DNA from: Caldicellulosiruptor kronotskyensis 2002
GTDB lineage: Bacteria > Bacillota > Thermoanaerobacteria > Caldicellulosiruptorales > Caldicellulosiruptoraceae
Length of the DNA: 64,000 nt
Reading direction: 5' to 3'
Assembly: GCF_000166775.1 (NCBI RefSeq)
Contig: NC_014720.1
Coordinates: forward strand, 310,001-374,000
The position numbers and the translations under genes were made by a program. The notes below the pieces were generated by a model that saw only the letters and a list, made by a program, of their open reading frames with translations, did no database searches and was not told the origin of the DNA. This document shows, piece by piece, positions 1-64,000 of the stretch (the stretch's first letter is position 1; every line of letters starts with the position of its first letter).

Positions 1-578
1 ACGTCATAAAAAACTATATCAACCACCATCTTAAATAAATCCCTATTTCTCTGATACAGGTATGTCTCTAAATCCTCTTTTATACTGTCAAGAAAATCTA
101 AACACCTGTATAATTGATTTAAATCTATATCCTCTTCAAATCCAAAATATCTATTCTTCTCATGATAAGTTCTCAGTTTGCTCATAGGTTCTATCAATCT
201 CTGTATGGTCATTAAAAAACTTACTTTGTCTACGTCAAATTTTATCTTTCTCCCCCTTGTTGCTCTCTCTTTTAAAAATTTATCTATTTCAAGTTCTTCC
301 CATAACTTTCTGAATACAATGTACCCCCAATTTTTTATAACTGCATCCGATACATCCTCTTCAGATTCAATAGTAACAGCTTCTGTATTGTCAGTAGTTG
401 TTCTTTCAACAATATCAGATAGTTTTTTTACAATGTTTCTAAAAGCAGGATCATTTTTGAGGAGATCAAGTCTACCAAAATTGAATAGCACTCTTTGCTT
501 AACCTTGCCATTTTCACGATAGTTTTCGACTAATCTAACATACTGGTAACCGCCAGCATTAGTTATTTTGACAAACAT
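1..578 (-). CDS. IS1634/IS4-type transposase, 3' part outside window
   Basis: The minus-strand frame is open from an ATG at 578 to the window edge, so about 192 N-terminal residues are visible and the rest is missing. A good ribosome site (GAGGAG) lies upstream. The protein starts MFVKITNAGGYQYVRLVENY, contains the INFGRL-like turn VLFNFGRLDLL, and ends at the edge with VDIVFYDV. This resembles the segment carrying the first catalytic Asp (YDVTT) of IS1634-group DDE transposases. Family recognition is by eye. The right end of the element must lie between 579 and 811, but no clear terminal inverted repeat was found there. Confidence 0.75.
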   Translation of the reverse strand, partial: MFVKITNAGGYQYVRLVENYRENGKVKQRVLFNFGRLDLLKNDPAFRNIVKKLSDIVERTTTDNTEAVTIESEEDVSDAVIKNWGYIVFRKLWEELEIDKFLKERATRGRKIKFDVDKVSFLMTIQRLIEPMSKLRTYHEKNRYFGFEEDIDLNQLYRCLDFLDSIKEDLETYLYQRNRDLFKMVVDIVFYD

Positions 579-723
579 ATGGTAGCTCCTCAAAGGTATT
601 TTGAATAATTGTACCACAAAATATTCAAAATGTCAAGTATTTATAGCATATTTCAGACTCTAATTTGCCACTACAATTTTTAAAATTTTTTATTTTTCTA
701 TTTTCAAAACCCGCATAAATTAA

Positions 724-773
724 GACTTTGTCATTTTTTGTTAGCTCAATAACCACTCCTAATTGACAAAGTC
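724..773. repeat. Inverted repeat ahead of the Gfo/Idh gene
   Basis: GACTTTGTCA (724-733) and TGACAAAGTC (764-773) are perfect 10-bp inverted repeats 30 bp apart, just upstream of the start at 812. They could be paired operator half-sites for the dehydrogenase gene or the end of the neighbouring insertion sequence. The sequence alone does not decide. Confidence 0.4.
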
Positions 774-811
774 AAGAAAAGATTATTGATGGGGAAGGAG
801 AGATTTAAGAA

Positions 812-1912
812 ATGTCAAAGCTTAAATTTGGAATTGTTGGCTGTGGGGTTATATCAAAGACACATGCGATTGCTATTTCAGCTCTTTCAAGTGATGCGGA
901 GCTTGTTGCTGTGTGCGATGTTATAGAAGACAGAGCAAGAAAACTTGCCCAAGATTTTGGTGTGAAAAAGATATATACTGATTATGAAAAAATGCTTCTT
1001 GATTCTGATATAGATGTTATTTCAATCTGCACACCATCTGGTATGCATGCTGATATGGCAGCTTTAGCAGCAGACGCAAAAAAACATGTCATTGTTGAAA
1101 AGCCCATGGATATAACATTGTCTAAAGCTGATAAAATAATAGAGGCTCAAAATAGAAACAATGTAGTTATTTCTATAATCTCACAGCACAGATACAGCGA
1201 TTGTATGCAACTTTTAAAAAGACTAATGAACGAAGGGAAGTTTGGCAAGATAGTTTTAGCAACAAGCTACACTAAATGGTACAGGTCACAAGAATATTAT
1301 GACAGCGGTAACTGGCGAGGTACTTGGAGCTTAGATGGCGGTGGCGCGCTTATGAACCAATCAATACATTACATAGACATGATCCAGTGGATTGTTGGAA
1401 AGGTTGAGGAAGTATATGCTTACTGCACAACAAGAGCACATAAGCGAATAGAAGTAGAAGATTGTGCTGTGGCTTGTGTAAAGTTTGAAAATGGTGCGAT
1501 AGGCGAGATAGTTGGAACAACAAGTGCATATCCCGGTTTTGAAACGCGGCTTGAGATTTTTGGTGAACATGGTTCTGCAATAGCTGTAAATACTCAGCTT
1601 GAAAGTCTTTATTTCAAAGATGGGTCTGAGAAGGAGTATTTGGAGAATTACAAAAAGGAAGACAGGGGTCCTGTTGGTGCATCTTCTGCTGCCATCAAAG
1701 AAGAAGGACATGTAAGACAGTACAGAGATGTAATAAATGCTATAAAAACCGGAACAAAACCACTTATCCCAGCTGAGGAAGGTAGACATCCTGTTGAAAT
1801 TATACTTGCCATTTACCTCTCAAGCTTGACAGGAAGACCTGTAAAACTTCCTCTTGAAAGTGATGAGGAGGTTTTAAAAGAGATTGAAAAGATAAAAGGC
1901 AAAGGATTTTGA
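812..1912 (+). CDS. Gfo/Idh/MocA family NAD(P)-dependent oxidoreductase
   Basis: This 366-residue protein is the usual length for the family. The N-terminal Rossmann fold has GIVGCGVISKTHA at residues 6-18, and EKPMD (about residues 95-99) carries the conserved lysine of the EKP motif. The C-terminal alpha/beta domain includes GGGALMNQSIHYID, whose His matches the family's substrate-site histidine. Members oxidise or reduce sugar or inositol hydroxyls; the substrate cannot be read here. The start is set by GGGGAAGGAGAG upstream. It is monocistronic and converges on the aldo/keto reductase gene, with a shared terminator between. The neighbouring sugar genes suggest carbohydrate catabolism. Confidence 0.9.
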   Translation: MSKLKFGIVGCGVISKTHAIAISALSSDAELVAVCDVIEDRARKLAQDFGVKKIYTDYEKMLLDSDIDVISICTPSGMHADMAALAADAKKHVIVEKPMDITLSKADKIIEAQNRNNVVISIISQHRYSDCMQLLKRLMNEGKFGKIVLATSYTKWYRSQEYYDSGNWRGTWSLDGGGALMNQSIHYIDMIQWIVGKVEEVYAYCTTRAHKRIEVEDCAVACVKFENGAIGEIVGTTSAYPGFETRLEIFGEHGSAIAVNTQLESLYFKDGSEKEYLENYKKEDRGPVGASSAAIKEEGHVRQYRDVINAIKTGTKPLIPAEEGRHPVEIILAIYLSSLTGRPVKLPLESDEEVLKEIEKIKGKGF

Positions 1913-1943
1913 GGTTAGAAATAAAAATATAGATGTAAAAAAA

Positions 1944-1996
1944 GGGGCTGGTTGACCTGTTATATTTTAATGTTGTTTGGCAACAGCCCCTTTTTT
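1944..1996. terminator. Terminator between convergent genes
   Basis: GGGGCTG (1944-1950) pairs with CAGCCCC (1984-1990), followed by TTTTTT on the plus strand and preceded by an A-run that gives U-residues on the minus strand. It can end transcription from both the dehydrogenase and the aldo/keto reductase. Confidence 0.8.
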
Positions 1997-2003
1997 GATT
2001 ATT

Positions 2004-3143
2004 TTACCCTTCAAAAAACTGTGCAACCTCTTTCAAAAGCTTTCTGATTGGCAGGTTTTGAGGACATTTTTCTTCACACAAACTGCACTCTACACAGTTT
2101 GAAGCTTTTTGTTCTACCTTTTCAGGCTTTAAATATGCTTTTTTTGTTTCTTCATACATGTTGTAGACCTTTGCGTCATTGTAAAGATTAAAGTTGCGGG
2201 GAATATCAACACCATTTGGACATGGCAGACAGTACTTGCAACCAGTACAATCAATAGGTTTTAACTCAAGGTATTTTTGGGTTACCTCATCTATGAGTTT
2301 TAGCTCATCCTCAGAAAGACACCCAACGTACCCTTCATCTGCTGTTTTTATATTCTCAATCACCTGCTGCATTGAACTCATTCCGCTCAAAACAGTAGTA
2401 ACTTCTTTTTGATTCCAGAGCCACAAAAGCCCCCACTGTGCAGGTGTTCTTTTGACTTTTGTCTTTTCCCATACTATTTGAACCTGCTCAGGGGGTTTTC
2501 TTGCAAGCTTTCCGCCCAAAAGCGGTTCCATTATTATAACTCCAAGGCCTTTAGCGTGGGCATACTTCAAACCTTCTTCCCCTGCCTGATAGTTTCGGTT
2601 TAAATAGTTGTACTGTACCTGACAGAATTCCCAGCCATCGTACTCATCAATTATTGTTTTGAACGTGTCAAGACTGTCATGAAATGAAAAACCAATATGT
2701 TTTATTTTGCCCTTGGATTTAACTTTTTCAATCCAGCTGAAAATGTCCATGCTCTTTAACATGTCCCATCTTTGTTTATTTAGCGCATGTAAAAGATAAA
2801 AATCAATATAATCAGTGTCAAGCCTCTTTAGTTGTTCATCAAGTATCATATCTGCATCTTCAATCTTTGTAAGCTTCCACACAGGCAACTTTGTTGCAAG
2901 TTTTACTTTGTTTCTATATCCCTCCTTTAAAGCTTTGCCCACAACAACTTCACTGTTTCCACCATGGTAACCATACGCCGTGTCAATGTAATTTACTCCA
3001 TTGTCAATTGCATATCTTATCATCTCAATTGCCAAAGGTTGGTTAATTTGAGATGCGTCGTCACCAAGGATAGGTAAACGCATACATCCAAACCCGAGCG
3101 CTGATACCTCAAAATCAATATTTGGAAACTTCCGATACTTCAT
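2004..3143 (-). CDS. Aldo/keto reductase with C-terminal 4Fe-4S motifs
   Basis: In this 379-residue protein, residues 1-280 form the aldo/keto reductase barrel: GFGCMRLP near the start, DTAYGYHGGNSE with the catalytic Asp and Tyr, and DYIDFYLLHAL. The C-terminus has ferredoxin-like cysteines in CTGCKYCLPC and CVECSLCEEKC, as in the clostridial iron-sulfur subgroup of this family. Such proteins probably reduce sugar aldehydes or ketones with NAD(P)H; the role of the extra cluster site is not settled. AGGAGG precedes the ATG. It is oriented with the downstream sugar isomerase and transporter genes, but a terminator at 3188-3220 separates it from them. Confidence 0.9.
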   Translation of the reverse strand: MKYRKFPNIDFEVSALGFGCMRLPILGDDASQINQPLAIEMIRYAIDNGVNYIDTAYGYHGGNSEVVVGKALKEGYRNKVKLATKLPVWKLTKIEDADMILDEQLKRLDTDYIDFYLLHALNKQRWDMLKSMDIFSWIEKVKSKGKIKHIGFSFHDSLDTFKTIIDEYDGWEFCQVQYNYLNRNYQAGEEGLKYAHAKGLGVIIMEPLLGGKLARKPPEQVQIVWEKTKVKRTPAQWGLLWLWNQKEVTTVLSGMSSMQQVIENIKTADEGYVGCLSEDELKLIDEVTQKYLELKPIDCTGCKYCLPCPNGVDIPRNFNLYNDAKVYNMYEETKKAYLKPEKVEQKASNCVECSLCEEKCPQNLPIRKLLKEVAQFFEG

Positions 3144-3187
3144 CTTTTAAACCCTCCTTATATTGCAAAATAGTCCATTTAAAAACA

Positions 3188-3220
3188 AATGGCTTGAGAA
3201 GTTAACATTCTCAAGCCATT
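3188..3220 (-). terminator. Terminator after sugar isomerase gene
   Basis: AATGGCTTGAGAA and TTCTCAAGCCATT form a 13-bp perfect stem with a short loop. Read on the minus strand it is followed by TTTGTTTTT. It ends the isomerase transcript. Confidence 0.85.
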
Positions 3221-3240
3221 ATTTTATTTTTAATAATTTC

Positions 3241-4008
3241 TCAGTCTGAATAATTTTTCACAAGGAAATCAAAGCTCATTTTAAGGCTTTCAAAAGGCAG
3301 ACGCTGACACACATCCTGTTCAATTATATACCATTCAACTCCTGCCTCATTGCAAGAAGCTATTATTCCATCCCAGTCCAAATTTCCGAATCCTACTTCA
3401 AACATGCCTTGCCTGAAATCTTCAATCATTCCCATATCTTTAAGATGTATAAGAGGAATTCGACCTTCTAAACTTCTTATCCACTTTTCAGGGTTTGCAC
3501 CCGCAAACTGGACCCAATAAGTATCAATTTCGATCATGAGATATTCTGGATTTGAGCTTTCAATAAAAAGTTCAAACCATGTCTTGCCATCATATTTTTT
3601 AAATTCAAAACTGTGGTTGTGATAAGAAAGTGTAATTCCTTCATCTTTCAATTTTTTACCAATTTCATTGCACTCAGCAGCAAATGCTATAGCACCCTCT
3701 TGCGACCTGTATTTAGAAGGGGCAGAGGGTATTGCAATGTGCAGGCATTCGTAAATCTTATGTTCACTAATAACACTCTCAATCTCTTCTTTGAGTCTTT
3801 CAAAAGGTATATGTGTTGCACATATTTTTAGACCAAACTCATCGCATATCTCTTTTAATCTTTTTGGGTGAATTTTACCAATTCCTGATATCTGAATAGC
3901 TTTAAAGCCAATTTCGCTTATTTTCTTAAGGCTGTGGTATATTTCTTCTTCTGTTTTCAAAAATTCACGGACTGTATAAAGCTGTGCAGCTATTTTGTCT
4001 TTGTTCAT
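3241..4008 (-). CDS. Sugar phosphate isomerase/epimerase (xylose-isomerase-like TIM barrel)
   Basis: This is a 255-residue AP-endonuclease-2-type TIM barrel. Visible family signatures are the start AAQLYTVREF, YHNHSFEF with its metal-site His, EIDTYWVQFAG with Glu/Asp, and IHLKDMG with the His and Asp that usually bind the metal. Members interconvert keto-sugars or inositol intermediates. It lies downstream of, and in the same direction as, the ABC sugar permeases, which suggests it processes the imported sugar. The start follows a GGGG purine stretch. The exact substrate is unknown. Confidence 0.85.
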   Translation of the reverse strand: MNKDKIAAQLYTVREFLKTEEEIYHSLKKISEIGFKAIQISGIGKIHPKRLKEICDEFGLKICATHIPFERLKEEIESVISEHKIYECLHIAIPSAPSKYRSQEGAIAFAAECNEIGKKLKDEGITLSYHNHSFEFKKYDGKTWFELFIESSNPEYLMIEIDTYWVQFAGANPEKWIRSLEGRIPLIHLKDMGMIEDFRQGMFEVGFGNLDWDGIIASCNEAGVEWYIIEQDVCQRLPFESLKMSFDFLVKNYSD

Positions 4009-4064
4009 ATTGTATTTTCCCCGCTTTTCTTTTGTTTAAGTTTATTTTATTATACCACAAAATA

Positions 4065-4949
4065 TTACTCTTTAATAGCTCCAATCATGACCCCTTTTAC
4101 AAAATACTTTTGCAAAAATGGATATATACACAGGATTGGTACTGTCGATACGACAATCGCTGCATACTTTATAAGCTCTGTCACAGCAAACCTGTCAGAT
4201 GCATCTGAAATTCCTGTTGTCATATTCTCTGTGCTGTTCATAATAAGTATCTCTCTTAAAACAAGCTGAAGTGGATAAAGTTCTCTTGAACGCAGGTATA
4301 TAATCGCACTGAAAAACGCGTTCCAGTGTCCTACAGCATAAAAGAGTATCATTACCGCTATCATTGGCATTGCAAGGGGTATCATGATTCTAAAAAGTAT
4401 TGTCCAGTCCCCTGCTCCATCTATCCTTGCAGACTCTTCCAAGCTGTCCGGCACTGCGTGGAAACCAGTTCTCATTATAATCAGGTTTGTTGTTGAGATT
4501 GCACCTGGAATTATCATTGCCCAGATTGTGTCTATCATCCCAAGTGATTGGACAAGAAGGTAAGTTGGAATCATACCGCCACTAAAGTACATGGTAAATG
4601 CTATGAAAAACATTATCGGGTTTTTGAGCTTTAAGTTTTTTCTTGAAAGAACATACCCGCCCATTGTGGTAAGAAGAATGTTTATAGCTGTTCCTACAAC
4701 AACGTAAACAAGTGTATTTCTATAACCTATCCAAATCATAGGGTAGCTAAGTAAGAGCTTGTATGCCTCAACAGAAAAGTCAAGTGGTCGCAATAAAGGA
4801 CCTCTATATGCCATAAGCTTAATAGGATTGCTAAATGAAGCAAATATAACATATAACATTGGATACAGCATTGTAAAGCACAGCAGTCCTAAGAATATAT
4901 AGTTGAAAGTATCAAATATTATTTCGCCTGCACTTTTTCTTATTTTCAT
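4065..4949 (-). CDS. Carbohydrate ABC transporter permease (YtcP/LplC type)
   Basis: This inner-membrane permease has 294 residues and six predicted membrane segments. The EAA loop that contacts the ATPase is visible as EESARIDGAGDWTILFRI. The chosen ATG follows GGGGTGA by 9 bases; a TTG six bases upstream is less likely. It is the last cistron of the binding-protein, permease, permease cluster. No ATPase gene is nearby, as is usual for these systems, which borrow a shared MsmX-like ATPase. Family members import oligosaccharides or sugar-acid oligomers. Confidence 0.92.
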   Translation of the reverse strand: MKIRKSAGEIIFDTFNYIFLGLLCFTMLYPMLYVIFASFSNPIKLMAYRGPLLRPLDFSVEAYKLLLSYPMIWIGYRNTLVYVVVGTAINILLTTMGGYVLSRKNLKLKNPIMFFIAFTMYFSGGMIPTYLLVQSLGMIDTIWAMIIPGAISTTNLIIMRTGFHAVPDSLEESARIDGAGDWTILFRIMIPLAMPMIAVMILFYAVGHWNAFFSAIIYLRSRELYPLQLVLREILIMNSTENMTTGISDASDRFAVTELIKYAAIVVSTVPILCIYPFLQKYFVKGVMIGAIKE

Positions 4950-4970
4950 CTTCAAAGTTCACCCCTTTTC

Positions 4971-5924
4971 TTACCAAAGCGATGTTTCTGTAAGTTTTTT
5001 AGCAATCTTATTTGAGAATATGACCAGTAAGAAGTTGATTACAGAGTTGAAAAGCCCAACCGCAGCACCATAGCTATAATCCATTTCCAAAAGACCTTTT
5101 CTGTATACATAGGTTGAAATAACATCTGCTGTTTCATATGTCAAAGGATTGTACATCAAAAATACTTTTTCGAACCCGACGTTCATCATGTGTCCAACTC
5201 TCAAGAGAAACATAATGACAATTGTTGGCAGTATTCCTGGTATTGTGACATAAAGTGCCTGTCTGAACCTTCCAGCACCATCAATCAGTGCTGCTTCATA
5301 TAGCTGTGGGTCAATGTTTGAGATTGCCGCCAAGTACACAATCGAACCCCAGCCGAGGTTTTGCCAAATACCCGAGCCAACGTAAAGTGGTCTGAACCAG
5401 CCAGGTTCTGTCATGAATGAAATAGGTTCTGATAAAACACCAAGAGATTTGAGTATATTATTTATAAGACCGTCTCTTGCAAAAAAGTCCATAATCATAC
5501 CAACAATGACAACTGTTGAAATAAAATGTGGCATATAGCTTACAGTCTGAAGAGTTCTTTTGTAAATGCTGTTTTTAATTTCGTTAAGTAAAAGTGCAAA
5601 GAGAATTGGAGCAGGAAAGCCAAATATGAGGTCATAAACGTTTATGAGTATTGTATTTCTGATTATTCTCCAGACATAAAAGCTATCGTAAACAAAGAAC
5701 TCTTTAAACTTTTCCAAACCAACCCATGGACTGCCCCAGATACCTTTTGCTGGTGTAAAGTCTTTAAAAGCTATTTGAAGACCGTACATAGGGATGTAAT
5801 GGAATATAAAATAATAAGCCACAACAGGGATAATCATTAAATAGAGGCTTTTGTTGCGTATAAGGTCTTTTTTGAGTTCTTGCCATCTACTTGGCTGATA
5901 AGACTTAATTGTTGCTTTTTCCAT
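4971..5924 (-). CDS. Carbohydrate ABC transporter permease (LplB type)
   Basis: This 317-residue permease starts with a basic cytoplasmic stretch, then has six membrane spans. The EAA loop YEAALIDGAGRFRQALYVTI is clear, with the family's invariant DGAG. It ends 21 bases before the second permease gene, so the two are co-transcribed and form the heterodimeric channel. GGAGG precedes the ATG. It lies downstream of the solute-binding gene, behind a stable intercistronic hairpin that probably lowers its expression relative to the binding protein. Confidence 0.93.
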   Translation of the reverse strand: MEKATIKSYQPSRWQELKKDLIRNKSLYLMIIPVVAYYFIFHYIPMYGLQIAFKDFTPAKGIWGSPWVGLEKFKEFFVYDSFYVWRIIRNTILINVYDLIFGFPAPILFALLLNEIKNSIYKRTLQTVSYMPHFISTVVIVGMIMDFFARDGLINNILKSLGVLSEPISFMTEPGWFRPLYVGSGIWQNLGWGSIVYLAAISNIDPQLYEAALIDGAGRFRQALYVTIPGILPTIVIMFLLRVGHMMNVGFEKVFLMYNPLTYETADVISTYVYRKGLLEMDYSYGAAVGLFNSVINFLLVIFSNKIAKKLTETSLW

Positions 5925-5958
5925 AATCCTTTGAACCTCCTCAAAGAAGATTTATAAA

Positions 5959-6020
5959 AAGAGCCTTGCAATAAGGTTTTTTAAGAAAAGCGATAATTTT
6001 TGCCTTGTTGCAAGGCTCTT
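5959..6020 (-). terminator. Intercistronic hairpin after solute-binding gene
   Basis: AAGAGCCTTGCAA (5959-5971) and TTGCAAGGCTCTT (6008-6020) pair perfectly over 13 bp around a 36-base loop, with T-rich sequence on the minus-strand side. The permease genes follow without another clear promoter. It therefore most likely acts as a partial terminator or 3'-end stabiliser that leaves the binding-protein mRNA in excess. Confidence 0.75.
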
Positions 6021-6041
6021 TTTTCTTATGCATATTTTATC

Positions 6042-7643
6042 TTATTTTCTCTTTTTCCATCTGTCATATGCAGCTTGATAAATCTTTATAGCCTCATCAA
6101 TCTTCATTTGTTTAAGAGTTTTTACAAATGAATCAACATTTGTTGCTTTTCCAGTCATAAGTCTTAAGAACATTTCATCATAGTACGTGTTGACTGTATT
6201 CATAATATTTGCAAGTCTCTTGGATTCTTCGTCTGTAAACGAAAGTGGTGGCAAAATTCTGTCATTTTTGACATCAGACCATTTTTGCATGACAGCTTCT
6301 TTTTGTTGTGGATGCATCATTTGAATCTGTAGATAATACTCGTCAGCTTGAACAAAAGGGCCGCTGATTGATGCACGAGCATATTTTGCTAAAGCTTCTG
6401 CTGCAGAAAGTCCCTGTGGGTTTTTCAAGATTTCATCTGTATAGTAAACCTTACCATCTTTCTTAATATAAGACTTTCCAAGTACACCATAGTTGAACGC
6501 TTCATATCCTTCTTTGCTGTAACCCCAGTCAAGCACCTTCATAGCAGTTGGTATGTCTTTACATGCAGTTGTTATAGCCGCGCTTGTTCGAGAGAACAAG
6601 AACTCAGCCTGTCCTAAAAGTGGCTGTTCACCTTTCTTGAGCACAGGGAACTTGGTAGCTATTATATCTTTCTTCAGGTTCAAGAAGAAGCCCATATCAC
6701 CAGAAAGAAGTCCTATCCACGCACCAATTACATCATTTTGAACATTTGCTTTGATAACCTTCTGGTTCATTGTTAGAATATCCGGGTCAATGAGGCCCTC
6801 TTTCCACCACTTCTGAAGTGTTGCTATAAACTGTTTGTATTGAGGTTCTAATGGACCATATTTGACCTTGCCATTTACCTGGAAGAAATCTGTTTTTATT
6901 CCCCATGCACCTACTAAGAAAGAGGAATAGTCAAATGCATATCTTGGGTTTGAAGCATTTCTAAGGATTGAAAATCCTCTTTCATCCTTTTTGCCATTGC
7001 CGTTTGGGTCTTTTGTTACAAATGCTTTCAAAACCTTGTACCAGTCATCAACTGTTTCTGGTTCTTTTAATCCGAGCTTTTTCAACCAATCATTTCGTAT
7101 TTGAGGTCCATAGTATACGCATGCAATTTTTGGGTTTGTTCCACGAAGAGCTGGGAATCCGTAAATGTCACCATCGTCTGTAACAATAAGTTTTTTGATG
7201 TCAGGATGTTGTTGCAAGTATTTTGATAAATTTGGAGCATATTTTGGCATATAGTCGTTAAGTCTAATAATAACTTTGTCAAGCAAAGCTTTTACAGGTC
7301 CACCAGGATAGTTATCAATCCAGTTCCACTCAATAATATCTGTCAGCTGTCTTGATGCAATCATGAGATTGAACTGGTCTGTTTCGCCACCGACCGGTGG
7401 GTGTTTGAACACAAGTTTTACACCGAGTTTTTTCTGCAAAAGTTGGTATGCTGCAATTGATGAATAGCTGTTGTATGACGTTGCAACCTTGGGGTCAAGA
7501 CGAACAAAATAGGTAAGTGTTGGTATTGATTTTGCGTAAGCTGTTGAGGTTGATGAAACAAATGCTGGAATTACAAGCGATAAGGCAAATGCAATAACTA
7601 CGATAATACTTAAAACCTTTTTAGAAGATTTGAACCAATCCAT
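6042..7643 (-). CDS. Extracellular solute-binding protein of sugar ABC transporter
   Basis: This 533-residue protein is the usual length of the LplA/family-1 large binding proteins. Residues 1-37 form a secretion signal: basic start, hydrophobic IIVVIAFALSLVIPAFV, then AYA before Lys. There is no lipobox cysteine, unlike most Gram-positive binding proteins, so membrane anchoring is not explained by the sequence. The body contains the family's VKALLDKVIIRLNDYMPKYAPN and DPNGNGKKDERG-like loop. It is first in the operon with the two permeases, and AGGAGG precedes the ATG. The AraC-type sensor-regulator is transcribed divergently. Confidence 0.9.
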   Translation of the reverse strand: MDWFKSSKKVLSIIVVIAFALSLVIPAFVSSTSTAYAKSIPTLTYFVRLDPKVATSYNSYSSIAAYQLLQKKLGVKLVFKHPPVGGETDQFNLMIASRQLTDIIEWNWIDNYPGGPVKALLDKVIIRLNDYMPKYAPNLSKYLQQHPDIKKLIVTDDGDIYGFPALRGTNPKIACVYYGPQIRNDWLKKLGLKEPETVDDWYKVLKAFVTKDPNGNGKKDERGFSILRNASNPRYAFDYSSFLVGAWGIKTDFFQVNGKVKYGPLEPQYKQFIATLQKWWKEGLIDPDILTMNQKVIKANVQNDVIGAWIGLLSGDMGFFLNLKKDIIATKFPVLKKGEQPLLGQAEFLFSRTSAAITTACKDIPTAMKVLDWGYSKEGYEAFNYGVLGKSYIKKDGKVYYTDEILKNPQGLSAAEALAKYARASISGPFVQADEYYLQIQMMHPQQKEAVMQKWSDVKNDRILPPLSFTDEESKRLANIMNTVNTYYDEMFLRLMTGKATNVDSFVKTLKQMKIDEAIKIYQAAYDRWKKRK

Positions 7644-7691
7644 CTTTAAACCTCCTTGTTTTAAAAGTTTTTATTGATTTTTTCCAAATTA

Positions 7692-7752
7692 CCCGCGACA
7701 AAAGTTTATTGTTTTCAGCAACTTGTCAGCGGGCTTTACAGCTTTTATTATA
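7692..7752 (-). promoter_or_regulatory. Leader and possible promoter of sugar transporter operon
   Basis: The 305-bp gap between the binding-protein and regulator genes holds, on the minus strand, a TATAAT (7747-7752) without a strong -35 box. Downstream is an imperfect inverted repeat, CCCGCGACAA (7692-7701) with TTGTCAGCGGG (7723-7733), in the likely 5' leader. It could be an operator or an mRNA hairpin. Confidence 0.4.
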
Positions 7753-7860
7753 AAGGGGAGGTGAGGCTTTTTGAAAGAGGAAAATGTTAAGGTTTAAAGG
7801 ACAATATTAAGCTTCTTAAAAATGTACTCATCATTTATATTTTCTTTGTAATTTGTTTCA

Positions 7861-7889
7861 TTGCTTTTCAATATTGCTTGTATTATAAT
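7861..7889 (+). promoter_or_regulatory. Sigma-A promoter of the AraC-type regulator
   Basis: TTGCTT (7861-7866), a 17-bp spacer and a perfect TATAAT (7884-7889) lie 60 bp before the regulator's start codon. Confidence 0.7.
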
Positions 7890-7948
7890 TGAAATTGCCC
7901 AAAAATGAGGGTTTAAATATATGATATTTGAGGAGGATTTTTTTAAGT

Positions 7949-10270
7949 ATGTTCAAGAAAATATTGTGGCGATTTGTCTTTTCATATCTTGTTATTTTTA
8001 TCATTCCGCTTTTGATAGGTATTGGGTCTTATTTTAGTATAAAAGACATCATGATGAGTAGCCTATATAGATATAACAAAACTGCACTTACTCAGCTTGA
8101 GGACAAGGTTGAGAATGAGATTGTAAAGTCTGTTGAATCTCTTGCAGATTGGATAAATTTAAATCCATATTATTTTATTTTTCTACCTGAAGCCAAAGAA
8201 GCGCTTGACAGCAGTGACAGACTCCTTAATATCAGAAATCTTTGCAGAGAAATATATTCACAGACATATAAAAATTCATATATAATTGATGCTTTCATAT
8301 ACATTCCTTCTGAGAACCTCATTGTAGGTCCGTCATATACTACAACACCTTATAACTACTATACATATATAAACAGACCGCTTGATATGAGCTATGAAAA
8401 ATGGCTTGAGTTTTTGAGCGGCGAATACAAAATGAAATATATACCTTCTTTTAAAATAAAAGCAGACTATAAAAATCTTTCTACAATTGTATTCGCAAAT
8501 ACTTTATCACGATGGATAATAGATGGTAAAAATGCAAATGTGTTTGTAATAATAGACCAAAGCAAGATTGTCAGTACAATGAAAGAAATTGTAAGCTACC
8601 CTAAAGGGATACTTTGGATTCTGGATAGAGACAACAATCAAGTTCTTAAAGTTTCTGCAGAAAAGCAGAATATATTATTGCCAAAACTTAACTTTTCAAT
8701 ATACAATGACTTTACAATCAAAGAGCTTACATTAAACGGTGAAAAATGGATAATATATTATATTATATCACCTATTTATGGTTGGAAATATATATCCATG
8801 GTACCTGTTGACAGTTTTTTTGAAGAGATACGAAAAATACGTAATCTGAGCCTTTTTCTTCTTGGATTTATGAGTATTATTGGCAGTATACTTATATTTT
8901 TCTTCAGTATGCAAAACTACAGACCGCTGAGTGAGATAAAGAGATTGTTGCAAGCAGGTAGTGAAGCAAAGAGTTCTGAGCATGAAAAGAACGAATTTGA
9001 TTTTATAAGAGACCTCGTTGTTCAAACACTTTCTAAAGAAGAGGAACTGAAAAAGCAAATAATGAGATTTTCTCCAATTATAAAAAATAATTTATTGTAT
9101 CAGTTGCTTCTTGGCAGTGCATTGCCTGAGAACATAGGTGAATTAGAACTAAAAACCCTTGAAATGCAAAAACAAGATGCAAAATTTTTGGTATGTTTGA
9201 TAGAAATAGATGACTGCTCAGGGTTTATAAAAGAAGAAAGTGATAGTGAATATTCTCTTGTAACTCTTGTTGTTACAAACGTTATGGATGAGCTTTTAGA
9301 GACAAATGGTTTCAAACACTGGGATGTTTTGTTTTCAAGGACAAGGTTGAGTGTTATTGTTGAAATTAATGATAATGTTGAGGATAGTATTAAAGAGCTT
9401 TCAGAAATATTTGAAAATATGATAGAGTTTTTAGAGAAAAACTTTTCAATTTATATGTCTGTAGGTATAAGCGGGATGGTTATGGGCATAATAAATTTAA
9501 AGTTTGCATATGAGCAGGCCGAAAAAGTTCTTTCATTGAAATTTGTAAAGCCTAATATGAAGATTTTCAAGTTTTCTGAGCTCTCTCAAGATATAACGTC
9601 CGAAAAGGAGTTTTTACCCAAAGACATTGAAAACAAAATTATAAATGTTGTTAAAGAAGGTAAGGTTGAAGGGGTTTATGAGGTATTTGAAAATATCAAA
9701 AATCATATAACAGCGGCAAACTCACCTCATATGGCCAAGATGATACTTATATATCTTTATGGGCTTTACTATCAACTTTTAAACAGTATTCCAAACAAAG
9801 TCGGGGAAAAACAAAAACCTGAACCAGAAAAGGTTATGAGGTTAATAATTGAAGAGAAGAATCCCAAAAAGGTCCTTCAAACAATACAGGAAGACTATAA
9901 AATACTTGCAGAGAATGTGATAGTTAACAAGCAGAAAATAGGCAATGACCTGATTTCAAATATTTTGGACTATATTCATCAGCAGTATTCAAGCTCAGAG
10001 ATATCACTTTCTACAATCGCAGATAAGTTCAATATAACTCCGCAGTATCTTTCAGCAATCTTCAAAGAAAAGACAGGGCAGAATATAAGCGATTATATCC
10101 AGAACTTGAGAATGCACAGAGCAAAAGAACTTCTTCTGTCAACCGACTATTCGGTGTCTCAGATTGCTAAGATGATAGGATACACAGAGGTAAGTGGGTT
10201 TACCAAGGCTTTCAAGAAGTTTGAGGGTGTATCTCCCAACAAATTCAGAGAGCTTAACAAATCACAGTAA
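7949..10270 (+). CDS. Membrane-sensor AraC-family transcriptional regulator
   Basis: The preferred ATG (7949) follows AGGAGG; a TTG at 7928 would overlap that site. The 773-residue protein has a membrane span at about 10-33, an extracellular sensor domain to about 290, a second span (LSLFLLGFMSIIGSILIFFF), a cytoplasmic linker, and a C-terminal AraC double helix-turn-helix with SLSTIADKFNITPQYLS and SVSQIAKMIGYTEVSGFTK. Such one-component membrane regulators in polysaccharide-degrading Firmicutes sense extracellular sugar and activate adjacent transporters. The divergent binding-protein operon is the obvious target. The ligand is unknown. Confidence 0.9.
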   Translation: MFKKILWRFVFSYLVIFIIPLLIGIGSYFSIKDIMMSSLYRYNKTALTQLEDKVENEIVKSVESLADWINLNPYYFIFLPEAKEALDSSDRLLNIRNLCREIYSQTYKNSYIIDAFIYIPSENLIVGPSYTTTPYNYYTYINRPLDMSYEKWLEFLSGEYKMKYIPSFKIKADYKNLSTIVFANTLSRWIIDGKNANVFVIIDQSKIVSTMKEIVSYPKGILWILDRDNNQVLKVSAEKQNILLPKLNFSIYNDFTIKELTLNGEKWIIYYIISPIYGWKYISMVPVDSFFEEIRKIRNLSLFLLGFMSIIGSILIFFFSMQNYRPLSEIKRLLQAGSEAKSSEHEKNEFDFIRDLVVQTLSKEEELKKQIMRFSPIIKNNLLYQLLLGSALPENIGELELKTLEMQKQDAKFLVCLIEIDDCSGFIKEESDSEYSLVTLVVTNVMDELLETNGFKHWDVLFSRTRLSVIVEINDNVEDSIKELSEIFENMIEFLEKNFSIYMSVGISGMVMGIINLKFAYEQAEKVLSLKFVKPNMKIFKFSELSQDITSEKEFLPKDIENKIINVVKEGKVEGVYEVFENIKNHITAANSPHMAKMILIYLYGLYYQLLNSIPNKVGEKQKPEPEKVMRLIIEEKNPKKVLQTIQEDYKILAENVIVNKQKIGNDLISNILDYIHQQYSSSEISLSTIADKFNITPQYLSAIFKEKTGQNISDYIQNLRMHRAKELLLSTDYSVSQIAKMIGYTEVSGFTKAFKKFEGVSPNKFRELNKSQ

Positions 10271-10276
10271 AAAAAG

Positions 10277-10315
10277 AGCGGGAGGGAGAAGATTGAGATT
10301 TCTTCTCATCCCGCT
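10277..10315. terminator. Terminator between convergent genes
   Basis: AGCGGGA (10277-10283) pairs with TCCCGCT (10309-10315), with further pairing inside. The minus-strand reading ends in a seven-T run, so it best serves the transketolase-like gene; it is weaker for the regulator gene on the plus strand. Confidence 0.75.
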
Positions 10316-10347
10316 AAAATTATCTTTAATAGATTTGCTGGGGGATG

Positions 10348-12633
10348 CTATAAGATATTTTTCAACATTGCAATTCTTTTTTCTCTGTCCTTTACAAACC
10401 TTTCAATGCCGCTGTATATGCTGTCGCAATCAAGGTGCGCTTCTTTTAAAACCTCATCAACTGTTCCACCTGTTCGCCAACTATCATCCCAGTCGCTTGA
10501 AAGTGAGTATTCTTCAGACACTTTTGAAAATATCCAGTCATGCATGAGCTTTTTGCTCTCGTTTGTGATTACCATGGAGTCTATCCAGTCTTCAAGCGGC
10601 AGAACCTTATTTCTGTACTCATCTTCCTGCATCATGAAAAGTTCAAAGCTTGGTGCAGCAATTATCTTAAGGTTAAAATCTTTTCTAAGCTGAGGCAGAA
10701 GTTTTATTAAATTGTAGGTTGTGCTTGTGCCCCTGACAATTATCGTTCCGTCCTTTCTTCTATTTGGGTCAAAATCATTTATGATATACGCTCCTTTCGC
10801 GGCTTCAAAATGTGACGGAATACCAAGTGCGTTTCTGTCTGGTATTTCAATTGGTGGTCTTGTAAGATGCAGAGCTATGTTGTTTATGTCAGTTGCAAGT
10901 GCAGCGCCAAGTAAAACGGGTACTTCGTTGTGTTCCCAAGGGTAAAGATTTATAATCTTTCCTTTCGGTAAAAGCTGCAAAACTCCAGGTTCAAATATCC
11001 CAAAGTGTGTTCTTGAATCTTCAGCAGTCTCCGGGCCAGAATGACCTGCTACCCAAATGACCTTGCCAAACTTTATTGGTGAGTCTTGAGCCATTTGTGA
11101 AAATAGCCTTATTGCGCCATATTTGAGATACATAAATGACCCATATGTTGATGTTATAGCCCAAAAACCATTGAAATCTTCATATGGATTTTCACTCAAA
11201 TTTACTGTTGCCAATCCTGCACACACACCAGCATTTAAAAACTCTGTTATTGCAGATGGTAAAACTGCTCCGTTTATATTTTTTTCTCTATCATACACTC
11301 CAAATCCACCAAAATCATCTTTCCCAAGACCAAAACCGTGAAGGTTTGTTGACTCTGTAAGGTCAGCAGATGTTGCAATCACAAGAGGCCTTCCGTACTT
11401 TCTGCCGACCACACCGTTTATATACATTCCCCATTTTGCTAAGGCTGCTCTGTTTGGAACGTTCTCACCTGGCTTTGCAAAAAGCCACTCAGGATAGTTT
11501 TTGTAATCGTATATAGCCGGGTCTTTATATGGGTTCTGGTTTAAAACAAATGTTGAAGGTGCTTCTTTTGGCAAAGCTTCTGCAATCTCAATAAGTGTGT
11601 CTGTGATATACTTTAAAAGCTCTTCATCTTTTGTAAGTACCTTATTTATAATCTTGAGGTTTTCTTCCCATTGTTTTTTCTCTTCATCCGGATCAGATGG
11701 CGCAGGTTTTCCAAAACCCACAAATTCAACACTGTACTTTTCCATGAAAGGTTTTCTTGTCTCCCAGAAAATCTCTGAGTTTTTCTTGTGGGGTACACCG
11801 TGAGATTTGTTGTCATACACACCATACTCATATCCTTTTTTGGTCTTAAACCACATGAGATTAGGGATATTCTCATCTGCCTCTTCTACTGCTCTTTTGA
11901 TTGTAAAGTAAACATCCTGCCAGCTATGACCGTTCATTGTTCCATGAACCTTCCAACCATGAGCAGAAAACCACTCTTCAGGTGTGCCATATACAACAGA
12001 TGAAAATGGTCTATCATCAATTCCAAAATCGTTCCAGTCCAAAAGCCAGAAAAGATTACCAAGTCCATATGCCCATGCACCATTTTGAGATTCATGTGTG
12101 GCACCTGCTGTCAGTGCACCTTCACCTTCAACTAAAAAGACTTTTACGTTTTGAAGACCTGCTTTTTTGAGTGCCAAAGCTTGCCCAACAGATGCTGGAA
12201 GACCATGAGCAGAGGGTCCTGTGTTGAATTTCAATAGCAGTGTCTTTCCGCTTGACTCAGCATGCCCGGGAAGTCCGCCTCTGTGCCTGAAAGTGAGAAG
12301 GTCGTAGTATCGTACAAGTCTATCTTCAGCAATCAAATATTTTTCATCTTTGGTTTGTCTGTACATCTCATCAAAAGCATCACCAATAACTGAAAAAATA
12401 GAATAAATAATTGGTATTGTGTGTCCGGCTGAGAGAATTAGCCTGTCGTTGAATCTATATTCAGGCTTTCTAATGTCATATAACATCTTCTTTCCAAATA
12501 AAAGAGAAATAAGCATGTGAGCTTTTGAATGAGACCCACCAGGATGACCACTTTGCCTGTAGTTCAATGTAAAATCAAGATACTGATATGTTATGTCTTT
12601 GATCTTTTCCCAGAGCTGAAATTCTCTCTCCAT
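10348..12633 (-). CDS. Transketolase-like thiamine-diphosphate enzyme
   Basis: This 761-residue enzyme is longer than a normal transketolase (about 620-670). The N-terminal half has SGHPGGSHSKAHM, RLILSAGHTIP, and the ThDP/Mg motif GEGALTAGATHESQNGAWAYGLGNLFWLLDWND in its GxG...N form. The middle has TEST-like SADLTEST and the pyrimidine-binding domain with GPETAEDSRTHFG; the C-terminus has a transketolase-C-like fold. It probably moves two-carbon ketol units or acts on a related alpha-keto substrate; the exact reaction is unknown. GGGAGG precedes the ATG. It is a single-gene unit. A possible promoter lies upstream on the minus strand: TTTAAA, 17 bp, TATAAT near 12678-12706. Confidence 0.75.
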   Translation of the reverse strand: MEREFQLWEKIKDITYQYLDFTLNYRQSGHPGGSHSKAHMLISLLFGKKMLYDIRKPEYRFNDRLILSAGHTIPIIYSIFSVIGDAFDEMYRQTKDEKYLIAEDRLVRYYDLLTFRHRGGLPGHAESSGKTLLLKFNTGPSAHGLPASVGQALALKKAGLQNVKVFLVEGEGALTAGATHESQNGAWAYGLGNLFWLLDWNDFGIDDRPFSSVVYGTPEEWFSAHGWKVHGTMNGHSWQDVYFTIKRAVEEADENIPNLMWFKTKKGYEYGVYDNKSHGVPHKKNSEIFWETRKPFMEKYSVEFVGFGKPAPSDPDEEKKQWEENLKIINKVLTKDEELLKYITDTLIEIAEALPKEAPSTFVLNQNPYKDPAIYDYKNYPEWLFAKPGENVPNRAALAKWGMYINGVVGRKYGRPLVIATSADLTESTNLHGFGLGKDDFGGFGVYDREKNINGAVLPSAITEFLNAGVCAGLATVNLSENPYEDFNGFWAITSTYGSFMYLKYGAIRLFSQMAQDSPIKFGKVIWVAGHSGPETAEDSRTHFGIFEPGVLQLLPKGKIINLYPWEHNEVPVLLGAALATDINNIALHLTRPPIEIPDRNALGIPSHFEAAKGAYIINDFDPNRRKDGTIIVRGTSTTYNLIKLLPQLRKDFNLKIIAAPSFELFMMQEDEYRNKVLPLEDWIDSMVITNESKKLMHDWIFSKVSEEYSLSSDWDDSWRTGGTVDEVLKEAHLDCDSIYSGIERFVKDREKRIAMLKNIL

Positions 12634-12850
12634 TTTAAACCTCCCACAAAATTATTCATGATTTCTAACACTTTGACCTTAATTATAACAGCAATCAATA
12701 GCATTTTAAAGTGGATTATTTTAAATCTGAAACGAAAATTTTAAGATAAATGTTTAACAAAACACATATTTATTGAATTTTCAAAAGCCAAAAGCCATAA
12801 AACATTTTATAAATTCCAAAACAAAAATATTGGAATTGTATTTAATTATG

Positions 12851-12879
12851 TTGACTTTTTGAATTAAAGAATTTACAAT
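12851..12879 (+). promoter_or_regulatory. Sigma-A promoter of AEC transporter gene
   Basis: TTGACT (12851-12856), a 17-bp spacer and TACAAT (12874-12879) lie in the 338-bp gap 12634-12971. A second TATAAT (12912-12917) lacks a good -35 box. Just before the ribosome site a small perfect hairpin, TGACAA-GAAAA-TTGTCA (12942-12958), sits in the leader and could influence translation. Nothing else is recognisable in this gap. Confidence 0.6.
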
Positions 12880-12971
12880 TTAATATTATCTACTTTTTAA
12901 AGGTTTAGTGTTATAATATTTTGAAAGCCATGCAAAAAATTTGACAAGAAAATTGTCAGGGGGGCTTTACG

Positions 12972-13922
12972 TTGTTACATACATTTGTCAATGCTATACA
13001 GGGTGTACTGGTTATTTTATTTGTCCTGATGCTCGGATATTTTCTTGCAAAGTATAGGTGGTTTGACTCAAAAGTATCAGACCTTTTTGCAAAGGTTGTT
13101 GTAAATGTGTCGCTGCCACTTTATATGATAGTAAATCTTACTTCGACCTTTACAAAAAATGAGCTTGAACATTCGGCAAGAGGACTTTTGATTCCATTTT
13201 TATCAATCCTGCTTTCTTACAGTATGGCTGTGATAATAGCAAGAGTTGCAAATGTAAAAGTTCACAGAAGAGGTCTTTTTGCTGCAATATTTTCTCTTTC
13301 AAATTCGATATTTGTAGGACTTCCTATGTCTCTTGCGCTTTTTGGAGATGTCGCAACACCTTATACTTTGCTTTATTACATGGCTAACACAACAATCTGG
13401 TGGACGCTTGGTGTATATGGAATTATTAAGGACAACAGAGAAGAAAAACAAAATGTTTTGAGCATAGATACCCTGAAACGTATATTTAACCCGCCTCTGA
13501 TAGGATTTTTGATAGGAGTTGGTCTTGTACTTTTGCAGATAAAGCTTCCAAAATTTATATTTGATAGCTTTAAAATGGTAGGAGGGCTTACAACCCCCCT
13601 TTCCATCTTCTGTGTTGGAATAACAATGTACGAGATGGGATTTAAAAATTTCAGATTAGACAAAGATAGCATTTTAGTATTTGCAGGCAGATTCCTTGTT
13701 ACACCTTTTATCACTTGGCTTCTTTCACATTTTATTCCCGTTCCCAAACTCATGCGAGATGTGTTTATCATAATGTCTGCTATGCCTGTGATGGTAAATT
13801 CAGCTATAATCTCAAGAGTATATAATGGTGATTATGAATTTGCTACTGCTATGATTACATATTCTACTGTGTTTTCGGTTGTAATAATGCCATTTTTGAT
13901 GGTATTAATTAAGATTATTTAG
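12972..13922 (+). CDS. AEC (auxin efflux carrier) family transporter
   Basis: This 316-residue protein has about ten hydrophobic spans in two halves of five, typical of the AEC/bile-acid-transporter-like fold. The N-terminal LVILFVLMLGYFLAKYRWFD and the FVGLPMSLALFG segment match the family. Members export small carboxylates or auxin-like compounds; bacterial substrates include malate. The start is a TTG preceded by a G-rich ribosome site (AGGGGGG). Its stop overlaps the stop of the convergent MFS gene by 8 bp. No substrate can be inferred from context. Confidence 0.85.
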   Translation: MLHTFVNAIQGVLVILFVLMLGYFLAKYRWFDSKVSDLFAKVVVNVSLPLYMIVNLTSTFTKNELEHSARGLLIPFLSILLSYSMAVIIARVANVKVHRRGLFAAIFSLSNSIFVGLPMSLALFGDVATPYTLLYYMANTTIWWTLGVYGIIKDNREEKQNVLSIDTLKRIFNPPLIGFLIGVGLVLLQIKLPKFIFDSFKMVGGLTTPLSIFCVGITMYEMGFKNFRLDKDSILVFAGRFLVTPFITWLLSHFIPVPKLMRDVFIIMSAMPVMVNSAIISRVYNGDYEFATAMITYSTVFSVVIMPFLMVLIKII

Positions 13923-15147
13923 TTTTTTCAAGGTTCTTTTTCTTAAATGTGGTGATAAGAACCATTGTGGTCAAAGCTATTGTAGCAAGGCCAGGTATGT
14001 AAAATCCAGCCCATGGAGAGATTTTTTGCGAAATTGTTCCTGTAAATAGGTTTCCAATTGGTGTTGTTCCAGCATTGCAAAGAAAGTAGATACTCAGAAC
14101 CCTTGCTCTGAAGTCATCACTTGATGAAAGCTGCAAAAGTGCGTTTGCGCTTGTGTTAAAGCTTATTGCAAGAAGCCCTACAAACACAAATAGTACGCAA
14201 GCAACTGCATAGCTTTTGTTAAGACCAAGAAAAATGTAAACTATTGACACAGAGAGGATGAACTTAAAAAGGAGATTTAAATTAATCTTTTCCTTTCTTC
14301 TTGTAGCTGTCAAAAATGCGCCCATCAGTGAGCCAATGCCCATCGATGACATCAAAAAACCAAAACCTGTTTCATTTCTGCCCAGAGCAAGTTTTGCATA
14401 CACAGGGATAAGAACGTTAAAATTGAGTATGAATGTACCCATGATTAAAACAAGCGATATTGTTCTCAGAAGCACTTTGTTCATATAAACGTATTTAAGT
14501 CCTTCAACCACCTCTGCAAAAACGCTTTTACCATTTTCCTCTTTTTGGGGCTCTTTGGCGTCAATCAAAAATACGCCTATAATGACTGGCACAAAACTTA
14601 TAGCGTTTGCCAAAAAACACATTTCAATTCCTGCTGTTGATATAACCAAGCTTGCGACAGCAGGGCCTATGATTCTTGCAAGATTAAAAATCATAGAGTT
14701 AAGACCAACAGCGTTTGGCAAGTCCTCTTTTCCAACGAGAGTTATCATATAAGACTGTCTTGCAGGGTTATCAAATGTTGTAACAAGACCTCTTAAAATA
14801 GCTAAAACTACTAAGTGCCAGTAGCGAACTGTGTGAGTATATGTAATCAAAAATAGAATGAAAGCAAAGAATAGAAGAAGGCTTTGAGTTAACAAAATAA
14901 TCCTTCTTTTTTGCATTTTATCAAGTATTGCCCCTGCAAAAAGCGAAATAAACATTACAGGTACTTGTTCACATGCAGTGACAATACTAAGAAGCAGTGC
15001 TGAATTTGTAATGCTTAAAGCCAGCCACTGCATTGCCATGTTCTGCATCCATGAGCCAATCACCGATATTGCCTGCCCAAACCAGTAGTATCTGTAATTT
15101 TTGTGCCGTAATGCTCTAAAAGGTCCTGAAAATAATACATATTGCAT
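13915..15147 (-). CDS. Major facilitator superfamily exporter (EntS/MFS_3-like)
   Basis: This 410-residue protein has 12 predicted membrane spans. The start FRALRHKNYRYYWFGQAISVIGSWMQ and the loop DNPARQSYM are typical of the EntS/MFS_3 drug- and siderophore-exporter subgroup, as is LLPAILRGL-like VVLAILRGLVTTFDNPARQ. It probably exports a small organic compound using the proton gradient. A purine-rich site (GAAGGTG) precedes the ATG. It is monocistronic with its own promoter at 15253-15281. The tail overlaps the AEC transporter tail by 8 bp. Confidence 0.9.
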   Translation of the reverse strand: MQYVLFSGPFRALRHKNYRYYWFGQAISVIGSWMQNMAMQWLALSITNSALLLSIVTACEQVPVMFISLFAGAILDKMQKRRIILLTQSLLLFFAFILFLITYTHTVRYWHLVVLAILRGLVTTFDNPARQSYMITLVGKEDLPNAVGLNSMIFNLARIIGPAVASLVISTAGIEMCFLANAISFVPVIIGVFLIDAKEPQKEENGKSVFAEVVEGLKYVYMNKVLLRTISLVLIMGTFILNFNVLIPVYAKLALGRNETGFGFLMSSMGIGSLMGAFLTATRRKEKINLNLLFKFILSVSIVYIFLGLNKSYAVACVLFVFVGLLAISFNTSANALLQLSSSDDFRARVLSIYFLCNAGTTPIGNLFTGTISQKISPWAGFYIPGLATIALTTMVLITTFKKKNLEKTK

Positions 15148-15252
15148 TAGTCAACACCTTCTTATGATATATTGAGGAATATGTTTGAATATTGTGGATA
15201 TATTTATCATCACCTCTCAATATTAATTTTGAATATAATTAGCTTTAAAATT

Positions 15253-15281
15253 ATTATAACATCTGAACTATTAACAATCAA
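15253..15281 (-). promoter_or_regulatory. Sigma-A promoter of MFS gene
   Basis: On the minus strand TTGATT, a 17-bp spacer and a perfect TATAAT are found 106 bp before the MFS start codon. Confidence 0.7.
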
Positions 15282-15334
15282 ATAACACCTATCAAAAATG
15301 GGCAGAAATCACAAATTTAATTATTCATTCTGCA

Positions 15335-15352
15335 CAAATAATAAATTATTTG
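15335..15352. promoter_or_regulatory. AT-rich palindrome in MFS/esterase intergenic region
   Basis: CAAATAAT-AA-ATTATTTG is a perfect 8+8 inverted repeat in the 324-bp gap between the divergent MFS and esterase genes. It could be an operator. No other element is clear in this gap apart from the MFS promoter. Confidence 0.35.
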
Positions 15353-15471
15353 TAATTACAAGAGGAGTTTAATAAGATTTAGTGTTGAAATAATGTGTAT
15401 TTTTGTTGATTTATTTTGATGGAAAATGTAAAATATATTATGAAATAAAGGTCAGACAAGGAGGGATTTAT

Positions 15472-16494
15472 ATGGAATTCAAATTCAATTTTGAACCCGT
15501 GATGAAAAGTGATTTTATAAATGTAAGCAGAAGTAGTATTTACAAAAGTGACAAGAAATATGGTTTTGAGTCTTTCAGATTCAGAGTGGACTTGCCAAAT
15601 AAGAATTATGATGTAAAGATTGTGCTTAAAAATCTCGAGGTTGATGTTGCAAAAGCTAATGTTATGGTTTTCCCAAGAAGAATAATGTTAAAGGATTTAA
15701 AAATAAAATATGGAGAAGTATTGCAAGAAGAATTTACTGTCAATGTAAAAGATGAAAGAATAGTGTTTGAAATTGAAACTGATGGGGCTGAGGTTTGTAG
15801 TATAGAAGTTAAAGAGGCCCAAAATCCTATTGTTATTTATCTTGCTGGAGACTCTACTGTTTGCGACCAGGAAAATTTGCCTTATGCCGGCTGGGGTCAG
15901 GCGTTTGGCTGCTTTTTCAAAAAAGGAGTTTCTATTTCCAATCATGCCTACTCTGGGAGATCATCTAAAAGTTTTATCGAAGAGGGAAGGTTGGAACAAA
16001 TTCTTCAGACCATAAAAGAGGGTGATTATCTTTTCATCCAGTTTGGTCACAACGACCAGAAGGATGATAAAAGATATACTGAGGCAAATACTACATATAA
16101 GATAATGTTAAAGGTTTATATAGATGAAGCACGAAAAAGAGGAGCTGTACCGGTTTTAGTGACACCTGTTGCACGAAGACATTTTGATGAAAATGGGAAA
16201 ATTGCTGGTAGCGGACTTCATTTTGATTACCCTAAGGCTATGAGGGAGTTGGCAGAGGAAGAAAATGTTTTTCTGATTGATTTGCTTCAAATGAGTTCCC
16301 AGCTTTATGAAAAACTTGGGGTTGAAGAGTCAAAAAAGCTCTTTGTCTATGCAAAGCCGGGTGAATATCCTCAGTTTCCTGAAGGTATAGAAGACAATAC
16401 GCACTTTAATATGTATGGTGCTTGTGAGATTGCAAGGCTTGTGGTTGAGGGGATAAAAAAAGTAGATTTAAAACTCAGAGAATACCTGAGGTAA
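15472..16494 (+). CDS. SGNH-type rhamnogalacturonan acetylesterase-like hydrolase
   Basis: The start is the ATG after AAGGAGGGA (15460s); an upstream TTG adds 23 unlikely residues. The 340-residue protein has an N-terminal beta-domain of about 120 residues, then an SGNH esterase core. LAGDSTVCDQ holds the nucleophile Ser, GWGQ the oxyanion Gly, FGHNDQKDD the Asn, and DNTHFNMYGA the catalytic Asp and His. This matches the RhgT/YesT-type enzymes that remove acetyl groups from rhamnogalacturonan. No signal peptide is seen, so it should act in the cytoplasm on imported oligomers, in line with the sugar import genes nearby. Confidence 0.85.
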   Translation: MEFKFNFEPVMKSDFINVSRSSIYKSDKKYGFESFRFRVDLPNKNYDVKIVLKNLEVDVAKANVMVFPRRIMLKDLKIKYGEVLQEEFTVNVKDERIVFEIETDGAEVCSIEVKEAQNPIVIYLAGDSTVCDQENLPYAGWGQAFGCFFKKGVSISNHAYSGRSSKSFIEEGRLEQILQTIKEGDYLFIQFGHNDQKDDKRYTEANTTYKIMLKVYIDEARKRGAVPVLVTPVARRHFDENGKIAGSGLHFDYPKAMRELAEEENVFLIDLLQMSSQLYEKLGVEESKKLFVYAKPGEYPQFPEGIEDNTHFNMYGACEIARLVVEGIKKVDLKLREYLR

Positions 16495-16508
16495 AAAATT
16501 TTGTTCAT

Positions 16509-16542
16509 GCTGCCTGAAAAAATTTCTCTGGCAGCTTTTTTT
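16509..16542 (+). terminator. Terminator after esterase gene
   Basis: GCTGCC (16509-16514) pairs with GGCAGC (16530-16535), followed by seven T residues. Confidence 0.85.
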
Positions 16543-16564
16543 GTCTTTAAAATAAATGTTCACA

Positions 16565-16593
16565 TTGTTATTTTTCAAACATAGGTATATAAT
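16565..16593 (+). promoter_or_regulatory. Sigma-A promoter of glmM
   Basis: TTGTTA (16565-16570), 17-bp spacer, TATAAT (16588-16593), 42 bp ahead of the glmM start codon. Confidence 0.75.
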
Positions 16594-16635
16594 AGATAAA
16601 GTAATAAATCACTTTCATATGAAAGGGGGACGAGA

Positions 16636-17985
16636 ATGGGAAAACTTTTTGGGACAGATGGTGTGAGAGGCGTTGCAAATAAAGAACTTACATGCGAACT
16701 TGCGTTCGACTTAGGAAGAGCTGGGGCGTATGTGCTAACTGAAATGCACAAAAAACCTAAAATCTTGATTGGCAAGGACACAAGAATCTCATGTGATATG
16801 CTGGAGGCAGCCCTCTGTGCAGGACTTACCTCTGTAGGAGCAGATGTGTACTTGGCAGGAGTTGTTACAACACCTGCAATAGCTCACTTGGTAAAATTCC
16901 ATGGGTTTGATGCAGGGATTATGATATCCGCATCACACAATCCTTATGAATTCAACGGTATTAAGCTTTTTAATTCTCAGGGCTTTAAGCTTTCTGACCA
17001 GATTGAAGAAAAAATTGAGGACATTATTTTAAACAAAAAATGGGATGAGGTTCCACACGCTCAATTTGATGCAATAGGAAGGGTAAGTAGGGTTGATCTT
17101 AAAAAGGATTATCAAGAATACTTGAAATCGACATTAAATGGAGCAAGCTTCAAAGGGCTTAAAATTGTCATTGACTGTGCAAATGGTGCAGCATATAAGA
17201 TAGCTCCAGAAGTTTTTGAAGAACTTGGTGCAGAGGTTGTGGTAATAAATAACCAGCCAGATGGTACAAATATCAACAAAGAGTGTGGCTCTACACATCT
17301 CAAAATGCTCCAGCAAGAAGTTGTTAAAAACAGAGCTGACTTTGGCATTGCATATGATGGTGATGCAGACAGGACGCTTTTTGTTGATGAAGAGGGCAAT
17401 ATTGTTGATGGCGACAAAATAATGCTTATTTTAGCACAAAACCTAAAACAGCAGGGAAGACTAAGTCGCAACACCTTGGTTGTGACAGTCATGAGCAACA
17501 TGGGGCTTTTTGTCGCGGCAAAAGAGCTTGGAATAGAGCTTGAAGTTACAAAAGTTGGAGACAGGTATGTTTTAGAAAAGATGCTTGAAGGCGGATATTC
17601 AATTGGCGGTGAGCAGTCAGGTCACATAATACTTTTAGACTTTGCAACAACAGGCGATGGAATTTTAACCAGTCTTCAACTGACAAAGCTTATAAGAGAG
17701 AGTGGTAAGAAGCTTTCTGACCTTGCAAAGATCATGAAGGTATATCCTCAGGTGCTTGTAAACGCTAAGGTTGAAAATGGCAAGAAAGACCTTTATTCAA
17801 AAGATCCTGTAATTTTAGAGGCAATCAAGAAGGTTGAAGAAAAGCTAAACGGCAAAGGAAGGGTTTTGATAAGACCATCTGGCACAGAGCCTTTAATCAG
17901 GGTAATGATTGAAGGTGAAGACTATGAAGAGATTAAAAAAGATGCGGAAGCTCTTGCAAGCTTGATTGAATCAAGGCTTTCATAA
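16636..17985 (+). CDS. glmM: Phosphoglucosamine mutase
   Basis: This cytoplasmic enzyme converts glucosamine-6-phosphate to glucosamine-1-phosphate for UDP-GlcNAc and peptidoglycan synthesis. The 449 residues are the standard length. Signatures in order are MGKLFGTDGVRG, the phosphoserine loop MISASHNPYEFNG, the Mg site DGDADR, the sugar loop GGEQSGH, and the phosphate-binding RPSGTEPLIRVM. GGGGGACGAG precedes the ATG. It is followed by a hairpin, the glmS ribozyme and glmS, so successive steps of one pathway are adjacent. Confidence 0.97.
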   Translation: MGKLFGTDGVRGVANKELTCELAFDLGRAGAYVLTEMHKKPKILIGKDTRISCDMLEAALCAGLTSVGADVYLAGVVTTPAIAHLVKFHGFDAGIMISASHNPYEFNGIKLFNSQGFKLSDQIEEKIEDIILNKKWDEVPHAQFDAIGRVSRVDLKKDYQEYLKSTLNGASFKGLKIVIDCANGAAYKIAPEVFEELGAEVVVINNQPDGTNINKECGSTHLKMLQQEVVKNRADFGIAYDGDADRTLFVDEEGNIVDGDKIMLILAQNLKQQGRLSRNTLVVTVMSNMGLFVAAKELGIELEVTKVGDRYVLEKMLEGGYSIGGEQSGHIILLDFATTGDGILTSLQLTKLIRESGKKLSDLAKIMKVYPQVLVNAKVENGKKDLYSKDPVILEAIKKVEEKLNGKGRVLIRPSGTEPLIRVMIEGEDYEEIKKDAEALASLIESRLS

Positions 17986-18008
17986 AATAAAAGTTTCTGA
18001 GCCAAGTT

Positions 18009-18036
18009 AAAAAGGCCTTTTTAAAAAAGGCTTTTT
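18009..18036 (+). terminator. Hairpin between glmM and the glmS ribozyme
   Basis: AAAAAGGCC and GGCTTTTT-type arms form an A/T-flanked GC hairpin ending in a T-run directly before the ribozyme. It probably terminates part of the glmM transcript; read-through would feed glmS. No strong promoter is visible between it and the ribozyme. Confidence 0.6.
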
Positions 18037-18039
18037 AAA

Positions 18040-18216
18040 AGCGCCAGGACCTCTGGAAATTATAGCGCTATTGCCTTTGCGCATTTTTTCCAGAGGTTGA
18101 CGAGGACTGGGGAGAATCGAGGTTTTCGGCGGGTGCCCCAGCGGGGTTTTGCCTTTTTCCCTCGTAACTTTCTGCTACAAACCCCGGAAGGCAACTTCTG
18201 GGACAAAGGCAGAAAG
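18040..18216 (+). ncRNA. glmS ribozyme: glmS glucosamine-6-phosphate-activated ribozyme
   Basis: The leader of glmS contains the conserved ribozyme core: cleavage-site region A-GCGCCAG at 18040, pairing strands ACCTCTGG/CCAGAGGT for P2, GACGAGGACTGGGGAG, then TCGAGG..TTCGGCGGGTGCCCC with the double-pseudoknot strands. P3 is closed by CTTTCTGC (18168-18175) pairing with GCAGAAAG (18209-18216), and GGGACAAAGGC lies inside. By homology, self-cleavage should occur between 18040 and 18041 when GlcN6P binds as cofactor, destabilising the mRNA and lowering GlmS. It explains the long leader and rules out an N-terminal extension of GlmS. Confidence 0.96.
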
Positions 18217-18300
18217 AAAAAAGGCTTATATCCTTGTATTTGCTGTGACAAATTAGCAGCTTGGAAATTAAATATAAAGCTCAAGAGGAGGACAAAAACA

Positions 18301-20136
18301 ATGTGCGGAATTGTTGGCTATGTTGGCACAAAAAACTGTGTTCCTATTTTGCTCTCTGGGCTTAAAAGACTTGAGTACAGAGGATACGATTCTGCCGGTG
18401 TGGCAGTTATCGATATAGATAAATCAAAGATTGACATAGTAAAGACAAAAGGAAGGCTTACCGTTTTGGAAGAGAAGCTAAATCAAAATCCCATTGAAGG
18501 TTTTGTTGGGATTGGTCATACAAGGTGGGCAACACACGGTGAGCCATCTGATGAAAATTCGCACCCGCATGTGAGTCAAAACGGCAAGATTGCAATTGTT
18601 CACAATGGAATCATTGAGAACTATTTGAAGCTGAAGGAATTTCTCATAAAGAAAGGTTACACTTTTGCATCAGATACAGACACAGAGGTTGTTGCTCATC
18701 TTATAGAGTATTACTATGACGGTGACATTTTAGATGCATTTATAAAGACTCTTGAAAAGATACAGGGGTCATATGCGCTTGGTGTTCTTTGTCTTGACAG
18801 ACCGGATATGATACTTGCAGCAAGAAAAGACAGTCCATTAATTGTGGGACTGGGCCAGGATGAAAACTTCATAGCATCAGATATCCCAGCTATTCTGGAG
18901 TACACAAGAGATACCTATATTCTTGAGGAAAATGAGATTGCCATTGTGACAATGGATAAGGTAGAGATTGTAAACACTGAAAAAGAGTCAGTTAAAAAAG
19001 AGGTATTTCATGTTACATGGGATGTATCAAGCGCGGAAAAAGGCGGCTATGAACATTTTATGATAAAAGAGATAATGGAGCAGCCAAAGGCTATCAGAGA
19101 TACCTTGACAGGAAGGCTTCCAGACAGTGGTTTTGAAGTGAACCTTGATGGAATTAAGATTACCAAAGAGGATTTACAAAAGCTTAATAAAATATTTATC
19201 GTTGCATGTGGCACAGCATACCATGCGGGGATTGTCGGAAAACATGTCATTGAAAAGCTTACAAGAATTCCTGTCGAGGTTGACATTGCAAGCGAGTTCA
19301 GATACAGAGACCCAATCGTAGATGAGAATACATTAACAATTGTGATTTCCCAGTCTGGTGAGACAATAGACACACTTGTTGCAATGAGAGAGGCAAAGGC
19401 AAGAGGTTCAAGAACGCTTGGTATTGTCAATGTTGTTGGATCGTCAATTGCAAGAGAGGTAGATGACTGTCTTTATACATGGGCAGGACCAGAGATTGCG
19501 GTTGCATCAACCAAGGCTTATACAACACAGCTAATATGCCTGTATCTTATTGCGCTTGACTTTGCGACAAAGCTTGGAACAATTTCCTATGAAGAGTTTG
19601 CAAATATCAGAGATGAAATAAAGAGACTTCCTGAAAAGGTTGAGTATGTTCTGACACACAAGGAGAACATTCAAAAATATGCATCAGAGCATTTCAATGC
19701 AAAAGACATCTTTTATTTGGGAAGAGGTTTGGACTTTGCGGTTGCAATGGAAGGATCTTTAAAACTCAAAGAGATTTCGTACATTCACTCAGAAGCATAT
19801 GCAGCAGGTGAGCTAAAGCATGGAACAATAGCACTGATTGAAGACGGAACATTTGTAATTGCGCTTGCAACGCAAGAGAAGCTTTTTGAAAAGATGGTGA
19901 GCAACATAAAAGAGGTAAAATCCCGTGGTGCTGTTGTGTTATCTGTTGCACAGGAAGGAAATACCGAGATAGAAAATGTGTCAGACCATGTTTTATATAT
20001 TCCAAGAACGCTTGACATTTTAGCACCAGTTTTGACGGTTGTGCCTTTGCAACTTTTTGCATACTACACAGCAGTCCAGAGAGGCTGCGATGTTGACAAG
20101 CCAAGGAACTTGGCAAAGAGTGTGACTGTAGAGTGA
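18301..20136 (+). CDS. glmS: Glutamine-fructose-6-phosphate aminotransferase (isomerizing)
   Basis: It makes glucosamine-6-phosphate from fructose-6-phosphate and glutamine. The 611 residues are standard. Cys2 in MCGIVGYVG is the glutaminase nucleophile after Met removal, with GHTRWATHG and HNGIIENY in the N-terminal domain. Two SIS domains follow (CGTAYHAG, SQSGETIDT, ASTKAYTTQ), and the C-terminus ends KSVTVE. The start is fixed by the conserved MCGI and by AAGAGGAGG upstream. The open frame extends upstream only through the ribozyme. Expression should be controlled by the ribozyme. Confidence 0.97.
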   Translation: MCGIVGYVGTKNCVPILLSGLKRLEYRGYDSAGVAVIDIDKSKIDIVKTKGRLTVLEEKLNQNPIEGFVGIGHTRWATHGEPSDENSHPHVSQNGKIAIVHNGIIENYLKLKEFLIKKGYTFASDTDTEVVAHLIEYYYDGDILDAFIKTLEKIQGSYALGVLCLDRPDMILAARKDSPLIVGLGQDENFIASDIPAILEYTRDTYILEENEIAIVTMDKVEIVNTEKESVKKEVFHVTWDVSSAEKGGYEHFMIKEIMEQPKAIRDTLTGRLPDSGFEVNLDGIKITKEDLQKLNKIFIVACGTAYHAGIVGKHVIEKLTRIPVEVDIASEFRYRDPIVDENTLTIVISQSGETIDTLVAMREAKARGSRTLGIVNVVGSSIAREVDDCLYTWAGPEIAVASTKAYTTQLICLYLIALDFATKLGTISYEEFANIRDEIKRLPEKVEYVLTHKENIQKYASEHFNAKDIFYLGRGLDFAVAMEGSLKLKEISYIHSEAYAAGELKHGTIALIEDGTFVIALATQEKLFEKMVSNIKEVKSRGAVVLSVAQEGNTEIENVSDHVLYIPRTLDILAPVLTVVPLQLFAYYTAVQRGCDVDKPRNLAKSVTVE

Positions 20137-20167
20137 TTTGAAAGGGGACTTTTATTTAAAGTAATAG

Positions 20168-20223
20168 AAGGGATAAGTGGTTACAGCTATATCAATTAAA
20201 AAAGACTGTATCACTTATCCCTT
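20168..20223. terminator. Terminator between glmS and hxlR-type gene
   Basis: AAGGGATAAGTG (20168-20179) pairs with CACTTATCCCTT (20212-20223); the right arm overlaps the stop codon of the convergent regulator gene. The same arm sequence recurs in the hairpin at 21282-21333. Confidence 0.7.
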
Positions 20224-20544
20224 AATTTTTTTATATCTTTCTCCCCACTCATACATCGCATCAAGAATAGGTTTTAGACTAAGCCCGAGCTCTGTAAGCG
20301 TGTACTCAACCTTTGGTGGAACCTCTGGGTAAACCTTTCTAATAACAAGTCCATCCTTTTCCATTGACCGCAGCTGCTGTGTGAGAACTTTCTGGCTAAT
20401 GCCATTAATAGATTTTAGAAGCTGGTTAAACCTTTTTGTACCATCCATGAGCTCTCTCAAAATAAGGATTTTCCATTTACTGCCTATCAAGGTCAGCGTA
20501 ATTTCCACAGGACAGAGTGGCATATTATCATTTGAGTTTTTCAA
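20215..20544 (-). CDS. HxlR-family winged-helix transcriptional regulator
   Basis: This 109-residue protein is the full length for the family. It has the N-terminal CPVEITLTLIGSKWKILILREL signature, then KRFNQLLKSINGISQKVLTQQLRSMEKDGL for the recognition helix and wing. The early Cys11 (PLCPVE) is at the place used as a redox switch in HypR/YodB-type members. The start is a TTG 9 bases after AAGGAG. It is divergent from an FMN reductase gene, the classic arrangement for regulators that sense electrophiles or oxidants and repress the flavin reductase. TACTA-N-TAGTA in the shared gap is the likely operator. Confidence 0.88.
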   Translation of the reverse strand: MKNSNDNMPLCPVEITLTLIGSKWKILILRELMDGTKRFNQLLKSINGISQKVLTQQLRSMEKDGLVIRKVYPEVPPKVEYTLTELGLSLKPILDAMYEWGERYKKIKG

Positions 20545-20608
20545 AATTCATAACTCCTTTTTTCTTTGAGGTTACCTAAAATATAGTATATCACAAAAAA
20601 GTACCTAC

Positions 20609-20636
20609 TTGCAATTATATACTAATAGTAGATAAT
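20609..20636 (+). promoter_or_regulatory. Promoter with embedded HxlR-type operator
   Basis: TTGCAA (20609-20614), 16-bp spacer and GATAAT (20631-20636) lie before the FMN reductase gene. The spacer contains the palindrome TACTA-A-TAGTA (20620-20630), matching the TACTA-N-TAGTA type of site used by HxlR/YodB regulators. Binding there would block RNA polymerase. Confidence 0.65.
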
Positions 20637-20673
20637 ATATTATTTGTAATCAGTGTAAGGGAGGAATTATAAA

Positions 20674-21228
20674 GTGAAGATAATAGGAATTGTTGGCAGT
20701 CCGCGCAAAGGTGGCAATACAGAAATTTTGGTTGAAAAAATCTTAAGCGGTGCAAAAGAAGCAGGGCTTGATGTGGAAATATTTAAATTGAATGAGCTGA
20801 ATATTCATCCCTGCCAGGGATGTAATTTTTGCCAGGAAAACGGCAGGTGCAAACAGCAAGACGACATGCAAAAAATATATGATGCGATGTATTCTGCCGA
20901 CGCACTGGTTGTTGGCTCTCCAATTTACATGAGTTATATAACTGCCCAGACAAAAATCTTTTTAGACAGACTTTATGCCCTTTTAAAGATTGGAGAAGGT
21001 CCAAGAATACCTGCTGGCAAAAGGTGTGTGCTTGTATATACTCAAGGCGGCGGCACAGATGGTCAAAAGGTTATGGAAGAGCTCTCTATGTTTTTTAAAG
21101 ATGCACTGGGAATGGATATAAAGGCAATAATCGGGGCTAACAATCTTAATCCCATTGGTGCAGTGAATGAAAGAAAGGATGTACTTGAGAGGGCTTTTGA
21201 GGTGGGAAAAGAGATTGTGAAAGGGTAA
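20674..21228 (+). CDS. NADPH-dependent FMN reductase / flavodoxin-like quinone reductase
   Basis: This 184-residue flavodoxin-fold protein has GIVGSPRKGGNTE, the FMN phosphate loop, at the N-terminus and VVGSPIYMSYITAQTKIFLDRL in the centre. CQGCNFCQENGRC carries a cysteine cluster typical of the iron-sulfur flavoprotein/Isf-like subgroup (three of the Cys in CxxCxxC). It starts with GTG after GGGAGG. It probably reduces quinones or flavins and serves in oxidative or electrophile stress, as implied by the divergent HxlR regulator. Confidence 0.88.
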   Translation: MKIIGIVGSPRKGGNTEILVEKILSGAKEAGLDVEIFKLNELNIHPCQGCNFCQENGRCKQQDDMQKIYDAMYSADALVVGSPIYMSYITAQTKIFLDRLYALLKIGEGPRIPAGKRCVLVYTQGGGTDGQKVMEELSMFFKDALGMDIKAIIGANNLNPIGAVNERKDVLERAFEVGKEIVKG

Positions 21229-21281
21229 TAAAATTTAAAATTTGAAGATAGAAGTTAATAATTGCAGTAAATAATTACAGT

Positions 21282-21340
21282 AGGGATAAGTGCAATTGCT
21301 GAAAATTGAGAGCTCAAATTTGCACTTATCCCTAAATTTT
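21282..21340 (+). terminator. Terminator after FMN reductase gene
   Basis: AGGGATAAGTGCAA (from 21283) pairs with TTTGCACTTATCCCT (to 21333), followed by AAATTTTTTC. The arm AGGGATAAGTG is the same as in the hairpin at 20168-20223, so the HxlR/reductase pair is bracketed by copies. The rest of the 295-bp gap before the toxin gene shows only the promoter at 21479. Confidence 0.75.
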
Positions 21341-21478
21341 TTCTTGTTGAAAATGGTTGATAAAAGAGTTATATTTATGATTAGAAAGAGGATTTTCCAA
21401 AAAGAAAGTTAAACGAATTTAAATGAGATTGGAGTGGGAAGTCAAAGTCTTGAAAATGCAAAAAGATCAAGAATGTTG

Positions 21479-21507
21479 TTGACAATATAACTTATAAGTT
21501 ATATAAT
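21479..21507 (+). promoter_or_regulatory. Consensus promoter filled by a 20-bp palindrome (TAC operator)
   Basis: TTGACA (21479-21484), 17-bp spacer and TATAAT (21502-21507) form a perfect sigma-A promoter. The spacer and the start of the -10 box make a perfect 20-bp palindrome, ATATAACTTATAAGTTATAT (21485-21504). This is where an autorepressing antitoxin should bind. Confidence 0.85.
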
Positions 21508-21523
21508 TGAGGTGTTTAATTCA

Positions 21524-21967
21524 ATGTTACATAAGCTTAATAAAATAGTTTATGTAGAGAATTACGAGAGCGATTATGTATATGCTCATCCTTCTTTAAT
21601 TGATGATTTAGATGAAATTTTGAGTGAAAGTGGGAAAGAAACTGATTTTGGAAAACAATTTAGAAAGAAAATTATTTTTTTAGAGAACCTAAAGAAAAAT
21701 TGTATTCAACAAAAAAGCTTTGAGAGATTAAGCAAGCACTGTTATTTATATTCATTAAGAGTGATGGGTGTTCATAATATTCGAATATTGTTTGCTTTTT
21801 TTGCTTTGCAAGGAAAAGAAATAGTAATATTACTTAATGCTTTTCCTGAAAAAAGTAAGAGCACAAAAAATAATCCAAAAAGTTATTCATATGCGATTGA
21901 AAAAGCAGAAGAGCGAATAGAAGAACTAAAATCTGTATATGAGGACTTACAACTAATTACAAGTTGA
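21524..21967 (+). CDS. HigB/RelE-like toxin of a toxin-antitoxin-chaperone module
   Basis: The chosen ATG follows TTGAGG; the in-frame GTG at 21512 overlaps that site. The 147-residue protein carries the Gp49/HigB-like core: LEYSLRVMGVHNIRILFAF-type strand (YSLRVMGVHNIRILFAFFA), then EIVILLNAFPEKSKST and a C-terminal AIEKAEERIEEL helix. Such toxins cleave mRNA on the ribosome. The N-terminal 60 residues are longer than in minimal HigB and match TAC-associated toxins. It is first in an operon with a HigA-like antitoxin and SecB-like chaperone, behind a palindrome-bearing promoter. The fold call is confident; catalysis is not shown. Confidence 0.8.
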   Translation: MLHKLNKIVYVENYESDYVYAHPSLIDDLDEILSESGKETDFGKQFRKKIIFLENLKKNCIQQKSFERLSKHCYLYSLRVMGVHNIRILFAFFALQGKEIVILLNAFPEKSKSTKNNPKSYSYAIEKAEERIEELKSVYEDLQLITS

Positions 21968-22059
21968 AAGATAGAGGTTATTGATTATAAATCACGTGCA
22001 AATGGATATAATATAATAAAAGTAGTTTGCCAAAAATAGTTTGCAGGGAGATGAGAAAA

Positions 22060-22434
22060 ATGTTAGATAATAAGAGATTAATTTCAGCCTACAAAATAGT
22101 TGAAAAATATACAAATGAAGAAGATAAAAAGTATTTTGAACTGGACGACATTTTAGTAGACATTGCTGTAAAGATTATCCAATATAGAATCAAAAATAAT
22201 CTTTCCCAAAAAGAATTAGCTCAAAAGCTTGGAATTAGTCAGGCTATGGTGTCAAAACTTGAAAGTGGGGATTATAATCCTACTGTAAAAATGTTATATG
22301 AAATTGCTAAAAAACTGGGGTTTGAACTTGAGATAGAGTTTAGAGAAAAGACTGAATATGAGGAAAATTGGGTGGAAAGTAGTGAAGAGTTATTGGATGA
22401 AGTTATAAACAATGAAGTAGGTGAGGCTGCTTGA
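22060..22434 (+). CDS. HigA-like XRE antitoxin with C-terminal tail
   Basis: The ATG at 22060 lies 9 bases after AGGGAG; upstream TTG and ATG codons in frame are less well placed. The 124-residue protein has an N-terminal helical segment, then an HTH_3 domain (NLSQKELAQKLGISQAMVSKLESGDYNPTVKMLYEIAKKLG). A 30-residue acidic tail containing EENWVESSEELLDEV sits where TAC antitoxins carry the chaperone-addiction sequence. It should neutralise the upstream toxin and repress the operon. Its stop codon overlaps the chaperone start (TTGA), so the two are translationally coupled. Confidence 0.85.
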   Translation: MLDNKRLISAYKIVEKYTNEEDKKYFELDDILVDIAVKIIQYRIKNNLSQKELAQKLGISQAMVSKLESGDYNPTVKMLYEIAKKLGFELEIEFREKTEYEENWVESSEELLDEVINNEVGEAA

Positions 22435-22871
22435 TAGAAATAGGAAATTTAAAGGCAGATTTTCAACTTGTAAGTACGCGTGTTGTAAAATTTGAACTTG
22501 AGACAAAAAAAGAAGAAAGTGACGAGATTGAAGTGGAACTTAAGTGTGATTACGATATTGAGGAAATTGAGGAAAATAATGAGATATATATAGGGGCTGT
22601 TCAATTTAAAGCGGCATTTGAAGGAAAAAAGAAGAATAAAAAGTTATTTAAAATTCATATAGTGTATGAGGGGTGTTTTGCTGGGAAAAAAGAAAAACTT
22701 GGATTGGAAGATTTTAAGAACATGCTGGAATTAAACGGTATAATTACCTTGACTCATCTTACACGTTCATATATTATGTCATGCACAGCTTTAGCAGGGT
22801 TTAACCCGCCTCTGAGACTACCGTTGATAAATGTACATAAGCTTAGAGAGATGAAACATAAAACTATGTAA
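22431..22871 (+). CDS. SecB-like chaperone of the TAC module
   Basis: This 146-residue, SecB-sized protein has beta-strand-rich N-terminal three-quarters (FELETKKEE, IEVELKCDYDIEEI, YIGAVQFKAAFEG), then the SecB hallmark of a helix followed by a proline-rich segment (SYIMSCTALAGFNPPLRLPLINVHKL), comparable to the GFPPLNLPPVN region of SecB. In TAC systems such chaperones fold the unstable antitoxin through its C-terminal tail. The TTG start overlaps the antitoxin stop by 4 bp, with a GGTGAGG site inside the antitoxin gene. Canonical SecB is mainly proteobacterial, so context argues for a TAC role rather than general export. Its 3' end overlaps the convergent small gene by 8 bp. Confidence 0.8.
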   Translation: MIEIGNLKADFQLVSTRVVKFELETKKEESDEIEVELKCDYDIEEIEENNEIYIGAVQFKAAFEGKKKNKKLFKIHIVYEGCFAGKKEKLGLEDFKNMLELNGIITLTHLTRSYIMSCTALAGFNPPLRLPLINVHKLREMKHKTM

Positions 22872-23097
22872 ATTCTACAAACCACCTATTCTCATCATAA
22901 AAGAGATACAGCATTTTTGAGCGGACAAGGATTTTATATCTTATGCCTTGTCCGCCTGATTTTAAAGAGGCAGCATTTCTCTTTTCTATGATTTTGTCAA
23001 TCTCATATGTTTTTCCATCAAACCAGACAAACGAAATTGGGGTTATTTCTCCTTCCTTTGAAAAGTGAGCATAAACTTCTACAAATATTTTTCTCAT
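22864..23097 (-). CDS. Small conserved protein co-transcribed with DNA polymerase IV
   Basis: The ATG at 23097 follows GTGAGGG; a GTG five codons upstream overlaps that site. The 77-residue protein MRKIFVEVYAHFSKEGEITP has an all-beta look, with DGKTYEIDKIIEKRNAASLKSGGQGIRYKILVR and a final YLFYDENRWFVEF strand. I recall similar small proteins of unknown function beside Y-family polymerase genes in Clostridia; I do not know a function. It lies 45 bp downstream of the polymerase gene on the same strand, so it is probably part of the same DNA-damage operon. Confidence 0.75.
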   Translation of the reverse strand: MRKIFVEVYAHFSKEGEITPISFVWFDGKTYEIDKIIEKRNAASLKSGGQGIRYKILVRSKMLYLFYDENRWFVEFT

Positions 23098-23142
23098 TTT
23101 AAAAACCCTCACTCTCTCATGTTTGTTTTGAAAAACAAAATT

Positions 23143-24378
23143 TTATTTGAAGAATGCGACAGGATGGATTTTGTTGTGCAGAGGAATCTCGCAAGGCAAG
23201 TTAGATTTAGTCAAAAGTATTGCTGGCAAAACTGCGCTCTGCCCAAACCTTTTTCGAATTTGGTCAACCGTCTTTTCAAGCTGTTCTAACTTGAACTTTT
23301 TCAAACTGTCAAACTCAAGTTGATAAAATGAGTTTGCACAGACAAGATCTAAAGCTCTTACGCCAAATGACCTTATGCTATTTTTAAAGCTCCAATTTTT
23401 TTTGAATATCTCAAAAGCTTTTTGAGCTATCTCTCTTGCCAAAAAAGTGGGTGTTTGGAGTTTTTCTTGCCTTGTGATTGCAAAAAGAGAGCTATCTCTT
23501 ATCCAAACTTGAATGGTAAAACATTTTAAATACTGTTGACGAAGCCTTTGCGCAACAGATTCAGAAAGCATTCTAATAACATATTCTGCATCTTCATAGC
23601 AAGTCAAATCTCTTGGCAGTGTTATGCTATTGCCAATTCCTTTGATGTTGTCTTCAAAAAGTGGGGGAGTAACAGGTGTTGTGTCAAGCCCGTTTGCGAA
23701 TATCCAGAGTACCTCACCCCATTTGCCGAGGATTCTTCTAAGATATTCAGGGGAGCTTTTAGCTATATCACCTATTGTGTAAATTGCTCTTGAACTGAGC
23801 TTCTTTTCTGTTGCGCTACCGACATACAAGAGGTCTTTTGCAGGCAGTGGCCAGACAATTTGTTTGAAATTTTCTTTTGTGATAACTGTCACAGCATCAG
23901 GCTTTTTGTAGTCACTCCCAAGCTTTGCAAATACCTTGTTAAAGGACACTCCAATTGAGACTGTAAGTCCTAATTCTCTTTTTATCCTTTCTTTGATTTC
24001 ATAAGCAATCTTTCTGCCACTTCCTAAGATTTGTGTGGACTCTGTTACATCAAGCCAGCACTCGTCAATTCCAAAAGGTTCTATTAAATCTGTATACTCA
24101 GAGTAAATTTGTTGAGCAAGCTTTGAAAATCGAATATAAAGGGGAAAATTAGGTTTTAATATAACAAGGTTTGGACATTTTTTCAGCGCCTGCCATATAA
24201 CATCTCCTGTTTGAATCCCAAATGCTTTTGCAATCTGGTTTTTTGCAAGAACTATCCCATGCCGAAGCTCACTCTCACCACAAACAGCAACAGGCTTGTT
24301 TCTCAGCTCAGGCTGATAAAGACATTCAACAGATGCATAGAAGTTGTTAAGGTCACAGTGCAAAATCACCCTGCCCAC
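23143..24378 (-). CDS. dinB: Y-family DNA polymerase IV
   Basis: This 411-residue translesion polymerase has a palm motif LHCDLNNFYASVE with the first catalytic Asp, the fingers segment RHGIVLAKNQIAKAFGI, and the second catalytic motif as GIDECWLD, a variant of the usual SIDEAYLD that keeps Asp and Glu. SIGVSFNKVFAKLGSDYKKP is the conserved palm loop. The helix-hairpin-helix thumb (GSATEKKLSSRAIYTIGDIAK) and little-finger domain follow. No clear C-terminal beta-clamp motif (QLxLF) was found. It starts with GTG after GGTGAG. The role is DNA-damage tolerance in the cytoplasm. Confidence 0.93.
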   Translation of the reverse strand: MGRVILHCDLNNFYASVECLYQPELRNKPVAVCGESELRHGIVLAKNQIAKAFGIQTGDVIWQALKKCPNLVILKPNFPLYIRFSKLAQQIYSEYTDLIEPFGIDECWLDVTESTQILGSGRKIAYEIKERIKRELGLTVSIGVSFNKVFAKLGSDYKKPDAVTVITKENFKQIVWPLPAKDLLYVGSATEKKLSSRAIYTIGDIAKSSPEYLRRILGKWGEVLWIFANGLDTTPVTPPLFEDNIKGIGNSITLPRDLTCYEDAEYVIRMLSESVAQRLRQQYLKCFTIQVWIRDSSLFAITRQEKLQTPTFLAREIAQKAFEIFKKNWSFKNSIRSFGVRALDLVCANSFYQLEFDSLKKFKLEQLEKTVDQIRKRFGQSAVLPAILLTKSNLPCEIPLHNKIHPVAFFK

Positions 24379-24582
24379 TTTTTCTCACCTATAGAACATA
24401 AGTTTGTATATATTATATCACCGAAAATATGTTTGGTAAATAGAAATATTAGGCAAAAATCTGTGCCGCTAAAATTAAATAAAAAGAAAAAAGCTAAAAT
24501 AATTATATTGAAATTGGAAATATATAATTGATATAATTGAAATGCAAAAGAAAATATTTAGCAGAAAGAGGAAGAACTGATT

Positions 24583-24726
24583 GTGAAGAAAAAGATATGG
24601 TTATTTTTCTTAATAATATTACTTATTGTGACAATAACAATTATTTTTGGGACAAACCTATATAAAGAGTATCATTCGACTCCAGAAAAAGCTATAAAAT
24701 TTTACAGAGAATCAGCCAGAAAGCAC
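24583..24726 (+). pseudogene. 5' part of small membrane-protein gene split by TnpB element
   Basis: GTG 24583 follows AGAGGA and opens a 48-codon frame: basic start MKKKIW, a hydrophobic span (LFFLIILLIVTITIIFG), then NLYKEYHSTPEKAIKFYRESARKH. The frame runs into the insertion sequence and stops there. Joining it directly to 26191 restores one continuous frame (SARKH-VFMRNGPW) of about 130 residues. The protein family is not recognised: a membrane-anchored small extracytoplasmic protein. Confidence 0.7.
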
Positions 24727-24846
24727 ATCCCCTTCAGGGGATTGTGATGAATGGGTGTCTTTTTCTTCTCTTGAACTATCTTGAGAGTACGGGGTATAAT
24801 AGAAGTAGCAAAAAGTTTTTCGGTGCTATCAGGAGAGTTGAAAAGA

Positions 24847-26127
24847 ATGACAAAGGTAGAAAAAATTAAGCAAACACGGCAGCAAACTAAAGAAAGAAGA
24901 AAAAATCAGATACCTGTGATGTATCAACTAAAAATTAATCTCAACTCTGCCTCAGAAGAAACAAAAGAAAAACTTTTTAAATTGTTTTTAGAAGCGAAAT
25001 GGCTGTACAACTACATTGTTGCTGACATTGAAAACAGACTTGACAGTAATGCAGAAAAGTTAAAAGAAGTTGAAATAAAGGTCGGGGAAAATTTCGAAAA
25101 AAGAAAAATTGAAAATCTCAGTTCACAGATGAAGCAGGCACTAAGAGAAAGAATAAAGCAGAATTTGTACTCTCTTCATGTACAAAAAGAAAACGGATAT
25201 AGAACAGGTAAACTGCAATTCAAGCATTGTGTTAATTCAATACCCCTTAAGCAATACGGGAACACTTTCAAGTTTGGTAACCAGCAAAAGACCATAGTTA
25301 AGATACAGGGTATTAAAAAACCTTTGAGGGTACTGGGTGGGCATCAAATTCCCGAAGATAGCGAAATAGCAAAAGCAGAACTGGTAAGAAGACCAAGTGG
25401 CATTTATCTTTTTGTAACCTGCTACATAGACAGGGATAAACACACAAAAGTTTGGGAACAAAGAAAGAACAAGAAAGGTGTAGTAAAACCGAGGGTATGG
25501 CAGATATTCGATGTTGCTGCTGGAATTGATTTTAAGCCTACTGGACTGGTACTATCAAACAGGCTCAAACTTGAATGGCGGATAAAGGAGACAAAACGCT
25601 TGAAGGAGTTGCAGAAACAACTTGCACGCCAGCAGAAAGGTTCTAAAAGATGGTACAAAACAAAGGAAAAGATTGCAAGAGAGTATGAAAAGTTAACGAA
25701 CATCAAGTATGACATAATTAATAAAACCTGTTCATTTTTGTACAGATACAGGAAAATATGTTTTCAGGAAGACAATATCAAGAGCTGGAAGGATGGATAT
25801 TTTTCAAAATCAGTACACTACAGCGCAGTAGGGACAATTAAGAGAAGACTGAGCGACAGTCTTCGGGTTTCTACTGCGGTGGTCAAAAGCAACGTACCAA
25901 CCACAAAAACATGTAGCAGTTGTGGCAGTCAACAGAAAATTTCGCTATCTGACAGAATTTTCAGGTGTGCAGTGTGTGGTCTGGAAATTGATAGGGATTT
26001 AAACGCAACGATAAACATGTTGAAGGAAGTAGGGCTGGACCGGTCCGAACTTAAGCCCGTGGAGTGGGAGACCGCTGCCAGGATATTCAGGGGCAATCCC
26101 TATATCCTGGTAAGTCATACCACGTAG
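24847..26127 (+). CDS. tnpB: TnpB RNA-guided nuclease (IS605 OrfB)
   Basis: The 426-residue start at ATG 24847 follows GGAGAG; an upstream TTG adds 22 residues. The RuvC triad appears intact: Asp228 in AAGIDFKPTG, Glu308 in CFQEDNIKSW, and Asp384 in DRDLNATINML. The zinc ribbon is CSSCG with CAVCG. TnpB proteins cut DNA guided by an omega-RNA made from the right end of the element and help the element persist. A TATAAT (near 24796) lies in the left end. The element splits a small membrane-protein gene. All key residues are present, so activity is plausible. Confidence 0.9.
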   Translation: MTKVEKIKQTRQQTKERRKNQIPVMYQLKINLNSASEETKEKLFKLFLEAKWLYNYIVADIENRLDSNAEKLKEVEIKVGENFEKRKIENLSSQMKQALRERIKQNLYSLHVQKENGYRTGKLQFKHCVNSIPLKQYGNTFKFGNQQKTIVKIQGIKKPLRVLGGHQIPEDSEIAKAELVRRPSGIYLFVTCYIDRDKHTKVWEQRKNKKGVVKPRVWQIFDVAAGIDFKPTGLVLSNRLKLEWRIKETKRLKELQKQLARQQKGSKRWYKTKEKIAREYEKLTNIKYDIINKTCSFLYRYRKICFQEDNIKSWKDGYFSKSVHYSAVGTIKRRLSDSLRVSTAVVKSNVPTTKTCSSCGSQQKISLSDRIFRCAVCGLEIDRDLNATINMLKEVGLDRSELKPVEWETAARIFRGNPYILVSHTT

Positions 26128-26190
26128 AAGCGGGAAGACCAACCCCTGAAGAGGAATCCTATCCCCTTCAGGGGATTGGGAGGAGGTCAA
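26030..26190 (+). ncRNA. Candidate omega-RNA region at right end of the TnpB element
   Basis: By analogy to characterised TnpB systems, the guide RNA scaffold covers the tnpB 3' end and the right end. Here AGAAGCGGGAAGACCAACCC is followed by alternative hairpins ending in TTGGGAGGAGGTCAA. The guide would then start at 26191, inside the split gene (GTGTTTATGAGG). Placement is inference; no expression evidence is possible from sequence. Confidence 0.5.
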
Positions 26191-26439
26191 GTGTTTATGA
26201 GGAATGGTCCTTGGGCAGCAAGTAAAGTGACTATCATAAAAGGTAACTCATATAATCAAGCATCCGATTTTCAGCAATGCATAGTTAAAGGGTATAGGGA
26301 TAGAAAGACAGGAATGGAAGTGATGTTTTTTTATTTAAGTAAAGATGAAAATGGTTTGTGGAAGGTAATTTCAGTTGGAACAGGGCCGTTAATAAAATCG
26401 ATGGTAAGGACAAATAATATAAGGCTAAATCCGAAATAA
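26191..26439 (+). pseudogene. 3' part of split membrane-protein gene
   Basis: The frame from 26191 encodes VFMRNGPWAASKVTIIKGNS, then CIVKGYRDRKTGMEVMFFYLSKDENGLWKVISVGTG, ending IRLNPK. It reads like the C-terminal half of a DUF-type secreted protein with beta-strands (DENGLWKVISVGTG resembles lumazine-like or DUF4829-type ends). It lacks its own ribosome site except the insertion-sequence-derived GGAGGAGG, which could allow weak internal initiation. The 5' half is at 24583-24726. Confidence 0.65.
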
Positions 26440-26631
26440 TTCCTAAGGTAGAGTGTATATTACAAAAATTTCTTGCAACAAACAAAAACTTAAAATATAA
26501 TATTTACAGCAAATTTAAAATTGGTCAAAGTATAGAATTTTATTTTGTGCGTATATCAAAAAATTTTGAGGAGGTCACAACAGTTGAAAATAACAATACA
26601 AAAAGGTATAATTTTGACCAAATGATGTTGA

Positions 26632-26790
26632 ATGTTGCTAAGTATTCAAAAAATTAAAGAGATACATGCTATCTGTCGAAGAACACTAATAAACTGGGAG
26701 AAGGAAGAGTTAATAATACCTCTCAGGGTACCTTTTGCTATACATCTTTTGCAGCAAGAATTTACGGACAAAGAGGGGCAAAAAAGCATC
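26632..26790 (+). pseudogene. Possible remnant of an IS607-type TnpA helix-turn-helix
   Basis: This in-frame upstream extension of the next gene reads MLLSIQKIKEIHAICRRTLINWEKEELIIPLRV. It looks like the MerR-type DNA-binding start of IS607 TnpA (typically a KAAKxLGVxxxTLxxWxKEGxLxPxR pattern). It breaks down after RV, and no serine-recombinase domain follows. Interpretation as a decayed tnpA fused in frame to the tnpB-like gene is inference. The 192-bp region 26440-26631 holds an AGGAGG followed by a 14-codon stub and is otherwise empty. Confidence 0.35.
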
Positions 26791-28254
26791 ATGGTAACAG
26801 TTCAAGCCAAGCTAATTTTTGAAAGCAGGGAAGATAAGCAAAAAGTCCTGGACCTTATGAGAAGATGGTCCTCTTGTATGAGATATGCATACAAGAGGTT
26901 ACTTGAAGGTCACAAAAGGAATGAACTCAAAAGGCAGCTGCAAGGAATTTTTAATCTTAATTCCCGATACATTGATGATGCAATAATGAAAGCAAAAAGC
27001 ATTTTGACCTCATGCAAAGAAAGAGGAGAAAATCCTGAAAAGGTCATTTTTGGTGGTAGGCAACTTTTTGAAAAACTAAAGAGGCGGCACATAAACGGCA
27101 AAGCAAATAGGAAACTTCAACTTAAGTGGCAGGAGAAAAGGAAGGGGAGTCTGTACTCAAGAGGAGACAGGAGCAAGAAGGGAAATCTCAATACAAGAAT
27201 TGAGATAGACGGAAACTTCACAAAACTCAGGATTAATGTAGGGGAAAGAGAGTACGTATATGCGACGATACAAGCTGGATGGAAGATGAAAGGTAAGACA
27301 TACATGGATAGGAACCTACTGCTACAAGCGATAAGCAGCTCAAGTGGACCTTATTCTGTAGAACTGAAACTCAAAAACGGTGTAGTATATGCCTACTTCA
27401 CCGTTGAAGAAGTTTTCCCCAAGCCTGCGATAACAAAAGCAAATGGAGTTATAGGGATAGACACTAACGCATATCCAAAGAATGTTGCATGGGCAGAAAC
27501 AGATGAGTACGGACAGTTTCTGGGATATGGCAGAATACCACTTGAGAAGCTTGAGAGTGGAAGCTCAAGCAAGAGAGAGTATTACAGGTGGCAGTATGCA
27601 CACATGATAGTACAAATGGCGAAAGAGAAGAAAAAAGCGATAGTAATTGAGAACCTTAGCATACAGGACAGGGGCAGAAGAGGAGATTTTTCAGGTAGAA
27701 AATCAAGACGGATAAGGCACTATTTTGGGTACAGGTCACTTTTGGAAAAGGTAAAACTTCTGGCAAAACGGGAAGGAGTAGAGGTTATAGAAGTAGACCC
27801 TGCGTATACTTCGGTAATAGGTATGTTGAAGTATGCACCGCAGCTTATGGTGAGCAAGGATATTGCGGCAGCGTATGTAATAGCGCGAAGAGGACTTGGC
27901 TTGAGAGAAAGGATACCGCACAATTATATGCTGCTTCTTAGTAGTCTTGATACAAACAGCCTGGAAGAACTAAAAGAATATGTAAAGAAGGTGGTTAAGA
28001 ACCCGAACGTTAGGAGAAAACAACTCAAAGAGATAGATAGGGTGATAGTGATTTTACAAAGCTCTGGGAGTGAGCCAGGGAGGCTATCCGTGCCTCTGGA
28101 TGGAACAAGCGCGGGTAGTCGTGGCAAAAAACACAATCCCTGGCGAGTTCTTAGGGTAGCGGTGGTAACGCCACTCTCCCCTGACAGAGTCCTGCGTGAT
28201 ATGTCTGTCTTGAAATCGCTTTTGATTTCAGGGCAAGTGGGGAGACCCACTTAA
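26791..28254 (+). CDS. TnpB-like protein lacking the zinc ribbon
   Basis: From ATG 26791 the protein has 487 residues; the frame is open further upstream. RuvC-like residues are Asp224 in GVIGIDTNAYPKN, Glu287 in AIVIENLSIQD, and Asp357 in VSKDIAAAYVIARRGLG. There is no CxxC pair, unlike the TnpB at 24847. The subgroup motif DPAYTSVIGMLKY is present. A lysine/arginine-rich N-terminal half suits nucleic-acid binding. The last 60 residues (from SGSEPGRLSV) are Pro/Ser/Arg-rich and may overlap a non-coding RNA. Thermophilic Clostridia often carry such genes, annotated as IS605 OrfB. Whether it cuts DNA is unknown. Confidence 0.8.
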   Translation: MVTVQAKLIFESREDKQKVLDLMRRWSSCMRYAYKRLLEGHKRNELKRQLQGIFNLNSRYIDDAIMKAKSILTSCKERGENPEKVIFGGRQLFEKLKRRHINGKANRKLQLKWQEKRKGSLYSRGDRSKKGNLNTRIEIDGNFTKLRINVGEREYVYATIQAGWKMKGKTYMDRNLLLQAISSSSGPYSVELKLKNGVVYAYFTVEEVFPKPAITKANGVIGIDTNAYPKNVAWAETDEYGQFLGYGRIPLEKLESGSSSKREYYRWQYAHMIVQMAKEKKKAIVIENLSIQDRGRRGDFSGRKSRRIRHYFGYRSLLEKVKLLAKREGVEVIEVDPAYTSVIGMLKYAPQLMVSKDIAAAYVIARRGLGLRERIPHNYMLLLSSLDTNSLEELKEYVKKVVKNPNVRRKQLKEIDRVIVILQSSGSEPGRLSVPLDGTSAGSRGKKHNPWRVLRVAVVTPLSPDRVLRDMSVLKSLLISGQVGRPT

Positions 28255-28388
28255 AAGGGCGTAAGTTCCTGTTTCTTGGGGCAGGGGCTATGGCTTTCCC
28301 AAATACCGCCTGCTGGGGCTGGGAAAGCTTTGATGGGCGGACTACAAATACCCCAGCCGCCAAACATGTGCTAATGTGCACAGTTTGG
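28255..28388 (+). other. Structured right end of the second TnpB-like element
   Basis: Two strong hairpins lie here: GCTTTCCC (28293-28300) with GGGAAAGC (28321-28328), and CCAAAC-TGTGC (28360-28370) with GCACA-GTTTGG (to 28388). GC content is higher than in the flanks. The position matches an omega-RNA/right-end region. The element boundary is probably near 28388, directly before the Yip1 gene. Confidence 0.5.
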
Positions 28389-28408
28389 TTGACCAGGAGT
28401 TTTGAAAA

Positions 28409-29071
28409 ATGGAATATTTAAAACCTTCAAATCTTCTAAATCTTGTCATATCACCTACTAAAGTATTTCAGAAAATAAAAGAAAAATCAGATTTTTTAGT
28501 TTTAGTACTTATAATATCATTAATATCGGCACTTTCTGTTCTGTGCATACCAAAGATACCTGACGAGGTTTTATTAGAACATGTGAAGAAAACAGTTGAA
28601 GACCCTAATTTGCAAGAAACAGCACTAAAGAGTTTAAAAGTTACAATGTCACCTGTATTTTTAGCAGCAACAACATTTGTAAAAGATATTATTTCATTTT
28701 TTATAGTCTCATTTATTTTGCTCATAATTGTCAGGCTCGCAGGTGGCGAGATTGACTACAAAAAGGCACTTACAATTGTAGCTGTTGCAAATCTTGTAAT
28801 GATTCCTTATTACATTTTCTATGCTATATATGCCAGGGTCATAAATTTAAATATGCTGGATGTCCAAATGGATTTTAAATATTTTATAAGAACATACCTA
28901 CATGTATTTTCTATCTGGCGGTATGTACTGATTGGTGTTGGAGTTTTTACTGTCTGTGAACTTAACAAAGCAAAAACTGCAATTGTTACAGCTGTGTATA
29001 CTATAATTACCCTCATAATGCCAATTATTTCGCTGTTTTCGCAAAACATTATGAAGTTTGGTGCTAAATAG
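28409..29071 (+). CDS. Yip1-domain membrane protein
   Basis: This 220-residue protein has about five hydrophobic spans. The start LNLVISPTKVFQKIKEKSDFLVLVLIIS is the typical Yip1 opening (the PxxxFxxIxE pattern), followed by span segments such as FFIVSFILLIIVRLAGGEIDYKKALTIVAVANLVMIPYY. The function of bacterial Yip1 proteins is poorly known; many sit beside export systems. It is followed after 19 bp by an adaptor gene and then a MacB-like permease, so it probably belongs to that export operon. AGGAG precedes the ATG. Insertion elements upstream separate it from any older promoter. Confidence 0.85.
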   Translation: MEYLKPSNLLNLVISPTKVFQKIKEKSDFLVLVLIISLISALSVLCIPKIPDEVLLEHVKKTVEDPNLQETALKSLKVTMSPVFLAATTFVKDIISFFIVSFILLIIVRLAGGEIDYKKALTIVAVANLVMIPYYIFYAIYARVINLNMLDVQMDFKYFIRTYLHVFSIWRYVLIGVGVFTVCELNKAKTAIVTAVYTIITLIMPIISLFSQNIMKFGAK

Positions 29072-29090
29072 AAAAGGAGAGTATTCTCAT

Positions 29091-30737
29091 ATGCAAAATA
29101 GTGCAAAAGGACTAAAAAATTGGCAAAAAGTAGTAATCATAGTTTTGCTTATCTTAGTGGGATTTATTTTAACACTTGTTTTAACAATGCCGTCCGGAAG
29201 CAAAAAGAATGCTTCATCTAAGCCCAAGACTGCAAAAGTACAGAAGATTTCTTTGAAGCAAAGCCTTTTGGTATCTGGTACTGTGCAAAGCAGAAACACA
29301 AAAAATGTTATATCAAAAGTAAATGGAACTTTAGAAAAAATTTTTGTCAAAAACGGGCAGTATGTCAAAAAAGGAGATTTAATCGCTAAGATAGATGACA
29401 GCCAGGCAGTTTTTAAGATAGAGACTTTGAAAAGACAGCTTCTTGATCTTGAACTTCAAAGAGAAAATTTTCAAAGACAGCTTCAAAACTTTATCTTAAA
29501 ATCTCCTCAAGATGGATTTATCCAAAACCTTGTGGCAGAAGAAGGCTTACTTGTCAGCCAAGGAATGCAGCTAATGACTATTGTAGATGATTCAAAGATG
29601 AAGCTGAGCGTGCAACTTCCTGCCTGGTGCTATGGAAAGGTAAAACAGGGCCAGAAGACAGAGGTTGTGGTATCAGACCTTATGGATAGGGTCGACGGTG
29701 TTGTTGCAGGCTTGGGAAGCAGGATATACAAAAATCAGGATGGTGCGATGGTGTTTGATGCAAAGGTGGCAGTTTCAAACAAAAATGGTAGTTTGACTGA
29801 GGGTATGAGGGCAAGTGTAAGTTTAAAGCTTTCAAACGGTGAAAAAGTGACATCGCTTAGCGAAGGTATTTTAGAGGTATTTTCAAAAAAGAGCATTGTA
29901 AGTCCTGTGTCTGGCAGAATAGAAAAGGTTTTTGTTGAAAATGGGCAGAAGGTAAAAACAGGTAGCTTGCTTTTGAAATTTGCGACAGATGATATCGAGA
30001 TGCAAATAAAACAGCTTGATTTGAAGATAGAAGATGTAAAATCCCAGATAGAAGCAGCTGAAGATGATTTAAAAAACTATAAAATTTTATCACCAATTGG
30101 TGGTAAAATAACTGATTTAAATTTTCAGGATGGCGATATTGTCACTGCAGGGCAGCTGATATGTTCAGTATATGACCCGAAACACCTTGTGATAAGTGCT
30201 CAGGTAGAAGAACTTGACATTTTGAAAATAAAGCCAGGGCAGAAAGTTAACATAAAACTTGATGCGGTAGGAAGTACAAAGAGTAATTCTATAGAAGGAT
30301 ATGTTACAGAGATTTCTGAAAAGGCTCAAGCAGATAGTAGCAGCATCTCAAAGTTTGTTGTTAAAATAGAGTTTGAAAATAACAACAGTATAAAAATTGG
30401 GATGCACGCAGAAGCAGAGATTATCTTAAAGTCCAAGGAAAATGCGCTTGTTGTACCAGTTGAAGCAGTTCATAAGGAAAATGGAAAATATTATGTGTAT
30501 GTTTACACACAACAAAAGGCTAAAACTTCTGAGAAAAACAAAGATCAAAAAACCAGCCAGAAAAAAGATGAGTACGGACTTGACAGCTCTTACTATAAAG
30601 ATGCAGAAAAAAGACAGGTCAAACTTGGTATGACAACAGATAAATATGTTGAAATTTTGGAGGGACTTACCGAAGGCGAAGAAGTAGTGCTACCAAAGTT
30701 TGATAGTGAAAAACAGGGTCAAAGTCTTTTTTACTAA
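29091..30737 (+). CDS. Efflux adaptor (HlyD/RND membrane-fusion family)
   Basis: The ATG at 29091 follows AAAAGGAGAG. The 548-residue protein has a cytoplasmic start, one membrane anchor (VVIIVLLILVGFILTLVLTM), then two biotinyl-lipoyl/hairpin units: VNGTLEKIFVKNGQYVKKGD and a second VSGRIEKVFVENGQKVKTGS. A beta-barrel follows (AQVEELDILKIKPGQKV...) and a C-terminal KENGKYYVYVY domain with a Lys-rich insert. Two lipoyl-like units in tandem make it longer than the usual 350-400. It should connect the neighbouring MacB-like permease to the cell exterior. Confidence 0.87.
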   Translation: MQNSAKGLKNWQKVVIIVLLILVGFILTLVLTMPSGSKKNASSKPKTAKVQKISLKQSLLVSGTVQSRNTKNVISKVNGTLEKIFVKNGQYVKKGDLIAKIDDSQAVFKIETLKRQLLDLELQRENFQRQLQNFILKSPQDGFIQNLVAEEGLLVSQGMQLMTIVDDSKMKLSVQLPAWCYGKVKQGQKTEVVVSDLMDRVDGVVAGLGSRIYKNQDGAMVFDAKVAVSNKNGSLTEGMRASVSLKLSNGEKVTSLSEGILEVFSKKSIVSPVSGRIEKVFVENGQKVKTGSLLLKFATDDIEMQIKQLDLKIEDVKSQIEAAEDDLKNYKILSPIGGKITDLNFQDGDIVTAGQLICSVYDPKHLVISAQVEELDILKIKPGQKVNIKLDAVGSTKSNSIEGYVTEISEKAQADSSSISKFVVKIEFENNNSIKIGMHAEAEIILKSKENALVVPVEAVHKENGKYYVYVYTQQKAKTSEKNKDQKTSQKKDEYGLDSSYYKDAEKRQVKLGMTTDKYVEILEGLTEGEEVVLPKFDSEKQGQSLFY

Positions 30738-30758
30738 AAAAGGGGAAGATGTTGCAAG

Positions 30759-31946
30759 ATGGAGAAGTTTTTGCTTGCTTGTAAGATGGCAATCCAGAGC
30801 ATTTTTCTCAACAGGGTAAGGTCATTTCTGACACTTCTTGGTGTTGTCATAGGAGTTGGAGCGGTGGTTGCAGCTGTGGGGCTTGCTGAAGGAACAACAG
30901 CCGGTATTACGAAAGAGATAGAAAAACTTGGCACAAACATTGTGTATGTTATTATAAATCCAGCTTCAAGGAGTGAAGATATTTCAGTTGATGAATTCTT
31001 AGAATTTGCAAGAAAAAATAGCGATGTTATTTTGGGTGTAAGCCCATTTGTTCAATATCCTGCTCAAGCACTTTTCAGAGGAAAAAAAGAGGAGTGCCAG
31101 GTTATTGGTGCAACAGCCGAGTACATGATGATACAAAATCTTGCACTTTCAAAAGGAAGGTTTGTAAGTCCTGTAGACAGTGATTTTAGGCAAAAGGTGG
31201 CGGTTGTAGGTTCAAGGATACAAAAAAAGCTATTTGATAATAAAAATCCTGTAGGGAATGAGATAAATGTAAATGGTCAAGTTTTCAAGGTGGTTGGAGT
31301 TTTAAAAGAAAAGCAGGGCAGTAGAGATAACACAATAGACGACAGCGTTATAGTGCCTTTATTTGCTTTGAATAGTATGTTTGCAGGTGACTATGCTCTT
31401 ATAAAAAATTTTTTAGTTCGCACAGTTTCTTCAGAGAAGAATGGAGAAGTTAAAAAAAGAGTAAAAGCATATTTGAGCGGTATTATAAAAAAAGAGGAAA
31501 ACTATTCGGTTTATGATATGTCAGAGCTTATGTCGGCGCTCAGTCGAATAACCTATCTTTTAATGATAATCCTTGGAGGTATTGCTACAATTTCTCTTGT
31601 AGTTGGTGGAATTGGGATAATGAACATTATGCTTGTATCTGTAACAGAAAGAACAAGAGAAATTGGAATTAGAAAAGCAATTGGGGCAAAGAGAAGTGAT
31701 ATAAGAGTTCAATTTCTCATAGAGTCAATGGTTATAACAGGTGTTGGTGGTATAATTGGGATATTACTTGGTTTTTTAGTGATAGCGGTGGGAATTTCAA
31801 AGATTCCTGGAGTTGAGCCTGTGTATTCTTTAAAGTGGGCTTTTGTAGCTTTTGGGATTTCTGTTTTGACAGGAATTATTTTTGGAATGCTTCCAGCAGA
31901 GAAGGCAGCACGCTTGAATCCTATTGAGGCGCTGAGGTACGAATAA
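30759..31946 (+). CDS. MacB-like ABC transporter permease
   Basis: This 395-residue permease has an N-terminal span (RSFLTLLGVVIGVGAVVAAVGL), an extracytoplasmic MacB-type domain to about 265, and three C-terminal spans with the FtsX signature (GGIGIMNIMLVSVTERTREIGIRKAIGA and FGMLPAEKAARLNPIEALRYE). It follows its adaptor by 21 bp. No ATPase gene is present in this operon, unlike the equivalent cluster at 61486-64000, so the ATPase must be encoded elsewhere or shared. Members export peptides, antibiotics or lipids. Confidence 0.88.
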   Translation: MEKFLLACKMAIQSIFLNRVRSFLTLLGVVIGVGAVVAAVGLAEGTTAGITKEIEKLGTNIVYVIINPASRSEDISVDEFLEFARKNSDVILGVSPFVQYPAQALFRGKKEECQVIGATAEYMMIQNLALSKGRFVSPVDSDFRQKVAVVGSRIQKKLFDNKNPVGNEINVNGQVFKVVGVLKEKQGSRDNTIDDSVIVPLFALNSMFAGDYALIKNFLVRTVSSEKNGEVKKRVKAYLSGIIKKEENYSVYDMSELMSALSRITYLLMIILGGIATISLVVGGIGIMNIMLVSVTERTREIGIRKAIGAKRSDIRVQFLIESMVITGVGGIIGILLGFLVIAVGISKIPGVEPVYSLKWAFVAFGISVLTGIIFGMLPAEKAARLNPIEALRYE

Positions 31947-31958
31947 AAATATAAAATG

Positions 31959-32051
31959 GGCAAGGTAGCAAACCCTTATAAGAGTTGAACATAGAAGAAG
32001 CTTTAACTTTCCAAATAGTACGGATAATAGCTCAGGTTTTGCCACCTTGCC
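31959..32051. terminator. Long-loop inverted repeat between convergent operons
   Basis: GGCAAGGTAGCAAA (31959-31972) and TTTGCCACCTTGCC (32038-32051) pair with one mismatch around a 65-base loop. The plus strand continues with CTCTTTATTTTT. It is a plausible terminator for the permease operon. Confidence 0.6.
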
Positions 32052-32060
32052 TCTTTATTT

Positions 32061-33311
32061 TTACATATTTTCTTCTTGTGTTTGCAGAATAAGCTCTTGA
32101 ACGTAATTTTCAAGTTGTTTTGGAAGACCAAGTATCTTTACATCCATGAAACCTTGAGTGATTAAGGATATTGCCTCATCTTTTGAAAGTCCCCTGCTCA
32201 TAAGATATTCAACTTCTTCCTCAGCAATTGGACCAATTGCAGCCTCATGTGAAAGATGACTTTGCGGTGCGCCATCTGATAATAGTTCTGGCACAGCGTA
32301 CATAAGTCCATTGTCTGATAGAAGAATTCCTCTACAGTCAAGGTGTGCTTTTGATACATTGTGTCTTGCTTCTAAAATTCCGCGCGAGTATATCTTTGCG
32401 CTGTCTTTTACAATTGCCCTTGATATTGCTTGACCACTTGAATTTTCACCTTCCAGTATTATATGTGATCCCATGTCAATTTCTGAGTCTTTTAATCCGT
32501 AGAGCAAAGAGTTAAAAGAAGCAACAGCGTTTTTACCTTTCAAAACCGCAACAGGGAATGACTGTATTGACTTTACAGGCTTTAGAAGAACATAATTTGA
32601 AACAAACACAGCATCATCTTCTACAACCGTAACCCCGCGTGGTCTGACATAGAAATCTTCTGCCCAGTTGTGAACCATTGTAAATGTGAGCTTGCTTCCT
32701 TTTTCAAGATAAAACTCAGAAATTCCAATATGAAGTCCTTCTTTAACTTTTGGTGCTGTTGCGCATCCGTTAATTATTTGAACCTCAGCACCTTCTTCTA
32801 ATATGACAATATTGTGGACGTTTTGTATCCTTGCATTTTCCTGCAAAAGCAGACACGCCTGTATTGGCTTTTCCACCTTCTGCCCTTTGAACACTCTTAT
32901 AAAATACCCATGGGCAGGATGCATTGCTGAAAATGCAGTGTATTTATCCTTATCAGGCTTTACCGCTTTCCAGAGATACTTTTCGCGAACCTCTGGATAC
33001 TTTTCCAAAGCTTCATTTATATCCAAAATCTCAATCTGGCCATGGTACCTTTGCTGAAGTCTTCTGTATACAACAGAGTGGTCAAGTTGCAAAAAACTTC
33101 CTGACCGACCTTCTTCAGATACCTCTATTCCTGCATTTAGTATTGTCTTTTGAATCTCTTCTGGAAGTTTAGATAGCTCTGAAATCTGTTCTTTTTCTTC
33201 TGCTTCTTCAAATTGGGAAAGATCAATGTCTTGTCCATAAGCTGCCTTTTTATTTAAAGCTGACTTTGCAAGCTCTAAAATCTTTTCATCTATATAGTGT
33301 CTTGAAGACAA
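32061..33311 (-). CDS. SufB/SufD-family Fe-S scaffold protein
   Basis: This 416-residue protein belongs to the SufBD family, whose right-handed beta-helix core appears in repeated strands such as AEVQIINGCATAPKVKEGLHIG and NSSGQAISRAIVKDSAKIYSRG. The C-terminal SHLSHEAAIGPIAEEEVEYLMSRGLSKDEA is the hallmark of the family. It pairs with SufC to assemble iron-sulfur clusters in the cytoplasm. The TTG start follows GGGAGGTG. It overlaps the sufC gene by 22 bp. A two-gene sufC-sufB set is the reduced, archaeal-like form; no sufS or sufU is nearby. Confidence 0.88.
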   Translation of the reverse strand: MSSRHYIDEKILELAKSALNKKAAYGQDIDLSQFEEAEEKEQISELSKLPEEIQKTILNAGIEVSEEGRSGSFLQLDHSVVYRRLQQRYHGQIEILDINEALEKYPEVREKYLWKAVKPDKDKYTAFSAMHPAHGYFIRVFKGQKVEKPIQACLLLQENARIQNVHNIVILEEGAEVQIINGCATAPKVKEGLHIGISEFYLEKGSKLTFTMVHNWAEDFYVRPRGVTVVEDDAVFVSNYVLLKPVKSIQSFPVAVLKGKNAVASFNSLLYGLKDSEIDMGSHIILEGENSSGQAISRAIVKDSAKIYSRGILEARHNVSKAHLDCRGILLSDNGLMYAVPELLSDGAPQSHLSHEAAIGPIAEEEVEYLMSRGLSKDEAISLITQGFMDVKILGLPKQLENYVQELILQTQEENM

Positions 33312-34030
33312 TTTTCACACCTCCCGAACCCATTCTGTCTAATCTCTTCAAATAAATCTTCAGCTGAACCTGAACATACAAGTTTTCCATCCATCAAAAT
33401 GTGACCTTTGTCTGCGCTAACATAATCCAAAATGTACCCTGTGTGTGTAACAATCAAGCCGGAGGTGTGACGCTTTTTTATCTTTTCACCTTTCAGAAGC
33501 TTTTTAATCAGATTTCCCAAAAGGGTAATGTTGTCAAGGTCAACACCTGACTCTGGCTCATCCAAAAGAACAAGGCTTGGCTTTTGACACAAAAGCTGCA
33601 GAAGTTCAGACCTTTTCATCTCACCACCAGAAAATCCATAATTTACTTCTCTTGATAGGTGTTCTTCTAAATTTAAAATTCTTGCATATTCTTGTATGTC
33701 AGCATCGGTGTTTCTTATAGATTTTATTATTTCAGCAAGCTTTTGAAGTTCAACACCTCTTATAGCTGGTGGTTTTTGGAACATCATTCCAATTCCAAGT
33801 TTTGCTCTTTCATGTGTTGGCATGTATGTGATGTCAATACCATTGAAAATTATCTTGCCGTACGTTATTTTGTATTTTGGAAGACCCATTATGCTCATCA
33901 TGAGTGTTGTCTTTCCACTTCCGTTTGGACCAAATAGAATATGAGTTTCTCCGTCGGGGATGGTAAGTGAAACTCCTTTTAAAATTTCTTTTGAGCCAAC
34001 CTCCACATGAAGGTCAACGATTTCAAGCAT
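33290..34030 (-). CDS. sufC: SufC-like Fe-S assembly ATPase
   Basis: This 246-residue ABC ATPase has Walker A GPNGSGKTT, a Q-loop (MMFQKPPAIRGV), the signature YGFSGGEMKRSELLQLL (the SGGEMKR form is typical of SufC), Walker B LVLLDEPESGVD, and a switch His in IVTHTGYILDY. It drives conformational changes in the SufB/D partner encoded immediately downstream. The ribosome site on the minus strand (AAGGAGATG) lies before the ATG. It is the first gene of a two-gene operon that diverges from the c-di-AMP receptor gene. Confidence 0.92.
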   Translation of the reverse strand: MLEIVDLHVEVGSKEILKGVSLTIPDGETHILFGPNGSGKTTLMMSIMGLPKYKITYGKIIFNGIDITYMPTHERAKLGIGMMFQKPPAIRGVELQKLAEIIKSIRNTDADIQEYARILNLEEHLSREVNYGFSGGEMKRSELLQLLCQKPSLVLLDEPESGVDLDNITLLGNLIKKLLKGEKIKKRHTSGLIVTHTGYILDYVSADKGHILMDGKLVCSGSAEDLFEEIRQNGFGRCENCLQDTI

Positions 34031-34201
34031 TTTTGTAACATCTCCTTGTCAAAATAGATTTAAAATTTTCTAACTTAATTATTATACCACCAAAATTGCA
34101 TTTGCTAACAACAAAGATTTGGCATAAAATCTAAATCAACTTAAGAAAATTGTGGTAAAATAATATCATAATTGATTTTTTATAAAGGGTGAATTTAAAA
34201 A

Positions 34202-34528
34202 ATGAAATTAGTTTTGGCCATTGTGTCAGAAGTGGATAGAAATAAACTGAACCTTGCACTTATTGAAAATGGTATTCCTGCAACAATTATATATTCAACA
34301 GGTGGTTTTTTGAATAGGGGCACTGTTACATTCATGATAGGTGCTGAAGATGACAGGCTTGATGAGGTGATTGAGCTTATAAAAAAGAATGTATCAGAAA
34401 GGAAAGAGGTTTCAAAGTCTACTTTGCCACCAGCGCTGCAGAGCTTGTTTTTTGTGAGCAAACAAAAGATTGAACAAGGCGGTGCTGTAATTTTTGTATT
34501 AGATATTGAAAACTTCTTGAAAGTTTGA
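34202..34528 (+). CDS. darA: PII-like cyclic di-AMP receptor
   Basis: This 108-residue protein matches the DarA/PstA (DUF970) family. The start MKLVLAIVSEVDRNKLNLAL, the conserved TGGFLNRGTVTFMIGAEDDRLDEVIELIKKN with the nucleotide-binding T-loop base, and the final GGAVIFVLDIENF all fit. These trimeric PII-like proteins bind c-di-AMP in the cytoplasm; their output is not established. The middle loop (KEVSKSTLPPALQSLFFVSK) is short, as in the family. It is followed by a CsoR-like palindrome and the thioredoxin-reductase-like gene. Confidence 0.88.
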   Translation: MKLVLAIVSEVDRNKLNLALIENGIPATIIYSTGGFLNRGTVTFMIGAEDDRLDEVIELIKKNVSERKEVSKSTLPPALQSLFFVSKQKIEQGGAVIFVLDIENFLKV

Positions 34529-34544
34529 AATGATAGTTTTAAAA

Positions 34545-34565
34545 TATACCCTGTATGGGTATAAT
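34545..34565 (+). promoter_or_regulatory. CsoR/CstR-like palindrome overlapping a -10 box
   Basis: TATACCC-TGTAT-GGGTATA (34545-34563) is a perfect 7+7 inverted repeat that runs into TATAAT (34560-34565). Runs of C then G flanked by TA are typical of CsoR-family (copper or persulfide) operators. It precedes the thioredoxin-reductase-like gene; the -35 region is weak. Confidence 0.55.
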
Positions 34566-34586
34566 AATATGGGGGTGAAGTTGAAG

Positions 34587-35459
34587 ATGATTTATGATTG
34601 TGCTGTGATTGGGGCAGGACCAGCGGGCTTATCTGCTGCTATAAATCTTGCTCAGACAAACAGAAGTGTTGTTGTATTTGCAACAAAACAGGAAGACTCC
34701 AGTATCTACAGGGCACCTGAAGTGAATAACTACCTCGGATTTCACGGTGTAACAGGAAAAGAACTTTTGCAGTCATTTTATGATCATGCAAAAAAAATGG
34801 GTATTGAGATTATCTACAAAAAGGTAATAAACTTTTACAAATCAGGTGATATCTTCACGATAAATGCAAACAACGAGTTTTTTGAAGCATATTCTGTTAT
34901 TTTAGCAATTGGCACACCAAAGAAAACTCTTTTAGAAAATGAGTCTGAGTTTGTAGGAAGAGGAATTTCGTACTGTGCTGTTTGCGATGGAATGTTGTAT
35001 AGAGGAAGAGATATTGCAGTGATTGGGGAAAGTGAGGAAGCTGAAGAAGAGGCTGAGTATTTGTCTGAGCTTGCTCAAAAGGTATATTATATACCACTTT
35101 ACAAAAAAAATAAGTTTCATTTTAAAGACAATGTTGAGATTGTTTTGGCACGTCCAAAAGGTGTATATGGAGAAGATTTTGTAAATGCATTAGAGCTTGA
35201 AGACAGGATATTAAATGTTGATGGAGTTTTTATAATAAGAAAGACTATGCCTGCTGACCAGCTAATTTATGGACTTGAATTTACAGAAGATGGGCACATA
35301 AAAGTTGACAGCAAGATGCAAACATCTATTGAAGGACTTTTTGCAGCAGGCGATGTAGTGGGAAGGCCTTATCAAGTTGCAAAAGCTGTAGGTGAGGGTC
35401 AGATTGCCGGGCTTTCAGCCTCAACATATGTGAAGATGGTAAAAGAAAAGCAAAAGTAA
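34587..35459 (+). CDS. Thioredoxin-reductase-like flavoprotein
   Basis: The ATG at 34587 follows GGGGGTGAAG; an upstream frame extension is not supported. The 290-residue protein has the FAD motif VIGAGPAGLSAAI, the redox site YCAVCDG (CxxC), the NADPH motif VIGESEEAEEEAEYL (a degenerate GxGxxA in which the glycines are partly replaced), and the FAD motif GLFAAGDVVGRPYQVAKAVGEGQIAG. It is about 20 residues shorter than TrxB. The degenerate nucleotide motif suggests an alternative electron donor such as ferredoxin (inference). The palindromic operator upstream suggests regulation by metal or sulfur stress. Confidence 0.87.
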   Translation: MIYDCAVIGAGPAGLSAAINLAQTNRSVVVFATKQEDSSIYRAPEVNNYLGFHGVTGKELLQSFYDHAKKMGIEIIYKKVINFYKSGDIFTINANNEFFEAYSVILAIGTPKKTLLENESEFVGRGISYCAVCDGMLYRGRDIAVIGESEEAEEEAEYLSELAQKVYYIPLYKKNKFHFKDNVEIVLARPKGVYGEDFVNALELEDRILNVDGVFIIRKTMPADQLIYGLEFTEDGHIKVDSKMQTSIEGLFAAGDVVGRPYQVAKAVGEGQIAGLSASTYVKMVKEKQK

Positions 35460-35496
35460 AAAGGACTGATTCGGCGAAAAGCCGATGAGGTCCTTT
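35460..35496. terminator. Terminator between convergent genes
   Basis: AAAGGAC-TGATTCGGC pairs with GCCGATGA-GGTCCTTT around a GAAA-type loop, then TTTTGATTTTT. It is bidirectional: it also serves the minus-strand gene ending at 35504. Confidence 0.88.
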
Positions 35497-35503
35497 TTGA
35501 TTT

Positions 35504-35851
35504 TTACTCCCAGTACAACAGGCTCAAAAACATATTTGCAAGCTTTGCCTGCTCTTCAAGAGTGTTTTGAGGTGTTGTACCAAAATATATAGGTACGATT
35601 TCTCTTGATTCCAAAGTCCACAAGAATGCTTTGAATTTTGGGTATTTATGGGTATTTTGCTGCATAAACCACAGAAGGTCGCACAGGTTTTTGTAAAGAT
35701 CTGAGTTTCTTTCTCTTTCCTGTTTGAATTTATTCAAATCTACAATGAGCTCAAACACCTTTGCAATCTTGTATCTGAATTCATCTTGTGCACTACTATT
35801 TTCAAAACTTTTGCAAAAGTTCTGGTAGCTTTCGCAAAATATCCTATACAT
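35504..35851 (-). CDS. Hypothetical protein, mostly helical
   Basis: This 115-residue protein (MYRIFCESYQNFCKSFENSS) is rich in aromatic and charged residues and probably all-helical, ending MFLSLLYWE. No signal peptide or membrane span is seen. I do not recognise a family. GAGGT precedes the ATG by a suitable distance. It is a single gene between terminators, with the FmdB-type zinc ribbon gene upstream on the same strand. Confidence 0.65.
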   Translation of the reverse strand: MYRIFCESYQNFCKSFENSSAQDEFRYKIAKVFELIVDLNKFKQERERNSDLYKNLCDLLWFMQQNTHKYPKFKAFLWTLESREIVPIYFGTTPQNTLEEQAKLANMFLSLLYWE

Positions 35852-35931
35852 TGTACCTCAACCGGAAAATTTGCAGGTTTTAAAGACTATTATACACCAG
35901 CTGCTAAAAAATTTAAAAACAAAAAATAAAA

Positions 35932-35970
35932 GGGCAGCTGTGAAATGTTACCGCCTTAAGCCGCCCTCTT
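35932..35970 (-). terminator. Terminator after zinc-ribbon gene
   Basis: On the minus strand AGGGCGGC pairs with GCTGCCCT (one G-U), followed by TTTTATTTTTT. Confidence 0.75.
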
Positions 35971-35971
35971 A

Positions 35972-36190
35972 TTAAAACCCACAAGACCCACCGCAGCATC
36001 CGCTTGAGCATGAATATCCGCCGCTGTCTGAACGCGAAGATGAGATTATATTGACGCTTTTGAAAACTGCCTCAAGCTCATGACTGTGGCAGTTTGGACA
36101 TTCAATCTCTTTGTTTTCCCTCTCTTTAATTGATGCTCTAACATTGAACTCCTCACCACAATCTTTGCACCTCAAATCGTAAAATGGCAT
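35972..36190 (-). CDS. FmdB-family zinc ribbon protein
   Basis: This 72-residue protein has the FmdB start MPFYDLRCKDCGEEF and the paired CPNC knuckle (IECPNCHSHELEAVF), giving a two-CxxC zinc ribbon. The tail YSCSSGCCGGSCGF is a Gly/Cys-rich segment. Homologues are putative regulators or small metal-binding proteins; no firm function is known. GGGGGT precedes the ATG. It stands alone with its own terminator. Confidence 0.9.
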   Translation of the reverse strand: MPFYDLRCKDCGEEFNVRASIKERENKEIECPNCHSHELEAVFKSVNIISSSRSDSGGYSCSSGCCGGSCGF

Positions 36191-36435
36191 ACCTTATACC
36201 CCCTTAAGAACAATGAATATCTTAATATTTATTATAAGCAGCATTGAATATTATGTCAATATACTATAGTAGGGTATACTTAAAAAACGAACAAATATCA
36301 ACTAAAATGAAATGCATTTGAGTATTCAAGAGATTACGCAATATATCTTTAAGCATTTGTTTTTATGGTATAATCATTTTTGAACCAACAAGAAAGTTGA
36401 AAAAAATAATAAAACGTTTTGAGGGTGAAGGGTAT

Positions 36436-38079
36436 ATGCATGAGGTATTTTTTAACCTGGCAGAAAGATTAGGTGTAATTGTCACGTTGGCTTTTTTTCT
36501 CTCAAGAACTAAATTGTTTGGCAATATACTGAACCAGCAATTAAATATTATTCAAAAAGTAGGGTTAATAATAGGCGGAGGATTATTTGGGATATTAGGG
36601 ACATATTGGGGAATACCAATTAAAGGTGCAATTGCAAATTCGCGTGTGATAGGACCTGCTATTGTTGGCATCATTGGGGGACCTTATATTGGTCTTTTGG
36701 CTGGATTCATTGCAGGGTTTCATCGCGCTTTGCTGGGTGGTTTTACTGCTGTTGCTTGTGGTATTTCGACAACTGTTGAGGGACTTATTGCAGGTTTGGT
36801 GGCTAAAAAATTTTCTGATAAGAAATTCAAATGGTATTTTGGAATTTTAACAGGAATGAGTATAGAGATGCTCCAGATGATTATTATTTTAACTTTAGCA
36901 AAACCTTTTAAGAATGCGCTTGACTTAGTTGAAGTGATTGGAATTCCAATGATTGTAATCAATGGCATAGGTATTGGTATATTCCTGCTAATCCTTGAAA
37001 ATGTTATTGAAGAAAAGAAGAAGATAGGAGCAGTGTTTGCAGCAAAAGCTTTGCATATTGCAAATGAAACCTTGCCAATTTTAAGAGAAGGGTTGACTGT
37101 AGAGACAGCAAAGAAGGTTGCTGAGATAATCTTGAATAAAACTGATGCAGATGCGGTTGCTATTACAGATAGAAATTCAGTGCTTTCATATGCAGGTTGT
37201 GGGAATCATAAAGAGATTATCATAAAGGCGATAGAAGACCAAGAAATGTTGCGAACATTGGAAAAAGGAGATATATGCACAATTTCCGAAAAAGAAAATA
37301 ATAAAGGTGATAGTAAAGACAACAATTTGACTACTGCAATTATTTGCCCATTATTTATTAAAAACAACTTGATAGGAACCTTGCAACTTTTTTATAATCG
37401 TTTCGTGCAGCTTAACGAATTTACAACAACTTTCGTCAAAGGTTTATCGCAATTGATTTCTACTCAATTGGAAATTGCTGCTTTAGAGAAACAAACTAAA
37501 CTTTTAGCAAAAGCTGAACTAAAAGCTTTGCAAGCTCAAATAAACCCGCATTTTCTGTTTAACTCCCTAAATTGTATAGTTGCACTTTGCAGAATTGACC
37601 CTGAAAAGGCAAGAGAACTAATAATTAAGCTAAGTGAGTATTTTCGACGCAATCTCAGAGAATGGGACCCTTTGATTCCTCTTTCTGAAGAATTAGAAAA
37701 TGTAAATTTATATCTTACTTTTGAAAAAGCAAGATTTTCAGACAAGCTACACATCGAATTTGATATTAACAATGAGACGACTACTATAAAGGTACCTCCA
37801 TTTTCTGTGGAGACATTAGTTGAAAACGCTATAAAACATGGATTGCTGCCCAAAAAGGGAGGTACTTTACAAATAAAAGCCTCAAAAAATGGTCATAAAG
37901 TTGTGATTGAGGTTGCTGATAATGGTATTGGTATAAATGGAAATGCAAAGGATGGAGTAGGACTGACAAACTTAAAGGAGAGGCTGAAGAATCTTTTTGG
38001 GGAAGAGGGAGAACTTGTTATAACCCCTAATGAAAAAGGAGGAACGATTGCACGATTAATTATACCTATTACGCATTAA
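36436..38079 (+). CDS. LytS-type sensor histidine kinase
   Basis: The ATG at 36436 follows GAGGGTGAAGGG; a TTG at 36397 is poorer. The 547-residue protein has six or so spans with the 5TM-LYT signature (RVIGPAIVGIIGGPYIGLLAGFIAGFHRALLGG), a GAF-like domain (about 200-340), then the LytS kinase core: AQINPHFLFNSLNCI with the phospho-His, and ATPase motifs VENAIKHGL, ADNGIG, GVGLTNLKERL. It is followed after 15 bp by its LytTR regulator and then a CstA transporter. In other bacteria (BtsS/YpdA type) such sensors respond to pyruvate, which fits here. Confidence 0.92.
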   Translation: MHEVFFNLAERLGVIVTLAFFLSRTKLFGNILNQQLNIIQKVGLIIGGGLFGILGTYWGIPIKGAIANSRVIGPAIVGIIGGPYIGLLAGFIAGFHRALLGGFTAVACGISTTVEGLIAGLVAKKFSDKKFKWYFGILTGMSIEMLQMIIILTLAKPFKNALDLVEVIGIPMIVINGIGIGIFLLILENVIEEKKKIGAVFAAKALHIANETLPILREGLTVETAKKVAEIILNKTDADAVAITDRNSVLSYAGCGNHKEIIIKAIEDQEMLRTLEKGDICTISEKENNKGDSKDNNLTTAIICPLFIKNNLIGTLQLFYNRFVQLNEFTTTFVKGLSQLISTQLEIAALEKQTKLLAKAELKALQAQINPHFLFNSLNCIVALCRIDPEKARELIIKLSEYFRRNLREWDPLIPLSEELENVNLYLTFEKARFSDKLHIEFDINNETTTIKVPPFSVETLVENAIKHGLLPKKGGTLQIKASKNGHKVVIEVADNGIGINGNAKDGVGLTNLKERLKNLFGEEGELVITPNEKGGTIARLIIPITH

Positions 38080-38094
38080 AGGAAGGAGAATTAT

Positions 38095-38844
38095 ATGATT
38101 AGGGCTATTATAGTTGATGACGAGGAGTTAGCAAGAAAAGAGTTGGATTTTTTGCTAAAAGAAACTAAAGAGGTTGAAGTAGTAGCTGAGTTAGATTCGG
38201 CAGAAGAGCTTTTTGAAGTTGTTGAAAGGACAAAGCCTGATGTTGTATTTTTAGATATTGAAATGTATGGCTTGAGTGGCTTGGATGCGGCTTTTGAGTT
38301 ATTAAAAATGCCTCAGCCACCAATTATTGTTTTTGCCACAGCATACGACCAATACGCAGTAAAGGCTTTTGAGCTCAACGCCTTGGATTATCTGCTCAAG
38401 CCTTTTTCTTTTGAGAGGGTAAAGCTTTGCATTGAGAGGATAAAAAGAGCATTAGAAAATAGAGGGCTATATACTAAGAAGTTATTAGAGAACCTGAGAA
38501 CATTTACCAACAAAAAGGTTTTAATTCACACAGAGGATAAGATTTTATTGTTGAATAAGGAAGAGATTTATATAGCTGAGGCTCAGGGTCGCTATGCAAG
38601 GATAAAATTGAAGAACAAGTGGATAGCATCTCGTCATTCTCTTTCTGACCTTGAAAAAATCTTGGCCGAACAATTTATGAAAGTTCACAAAAGTTATATC
38701 GTGAATGTTGAGCATATAAAAGAGATAATACCACTTTTTGGTGGTTCTATAATCCTGAGAATGGCGGACGACAATGCAACCGAGGTACCAGTAGGTAGAA
38801 CATTTTTAAAAGGATTTAAAGAAAAATTTGGATTAAAGATTTAA
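38095..38844 (+). CDS. LytTR-family response regulator
   Basis: This 249-residue protein has a receiver domain (VDDEELARKELDFLL, phospho-Asp in DVVFLDIEMYGLSGL, Lys in DYLLKPF) and a LytTR DNA-binding domain from about 140 (IYIAEAQGRYARIKLKNKW, MKVHKSYIVNVEHIKEI, VPVGRTFLKGFKEKF). The gene follows the LytS-type kinase by 15 bp with AAGGAAGGAG as ribosome site. LytTR proteins bind pairs of direct repeats; such repeats lie just downstream in front of cstA, the probable target. Confidence 0.93.
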   Translation: MIRAIIVDDEELARKELDFLLKETKEVEVVAELDSAEELFEVVERTKPDVVFLDIEMYGLSGLDAAFELLKMPQPPIIVFATAYDQYAVKAFELNALDYLLKPFSFERVKLCIERIKRALENRGLYTKKLLENLRTFTNKKVLIHTEDKILLLNKEEIYIAEAQGRYARIKLKNKWIASRHSLSDLEKILAEQFMKVHKSYIVNVEHIKEIIPLFGGSIILRMADDNATEVPVGRTFLKGFKEKFGLKI

Positions 38845-38869
38845 TTTTTTATTTCATTTTATGCACCAT

Positions 38870-38948
38870 TTCACGCTATTTAATACAAAAATTCAGCATT
38901 TTATTACAAATTTATTTTTTGAATAAGGGCTGCGTTATAAAATATAAC
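38870..38948 (+). promoter_or_regulatory. Direct repeats and promoter ahead of cstA-like gene
   Basis: TTCACGCTATTTAATACAAA (38870-38889) and TTCAGCATTTTATTACAAA (38892-38910) are near-identical direct repeats with starts 22 bp apart. They are followed by a promoter, TTGAAT (38919-38924), 18-bp spacer, TATAAC (38943-38948). LytTR regulators bind direct repeats just upstream of -35 boxes, so these are candidate LytT sites. Confidence 0.6.
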
Positions 38949-38989
38949 TAAACAGAATGAGAGAATAAGAACAAAGGAGTGGAGAAAGC

Positions 38990-40780
38990 TTGAGTGCACT
39001 TGAGTTGATAATTGCAGCAGCCCTTATTTTAGTTTTGGCTTATCGCTTCTATGGGAGCTTTTTAGCTGCCAAAGTATTAGTTTTGGATAGCTCAAGAGAG
39101 ACACCAGCAAAAAGGCACTATGATGGGAAAGACTACGTACCTATGAACAAATGGATAGCATTTGGGCATCACTTTGCGGCAATAGCAGGAGCAGGGCCGT
39201 TAGTAGGGCCAGTATTAGCAGCTCAGTTTGGGTATTTACCAGGGACACTGTGGATTTTGATCGGTGCAGTGCTTGCCGGTGCAGTGCATGACATGGTTAT
39301 TTTGTTGGCTTCAGTTAGGCATGATGGAAAAAGTTTGTTCGAGATTGCCAAAAAAGAGGTCGGACCTGTTGCTGGGGTTGCCACTGCAATAGCAATATTC
39401 TTCTTAATAATCTTAACAATGGCAGGATTAGGGCTTGTTGTGGTCAATGCTCTGTTCAAAAATCCATGGGGTGTATTTACTATCGGCATGACAATTCCAA
39501 TTGCTATTTTCATAGGCATTTATATGCACAAACTTCGCCCTGGCAGAATAGCAGAAGCTTCTCTGATTGGTGTTGCATTAATATTATTAGCTGTGTTGGT
39601 AGGACCTTACATCAAAAATTCTCCATTAGGTTCTTATTTAATGCTCTCTGACAAAACATTGGAAATTTTATTACCTTTATATGGCTTTTTGGCTGCAGCC
39701 TTACCAGTATGGTTACTTCTTGCGCCAAGAGATTATTTGAGCTCATATATGAAAATAGGAACTATTTTACTGTTAGCTATTGGTATTATAATTGTAAATC
39801 CGCGTATAAATATGCCAGCTGTTACACAATTTATCAATGGTGGAGGACCTATTATAAACGGTAAGGTTTGGCCGTTTATATGCATTACAATTGCGTGCGG
39901 TGCAATTTCTGGTTTTCATGCGTTAATTAGTTCTGGTACGACTCCAAAACTGATAGCTAATGAGAAAGACATAAAGCTTGTAGGATTTGGAGGAATGCTG
40001 ACAGAGGCTTTTGTTGCATTGATGGCATTGATTGCTGCAACAACCTTGATGCCCGGCGATTATTTTGCTATCAATACAAAGCCAGAAATTTTCCAGAAAC
40101 TTAATATGCAAATCGTTCATCTTCCGCAGCTTTCAAAACTTGTAGGAGAAGAACTTGCAGGCAGACCAGGTGGAGCTGTTACTTTAGCAGTAGGAATGGC
40201 AGACATATTCTCAAGAATTGGTGGACTTAGACACTTGATGGCTTATTGGTATCAATTTGCAATCATGTTTGAAGCTTTGTTTATTCTAACAACAATCGAC
40301 GCTGGGACACGTGTTGCAAGATATATTGCACAAGATTTGCTTGGAATGATTTATTCACCAATTAAAGAAAACAAGTCAGTTGGATTGACTGTATTACTTA
40401 GCGCAGCTGTTTCTTTTGCATGGGGCTATCTCATCTACGGTGGTGATATTAAAACAATATGGCCGGTGTTTGGTGTAGCTAATCAGACCATTGGCGCATT
40501 GGCTTTGGCAATAGGCACTACTATGATCTTGCAAAGAAGCAAGAAGAAAATATATGCACTGACCACCTTCTTACCAATGACTTTCCTGTTCATAACTGTA
40601 TTGGATGCTGGAATTACGAATGTATTTAATGTATACCTGCCTCAAAAACAAATGGTACCTGCTGTATTAGTAATTACTCTGATGATTTTGGCAATTATTA
40701 TCATGGTAAGTTCAGTTATAAAGTGGATAAGCATATTATCAAAGACACGAAAAGCAGAGTTAGCTTTGGAAAATGAATAG
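38990..40780 (+). CDS. CstA-family (carbon starvation) pyruvate/peptide transporter
   Basis: This 596-residue protein has about 16 spans. Family marks are KRHYDGKDYVPMNKWIAFGHHFAAIAGAGPLVGPVLAAQFGYLPG near the N-terminus, FHALISSGTTPK, and TTIDAGTRVARYIAQD. It begins with TTG after AAAGGAGTGGAG. CstA-family BtsT and related proteins are proton-driven pyruvate importers induced by LytS-type systems, matching the adjacent genes. Thus pyruvate uptake is the leading assignment; peptide uptake is the older alternative. A terminator and a hydroxyacid dehydrogenase gene follow. Confidence 0.92.
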   Translation: MSALELIIAAALILVLAYRFYGSFLAAKVLVLDSSRETPAKRHYDGKDYVPMNKWIAFGHHFAAIAGAGPLVGPVLAAQFGYLPGTLWILIGAVLAGAVHDMVILLASVRHDGKSLFEIAKKEVGPVAGVATAIAIFFLIILTMAGLGLVVVNALFKNPWGVFTIGMTIPIAIFIGIYMHKLRPGRIAEASLIGVALILLAVLVGPYIKNSPLGSYLMLSDKTLEILLPLYGFLAAALPVWLLLAPRDYLSSYMKIGTILLLAIGIIIVNPRINMPAVTQFINGGGPIINGKVWPFICITIACGAISGFHALISSGTTPKLIANEKDIKLVGFGGMLTEAFVALMALIAATTLMPGDYFAINTKPEIFQKLNMQIVHLPQLSKLVGEELAGRPGGAVTLAVGMADIFSRIGGLRHLMAYWYQFAIMFEALFILTTIDAGTRVARYIAQDLLGMIYSPIKENKSVGLTVLLSAAVSFAWGYLIYGGDIKTIWPVFGVANQTIGALALAIGTTMILQRSKKKIYALTTFLPMTFLFITVLDAGITNVFNVYLPQKQMVPAVLVITLMILAIIIMVSSVIKWISILSKTRKAELALENE

Positions 40781-40812
40781 AACTTTTAGCAGAATATTGT
40801 TAGAAAATCTCT

Positions 40813-40849
40813 AAGGCTGTCCGTAAATTGCAGAAGGGCAGCCTTTTGT
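40813..40849 (+). terminator. Terminator after cstA-like gene
   Basis: AAGGCTGTCC (40813-40822) pairs with GGGCAGCCTT (40836-40845), then TTGTTT. It separates the transporter from the dehydrogenase gene, although no strong promoter is seen before the latter, so read-through is possible. Confidence 0.75.
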
Positions 40850-40899
40850 TTCATAAATTCAAAACTCAACTAATTTTTTGCAAGGGGGTTAAATTTGAT

Positions 40900-41916
40900 A
40901 TGACAGTCAAAGAAATCAGGGAAAAAGCAAGAGAGATGTTAAAAGGTTATTGCAGAGTTTGTCCAATCTGTGATGGAAAAGCATGCCGTGGAGAAGTCCC
41001 TGGAATGGGTGGTATAGGCACAGGAAGCTCATTTGTTGCAAATGTTGAGGCGCTTTCAAAAATAAGATTAAATTTAAGAACTATTCATGACGCAAAAGAA
41101 CCAGATATTTGCGTAGAAATGTTTGGGAAAAAGTTAGCTATGCCGATTTTGGCAGCACCTATAACAGGTTCGAGCTATAATATGGGAGGAAAAATTTCTG
41201 AGGAAGACTTCATTCAAATGGTAATATCAGGAAGCAAAGAAGCAGGGACCATAGGGATGTGTGGAGATGGCGGTGATCCTGTATTTTATGAGTCAGGCCT
41301 AAAGGCTATAAGAAACGAAAATGGGCATGGAATTGCTATCATAAAGCCAAGGAGTAATGACCAAATAATAAAAAGAATAAAAGAAGCAGAAGATGCAGGA
41401 GCTTTAGCTGTTGGGATAGACATTGACGGCGCAGGGCTTATTACAATGGCGCTAATGGGCCAGCCTATTGGTCCAAAAACAAAAGAAGAATTAAAAGCTC
41501 TTATTTCTTCATCAAGCCTTCCATTCATATTAAAAGGGATCATGACAGAGGACGAAGCAGAAATTGCTTTGGAAGTTGGAGCAAGCGCAATTGTAGTATC
41601 CAACCATGGGGGTAGGATTTTAGATCATACACCAGGTGTTGCAGAAGTGCTGCCGCGAATTGCTGAAAAAGTAAAGGGTAAGATTTTAATCTTTGCTGAT
41701 GGAGGGGTAAGATCTGGTGTTGATGTTTTGAAGTATTTGGCTCTTGGGGCAGATGCAGTGTTGGTAGGAAGACCAATCATTCATGCAGCCTTTGGCGGTG
41801 GTAAAGAGGGAGTGAAACTCATTTTAGAAAAAATGGCTCAAGAGCTAAAACAAGCCATGATTTTAACAGGTTGCAAAGATATAAAAAGTATCGATGTAAA
41901 GGTCATATATAAATGA
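40900..41916 (+). CDS. FMN-dependent alpha-hydroxy-acid dehydrogenase-like protein
   Basis: The ATG at 40900 follows AAGGGGG. The 338-residue TIM-barrel flavoprotein has an unusual N-terminal cysteine set (CRVCPICDGKAC), then the barrel with PILAAPITG, KGIMTEDEAEIALEVGA (the catalytic-barrel Lys), and VVSNHGGRILDHTPG, which carries the His-Gly-Gly and Asp region of lactate-oxidase relatives. IFADGGVRSGVDVLKYLALGADAVLVGRP is the FMN phosphate site. It probably oxidises lactate or a similar 2-hydroxy acid with a non-oxygen acceptor. The position after a pyruvate transporter links it to pyruvate/lactate exchange. Confidence 0.82.
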   Translation: MTVKEIREKAREMLKGYCRVCPICDGKACRGEVPGMGGIGTGSSFVANVEALSKIRLNLRTIHDAKEPDICVEMFGKKLAMPILAAPITGSSYNMGGKISEEDFIQMVISGSKEAGTIGMCGDGGDPVFYESGLKAIRNENGHGIAIIKPRSNDQIIKRIKEAEDAGALAVGIDIDGAGLITMALMGQPIGPKTKEELKALISSSSLPFILKGIMTEDEAEIALEVGASAIVVSNHGGRILDHTPGVAEVLPRIAEKVKGKILIFADGGVRSGVDVLKYLALGADAVLVGRPIIHAAFGGGKEGVKLILEKMAQELKQAMILTGCKDIKSIDVKVIYK

Positions 41917-41941
41917 TAGCTTTAGTAGAATAATTGTTGCT

Positions 41942-41965
41942 AAGGGCTTGGAAATAAGCCCTTTT
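41942..41965 (+). terminator. Terminator after hydroxyacid dehydrogenase gene
   Basis: AAGGGCTT-GGAAAT-AAGCCCTT followed by TTT. Confidence 0.85.
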
Positions 41966-42003
41966 TATTATGCAAGAAAACTTTACTATTCATATAGAAA
42001 TAC

Positions 42004-42052
42004 TTGACATTATCATTACATTGCTTTATAATTGAAAATGAAAATCAATTTC
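42004..42052 (+). promoter_or_regulatory. Perfect sigma-A promoter with Fur box
   Basis: TTGACA (42004-42009), 17-bp spacer and TATAAT (42027-42032) are consensus. Directly after the -10, GAAAATGAAAATCAATTTC (42034-42052) matches 15 of 19 positions of the Fur box GATAATGATAATCATTATC. Fur-Fe(II) binding would block initiation when iron is ample. Confidence 0.85.
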
Positions 42053-42077
42053 AAAAACACAGAAAGGAGTTTTTGGT

Positions 42078-42797
42078 ATGGTTCAGGGATTTGTAATTGC
42101 TTTTAGAGAGGTTTTCGAGATAATTCTTGTAGTTGCTGTGATGATTGGGGTTATTCAAAAGCTTAACCAAAAGGATTTATTAAAGAGTATGAATATTGGG
42201 CTGGTATTAGGGATTGTTTTGAGTGCATTGCTTGGTATTATTGTATTTGCCTTTTATGAGAGCTTGGAAGAGTCCTTTGAGGGAATTGAGATAGCATTAA
42301 AAGCTTTACTGGTGATTCTTATTACATGGTTTTTATTTTTAGCTATTAAATATCAGAAAAGAGATTTAAAACAGCAGACTTATGAAAAGGTTGTTAATTT
42401 CCAAAAATATTCATATGGTATTTTTGTCCTATCTCTTGTAAATGTTCTACGTGAAGGAGCAGAGCTAGTAATATTTTCATTGGCTTCATTTTTCAAGGAT
42501 AAATCCTTAACTTTATTCTACGGAATTGGTCTGGGGATATTTGCAGCTGTACTTTTGGGCTACTTTGTGTTTAAGCTTTCTAACAGAATAAATATAAGAC
42601 TCTTTTTCATTGCCACGACATTAATTTTAGCAATTGTTTCGTCTGAAGTTTTAAGAGACTTGGTTGAAGAAATTCTTAAAGAAGGGTTAAAAACTCAGAA
42701 TGAGGTTATTCCTATTGCTTTAAGCTTTGTATATATTTTAGTATTCTTAGTCTTGATGATAAGGTCAAACATAATTTCAAGGCAAAAAACAGAGTAA
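42078..42797 (+). CDS. FTR1-family high-affinity iron permease
   Basis: This 239-residue membrane protein has seven spans. The two iron-binding motifs are REVFE (about residues 9-13) and REGAE (about 118-122). Span order and length match the bacterial FTR1/EfeU-type permease domain without a fused extracellular domain. AGAAAGGAG precedes the ATG. It is the only gene behind the Fur-boxed promoter, so it should be made in iron limitation. Partner EfeO/EfeB genes are not found nearby. Confidence 0.92.
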   Translation: MVQGFVIAFREVFEIILVVAVMIGVIQKLNQKDLLKSMNIGLVLGIVLSALLGIIVFAFYESLEESFEGIEIALKALLVILITWFLFLAIKYQKRDLKQQTYEKVVNFQKYSYGIFVLSLVNVLREGAELVIFSLASFFKDKSLTLFYGIGLGIFAAVLLGYFVFKLSNRINIRLFFIATTLILAIVSSEVLRDLVEEILKEGLKTQNEVIPIALSFVYILVFLVLMIRSNIISRQKTE

Positions 42798-42887
42798 AGG
42801 TTAAATCTTGTAATATTTCCCCCTCAACAAAAATATATTTTTACTGACAAGTCCATTTGAAATTGCATAGGGGGAAAGATTATTTTG

Positions 42888-44363
42888 ATGGATACTGATA
42901 TCTACAGGGAAATAGCAAAAAGGACAAACGGTGACATTTACATTGGTGTGGTTGGACCTGTCAGAACAGGAAAGTCAACCTTCATAAAAAGATTCATGGA
43001 CCTTTTTGTAATTCCAAACATTGAAGATGAGTATAAAAAAGAGAGAACAAAAGATGAACTACCTCAAAGCGCACAGGGAAAAACCATAATGACAACAGAG
43101 CCCAAATTTGTTCCCAATGAAGCTGTCGAAATTTTGCTATCAAGCGGTGCAAGGCTTAAAGTCCGGCTTGTTGACTGTGTAGGGTATTTGGTTGAAGGTG
43201 CAATGGGACATTTGGAAGAAAACCATCCGCGCATGGTCACAACACCGTGGTTTGAAAAGCCAATCCCGTTTGAAGAGGCAGCAGAGATTGGCACTAAAAA
43301 GGTTATCCAGGACCACTCAACAATTGGAATTGTTATTACTACAGATGGCACAATTACTGAGATACCAAGAGAAAACTACATAAAGGCAGAAGAAAGAGTG
43401 ATTGAAGAGCTAAAGTTACTCAATAAGCCATTTGTGATTGTTCTCAATACTGTAAAACCTTACTCACCCGATACACAAGAGCTCAAAAAAGATCTTGAAG
43501 AGAAGTACAAGATGCCAGTTTTGGTTGTAAACTGTCTTCAGATGCAGATTGAGGATGTAAAGAGAATTTTAGAGACAGTGCTATTTGAGTTTCCTGTTGT
43601 TGAAGTAAAGATTAATTTGCCAAGATGGTTTGACGAGCTGGAAGATGAGTCATGGCTCAAAAAAGAGATTTATGAAAAGATAAAAGAATATGCAGAAAAA
43701 CTTGATAAAATCAGAGATATAACAGACCAGCTTGAAGTTTTAAAACAACATCCTCAAATTGACAGGTGTGATGTTGTAGGAATCAACTTGGGTGATGGAA
43801 AGAGTGAGCTTTCGATTTACTTCAAAGAAGGGCTTTTGTTCAGGATTATTGAGGAGTCCACTGGATTTGAAATAAAAGGCGATCATCACTTATTAAAACT
43901 TCTTTCTGAACTTGCACAGGTGAAGAAAGACTATGATAAACTCAAAGATGCGCTTGAAGAAGCAGGTGAAAAAGGTTATGGTATTGTACCACCATCTTTA
44001 GACGAACTTAAGCTTGAAACTCCTGAGATAGTCAAAAGAGGAAACAGTTTTGGTGTAAGACTCAAGGCATCAGCCCCATCTTTGCACATCATAAGAGTAG
44101 AAGTTGAGACCGAAGTGTCACCAATTGTTGGAACAGAGAAACAGAGCGAAGAGCTTGTAAACTTTTTGATGAGAGAGTTTGAAGATGACCCAAAAAAGAT
44201 TTGGGAGTCAAATATATTTGGAAAATCTCTGCACGAGCTTGTTAAGGAAGGATTGCAAAACAAGTTATACAGAATGCCAGAAGATGCTCAGTCAAAACTA
44301 AAGGAAACTTTGCAAAAGATTATAAACGAGGGAAGTGGTGGTCTTATTTGTATTATCCTTTAA
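42888..44363 (+). CDS. spoIVA: Stage IV sporulation protein A (spore-coat ATPase)
   Basis: This 491-residue protein has the family start DIYREIAKRTNGDIYIGVVGPVRTGKSTFI, with a Walker A motif (GPVRTGKST), then PQSAQGKTIMTTEPKFVPNEAVEI, DCVGYLVEGAMGH, and a C-terminal coat-assembly region ending in SGGLICIIL. SpoIVA polymerises with ATP on the forespore surface as the base of the spore coat. The ATG 42888 follows a GGGGGAAAG site. It is a single gene with its own terminator. Strains of the genus suggested here are described as non-sporulating, so retention is notable. A sigma-E promoter could not be identified convincingly. Confidence 0.95.
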   Translation: MDTDIYREIAKRTNGDIYIGVVGPVRTGKSTFIKRFMDLFVIPNIEDEYKKERTKDELPQSAQGKTIMTTEPKFVPNEAVEILLSSGARLKVRLVDCVGYLVEGAMGHLEENHPRMVTTPWFEKPIPFEEAAEIGTKKVIQDHSTIGIVITTDGTITEIPRENYIKAEERVIEELKLLNKPFVIVLNTVKPYSPDTQELKKDLEEKYKMPVLVVNCLQMQIEDVKRILETVLFEFPVVEVKINLPRWFDELEDESWLKKEIYEKIKEYAEKLDKIRDITDQLEVLKQHPQIDRCDVVGINLGDGKSELSIYFKEGLLFRIIEESTGFEIKGDHHLLKLLSELAQVKKDYDKLKDALEEAGEKGYGIVPPSLDELKLETPEIVKRGNSFGVRLKASAPSLHIIRVEVETEVSPIVGTEKQSEELVNFLMREFEDDPKKIWESNIFGKSLHELVKEGLQNKLYRMPEDAQSKLKETLQKIINEGSGGLICIIL

Positions 44364-44404
44364 CACAAAAAGGTCCAAACGCTAAGTCTTGGACCTTTTT
44401 GTGT
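44363..44404. terminator. Strong bidirectional terminator
   Basis: ACACAAAAAGGTCCAA pairs perfectly over 16 bp with TTGGACCTTTTTGTGT around a 10-base loop. It lies between the ends of spoIVA and the convergent glycosidase gene. Confidence 0.93.
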
Positions 44405-44405
44405 T

Positions 44406-47045
44406 TTAATACCCTCTTGCAAGGTAAATGTAGCCTTTCTCAACATCACATGCGAGGTTTATATTTTTTGCATTTGATTTTAAAAGCAGGGCATTTGTTG
44501 ATGCATAGCCGATGTAAAAAGTATCATATCTTTCTACACGGGTATAATCACTTGTAGTGCAGATAATCATTGAGGGTGATTTTCTTGATTTTAAAAGTCT
44601 TATGAGTATATCTTTTTCATCTTGTCTGAGGCTTTCAAAGGGAATGTCCAAAACAACAATCATAGATTTTTTCTCAGTTGATAAATTTTTAATTCTAATC
44701 CACTGATAGTATGAAAAATCTAAAATCGAGCCACTTTTTGTTCTCAAAAATACTGCATTGAACTTTTCATTCATGTCGTATGGAGGATTATACTTTTCAA
44801 GACTGTAGCATTTCAAATAGCTGCCAAGATTAGATTCAACTTTTTTCTTTATGTCACTTGGCAGGTTTTCGAAACTCTTTGTCAGAAAGATAACAGATGA
44901 TTTTGCAAGGTTACTATCGAACTTTGCAACATACTGGTTGATATTTTCAACAGGTGGTAAATTCACAACATTGCCTGTAAGATTGTCAATCCAGATATAA
45001 CCTTGTGTCTTTTGAGGAATAAGAAGAATATAATCTAAGGTTTTGTAACTCTCTACATTCAAGGAATAGCTTTTAAAATTGTCGCCTTTAAGCTGCGAAA
45101 TCTCAACCTCTTTTTGCATGCCATTTAACATTTTAAAACCAAGATAGACTTTGACATTCTTTGCGCAAAGGTCAAATGAAATTTTACTTATATTTGTAAG
45201 ATCAACAGGAGTTTTAAAGTTGAGCTTAAAGCTTTTGCCTTTTGTTGATGAAACGCTGAAGTATATCTTGTTTGAATATTTCCCCTGTGTCTTGTTCTTA
45301 GATGAAAGAAACATTGAAATACCTTTTGGCCAGCTCAAAGCAAGATAGTCAAACGACCGAAGAAGCTGTAAAGTCTCACCTATCCCAACAGGTATATTGC
45401 ATTTTAAATCCTTATAAGTAAATGTTACAAAGCCTCGGAAGTTAGATTTTGCTATGAAAGTCCCATCTTTGAATTCAAAAGCAGGGTTTTCTTCTGCTTG
45501 AACTTTTCTTGGGTCTATCTCTTTAAAGTGACCAACCTTATCTTTTATAAAAAACCTCAGCGCTACAGACTCACCGGGCAAAAGATAAAGCTGCTTTTTG
45601 CTTGTTGTCAAAATTTCTGGCTTGTACACCGAAATCTTTTTTTGTGCGAAAGCTTTTTGGTACACATCTTCATAAACACAAGATATTGTAACAACACCAT
45701 CTTTGTAAGGTATAAATAAACCATCTTTTATGTCTATCTCATAGGCATCCTGGTATACCTTCAAATATACAGCATCATATGTGATTGTGTTGTAGAACCT
45801 GTCCTTTGCAAAAACCTTTATGGGATACTCTTCGCCTGCAAAAACCTTATCAGGACAGTCTATATAAAATGTGGAAATTTTATCATCTCTGTATTTGTAA
45901 AAAGCTGCTATGCTGTCAAATACTTTTCTGGTCTCACCTGTGTTATAAAAGGCTTTGAGGTTTCCATCGTTGTCCTTTGCAATAAGCTGTGTGGAATACC
46001 CGCCATCAAGGTTTATGGCTGTCCACACGCCAATTGACTGCAAAAAATTTGCAAGTTCACCCTGTGAAAGGCCAATACTCTTTCCATTTCGACCGTCAAC
46101 TGCAACAAGATAAAGATACCGACCAGTTTTATCAATGCCAATTGCAGAGCGCGGATGCCTACCTGCAATCTCATGTGTAAAAGATGGTATTTTGCCATCT
46201 TTTAACAAAAAGGTATTGCCGGATGCTGCAGCTTTTATCTTCTCAAGGGGAACAGAGAGGTCTATCTTGATTTCCACCTTGTCGCCAACTTTGAAGTTTG
46301 TTTTTAGGTTTTTTGCATAGTTTCCTGTTGCTGCCAAAAGATACTCATCTTTATCCAATGCAACAGTCTGATCTTCTTCTCTGATATCTTTGATGATGCC
46401 ATCTTTTATGATAAACTCCACAATTCCCTTGTATTTGTTACCAATGGTTTTTTGAACATAATCGCCCGTGAACAAAATAGGGTATGTCAAATCGCCTGTG
46501 AACTTGTTTATGTGTGCAATCTTGAATTCATAGCCAGAATCTAAGTTTACAAGCTTGTATGAAAGACCATTTATATAGTCAAAAAGAATTTCACTTGCAT
46601 TTGTGTACACAAAGGCCGGGAAGGTATTTTGCTTGTTGTTTGGTGAAGAAAGAATTTTGCCACCTGACACTGAAATTCCAATCGGCCAGATTTTATTGTA
46701 ATCTGTTTTGGTGTTTGTATAAAAGAAGTTTGCGTTTATTGCAGCAACAGGGTTTTTGTCAATTTGATTGTAAACCATGTTATAGACAAAATCACCAGTG
46801 TTTGCAACGCTGGCTTTCAACACGTCAAAGTAAAACCCGCCATCTATAAGGTCAAGCTTTATGCAGTTTATATCTACAAACCCCTCATCTGTTAAAAGTT
46901 CGTACTTTTCATAGTACGTACGAGGAGCAATCTGCTGTATTGTTTTAAATCTCAAAATTTCTGTGTACGGTTTTGCAAATGCTGATAGAACAATCGACAA
47001 AATTGTTGCAAATGAGATAAAGCTTAAAAACCTTTTCATCTTCAC
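44406..47045 (-). CDS. Secreted phosphodiester-glycosidase (NAGPA) domain protein
   Basis: The 879-residue protein begins with a signal peptide (FLSFISFATILSIVLSAFAKP). Residues ~100-390 are a NAGPA/exopolysaccharide phosphodiester glycosidase domain: PVAAINANFFYT, PIGISVSGGKIL, GRHPRSAIGIDKTGRYLYLVAVDGR, and GVWTAINLDGGYSTQLI. The middle part is beta-sandwich-like (Ig-type repeats around 400-560), and a carbohydrate-binding-like beta domain (around 590-690) precedes a C-terminal segment. It probably acts on cell-wall or extracellular glycans outside the membrane. GTG 47045 after GGAGG is used here; ATG six bases later is also possible. Confidence 0.85.
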   Translation of the reverse strand: MKMKRFLSFISFATILSIVLSAFAKPYTEILRFKTIQQIAPRTYYEKYELLTDEGFVDINCIKLDLIDGGFYFDVLKASVANTGDFVYNMVYNQIDKNPVAAINANFFYTNTKTDYNKIWPIGISVSGGKILSSPNNKQNTFPAFVYTNASEILFDYINGLSYKLVNLDSGYEFKIAHINKFTGDLTYPILFTGDYVQKTIGNKYKGIVEFIIKDGIIKDIREEDQTVALDKDEYLLAATGNYAKNLKTNFKVGDKVEIKIDLSVPLEKIKAAASGNTFLLKDGKIPSFTHEIAGRHPRSAIGIDKTGRYLYLVAVDGRNGKSIGLSQGELANFLQSIGVWTAINLDGGYSTQLIAKDNDGNLKAFYNTGETRKVFDSIAAFYKYRDDKISTFYIDCPDKVFAGEEYPIKVFAKDRFYNTITYDAVYLKVYQDAYEIDIKDGLFIPYKDGVVTISCVYEDVYQKAFAQKKISVYKPEILTTSKKQLYLLPGESVALRFFIKDKVGHFKEIDPRKVQAEENPAFEFKDGTFIAKSNFRGFVTFTYKDLKCNIPVGIGETLQLLRSFDYLALSWPKGISMFLSSKNKTQGKYSNKIYFSVSSTKGKSFKLNFKTPVDLTNISKISFDLCAKNVKVYLGFKMLNGMQKEVEISQLKGDNFKSYSLNVESYKTLDYILLIPQKTQGYIWIDNLTGNVVNLPPVENINQYVAKFDSNLAKSSVIFLTKSFENLPSDIKKKVESNLGSYLKCYSLEKYNPPYDMNEKFNAVFLRTKSGSILDFSYYQWIRIKNLSTEKKSMIVVLDIPFESLRQDEKDILIRLLKSRKSPSMIICTTSDYTRVERYDTFYIGYASTNALLLKSNAKNINLACDVEKGYIYLARGY

Positions 47046-47084
47046 GCTTGCCTCCAGTCTTTTGTCATGGAAAATTGCAAGAGT

Positions 47085-47792
47085 TTAGTTTTTCAACCCC
47101 CATATGTTTCTCTTTATAGCATTGAAGACCAAATCTTTGGTTGCAGGGTGAAATTGTTTTAAGCTTTTTACAAACTCTTTCATTCTTTGCCTGTTAGTTT
47201 TTCCATTTGCAGGGCATGGATTTGTAATTACAGGTAGTTCAAGCTTTTTTGCAGCAGACCTTAAGTCATGTTCTTTTAAGTAAATCATAGGTCTTATAGT
47301 TGTAATTTGAGTCCTGTCAAGGTATGTCTTTGGTGAAAAACAGTGGATTCTTCCTTCAAAAAATAAGCTCAGGAAGAATGTTTCGACCACATCATCCAGG
47401 TGATGCCCAAGCGCAACCTTGTTGCAGCCAAGACTTTTTGCAGTGGAATTGAGTATTCCACGGCGAAGATTTGCACAAAGCGAGCAAGGGTTTTCTTCTT
47501 TTCTAATGTCAAACACAATCTGTTTTATTTGCGATGGAACAAGATGAAATTCAACATCTATTTTATCACAAAATTCTTTGATTGGCAAAAAATCCATTCC
47601 TTCAAATCCCATATCGACTGTGATTGCTACAACCTCAAATTTTTTTGGATAAAACTTTCTCAAAAAACTTAAAGTATAAAGCATGGTAAGGCTGTCTTTT
47701 CCCGCAGAAACACCAACTGCAATTTTATCTCCTTCTTCTATCATGTTGAAATCTTCAACAGCTTTTCTCACCTTGCTGAATATATGCTGCAT
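47085..47792 (-). CDS. TtcA-like tRNA 2-thiolation PP-loop ATPase
   Basis: This 235-residue protein has the PP-loop GVSAGKDSLTML (SxGKDS) near residue 30, then CSLCANLRRGIL with the CxxC of TtcA, and GHHLDDVVETFFLSLFFEG. TtcA thiolates cytidine 32 of tRNAs using a 4Fe-4S cluster; the C-terminal CPAN cysteine is the usual third ligand. GGAGGAATG precedes the ATG. It lies next to the tRNA cluster, but in the opposite direction and without shared expression. The closely related TtuA family is an alternative. Confidence 0.88.
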   Translation of the reverse strand: MQHIFSKVRKAVEDFNMIEEGDKIAVGVSAGKDSLTMLYTLSFLRKFYPKKFEVVAITVDMGFEGMDFLPIKEFCDKIDVEFHLVPSQIKQIVFDIRKEENPCSLCANLRRGILNSTAKSLGCNKVALGHHLDDVVETFFLSLFFEGRIHCFSPKTYLDRTQITTIRPMIYLKEHDLRSAAKKLELPVITNPCPANGKTNRQRMKEFVKSLKQFHPATKDLVFNAIKRNIWGLKN

Positions 47793-47943
47793 TTTTCATT
47801 CCTCCAAATGCTATTATTTTGATTTATATTGTAGACATTATTGAATTATACCATGTTTGCTATAATATAAGGAAGTTAAAAAATTCCTCATTACAACCTC
47901 TTGACGAAAACTAAAAATGATGATATCATATAAATGCTGATGG

Positions 47944-48020
47944 CGGGGTGTAGCTCAGCTTGGTAGAGCACGTGGTTTGGGACCATGGGGCCGGAGGTTC
48001 AAGTCCTCTCACCCCGACCA
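47944..48020 (+). tRNA. tRNA-Pro(UGG)
   Basis: The 77-nt cloverleaf has acceptor CGGGGTG/CACCCCG, anticodon TGG in the loop TTTGGGA, T-loop GTTCAAGTC, and CCA encoded. It is the first of five tightly spaced tRNA genes. Confidence 0.96.
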
Positions 48021-48113
48021 TTAAAGGAGTTTGTTTGAAAAGGTATTGACAGAGATGTAGAGCCTATGTTAAAATACAAAAACGTCGGCTCTCTAAAAAA
48101 GAAAGTAAAATAT

Positions 48114-48198
48114 GGAGGGGTACCCAAGTGGTCAAAGGGGGCAGACTGTAAATCTGTTGCCGCAGGCTTCGTTGGTTCGAATCCAACCCCCTCCACCA
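48114..48198 (+). tRNA. tRNA-Tyr(GUA)
   Basis: The 85-nt class II tRNA has a long variable arm, acceptor GGAGGGG/CCCCTCC, anticodon GTA in the loop CTGTAAA, and CCA encoded. Confidence 0.96.
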
Positions 48199-48215
48199 CT
48201 AAGATTAAAAATGGT

Positions 48216-48291
48216 GCTGGCGTAGCTCAATCGGTAGAGCAGCCGACTTGTAATCGGCAGGTTGCGGGTTCGAGTCCCATCGCCAGCTCCA
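48216..48291 (+). tRNA. tRNA-Thr(UGU)
   Basis: The 76-nt cloverleaf has acceptor GCTGGCG/CGCCAGC, anticodon TGT in the loop CTTGTAA, and CCA encoded. Confidence 0.96.
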
Positions 48292-48319
48292 TTTAATTTA
48301 ATAAAAGAGAATAACAGGT

Positions 48320-48395
<76 letters not shown>

Positions 48396-48402
48396 TTTAA
48401 AT

Positions 48403-48479
<77 letters not shown>

Positions 48480-48552
48480 TTTGTTTTCAAGGCTGAAATT
48501 TCAAGGGTTACAAAGTAGCGACAAAAATTGGAAATGAGGCTTTAAAACAGCA

Positions 48553-48601
48553 AGTCCAATAGAAAATTTAAATCGGTGGACTTTAACATTACTATTGGAC
48601 T
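48553..48601. repeat. Perfect inverted repeat after the tRNA cluster
   Basis: AGTCCAATAG (48553-48562) and CTATTGGACT (48592-48601) pair over 10 bp. The T-run lies on the minus-strand side only, so it is not an obvious terminator for the tRNAs. Confidence 0.4.
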
Positions 48602-48621
48602 AAAAAAATGGCAAATCATAG

Positions 48622-48650
48622 CCACCAATCGCAAAAAATGCGAGAGGTGG
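48622..48650 (+). promoter_or_regulatory. Hairpin: tRNA terminator or ribosome-site sequester
   Basis: CCACC-AA-TCGCA and TGCGA-GA-GGTGG form a strong stem followed by TTTTATTA. It fits a terminator for the tRNA operon, but the right arm is also the GAGAGGTGG ribosome site of the 28-codon stub at 48658. Confidence 0.55.
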
Positions 48651-48657
48651 TTTTATT

Positions 48658-48742
48658 ATGCCAAAAAGAAGCATTGTTAAATTGGATTGGCAAGAAGCAA
48701 TTCAGCAGTTTTTGTTGGCTCTTTGTCAAGAGTTGGGGTGGA
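48658..48742 (+). pseudogene. Stub of an ORF cut by the ISL3-type element
   Basis: ATG 48658 has a GAGAGGTGG site and encodes MPKRSIVKLDWQEAIQQFLL followed by ALCQELGW, then enters the insertion sequence. The WQEAIQQFLLA pattern looks like the start of the core-binding domain of a tyrosine recombinase, which would fit a tRNA-integrated element. With only 28 residues this is tentative. The remainder of the gene is not found beyond the insertion. Confidence 0.4.
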
Positions 48743-50149
48743 TATTCTGAATGCCCACCTTTTTCAGTTTTATCAACCAAGCATTAATTGTAATATATGT
48801 ATATTAGAGGTAAATAATTTTAAAAACTCAATCTTACCTTTACCCGCTATTTTTGCGGGTTTTTATTATTCTCTTTCTAATTCCTAACTACTACAACTAT
48901 ATAAAATCCTCTTTCTAAATCTCTCAAAATTTCTATACCCAAATGCATTTCTCTTTAAAACTTTTATCTTATTGTTAAAACCTTCTGTTACACTATTTGT
49001 ATATGGAACATCAAATGAATTTACTATCTCTGAAAACCAGTTCCTAAAAACCTTTATACATCTGCAAAATTCAGAAAGGCCACTTCTCTCTGCTGCCTCT
49101 ATCCATTTTTTTAATTCAACTTTTGCTTGTGTTGAATTACTGCTTTCTAAAACTTTCCTGAATTCTTCCTTGAGTCTATGCGCTTTCCTTAAATCTCTAC
49201 TGTACCAAAACATCACTTCTAACTCTTCTCTCTGCTCTGCTGTAAGTTCTTCATAAGACTTTAACAATAGTTTCCTGCTTCTTTTGAAATACTTCCTTAA
49301 ATTATCTTCTAATTCCTTTTGTACTCTCTTCCTTACATTTTCTAACGCCCAATACACATATCTTGTAAAATGAAATTTGTCTATTACTATTTTCGCGTTT
49401 TTAAAATATATCTTTGCTGTCTCCACAAATTGTCTCCACATGTCACATACAAAATATTTTACTTTATCCCTATCCTTCAATCTCTTAAAATATTCAATCA
49501 AAACATCTTGTCTTCTGTCTTTTAAAATTTCTACTATCTGCTTTTTCACAGGGTCCACAATTATACACTGATATTTAGCTCCACCTACATTTCCTTTGAA
49601 TTCATCTATGCATATCGCCTCAGAAGAAAAATCCTCTATTTTCTTGGTAGGACTTACCTTATCAAATAACCTCATAACTGTTGTAACTGATACATTTGTC
49701 TGTCTTGCCACTTCTTTCATACTGCTTAAGCTACTGAGCTGACTTATAATGTATGCTGCTAATCTATTTGTCATTCTTTGTCTCTTGCCTAAAAAATTTA
49801 TGTGTTCAAAAAATTTCTTTCCACATTCTTTGCAAACATATCTTCGCTTTCTTAAAACTAAATATGTTCTCTTACCCATTATTGGTACGTCCTTTACTCT
49901 TTGGACACGATAATCATGTATCTTGCTTGTGATACTACCACACTTAGGACACTCGTGAGGTTTTTGCGTCTGACTTATGTGCAGTTCTACCTCCTTTTCG
50001 CTTTCTACTACTTGGTGGAGAATGATATCTTTTGATTTCAAAAGTTCTGTGATATAGTTATAATTAAGCACTTATTCTGGATGCCTCCTTTCTTTTGTGT
50101 GTTTTTTTATACCTAAAAACAATTTTAATTATAGCAGGCATTCAGAATA
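48743..50149 (-). mobile_element. ISL3-type insertion sequence
   Basis: The transposase gene is flanked by the inverted repeat TATTCTGAATGCC (48743-48755) and GGCATTCAGAATA (50137-50149). A further 9-bp inverted match, TTGGGGTGG (48733-48741) and CCACCCCAA (50174-50182), lies just outside, so the true ends may be slightly wider. No clear target duplication was found. Confidence 0.75.
48884..50071 (-). CDS. ISL3-family transposase
   Basis: This 395-residue transposase has an N-terminal zinc ribbon (CPKCGS...CKECGKKF) and HTH (SMKEVARQTNVSVTTVMRLFDKV). The DDE core has ICIDEFKG for the first Asp, VKYFVCDMWRQF for the second, and TNSVTEGFNNKIKVLKRNAFGYRN with the catalytic Glu. It starts with GTG, and GGAGGC precedes it on the minus strand. 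All catalytic residues are visible, so it may be active. The start codon overlaps an internal copy of the terminal repeat. Confidence 0.93.
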   Translation of the reverse strand: MLNYNYITELLKSKDIILHQVVESEKEVELHISQTQKPHECPKCGSITSKIHDYRVQRVKDVPIMGKRTYLVLRKRRYVCKECGKKFFEHINFLGKRQRMTNRLAAYIISQLSSLSSMKEVARQTNVSVTTVMRLFDKVSPTKKIEDFSSEAICIDEFKGNVGGAKYQCIIVDPVKKQIVEILKDRRQDVLIEYFKRLKDRDKVKYFVCDMWRQFVETAKIYFKNAKIVIDKFHFTRYVYWALENVRKRVQKELEDNLRKYFKRSRKLLLKSYEELTAEQREELEVMFWYSRDLRKAHRLKEEFRKVLESSNSTQAKVELKKWIEAAERSGLSEFCRCIKVFRNWFSEIVNSFDVPYTNSVTEGFNNKIKVLKRNAFGYRNFERFRKRILYSCSS

Positions 50150-50154
50150 AGTGC
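50068..50154. repeat. Internal inverted repeat flanking the transposase start
   Basis: GCACTTATTCTGGATGCC (50068-50085) is an inverted copy, 17 of 18 matching, of GGCATTCAGAATAAGTGC (50137-50154) at the element end. The inner copy covers the transposase start codon and leader, so transposase binding there could be autoregulatory. Confidence 0.75.
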
Positions 50155-50253
50155 TATATTTTTTCTTTTCTTACCACCCCAATATTTATTATAGAGCCAG
50201 GTTTGTTAAGGTTTTGAATTTGATAAAACTTGAGGATTAAGGTTAACAAATTA

Positions 50254-50282
50254 TTGACACGTATTAAAATACGTATTAAAAT
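50254..50282 (+). promoter_or_regulatory. hicAB promoter with palindromic operator
   Basis: TTGACA (50254-50259), 17-bp spacer and TAAAAT (50277-50282). ACGTAT-TAAA-ATACGT (50259-50274) is an inverted repeat inside the spacer, the expected place for HicB autoregulation. Confidence 0.75.
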
Positions 50283-50303
50283 AATGATGAAAGGATGAGT
50301 TTA

Positions 50304-50513
50304 ATGAAAGCTTATTCTTCACGAGAGATAATAAAAATACTAATGGCTGACGGATGGTACTTAGAGGCAGTTAGAGGAGACCACTATCAATTTAAACATC
50401 CTGTCAAAAAAGGCAAAGTTACTGTACCTCATCCCAAAAAGAATTTGCCAATAAGAACAGTTAAAAGTATTTTAAAACAAGCTGGAATTAAAATTGAAGA
50501 TATTGGGGAGTGA
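50304..50513 (+). CDS. hicA: HicA-type mRNA interferase toxin
   Basis: The start at ATG 50304, with AAAGG upstream, gives 69 residues; ATG 50295 is an alternative. The dsRBD-like fold shows SSREIIKILMADGWYLEAVRGDHYQFKHPVKKGKVTVPHPKK, with the catalytic His in GDHYQF, and ends in RTVKSILKQAGI. HicA cleaves mRNA. The gene lies 7 bp before hicB, and the promoter has a palindromic operator. It lies inside the tRNA-Arg-bounded island, where such modules often stabilise the element. Confidence 0.93.
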   Translation: MKAYSSREIIKILMADGWYLEAVRGDHYQFKHPVKKGKVTVPHPKKNLPIRTVKSILKQAGIKIEDIGE

Positions 50514-50520
50514 AAAAGAA

Positions 50521-50937
50521 ATGAATAGAGATATTTATGTCTTTCCAGCCATTTTTACTTTTGATGATGACGGAATAACAATTGAATTTCCCGACCTGCC
50601 CGGTTGTATTTCATGTGCTGAGACTTTGGATGAAGCAGTGAAAAATGCAAAAGAAGTATTAGGGCTGTATCTTTGGAGCATGGAAAAAGACAATGAACCA
50701 ATACCAGAGCCAACACCTGTGAACAACTTAAAACTTGAACAAAATCAAATACCAATTTTGATTGAAGTATGGATGCCTCTTGTTCGACATGAGATGGATA
50801 ATAAAGCAGTAAAAAAGACTTTGACAATTCCTCAGTGGTTAAATATCTTAGCAGAAAAGAACAACATAAATTTTTCTCAAGTACTCCAAGAAGCACTAAA
50901 AGAAAAATTAGGAATAAATGAATATCATCACAGCTAA
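50521..50937 (+). CDS. hicB: HicB-type antitoxin
   Basis: The ATG at 50521 follows GGGGAG. The 138-residue protein has the HicB pseudo-RNase-H domain (FPAIFTFDDDGITIEFPDLPGCISCAETLDEAVKNAKEVLGLYL), and a C-terminal ribbon-helix-helix-like part (KKTLTIPQWLNILAEKNNINFSQVLQEALKEKLGI) for DNA binding. It should neutralise HicA and repress the operon. The gene is complete and follows hicA after 7 bp. Confidence 0.93.
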   Translation: MNRDIYVFPAIFTFDDDGITIEFPDLPGCISCAETLDEAVKNAKEVLGLYLWSMEKDNEPIPEPTPVNNLKLEQNQIPILIEVWMPLVRHEMDNKAVKKTLTIPQWLNILAEKNNINFSQVLQEALKEKLGINEYHHS

Positions 50938-50943
50938 AATTTT

Positions 50944-50965
50944 ACTACAGCTACACTACAGCTAC
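50944..50965. repeat. Tandem 11-bp duplication
   Basis: ACTACAGCTAC occurs twice back to back, 7 bp after the hicB stop. The surrounding region 50938-51333 holds no gene: only this duplication, the right att-like repeat and AT-rich sequence. Confidence 0.7.
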
Positions 50966-51103
50966 CGAAATAAAAAAATGTATATTTTATTGAGCTGGAA
51001 TAAATTCTCAGAGTCTTGTAATTAAGATGTATCAAGATATTTGTATCTTGTTAAGGTTTGTAAAATAATATCTCCTCAAACTATGGTTCTAAAGGTCAGG
51101 GTA

Positions 51104-51135
51104 AATCCTCCTGGGTGCGCCGTTTGTTTTCAAGG
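51104..51135 (+). repeat. Right att-like repeat (degenerate tRNA-Arg end)
   Basis: AATCCTCCTGGG-T-GCGCC-G-TTTGTTTTCAAGG matches the tRNA-Arg end at 48461-48492 except for two bases. Upstream, TTCTAA...AGGTC...GGG retains traces of the tRNA anticodon and T arms, so this copy is a decayed tRNA half. Confidence 0.75.
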
Positions 51136-51333
51136 GAATAATAAGGTAAGAAGGGGATAGCGAAAAAACTGTTATACCTTTTTTGTTTTGATTTTGCTAT
51201 AAATAGACATAGTTACACAAAATAAAGGCAGCATTTTAGAGTTTAAAAGAAGATTTAGAAACAGGTTTTTGATTTTTTTTGAACTGTAAATTGTTAGTGT
51301 TTTGGGTACATTGATAATTGGTCTCGAGAATAG

Positions 51334-52344
51334 TTAAATCACAAAAATCTTTGAAGAAGAAATAAAATTACCAAGTATTAAAAGTATTGTATTTATCATT
51401 TCTTCTTTTAACTTTTTGGGGTAAGTGCAGATATTTTGTGATTCTTCATAAGGAAAAGAGGTAATTTCGTTTGCAAAAACTTTTTTCATACTCTTAAGAT
51501 AGTCTTTTGGAATTCTAAACAAACCAACTGAAATATCTACAATCTTATCAGGATTCAACTCTTCAAAAACCTGTCTTAAGAACTTTTCATAAATTGATTT
51601 CCAGTCGGGAATGTATAAAATTGGGTCAAAACAAAGCCTCACATTCCAGCCTTTTTCTGTAGCTTTTTTAATTGCAGAAATCCGTGAATATAAAGAAGGT
51701 GTGCCATTTTCAAACTTTTCTATAATTTCTTCAGGAGATAGTGTCCATGCCAAAATTACGTTATCTTTAGGTTTTAAGTTTTCTATAGTTTGGAAGTTGG
51801 TACTTTTTGTTCTGATTTCAATTGTCAAATTTTGCTTTGAAGTTGCGTATTCAATCCAAGCAGAAGAAAATGGGACAATATTTTCAAGTGCTAAAAGGTC
51901 TGTTTCGTATGATACAGAAAGATACAGCGTCTTATTTTTCAAAACAGTATCAATCTCTTTGAAGTAGTCTTCGATGTTCACAAATATTACTATATTTGCA
52001 GAGGAGTACATTCCTTTCAAAAAACAATATTCACAGCTGTAAATACAGTTCAAAATGTTGCTTGTATAAAAGAAATTGTCGTATCCAAAGTTATGGCAAA
52101 TCTGGGGGCCAGGATAGAGGAACTCTCCTGATTTTTTTGCAAGAATTAATTTTTTACTCTTTTCCTGAAGAAAATAATTTTGACCTGATCTGCAGAAAAC
52201 CTCTTTATAATTATCTATTTTAACTATTTTAGACCTTTGCAGTTTCTCTAAAATTTTTATTGTAACAGGATGAGAAAGAACGGCTTTTTCAATATAAACA
52301 TGAGAAAAATGCTTAGCTAAGAAGGATTTTTTTGAGCTTGTCAA
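51334..52344 (-). CDS. Radical-SAM protein of the spore-photoproduct-lyase family
   Basis: In this 336-residue protein CIYSCEYCFLKGMY (around residue 100) carries the radical-SAM CxxxCxxC. Family-typical flanks are CHNFGYDNFFYTSNILN and later SVSYETDLLALENIVPF, IEIRTKSTNF, and DPILYIPDWKSIYEKFL. Spore photoproduct lyase repairs thymine dimers with SAM. The start is TTG 52344 after AAGGAGGG, overlapping the next gene's 3' end by 32 bp. Without a partner-specific motif the actual substrate is unknown. The overlap means co-transcription with the phosphorylase-like gene. Confidence 0.8.
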   Translation of the reverse strand: MTSSKKSFLAKHFSHVYIEKAVLSHPVTIKILEKLQRSKIVKIDNYKEVFCRSGQNYFLQEKSKKLILAKKSGEFLYPGPQICHNFGYDNFFYTSNILNCIYSCEYCFLKGMYSSANIVIFVNIEDYFKEIDTVLKNKTLYLSVSYETDLLALENIVPFSSAWIEYATSKQNLTIEIRTKSTNFQTIENLKPKDNVILAWTLSPEEIIEKFENGTPSLYSRISAIKKATEKGWNVRLCFDPILYIPDWKSIYEKFLRQVFEELNPDKIVDISVGLFRIPKDYLKSMKKVFANEITSFPYEESQNICTYPKKLKEEMINTILLILGNFISSSKIFVI

Positions 52345-53152
52345 AGTAATTTTTGCCCTCCTTTTTTGAGTTTATTTGAACTTCAAAAAATTCAAAAATA
52401 GAATTAGGTAGTTTTTTATGCCTTATTATATAATCTTTTAACAAACCTTCAAGCTCGTTGGTCATATAAGCTGTAAGATGTAAACTGTGTTTTAGTTTAT
52501 TTACAATCAGAGGTATATTATTAATTTCAGGGGTATTGTTGCAAGATTCAAAATTTAATTTTAAGAGGGAACTTATCAAATTTTCTATATGAGGAATACT
52601 TTGCTTTATCAGATTTTCAATCTCAGAAGAATTTATCTTTTCAAAGTCCAAAAAGTCATAAACTATCTTGATGCAGTGTATATTATGAAGGGGCAAAAAG
52701 ATAGAAGATGCCTCAAAAAATCCTGCACCCTCCATATCAACTATATCTCCCTCGATTTCAACTGGCAAGCTATCTTTTTTCACAGGGTGCATAAAGCTTT
52801 CGAGTGTTGCCTCTTTCATGCTATGCGAAATTAAAATATCCGGGTAGAATGCCTTTTTTGAGTGGTGATTTATTATTTTGTTGCAAAGAATAACATCGCC
52901 TTTTGAAAAGGTATTTTCCACAGCTCCGCAAATCCCAATGTTCAGGGCCATATCTTTGCTACCTGCTCCAAACTTTGTCAAGGCAAATGTTGTTGCAATA
53001 CTGCTCTTTATAATTCCTTCCTTGCTTTCTATAAGAAGAATATCATTGCCAGAAAAAATCTGAAATTTTGAAGGTACATATAATTTTTTAAGGGCAAAAT
53101 ATTCTATTAGAGCCTTTGCTTCTGCATGGAAAGCAGTGACGATATATATCAT
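52313..53152 (-). CDS. Nucleoside-phosphorylase/MTAN-like protein
   Basis: The ATG at 53152 follows AGAAGGAG; an extension upstream to 53254 lacks a ribosome site. The 279-residue protein begins MIYIVTAFHAEAKALIEYF and has NIGICGAV and VDMEGAGFFEAS, matching the MTAN/phosphorylase core with the MEG motif. The C-terminal 90 residues are helical and not part of the family core. It may cleave adenosyl-homocysteine, methylthioadenosine or 5'-deoxyadenosine, a product of radical-SAM enzymes. Its partner gene encodes one. Confidence 0.75.
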   Translation of the reverse strand: MIYIVTAFHAEAKALIEYFALKKLYVPSKFQIFSGNDILLIESKEGIIKSSIATTFALTKFGAGSKDMALNIGICGAVENTFSKGDVILCNKIINHHSKKAFYPDILISHSMKEATLESFMHPVKKDSLPVEIEGDIVDMEGAGFFEASSIFLPLHNIHCIKIVYDFLDFEKINSSEIENLIKQSIPHIENLISSLLKLNFESCNNTPEINNIPLIVNKLKHSLHLTAYMTNELEGLLKDYIIRHKKLPNSIFEFFEVQINSKKEGKNYFDKLKKILLS

Positions 53153-53374
53153 TAAATGCTCGCTCCTTCTGTTGCTATTTGTAGCTTTCAGATTCCAATT
53201 TTGATTATACCACATATCAAAATTCTCTGATATTGTTTGAAGAAAGCTTAGCACAATGTTTTGAAATTATTTTTCGTTAAATTATTGTGAGCATATAAAT
53301 CTAAAATTAGTTTTGTTAAACAGATGATAAAAAATTTATAAAGTAGCATTTTAAAAAAATTTTTAAAAAAACTT

Positions 53375-53408
53375 AAAGGCAGACCATTCTGAAGAAGTTG
53401 CCCGCCTC
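53375..53408 (-). terminator. Terminator after amylase gene
   Basis: On the minus strand AGGCGGGC pairs with GTCTGCCT (G-U pairs), followed by TTTAAGTTTTTTT. Confidence 0.65.
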
Positions 53409-53449
53409 TGAGATTCTATTAAAGATATGATTTTAGTTTATATGGCTTT

Positions 53450-54994
53450 TTAATTTATGATGATAAAGGAATAAGGTTTTATTGAAAAAGAAAGTTTTCC
53501 ATTTTTTAAAGACAAGATTTTGCCAGATCCTTTAACTGTTTTGCCAGTGATATTTATATTAGATGGCAGGTTTATAGTCTTTGATAATTCCTTGCCTGTG
53601 AAGTTAAAAATTACAACCATCTTCTGATTATTGTAAACTCTTGCGAAACTAAGTATATCAAAAGAGGTTTTAATTAACTGAAAGTCCCCTTTTAGTAATG
53701 GTAAGTTCTTTTTTCGGAAACTAATCATGTCTCTGTAGAAATTGAGCAGAGAATTTTTGTCTTTTTCTTGTTTTTCAACTGAAGCAACATCAGGGCCGCT
53801 ATTGTAAAGGCTCATCTCCCAGTTTGTCTGTCCTTTTTTCCATGTCTCATACCATTTGAATGGTTCTCTTATATATTCATCTGGCTTTTGCCCTTTCATG
53901 CCAATTTCTTCACCATAGTAAATAAAAGGATTGCCAGGAAGTGTCAATAATAATGCTGCAGCTAATTTCATTTTGCTATTTGACCCAATTTCGGTATAAG
54001 CTCTGTTCATATCATGGTTTGTCAAAAATGGGGCATCAACAAATTGAGGATTGACATTTTTGTAGAGATTGTATATTGAAGAGAGGTTATTTTGCAAAGT
54101 TTGAGTATTTTCATATATTACTCCTTCAATGATGTTTTGAGCAATGATAAAATTAAAGCAAGAATCAAAAATCTTTGCATATTGCGCTATTCTTTGAAGG
54201 CTGTCCCACACTTCTGCTACAAGGTACACATCTTTTTTAATACTTCGGCAGAATTTTGCATATTCTTCCCACCACACAAGAGTATCTTTTTCTCTGCTCA
54301 AAGGATAAATATGCTTTGCGGCATCAAGCCTAAATCCATCTACTCCTTTTTCTAACCAGAACTTGGCAATTTTCTTCATCTCTTCTCTCACAGCTTTATT
54401 GTCGAAATTAAGATCGGGCATCTCAGACCAAAATATAGCATTGTAGTAACTATCACCCTTCTTATACCATTGCCTTGTGCCAAGTTCTGATGGTTCATCG
54501 AGGTTTGTGTTTGGTGTTGCCCAGATATAATAGTTTCTGTACTTGCTATTTTTATTACTTGATGCCTCTATAAACCAAGGGTGTTTGCTGCTTGTGTGAT
54601 TTATCATCATATCTATAATTACTTTGATACCCATCTTGTGAGCCTTTTTTATGAAGTTGACAAAATCCTCATTTGTACCATAGTCGGGATTGACTTTGTA
54701 ATAGTTTGTTACATCATATCCGTGATAGCTTGGAGATTCAAATATTGGCATAAGCCAGATGGCATTTACACCTAAGGATTTGATATATGGAAGTTTTTCA
54801 GCCAAACCATTTATATCTCCTATACCATCACCATTACTATCATAAAATGACCTGACAAAAACTTCGTAGAAAATCAGACCGTCTTTTTTAGTTTGAACTG
54901 GACTTTGAGAATTAGAAAGACCTGCCAAAAATGAACTAAGTCCAATTAAGAAAACGATAGCAAATATGAGTATGTACCTTAAGATTCTCTTCAT
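53450..54994 (-). CDS. GH13 alpha-amylase family glycoside hydrolase
   Basis: The ATG at 54994 follows AAAGGTGA; TTG at 55015 is less likely. The 514-residue protein has a hydrophobic N-terminal signal or anchor (ILRYILIFAIVFLIGLSSFLAGLS). The barrel has GDINGLAEKLPYIKSLGVNAIWLMPIFESPSYHGYDVTNYY, DMMINHTSSKHPWF, GFRLDAAKHIY (nucleophile Asp), LVAEVWD (acid/base Glu), and LTNHDMNR (transition-state Asp). It probably hydrolyses starch-like glucans or maltooligosaccharides outside the cell. It is a single gene between terminators. The substrate within GH13 is not determined. Confidence 0.93.
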   Translation of the reverse strand: MKRILRYILIFAIVFLIGLSSFLAGLSNSQSPVQTKKDGLIFYEVFVRSFYDSNGDGIGDINGLAEKLPYIKSLGVNAIWLMPIFESPSYHGYDVTNYYKVNPDYGTNEDFVNFIKKAHKMGIKVIIDMMINHTSSKHPWFIEASSNKNSKYRNYYIWATPNTNLDEPSELGTRQWYKKGDSYYNAIFWSEMPDLNFDNKAVREEMKKIAKFWLEKGVDGFRLDAAKHIYPLSREKDTLVWWEEYAKFCRSIKKDVYLVAEVWDSLQRIAQYAKIFDSCFNFIIAQNIIEGVIYENTQTLQNNLSSIYNLYKNVNPQFVDAPFLTNHDMNRAYTEIGSNSKMKLAAALLLTLPGNPFIYYGEEIGMKGQKPDEYIREPFKWYETWKKGQTNWEMSLYNSGPDVASVEKQEKDKNSLLNFYRDMISFRKKNLPLLKGDFQLIKTSFDILSFARVYNNQKMVVIFNFTGKELSKTINLPSNINITGKTVKGSGKILSLKNGKLSFSIKPYSFIIIN

Positions 54995-55095
54995 TGAAAT
55001 ATTCACCTTTCTCAAATAATATCGTTTGCATTATTATATACCATATGAACTTTTTTGTCTATATTGTCCAATTTGATGCGATAAATCACAAAAAA

Positions 55096-55113
55096 AGAGG
55101 GATAAATCCCTCT
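55096..55113 (-). terminator. Terminator after His-rich peptide gene
   Basis: AGAGGGAT-AA-ATCCCTCT is a perfect stem with a T-run on the minus strand; it overlaps the stop codon. Confidence 0.85.
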
Positions 55114-55333
55114 ACTTGTTCTCTTCACTTTTAGGTTTATCAAGTGCAACTAATTCTTCACTGTGGTGATGGTGATGGAACTGATGATCTTTGAAGTCAG
55201 ATGCTTTTTGGGTTTCATTGCTGTGGTGGTGGGCATGGCCGTGGCAACCTCTACCCATCATTGCTTTGTGCATAAAAATGTGTGCTAGCAAACATCCGCT
55301 CATTGCGAGAAGTATAAGCAGTGCCTCTTTCAT
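55112..55333 (-). CDS. Small His-rich membrane protein
   Basis: From ATG 55333 after AAGGGG the 73-residue protein has one hydrophobic segment (ALLILLAMSGCLLAHIFMH) and a His-rich tail: CHGHAHHHS and HQFHHHHHSEE. The tail is suited to bind metal ions such as copper, zinc or nickel. It is the last gene of the operon that includes CcdA and a remnant of a spermidine-synthase-like membrane protein. No family is recognised; the metal role is inference. Confidence 0.7.
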   Translation of the reverse strand: MKEALLILLAMSGCLLAHIFMHKAMMGRGCHGHAHHHSNETQKASDFKDHQFHHHHHSEELVALDKPKSEENK

Positions 55334-55356
55334 CCCTAAATTTCCCCTTCCCATTT

Positions 55357-56419
55357 TTATTTAGCAGTTACCAAATTTCTATTTTGTAAGCTTATAAGCC
55401 CATATAAAAGAGCTCCTGCAAGCATAGCAATGGTAAATCCAAACTCCATTGAAAGCATAATTGATAAAACTGAACCCACAACTGACATTACACCATTGAG
55501 TCCCCACATCATAGGAATTGTTTTGCTTTTCTTTTTATTTTCGCTTAATATCTTTATACCTCTTGGGAACGGCATTCCCATGAAAAAGCCTTGAATCATA
55601 ACCAGTATGGCTGCAATTAGTATTAGGTGCATTTGCTGTTCCATCAATTGTGACTATCATTTCATCGTTATCACCTTCTACTTTAACAACATCTGTTCGT
55701 GAAAATGCATTCCATTTGGTATATACAATCTTAGCTTTTTGGTTTGATTTTGCAATACTGCCAAGTGTTTTTGTTTTGTTTGTAATAAATCCGATGAAAT
55801 TCTGTTCAATTGAGTAAACGTACTTGTTTGGTATAAAAAGCCCAACCAAGAAAACAGCTAATACTCCCATACTAAGTAATATTTTCTTTTTAAACTGGGC
55901 ACTTATGATCAGCCAAGCTATGACTGAAATAATACAAATCAAAATTACAGACCGATATATTCCAAGATTGTTTAAAGAAAGTAACACAATTATGCTGCCA
56001 AATCCTGAACCTATGAGATCGGCAAAATATAGCTTGTTGCTTATTTTTCCAAACTGCTCAAATACAATAGAGAAAAAGTAACCACCTGCTACAAAAGGTA
56101 ATGTGGCCAGAATTAAATAAATCAATACGTTGTTTTGAAACGGCAATACATATATAATTCCCAGTGAAAATATGTACGAGATAGATAGAAGGAATAAGGC
56201 CTTAACCAATGAATTAGTTTTTAAATTTTCACTTTTTTGACGCTGATTGTAAGCTATTATTCCACCTATGCCAAGACCAAATATAGCAAATGATGTAATT
56301 AAAAAGGTATAATGATACCAAAATAAGGCAGAATATATTCGATTTAAAATGACCTGGTATATAAACAATGAAATTGATGCTAAGCTGATGACAACTAAAA
56401 TCACTTTTATTTCCTCCAT
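55357..56419 (-). pseudogene. Gutted spermidine-synthase-like membrane protein
   Basis: Two reading frames overlap at 55535-55647. The upstream frame (from 56419) encodes about 250 residues of multi-span membrane protein and ends in the segment VVKVEGDNDEMIVTIDGTANAP, which precedes the catalytic domain in membrane-bound spermidine-synthase-like proteins, then runs into out-of-frame sequence. The downstream frame encodes ILVMIQGFFMGMPFPRGIKIL plus two more spans, the usual C-terminus of the same family. The central SAM-binding domain is missing. An internal deletion with frameshift explains it. It lies 20 bp downstream of the ccdA-like gene. Confidence 0.7.
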
Positions 56420-56439
56420 TATTACAATTTTTGTATCTA

Positions 56440-57171
56440 TTACATTCCAAACGGCAATTTATAAGGTAGCAGTCTACTAAGAATTGCTGTTAAGTCCTGA
56501 AGTTTATTTAAAAACATCACAATGCCAAGGAAAATGAGTGTAGCTCCTGCAACTGCACAGATAGCATTTTGGAATTTCTTTGCCCTTTTTATAGCATTAA
56601 TCGCGTGGGGTAAATAATAACCAACAAGCAAATACGGTATTGCAAGACCTAAGGAAAATAATAACATGATTGTCATGCCTACAAAGGCACTTTTTGTGGT
56701 AGTGGTATATATCAATATGGAGTATAAAATTGGCCCGATGCAATGGGAACATACTATAGCGAAAAACAAACCTATTAAGAAAGTAGTAAAATATCTTGAT
56801 GATGTCTTGATGTTATCTGCACTATATTTATTCAAAAAAGAAAAATTTAGATTTAGCAGACCAATCAGATTTAATCCCATTATTATAGTTATTGCTCCAC
56901 CAATTTTGTTCATTATCGTGGTATAACCACTTAACCATCTGCCAATACTTCCTCCTAAAGCTCCTGCGATTGTAAAAACAAGTGTAAAGGCAGATACAAA
57001 TATAAAGGTATTTATGAGAATAAATTTCCTCATTTTTTTGTGAAGCTCTATATCCTTCAAATCTCTAATTGATACACCTGTGATTAATGAAAAATATACA
57101 CTTATCATTGGTATTATGCAGGGGGAAAAGAAAGATGCTAAGCCTGCTGCAGAAGGTAGTAAATAAGCCAC
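56440..57171 (-). CDS. CcdA-type cytochrome-c-biogenesis/thiol-electron transporter
   Basis: This 243-residue protein has six spans. The two redox cysteines appear as LASFFSPCIIPMIS near the start and IVCSHCIGPILYSI in the centre (the CxxC-like CSHC is unusual). It starts with GTG after AGGAGG. CcdA moves electrons from cytoplasmic thioredoxin across the membrane to extracytoplasmic thiol-disulfide proteins. It lies 13 bp after the secreted-domain protein gene and is followed by the broken spermidine-synthase-like gene, all on one strand. The substrate protein is not identified here. Confidence 0.9.
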   Translation of the reverse strand: MAYLLPSAAGLASFFSPCIIPMISVYFSLITGVSIRDLKDIELHKKMRKFILINTFIFVSAFTLVFTIAGALGGSIGRWLSGYTTIMNKIGGAITIIMGLNLIGLLNLNFSFLNKYSADNIKTSSRYFTTFLIGLFFAIVCSHCIGPILYSILIYTTTTKSAFVGMTIMLLFSLGLAIPYLLVGYYLPHAINAIKRAKKFQNAICAVAGATLIFLGIVMFLNKLQDLTAILSRLLPYKLPFGM

Positions 57172-57184
57172 TTTATAGATCCTC

Positions 57185-57721
57185 CTAATTTAAAAACTTC
57201 TTATCCCACCTATAAATTCTCGATTTGACACCTCCAATATTTTGTAACTCCAATTGGATATATTTGGTTTTAGGTGTAATAAGGTTTTTACCATTTATTT
57301 TTTTTGGTATTTTGATATATGCCATGACGTGATGCCCTGAACCCTCAATTCGCCATGTTGCTTTTTTAACTTTTATACCTTCACTTGTGGTAAACAATAT
57401 CTTTCCGCTAAGATTGAGTGTGGATAAATCAACTTGATGATTGTCAAAAAACACCTCAAATACAAGGTAATCTTTGTCATCTTTTATAGGATTTAGATAC
57501 CTCACTCCAATGGTGATTAAGCCTTCACTATTTATTATCAGAGGGTCCGGGGAATTGTTTTTGGAACTTGTACTTTGTTTCGAATCCTGTCGATAAATGG
57601 TTTTGGTCTGTGTATTACTTTGTTTCTTTTGCTGTGAGATTATAACTTGAGCATACAGCGAAGATACTACAAATGCAAAAAGTACAGCAGTCACAATTAT
57701 TCTTTTTGTCTTCTTGGTCAT
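57185..57721 (-). CDS. Secreted or anchored beta-rich protein of unknown function
   Basis: The ATG at 57721 follows AAAAGGGGAAATG; an upstream frame is open but poorly supported. The 178-residue protein has a basic N-terminus, a signal/anchor (RIIVTAVLFAFVVSSLYAQV), a Ser/Thr/Gln-rich linker, and a domain with strands (LITIGVRYLNP, DYLVFEVFFDNHQVDL, KATWRIEGSGHHVMAYIKI). I do not recognise a family. It is first in the operon with CcdA, so a partner for thiol chemistry is possible, but it has no cysteines in the mature part. Confidence 0.65.
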   Translation of the reverse strand: MTKKTKRIIVTAVLFAFVVSSLYAQVIISQQKKQSNTQTKTIYRQDSKQSTSSKNNSPDPLIINSEGLITIGVRYLNPIKDDKDYLVFEVFFDNHQVDLSTLNLSGKILFTTSEGIKVKKATWRIEGSGHHVMAYIKIPKKINGKNLITPKTKYIQLELQNIGGVKSRIYRWDKKFLN

Positions 57722-57872
57722 CAAAACATTTCCCCTTTTGCATTCTGACTTAGGATAAAAGAACATTTTTAAAGAGACAGTTTTTCTCATTAAATTTAAA
57801 GTAAACCTATTTATTTACTCGGAATTATTATATAAATTATTTTATCAGAGGTGATTTAAAAGTCAATTGACT

Positions 57873-57911
57873 TAACAAATTCTTTACAAATTCTTTGCAG
57901 TTTATTTACAC
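57873..57911 (+). promoter_or_regulatory. Four-box 11-bp-phased array (OmpR/PhoP-type site)
   Basis: TTAACA (57873), TTTACA (57884), TTTGCA (57895) and TTTACA (57906) start exactly 11 bp apart, two boxes sharing AATTC spacers. The layout matches PhoP/OmpR-family binding sites. It points toward the methyltransferase gene at 58027. A perfect palindrome, CCTTCAGCTGAAGG (57912-57925), follows directly. Only this array and palindrome are recognisable in the gap 57722-58026. Confidence 0.65.
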
Positions 57912-58026
57912 CTTCAGCTGAAGGAATATTGAACTTAAGTGTTTGTAAAGTGGTAGAATAATTTACGGAATGATTTCGGCAGCTTGAAAAGAATGGTAAG
58001 AATAGAGAAAGGAAAGGAGAAAATAT

Positions 58027-58650
58027 ATGAGAGACAAAACAGAGATAATCAGAAAAAGATATGATAGAGCTGCTAAATACTATGATGCAGTTGAAAGTAT
58101 GATGGAGAAGAAATGGTTTTCACAGTGGAGGAAGTTATTATTTAGCTTTGTCAAGGGACCTAAGGTTTTAGAAGTAGGTGTTGGAACAGGCAAAAATATG
58201 CCTTACTATAATCAAGATTGGGAGATGGTTGCAATTGATTTTAGCCCAAAGATGCTGGAAAGAGCTAAAGAAAGAGCTGCAAAATTAAACTTGCAAGTAG
58301 ACTTAAGACTTATGGATGTTCAGCATTTGGAATTAAGTGATAACTCTTTTGATACAGTTGTGACAGCCTGTGTATTTTGTTCAGTGCCAGATCCAATTTT
58401 AGGGTTGAAAGAGATTCGCAGGGTATTAAAAGGTGATGGAGTACTGGTAATGCTTGAACATGTTCGAAGCAAAAAAGAGCCAATAGGCAAAATAATGGAT
58501 ATGTTAAACCCCTTAGTTGTTGGCATTTATGGAGCTAATATAAATCGAAATACAGTGGAGAATGTTAAAAAAGCCGGGTTTGAGATAGTTGAGGAAAAGA
58601 ACTTGTTATCTGACATTGTGAAACTGATTATTGCAAAACCTATAAAATAA
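58027..58650 (+). CDS. Class I SAM-dependent methyltransferase (UbiE-like)
   Basis: This 207-residue protein has VLEVGVGTGKNMPYYN for motif I, VAIDFSPKMLERAKERA, DVQHLELSDNSFDTVVTACVFCSV, and EIRRVLKGDGVLVMLEHVRS, typical of the UbiE/phosphatidylethanolamine N-methyltransferase type. It starts with MRDKTEIIRKRYDRAAKYYDAVES after AAAGGAG. The substrate is unknown: a lipid, quinone or other small molecule. It is the first gene beyond the box array, so it may be part of the two-component regulon, and it is divergent from the CcdA operon. Confidence 0.9.
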   Translation: MRDKTEIIRKRYDRAAKYYDAVESMMEKKWFSQWRKLLFSFVKGPKVLEVGVGTGKNMPYYNQDWEMVAIDFSPKMLERAKERAAKLNLQVDLRLMDVQHLELSDNSFDTVVTACVFCSVPDPILGLKEIRRVLKGDGVLVMLEHVRSKKEPIGKIMDMLNPLVVGIYGANINRNTVENVKKAGFEIVEEKNLLSDIVKLIIAKPIK

Positions 58651-58714
58651 GGTGTTTAGTTGATTTTCCAACCCCAAAAATGGAATTGATAATGTGTGCC
58701 TGGTAGTAAAAAAC

Positions 58715-58745
58715 AGCCTGTCTGCCTTGTTTTTGCAGACAGGCT
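58715..58745 (-). terminator. Terminator for the DUF2680 gene
   Basis: AGCCTGTCTGC (58715-58725) pairs with GCAGACAGGCT (58735-58745); TTTTTT follows on the minus strand. Confidence 0.9.
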
Positions 58746-58759
58746 AAAAATATTTTCAT

Positions 58760-59305
58760 TTAGTATCCCATCATACCGCTAAAACCAGCACCCATCATGT
58801 TGCCATGTCCAATGCCCATCATGCCGCCGCCATGTCCAAAACCCATCATTCCACCAAAACCGTTGTTTGACCAATCTAAAATGTTATCAATGCAGTATTG
58901 AATGTTTGCCTGAAAATGCTTCTTTAAAAACTCAGCCTGCTCTTTTGTTATTTTTCCATCTTTCAAAAGTTTGTCAATTTCAGCAGCTCTTAAATCATAT
59001 AGCTTCTTTTTAAGGTCATCAACTGTTAATTTCTTTTCTTTTAAAATGTCGTTTATAGTTTGACCATTTTGTATTTTTTGGACAAGCTCATCAACCGAAA
59101 GACCCAGCGCTTTTGCAACAAGTTCCTGCATGTTTGTATGCAGCATAAACCCATATCCACAACCTGTATTTTGTTGCCATCCTGCTGCAGCATTTTTTGT
59201 CTTCTGCGTAGAACCTGGTTGAAGTCCTTTCGCAAATACAAATGTAAACGTCAGAACAAGTGCCAAGACTAAACCAATGCCTAAAATTGATTTTAGAATT
59301 TTCAT
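58760..59305 (-). CDS. DUF2680-type secreted protein with Met/His/Gly-rich tail
   Basis: From ATG 59305 after GGAGG the 181-residue protein has a signal peptide (ILGIGLVLALVLTFTFVFAKG), a helical DUF2680 core with a repeated VDELVQKIQNGQTINDILKEKKLTVDDLKKKL pattern, then a C-terminal FGGMMGFGHGGGMMGIGHGNMMGAGF tail. The Met and His spacing suits soft-metal binding (copper or silver), but this is inference. It is divergent from the two-component genes and carries its own four-box array upstream, so it is a likely target of that regulator. Confidence 0.85.
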   Translation of the reverse strand: MKILKSILGIGLVLALVLTFTFVFAKGLQPGSTQKTKNAAAGWQQNTGCGYGFMLHTNMQELVAKALGLSVDELVQKIQNGQTINDILKEKKLTVDDLKKKLYDLRAAEIDKLLKDGKITKEQAEFLKKHFQANIQYCIDNILDWSNNGFGGMMGFGHGGGMMGIGHGNMMGAGFSGMMGY

Positions 59306-59362
59306 TTCTATCAACCTCCATAAAGTCTTATTTGTTTTACATTTTATATGTTAAACTCTATT

Positions 59363-59401
59363 TGTAAGATGGGTATAAGCAAAGTGTAAAGAAATTGTAA
59401 A
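59363..59401 (-). promoter_or_regulatory. Second four-box 11-bp-phased array
   Basis: Read on the plus strand: TGTAAG (59363), TATAAG (59374), TGTAAA (59385) and TGTAAA (59396), exactly 11 bp apart; these are TTTACA-type boxes on the minus strand. The array lies 58 bp from the DUF2680 start and 64 bp from the response-regulator start, so it can control both. Confidence 0.65.
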
Positions 59402-59465
59402 GAATAATTTTAAGCTTAGCAAAAAGTCCATTAAAAAAGATATAATATTTAAGGGTGAGTGAAAA

Positions 59466-60131
59466 ATGGCAAATATCTTGGTTGTTGAAGACCAGCAGGA
59501 TTTGAATCAAATAATAACAAGATTTCTTAAAAATGATGGATTCAATGTTATAAACTCATACACTGCAAAAGATGCACTAAATAAGTTAAATGATGCTGAC
59601 TTGGTAATTCTTGATATTATGCTGCCTGACATGGAAGGGTATGAGGTATTGAAAGAAGCCAGCAAGAAAGGCATTCCAACAATAATTTTGACCTCAAAGT
59701 CAGAAGAGTTTGACAAACTAAAAGGTTTTGAACTTGGGGCAGAGGACTATATCACAAAACCATTTTCTATGCTTGAGCTGATTGCACGCGTAAAGGTTGT
59801 TCTGAGAAGAAACAGGAATTTTGAAGAAAGTATAAAACTTTTAGGTGGCAAGGTAGAGATTTTCCCCCAGAGGTTTAAGGTGATAGTAGATGGTGAGGAT
59901 GTGAACCTCACTCATAAAGAATTTGAGCTTTTGCTTTTCTTGGCTAAAAACAAAGATTTGGTAAAGTCAAGAGATGAGATACTTGAAAAGGTTTGGGGTT
60001 TTGATTTCATTGGTGAGACCAGAACTGTGGACGTTCATATAAAACAATTGAGAGAAAAGCTAAAAGACTACAAGTTTTTAATCAAGACAGTTTGGGGTGT
60101 GGGGTATAAACTTTCAGAAGAGAAAGAATAA
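59466..60131 (+). CDS. OmpR/PhoB-type response regulator
   Basis: This 221-residue protein has a receiver domain (ILVVEDQQDLNQII, phospho-Asp in DLVILDIMLPDMEGYEVL, Lys in EDYITKPFSMLELIARV) and a winged-helix domain (VNLTHKEFELLLFLAKN, SRDEILEKVWGFDFIGETRTVDVHIKQLREKLKD). The start is set by GGGTGAG. It lies directly before its histidine kinase gene. Its family binds 11-bp-phased boxes, as found in the two arrays nearby. Confidence 0.95.
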   Translation: MANILVVEDQQDLNQIITRFLKNDGFNVINSYTAKDALNKLNDADLVILDIMLPDMEGYEVLKEASKKGIPTIILTSKSEEFDKLKGFELGAEDYITKPFSMLELIARVKVVLRRNRNFEESIKLLGGKVEIFPQRFKVIVDGEDVNLTHKEFELLLFLAKNKDLVKSRDEILEKVWGFDFIGETRTVDVHIKQLREKLKDYKFLIKTVWGVGYKLSEEKE

Positions 60132-60152
60132 TTGAGAGGATGTAAGAGTAAG

Positions 60153-61424
60153 ATGAAACTTTTTACTAAAATAGCTTTAAACTTTATAGGAATAATAGTT
60201 TTTCTGGTTTTGAGCATATACATCTCAAATATGCTTTACCTTAAGTATTTTTTAGAGGATATGATTATTGATGATTTAAAAAAACTTTCCCAAGATGCGC
60301 TTGAAAACAAATTGGAAGGCGATTTGTCAGCAATGAAAATACTTATTTTACAAGGAAACACAATTGTGCTTGAAGAAGGCGGATTGGATCTTCCGTATCA
60401 CATGATTATGCCTGTATTCAATTCGACAGGAGTTTATGAATTTTCTCATCCACATCTTAAAGTTGAATATATTGCATACGTGTTGAAAAGAGGAGATTTT
60501 ACTTCTATTGCAATAACTACAAAACCATATTATGGATATGCATTAAATATAATATCAAAAAATTTAATTAAAATTAGCATTATTTTTATTTTAATCGGAC
60601 TTTTAGTATCGCTCTTGATCTCACGACATATTTCAAAGCGTATAATAAAAATTTCAGTTGCTACGCAAAAGATTGCTAAAGGCGAGGACTTTGAACTTAA
60701 AGACAACTCAACAGATGAAGTTGGAGACCTTGCAAGGTCCATCAATAGCCTTAAAAATTCATTGAGGCTTCTTGAGAGGGTAAGGCGAGAATTTGTTGCT
60801 AATTTTGTTCATGACTTGAAAACACCTATTGCTGTTATAAAAGGCTATTGTGAGAGCACAAAATATTTGGATATTAATGATAAAGAAAAAATTAAACAGA
60901 ATATGGATGGAATTGAAAAACAATGTGATTATATGCAAAACCTGATTTCCAATATGGTTGAGCTTTCAAAGATTTCAGCGGGGATAATTGAGAAAAAGAT
61001 AGAAGAAGTTGATGTTAATTTAGTAATCAAGCAATCATGCGAACAGCTCAAAAAGCTTGCTGAGATTGAAGATGTTGAGATTATTATCAAAAGCTTAAAT
61101 TCCCCAAAGATAAAGACTGACTTAAATTCATTTAGAAGAATAATAAACAACCTTCTGCAAAATGCAATTGAAAATACAAAGGATAAAAAAGTATATATCG
61201 AAACTGAGAGGGAGTATGTGGATATCTACAACAAGACAGACCTCAAAGAAGAGGAACTCATTTTTCTATTTGAAAGATACAAATCAAGCAGGAAAGGTTT
61301 TGGGCTGGGGCTGTCTATCGTGAAAGAACTCTGCAAGATTTTGGATATAAAACTTGAGACATTTATAGAGGATGGATATATTCATTTTAGAACGAAGTTA
61401 GAAAATACAAAATCATCTAGTTAG
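60153..61424 (+). CDS. Sensor histidine kinase of the OmpR-type system
   Basis: The ATG at 60153 is used; TTG 60132, directly after the previous stop, is an alternative. The 423-residue protein has an N-terminal span (IALNFIGIIVFLVLSIYI), an extracytoplasmic loop of about 110 residues, a second span (LIKISIIFILIGLLVSLLIS), a HAMP domain, HisKA with the phospho-His in FVHDLKTPIAVIKGY, and an ATPase with NNLLQNAIENTKD and GFGLGLSIVKEL. The loop has no recognised ligand domain, so the stimulus is unknown. It is operonic with the regulator and precedes a convergent MacB-type exporter cluster. Confidence 0.93.
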   Translation: MKLFTKIALNFIGIIVFLVLSIYISNMLYLKYFLEDMIIDDLKKLSQDALENKLEGDLSAMKILILQGNTIVLEEGGLDLPYHMIMPVFNSTGVYEFSHPHLKVEYIAYVLKRGDFTSIAITTKPYYGYALNIISKNLIKISIIFILIGLLVSLLISRHISKRIIKISVATQKIAKGEDFELKDNSTDEVGDLARSINSLKNSLRLLERVRREFVANFVHDLKTPIAVIKGYCESTKYLDINDKEKIKQNMDGIEKQCDYMQNLISNMVELSKISAGIIEKKIEEVDVNLVIKQSCEQLKKLAEIEDVEIIIKSLNSPKIKTDLNSFRRIINNLLQNAIENTKDKKVYIETEREYVDIYNKTDLKEEELIFLFERYKSSRKGFGLGLSIVKELCKILDIKLETFIEDGYIHFRTKLENTKSSS

Positions 61425-61430
61425 AAAACC

Positions 61431-61473
61431 CCTTTAAGCTGAAAAAAGCTATATTTTTATAGCTTAAAGGGGT
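61431..61473. terminator. Bidirectional terminator
   Basis: CCCCTTTAAGCT pairs with AGCTTAAAGGGG around an AT-rich loop. It lies between the kinase gene and the convergent exporter permease gene. Confidence 0.75.
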
Positions 61474-61485
61474 AATATTTGTTTT

Positions 61486-62694
61486 TCACTCATACCGCAG
61501 AGCAACGATTGGATCAAGCTGTGCTGCTCTTTTTGCAGGGTAAATCCCAAAGAAGATTCCAACAGCCGACGAGAACGCAAAAGCTATTAAAATTGTCTTC
61601 AACGATACAACAGGGGTAATTTGAATAAATGGGCCTACCAAATTTGCGAGAAGATAGCCCAAAAGTGTACCTATACTGCCGCCTATAAGAGATATCAAAA
61701 GTGCCTCAATTAAAAACTGTACCAGGATGTCTCTTTGTGTTGCACCGATTGCTTTTCTGATTCCTATCTCCCTCGTTCGTTCTGTCACAGCAACAAGCAT
61801 TATGTTCATAACTCCAATTCCGCCAACCACCAGAGATATTGCTGCGATTGCGCTCATTACAGTTGTAAAAATACCAAGTATCCTTTCAAATTGCTCCATG
61901 AAATTTACAAAGTTTTCTGTTTTATACTTGTCTTTGTTGTGATGTCTCAACTCTAAAAGTCTCACTACCTGAGATGTTGCCTCATCAAGCTGGTCTGAAT
62001 TGTAAGTCATTACGTAAATCTGTGAGATGGTCACATCATCAAATATCTTTTGTGCGTAGGTTATTGGCATTGCAGCAATAACAGGAAACTGATCAGCTGC
62101 AGCTCCGCCCAAAGCCCTGTAGCTACTGCTGTCTATCACACCAATTATCTTTGCGGTATCAAAGGATGTGGAAGACCCCACCTTTATGGTCTGACCAACA
62201 CAGTCTTCGTATCCAAATAGCTCTTTTGCCGACTCTCTATCAATCAAAACAACATTTCGACCAAGCAGGATATCTCTTTCGTTCAAAAATCTTCCGTATA
62301 CAATTTTCAAGTTTGAGACATTACCGTAGTCAAAGTCTGTTGCGATAAAAAGAGCTCTTTTGGTTCTTTTTCCAGACTTGACAAGTCCAAACTTTTGGGC
62401 AACTGGAGCCGCATACTTTACAGATGAAACTCTCTTTCGTATCATCTCAACATCTTTGACTGTGAGTCTGTCACTTTCGGTTATCTCCACATCTGTTCGT
62501 GGTCTGACAGAGAAAATATTCACGCCTATTTTTTCAAATTCGCCCAAAATGGCTGTCTTACCACCTTCACCCAGAGATACAATTGTTATCACAGAAGCGA
62601 TACCGATTATAATTCCCAACATGGTCAAAAATGTCCTCAGCTTATTTGAAAAAATGCTCTTTATTGCTACTTTGATAAGCTCTCTCATATACAT
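61486..62694 (-). CDS. MacB-type ABC exporter permease
   Basis: This 402-residue permease has an N-terminal span after KSIFSNKLRTFLTMLGIIIGIASVITIVSLGEGGK, an extracytoplasmic domain to about 275, and three C-terminal spans with the MacB signature GGIGVMNIMLVAVTERTREIGIRKAIGAT and IYPAKRAAQLDPIVALRYE. It starts at ATG 62694 or 62688 after GGGAG. It forms a complete tripartite set with the ATPase and adaptor genes on the same strand. Close to the paralogue at 30759. Substrates are typically peptides or lipids; not known here. Confidence 0.9.
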   Translation of the reverse strand: MYMRELIKVAIKSIFSNKLRTFLTMLGIIIGIASVITIVSLGEGGKTAILGEFEKIGVNIFSVRPRTDVEITESDRLTVKDVEMIRKRVSSVKYAAPVAQKFGLVKSGKRTKRALFIATDFDYGNVSNLKIVYGRFLNERDILLGRNVVLIDRESAKELFGYEDCVGQTIKVGSSTSFDTAKIIGVIDSSSYRALGGAAADQFPVIAAMPITYAQKIFDDVTISQIYVMTYNSDQLDEATSQVVRLLELRHHNKDKYKTENFVNFMEQFERILGIFTTVMSAIAAISLVVGGIGVMNIMLVAVTERTREIGIRKAIGATQRDILVQFLIEALLISLIGGSIGTLLGYLLANLVGPFIQITPVVSLKTILIAFAFSSAVGIFFGIYPAKRAAQLDPIVALRYE

Positions 62695-62718
62695 GCTCCC
62701 ATCACCTTGATATTCTTT

Positions 62719-63411
62719 TTAGTATGTTATCCTGTTTTTTACCGGGGCATCATCAATTATCATACCATCTCTGATTCTGATGATTCTCTTTGCATGGTTT
62801 GCAATGTCCTGTTCATGGGTTACCATTATGATGGTTGTACCGGCTTTGTTCAGTTCATGGAATATCTTCATTATTTCAATACTGGATGCAGTATCTAAGT
62901 TTCCAGTTGGCTCATCGGCAAGCAAGAAAGAAGGATTCATAACAATTGCACGGGCAATGGCAACTCTTTGCTGCTGACCACCTGAGAGCTCATTTGGTCT
63001 GTGATAAATTCTGTCTGAAAGACCAACACGCTCTAAAGCAGAAAGTGCCCTTTGTCTTCTTTCCTTGGGAGGAATTTTTGCGTATATCATTGGAAGTTCA
63101 ACGTTTTCAAGGGCATTGAGTTTACTAAGCAGGTTGAATGATTGAAAAACAAAACCTATATTTTTGTTTCTAAGCGATGCAAGCTGCATGTCGTTCAATG
63201 TTGACACCTCAAGACCATCCAAAAGATAACTTCCTGAAGTGGGCTTGTCAAGAAGTCCGATGATGTTCATTAGCGTTGATTTGCCAGACCCTGAAGGACC
63301 TACAATTGCAACATATTCTCCTTTTTCTACTTTAAGAGAAATTCCTTTGAGTACTTCAAGTTCCACCTTCCCAAGACTGTACACCTTTTTTATATCCTTT
63401 AATTCAATCAT
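62719..63411 (-). CDS. MacB/LolD-type ABC ATPase
   Basis: This 230-residue ATPase has Walker A GPSGSGKST, a Q-loop (FVFQSFNLL), signature LSGGQQQRVAIARAI, Walker B FLLADEPTGNLD, and a switch His in VTHEQDIA. It powers the permease encoded 24 bp downstream and lies 2 bp after the adaptor gene. The spacing shows a tight operon. This ATPase could also serve the orphan MacB-like permease at 30759 (inference). Confidence 0.95.
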   Translation of the reverse strand: MIELKDIKKVYSLGKVELEVLKGISLKVEKGEYVAIVGPSGSGKSTLMNIIGLLDKPTSGSYLLDGLEVSTLNDMQLASLRNKNIGFVFQSFNLLSKLNALENVELPMIYAKIPPKERRQRALSALERVGLSDRIYHRPNELSGGQQQRVAIARAIVMNPSFLLADEPTGNLDTASSIEIMKIFHELNKAGTTIIMVTHEQDIANHAKRIIRIRDGMIIDDAPVKNRITY

Positions 63412-63413
63412 AC

Positions 63414-64000
63414 TTAGCTTCCACCTTTTTCTTTAACTTTTGTACCGTTTTGGATTGAGCTGTTGGGATTTAAAATTACTTTTTCACCAGCAGCAACACC
63501 GCTTTTAATTTCGGTTTCTAAATCAGAGGAAAGACCAACTTCTACCTTTCTTTGCTTTGCAACACCATTTTCCACAATGTATACAAAGCTTTGCCCCTTT
63601 TTGTCTGTCAAAATGGCTTCTGAAGGGACTTTTAAAACATTTTTCTTTTCGCCAAGCTTTATATCCACATCAACGTTAAAACCTGGTTTTATCGTGCCAT
63701 CGTTGTTTAGAATATCCACATACACCTTTACAACGTTTTCAGCTCCTGTTTGAGTAATTACCTTTGTTGCAGCGGGACTAACCATCTTGACAGCTCCATC
63801 AAAAGTTTTTTCACCAAATCTTATTAAAGCCTTTTGTCCCTCAGAAATATTTATAGCATCATATTGATTGACATTAAGAACAATCTGAAGGTCTTCAGGG
63901 TCTTCAACTGTAACTGCAGGAAGCTGCACAGAGCTAAAAACGTTTCCTTCCCGTGCGTTTATAGCTGTCACAACTCCATTTATCTGTGATTTGATATATC
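63414..64000 (-). CDS. HlyD/RND-type adaptor, N-terminus outside window
   Basis: The frame is open to the window edge; the ATG/GTG at 63971 is internal. Visible are the end of the lipoyl domain (SQINGVVTAINAREGNVFSS), the beta-barrel (LQIVLNVNQYDAINISEGQKALIRF), and the C-terminal DGTIKPGFNVDVDIKLGEKKNVLKVPSEAIL, ending EKGGS. It is the membrane-fusion partner of the downstream ATPase and permease. The N-terminal membrane anchor and first lipoyl half lie beyond 64000. Confidence 0.9.
   Translation of the reverse strand, partial: YIKSQINGVVTAINAREGNVFSSVQLPAVTVEDPEDLQIVLNVNQYDAINISEGQKALIRFGEKTFDGAVKMVSPAATKVITQTGAENVVKVYVDILNNDGTIKPGFNVDVDIKLGEKKNVLKVPSEAILTDKKGQSFVYIVENGVAKQRKVEVGLSSDLETEIKSGVAAGEKVILNPNSSIQNGTKVKEKGGS

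Follow-up and report, generated by a model that had tools for sequence, protein, structure and literature searches.

A four-box array as a predicted OmpR/PhoB-type operator of a DUF2680 gene, and related promoters in the Bacillota

A tandem array of four hexamer boxes (array 2) is located in the window, that is, the whole 64-kb stretch of DNA that we analyzed (G000:C1:310001-374000 of a 2,843,785-base genome). The reading that best fits the sequence and setting of array 2 is an OmpR/PhoB-type operator that would contain two head-to-tail dimer sites and is placed like a Pho box. We consider it probable that array 2 is the operator at which the adjacent response regulator (RR1) mainly activates the divergent promoter of a DUF2680 gene, with RR1 also acting at a second site beside a CcdA-type operon (array 1) and at a third array that precedes the gene for a SHOCT-domain protein. 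The operator kind (OmpR/PhoB-type) was already known; the comparisons described below partly support the earlier idea of a regulon and add to it a third site and a promoter class that spans the phylum.

Array 2, its locus, and its distribution in the genus

A sequence-only reading of the window had described four boxes repeated every 11 bp, oriented inversely to a first array and shared by the DUF2680 and two-component genes (Table 1). The boxes were confirmed: on the + strand they start at 59363, 59374, 59385, and 59396, a spacing of exactly 11 bp (on the DUF2680 strand they read YTTACA or YTTATA), and the pattern of four TRTAAR hexamers separated by N5 spacers has its single zero-mismatch match in the window at array 2, compared with a mean of 0.01 expected in shuffled sequence with up to three mismatches allowed. 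The inverse orientation is correct, and the array is shared in the sense of geometry, that is, it is located in the divergent intergenic region of the DUF2680 and response regulator genes. Direct hexamer repeats with an 11-bp period and two or more half-sites, together with a nearby OmpR-family regulator that is codistributed with the arrays (among 12 genomes only), are features of an OmpR/PhoB-type tandem operator, and both are found here. Rfam gave no matches at window positions 56000-62000.

Table 1. Features of the locus (window coordinates)
Feature	Coordinates	Strand	Remarks
CcdA/DsbD-type membrane protein	56440..57171	-	PF02683, E 1.7e-20
Predicted secreted protein, first gene of CcdA-side operon	57185..57790	-	start may be 57721
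CcdA-side operon promoter TTGACT-16-TAAAAT	57839..57866	-	5 bp downstream of array 1
Array 1	57872..57910	-	TGTAAA/TGCAAA/TGTAAA/TGTTAA, 11-bp period
UbiE-like class I methyltransferase	58027..58650	+	
DUF2680 gene	58760..59305	-	PF10925, E 1.3e-7; signal peptide, helical core, Met/Gly/His-rich tail
DUF2680 promoter -10 TAACAT (predicted)	59348..59353	-	9 bp from gene-proximal box; phylum-wide 9-bp rule
Array 2	59363..59401	+	four 6-bp boxes TGTAAG/TATAAG/TGTAAA/TGTAAA, 11-bp period
RR1 promoter -10 TATAAT (predicted)	59441..59446	+	39 bp past last array 2 box
RR1, OmpR/PhoB-type response regulator	59466..60131	+	Response_reg + Trans_reg_C
Sensor histidine kinase	60156..61424	+	HAMP + HisKA + HATPase_c; short extracytoplasmic domain

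The DUF2680 gene is the predicted main target of array 2, and RR1 is its presumed cognate binder; when named relatives of RR1 were sought, only paralogues at 35-47% were found. The extracytoplasmic part of the kinase contains a conserved HMIMP segment and, in 6/7 genomes, an HPH segment; these are a possible metal-ligand site, which we take as a lead only. The secreted protein of the CcdA-side operon matched no Pfam family above the cut-off. Three reading frames at window positions 55112-56419 (55535-56419, 55357-55647, and 55678-55845) appear to be pieces of a single membrane protein split by a frameshift; a small His-rich protein (55112-55354) adjoins them. A longer DUF2680-related protein (308 aa) is encoded elsewhere in the genome (L144:1875-2801; G000:C1:2295874-2296800), where no clear upstream array is seen by eye.

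In the comparison of 12 genomes of the genus, RR1 orthologues with 92-100% identity are found in seven (G000, G001, G003, G004, G006, G008, and G011), and the methyltransferase is present in exactly the same seven. A pattern of four TGTAAR boxes (up to two mismatches) has 13 listed matches in the 12 genomes, every one in an RR1-bearing genome, and its reversed control has none; the strict four-box pattern is found in 6/7 genomes with RR1 and in 0/5 without it. Arrays 1 and 2 are confined to the RR1 genomes, so the earlier claim that the two belong together and follow the regulator holds, with the co-occurrence reflecting at most a few independent losses. The sequence-only reading had named the absence of the arrays from orthologous loci as an observation that would count against it; instead, array 2 is retained in six of the seven congeners with RR1 and is near-invariant in their alignment, while the DUF2680 proteins drop to 74-79% identity. 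In the seventh (G008), array 2 was lost together with the DUF2680 gene, and the reading frame of the kinase is broken. One genome (G006; L077:9607-9656) has a five-box array 2, having gained one exact 11-bp unit. Two others (G002, L142; G005, L143) lack orthologues of both RR1 and the methyltransferase and contain kinase remnants beside a spermidine-synthase-like gene, so the locus looks as it would after deletions.

Sites at the CcdA-side operon and at a SHOCT gene

Array 1, the inverse-oriented partner of array 2, differs from the four-box pattern by two mismatches. It is located 5 bp upstream of the -35 element of a well-formed promoter that reads along the CcdA strand, a position that would suit activation of that promoter from upstream, or its repression, and the CcdA operon is a plausible target. 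Array 1 breaks the 9-bp rule described below for both of its neighbors; for the methyltransferase, the -10-like site is ~43 bp away and the Pho-like 9-bp geometry is absent. In G008 and G011 (L078 and L079), a TnpB-type element is located inside the methyltransferase-proximal box (TTTAT/TTACA); because the element hits this box and the three CcdA-side boxes and the CcdA promoter are still in place, the CcdA side looks more constrained. We rejected the methyltransferase as the main target of array 1, since it lacks the 9-bp/-10 geometry and is separated from the array by the TnpB-type element in these two genomes; its case as any target is weak. A perfect 14-bp palindrome (AAGTCAATTGACTT) at window positions 57860-57873 covers the CcdA-side -35 element and touches array 1; it is invariant in the alignments of 6/7 genomes and nearly so in the seventh, and it is a possible second operator.

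The search for further arrays that the sequence-only reading had proposed yielded a third of the same design (G000 C1:2635501-2635554; L080), found by a search for the paired-box core combined with a search for a SHOCT-like protein beside one of the matches. This array precedes the gene for a small membrane protein with a SHOCT domain (PF09851, E 1.2e-10) and is upstream of that gene in all nine genomes that have the gene. The gene is also missing from G007, G009, and G010, that is, from the three genomes without any trace of the kinase. In G002 and G005, the SHOCT gene and its array are kept though RR1 is gone, which may reflect recent loss or another binder. The regulon had been described as local, which is incomplete (the third array is ~2.27 Mb from the window), and as comprising the methyltransferase, the secreted DUF2680 protein, perhaps the CcdA operon, and the regulator itself. 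The DUF2680 gene keeps its place strongly, given the phylum-wide promoter architecture, and the CcdA operon and the regulator plausibly; only the membership of the methyltransferase is weak.

Promoter geometry in the genus and across the Bacillota

Read on its own strand, the DUF2680 promoter is TTTACA-N5-TTTACA-N5-CTTATA-N5-CTTACA followed after 9 bp by TAACAT (a 4/6 match to TATAAT), without a recognizable -35 element; an alternative promoter, CTTACA-16-TAAAAT, ending at 59341, overlaps this reading. The SHOCT promoter is TTTACA-N5-TTTACA-N5-ATCATA-N5-TTCACA followed after 9 bp by TATTAT. With no mismatches allowed, the pattern YTTACA-N5-TTTACA-N16-YTNANA-N9-TANNNT occurs in the genus only at the DUF2680 and SHOCT promoters. 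With two mismatches, it also identifies TTAACA-N5-TTAACA boxes with a 9-bp spacing to TAAAAT upstream of a pstS-type gene and, at other loci, of pstB-phoU-type genes (gene names read from the translations); such four-box TTAACA arrays, with ~9 bp to the -10 element, precede pstS-type or pstB-phoU-type genes at L441, L442, L443, L444, and L446. We presume that these arrays mark the Pho regulon of the genus. Because TTAACA boxes, the 9-bp spacing, and the -10 element occur together at the pst/phoU genes, the phosphate promoters of this genome share the layout and differ in the box letter. Array 2 shares with the pst promoters of this genome the four boxes, the 9 bp, and the -10 element, that is, the layout only; its boxes are TTTACA and not the TTAACA of a PhoP regulon.

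A third box letter is found at a paralogous, divergently ordered pair of a second DUF2680 gene and a regulator-kinase pair (RR2) that is present in eight genomes. The intergenic region of this pair contains TTCACA-N5-TCCACA-N5-TTCACA-N5-TTCACA followed after 9 bp by TATATT, and the TTCACA-array pattern (up to three mismatches) has a single match in every one of the eight RR2 genomes and none in the other four. Thus, the box letters follow the regulons: TTAACA at pst/phoU, TTTACA at array 2, and TTCACA at the paralogous pair. In one genome (G009; L140), a transposase gene is located between RR2 and the TTCACA array, which stays with DUF2680.

These letters bear on the identity of the binder. 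The arrays could be bound mainly by another OmpR-type regulator, WalR or PhoP, with RR1 a bystander or minor contributor: the WalR consensus TGTWAH-N5-TGTWAH (PMC4168254) is matched by TGTAAA-N5-TGTAAA (distal boxes of array 2) and by TGTAAA-N5-TGTTAA (part of array 1), a fit that makes WalR a serious rival; this genome encodes a WalR-like and a PhoP-like regulator, recognition helices are nearly identical, and the SHOCT array is retained in two genomes from which RR1 is gone. However, arrays 1 and 2 vanish with RR1, even though the other regulators have close relatives throughout the genus, a distribution that argues against WalR; the pst/phoU promoters carry arrays with a different third base, and the TTCACA boxes of the paralogous pair are found only in the eight genomes with RR2. 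We regard binding mainly by WalR or PhoP as unlikely; adjacency and the codistribution of arrays 1 and 2 favor RR1 as the binder.

The same geometry is seen far beyond the genus. PF10925 (DUF2680) is found in 101/398 sampled Bacillota genomes, and we fetched 89 regions (80 from the Bacillota and nine from the class); 32 of these contain an OmpR-type regulator, in many cases adjoining DUF2680, either divergently or in tandem. Perfect pairs of TGTRAR boxes were counted in 97 upstream regions of DUF2680 genes: 18 have the 11-bp spacing, every one with the same orientation, and the ten other spacings, taken in both orientations, together give two; six perfect pairs are found at DUF2680 loci without a linked regulator. 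Twenty seed promoters were then picked on two boxes alone. In these, a further box at -22 is independently conserved, and 17/20 have a -10-like hexamer (4/6 or better) exactly 9 bp from the gene-proximal box. A position-weight model built from the seeds (1% false-positive threshold, 1.35) scores above threshold in 50/77 held-out DUF2680 promoters, including 34/55 without a linked regulator, as compared with 4/97 on the wrong strand and 5/230 promoters of other genes at the same loci; some of the seeds are closely related (L214-L218) and many loci are from related genera, so these counts are not of independent events. The model assigns scores of 19.9 to the DUF2680 promoter of the window, 49.2 to the SHOCT promoter, and 0.1 to the pstS promoter. 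On this evidence from upstream sequences, the four-box layout, found before approximately two thirds of the sampled DUF2680 relatives, looks like a conserved switch.

The phylum-wide pattern also bears on which gene array 2 serves. The array is located between both genes, with its TGTAAA boxes on the coding strand of the regulator, so it could primarily repress or tune the RR1 promoter, with DUF2680 a secondary target. Against this, the 9-bp/-10 geometry on the DUF2680 side is phylum-wide and includes DUF2680 genes without an adjacent regulator, the distance to the regulator -10 varies (39 bp for RR1, further in the paralogous pair), and the array parted from RR2 by a transposase gene remained with DUF2680; we judge this reading very unlikely. 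Autoregulation of RR1 is possible, although it draws no support from a fixed geometry because the distance from the array to the regulator -10 is variable. Finally, the view that the periodic boxes simply reflect AT-rich sequence or close relatedness is disfavored and can be given almost no weight: the genome is AT-rich and, in our genome-wide scans (done as pattern searches), three-box patterns with two mismatches are no commoner than reversed controls, that is, background, but four-box patterns give no control matches, and the signal appears again in distant genera, always with the same spacing and orientation, with matches in only 5/230 neighboring control promoters.

DUF2680 is a protein family without known function that receives a single passing mention in the literature searched. 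A promoter rule that ties most DUF2680 genes to OmpR-type regulators provides a first functional handle, that is, a regulatory identity for the family. The three box letters also form a set of natural variants, in which one base of the same layout apparently keeps apart related regulators whose recognition helices are nearly identical; this makes half-site specificity directly testable.

Proposed mechanism and comparison with known systems

The arrays, their 11-bp phase, their conservation, the 9-bp rule, and the co-occurrence are all read directly from sequence, and the binding of RR1, the direction of control, autoregulation, and the signal are inferences. PHO boxes are 11-nt direct repeats that are bound head-to-tail by OmpR-family regulators, and the Pho regulator is reported to interact with the sigma subunit in both Escherichia coli and Bacillus subtilis (PMC4415409). 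By analogy, the four 11-bp half-sites of array 2 would accommodate two RR1 dimers, arranged head-to-tail along one face of the helix. Bound RR1, 9 bp from the -10 element, would take over the role of a -35 in bringing RNA polymerase to the DUF2680 promoter; we propose recruitment because the 9-bp distance from the gene-proximal box to the -10 is that of the Pho-type promoters of this genome, and contact between activator and polymerase because the array adjoins the -10 and no -35 is present. Further predicted sites of RR1 action are array 1, immediately upstream of the -35 on the CcdA side, and the third array, before the SHOCT-domain membrane protein; RR1 may also tune its own promoter. The signal, at a guess, is cell-envelope or metal stress: the gene content (His/Met-rich proteins, CcdA, and the SHOCT protein) is suggestive of a metal or redox signal, nothing more, and a search for a metal-binding family among these proteins found none.

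The Pho boxes of the B. subtilis PhoPR and E. coli PhoBR systems share with array 2 the 11-bp direct repeats and head-to-tail binding by an OmpR-family regulator (PMC4415409). They differ in that the boxes are TTAACA there and TTTACA here (TTCACA in the paralogue and much of the phylum), the target here is DUF2680 and not phosphate uptake, and the kinase and regulator next to array 2 are a different pair from the one linked to pst. The WalR/VicR operators are also direct repeats, and their consensus (PMC4168254) is matched by several boxes in arrays 1 and 2; however, the arrays here have four boxes and are found in RR1 genomes only, and the WalR-like regulator is a separate gene.

The CpxP-CpxRA and ZraP-ZraSR systems of enterobacteria likewise place a secreted helical protein under two-component control, and cpxP-cpxRA is also divergent. 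The CpxR box is GTAAA-N4-8-GTAAA (PMC8964730). ZraR directly controls zraP and zraSR but differs from RR1 in being a sigma54-dependent regulator (PMC7657598), not OmpR-type. We do not claim that DUF2680 is a homologue of CpxP or ZraP: a whole-length profile match to ZraP (1.9e-7) covers the signal peptide and the Gly-rich tail and is lost with the helical core alone, PF07813 (CpxP/Spy/ZraP, LTXXQ) matches 2/24 DUF2680 members weakly (best E 0.0025), and a fold search with a low-confidence single-sequence model of DUF2680 (pLDDT 68.6) gave no PDB matches at E 0.001. The likeness of the DUF2680/two-component locus to these systems is one of arrangement. It is possible, though on balance doubtful, that DUF2680 proteins are Gram-positive functional counterparts of CpxP and ZraP, that is, secreted accessory proteins that would be made on demand by dedicated OmpR-type systems via a phylum-wide four-box promoter and would perhaps feed back on the kinase; in such a scheme, three parallel regulons of identical layout would be separated in a single genus by the third box base (TTaACA, TTtACA, or TTcACA).
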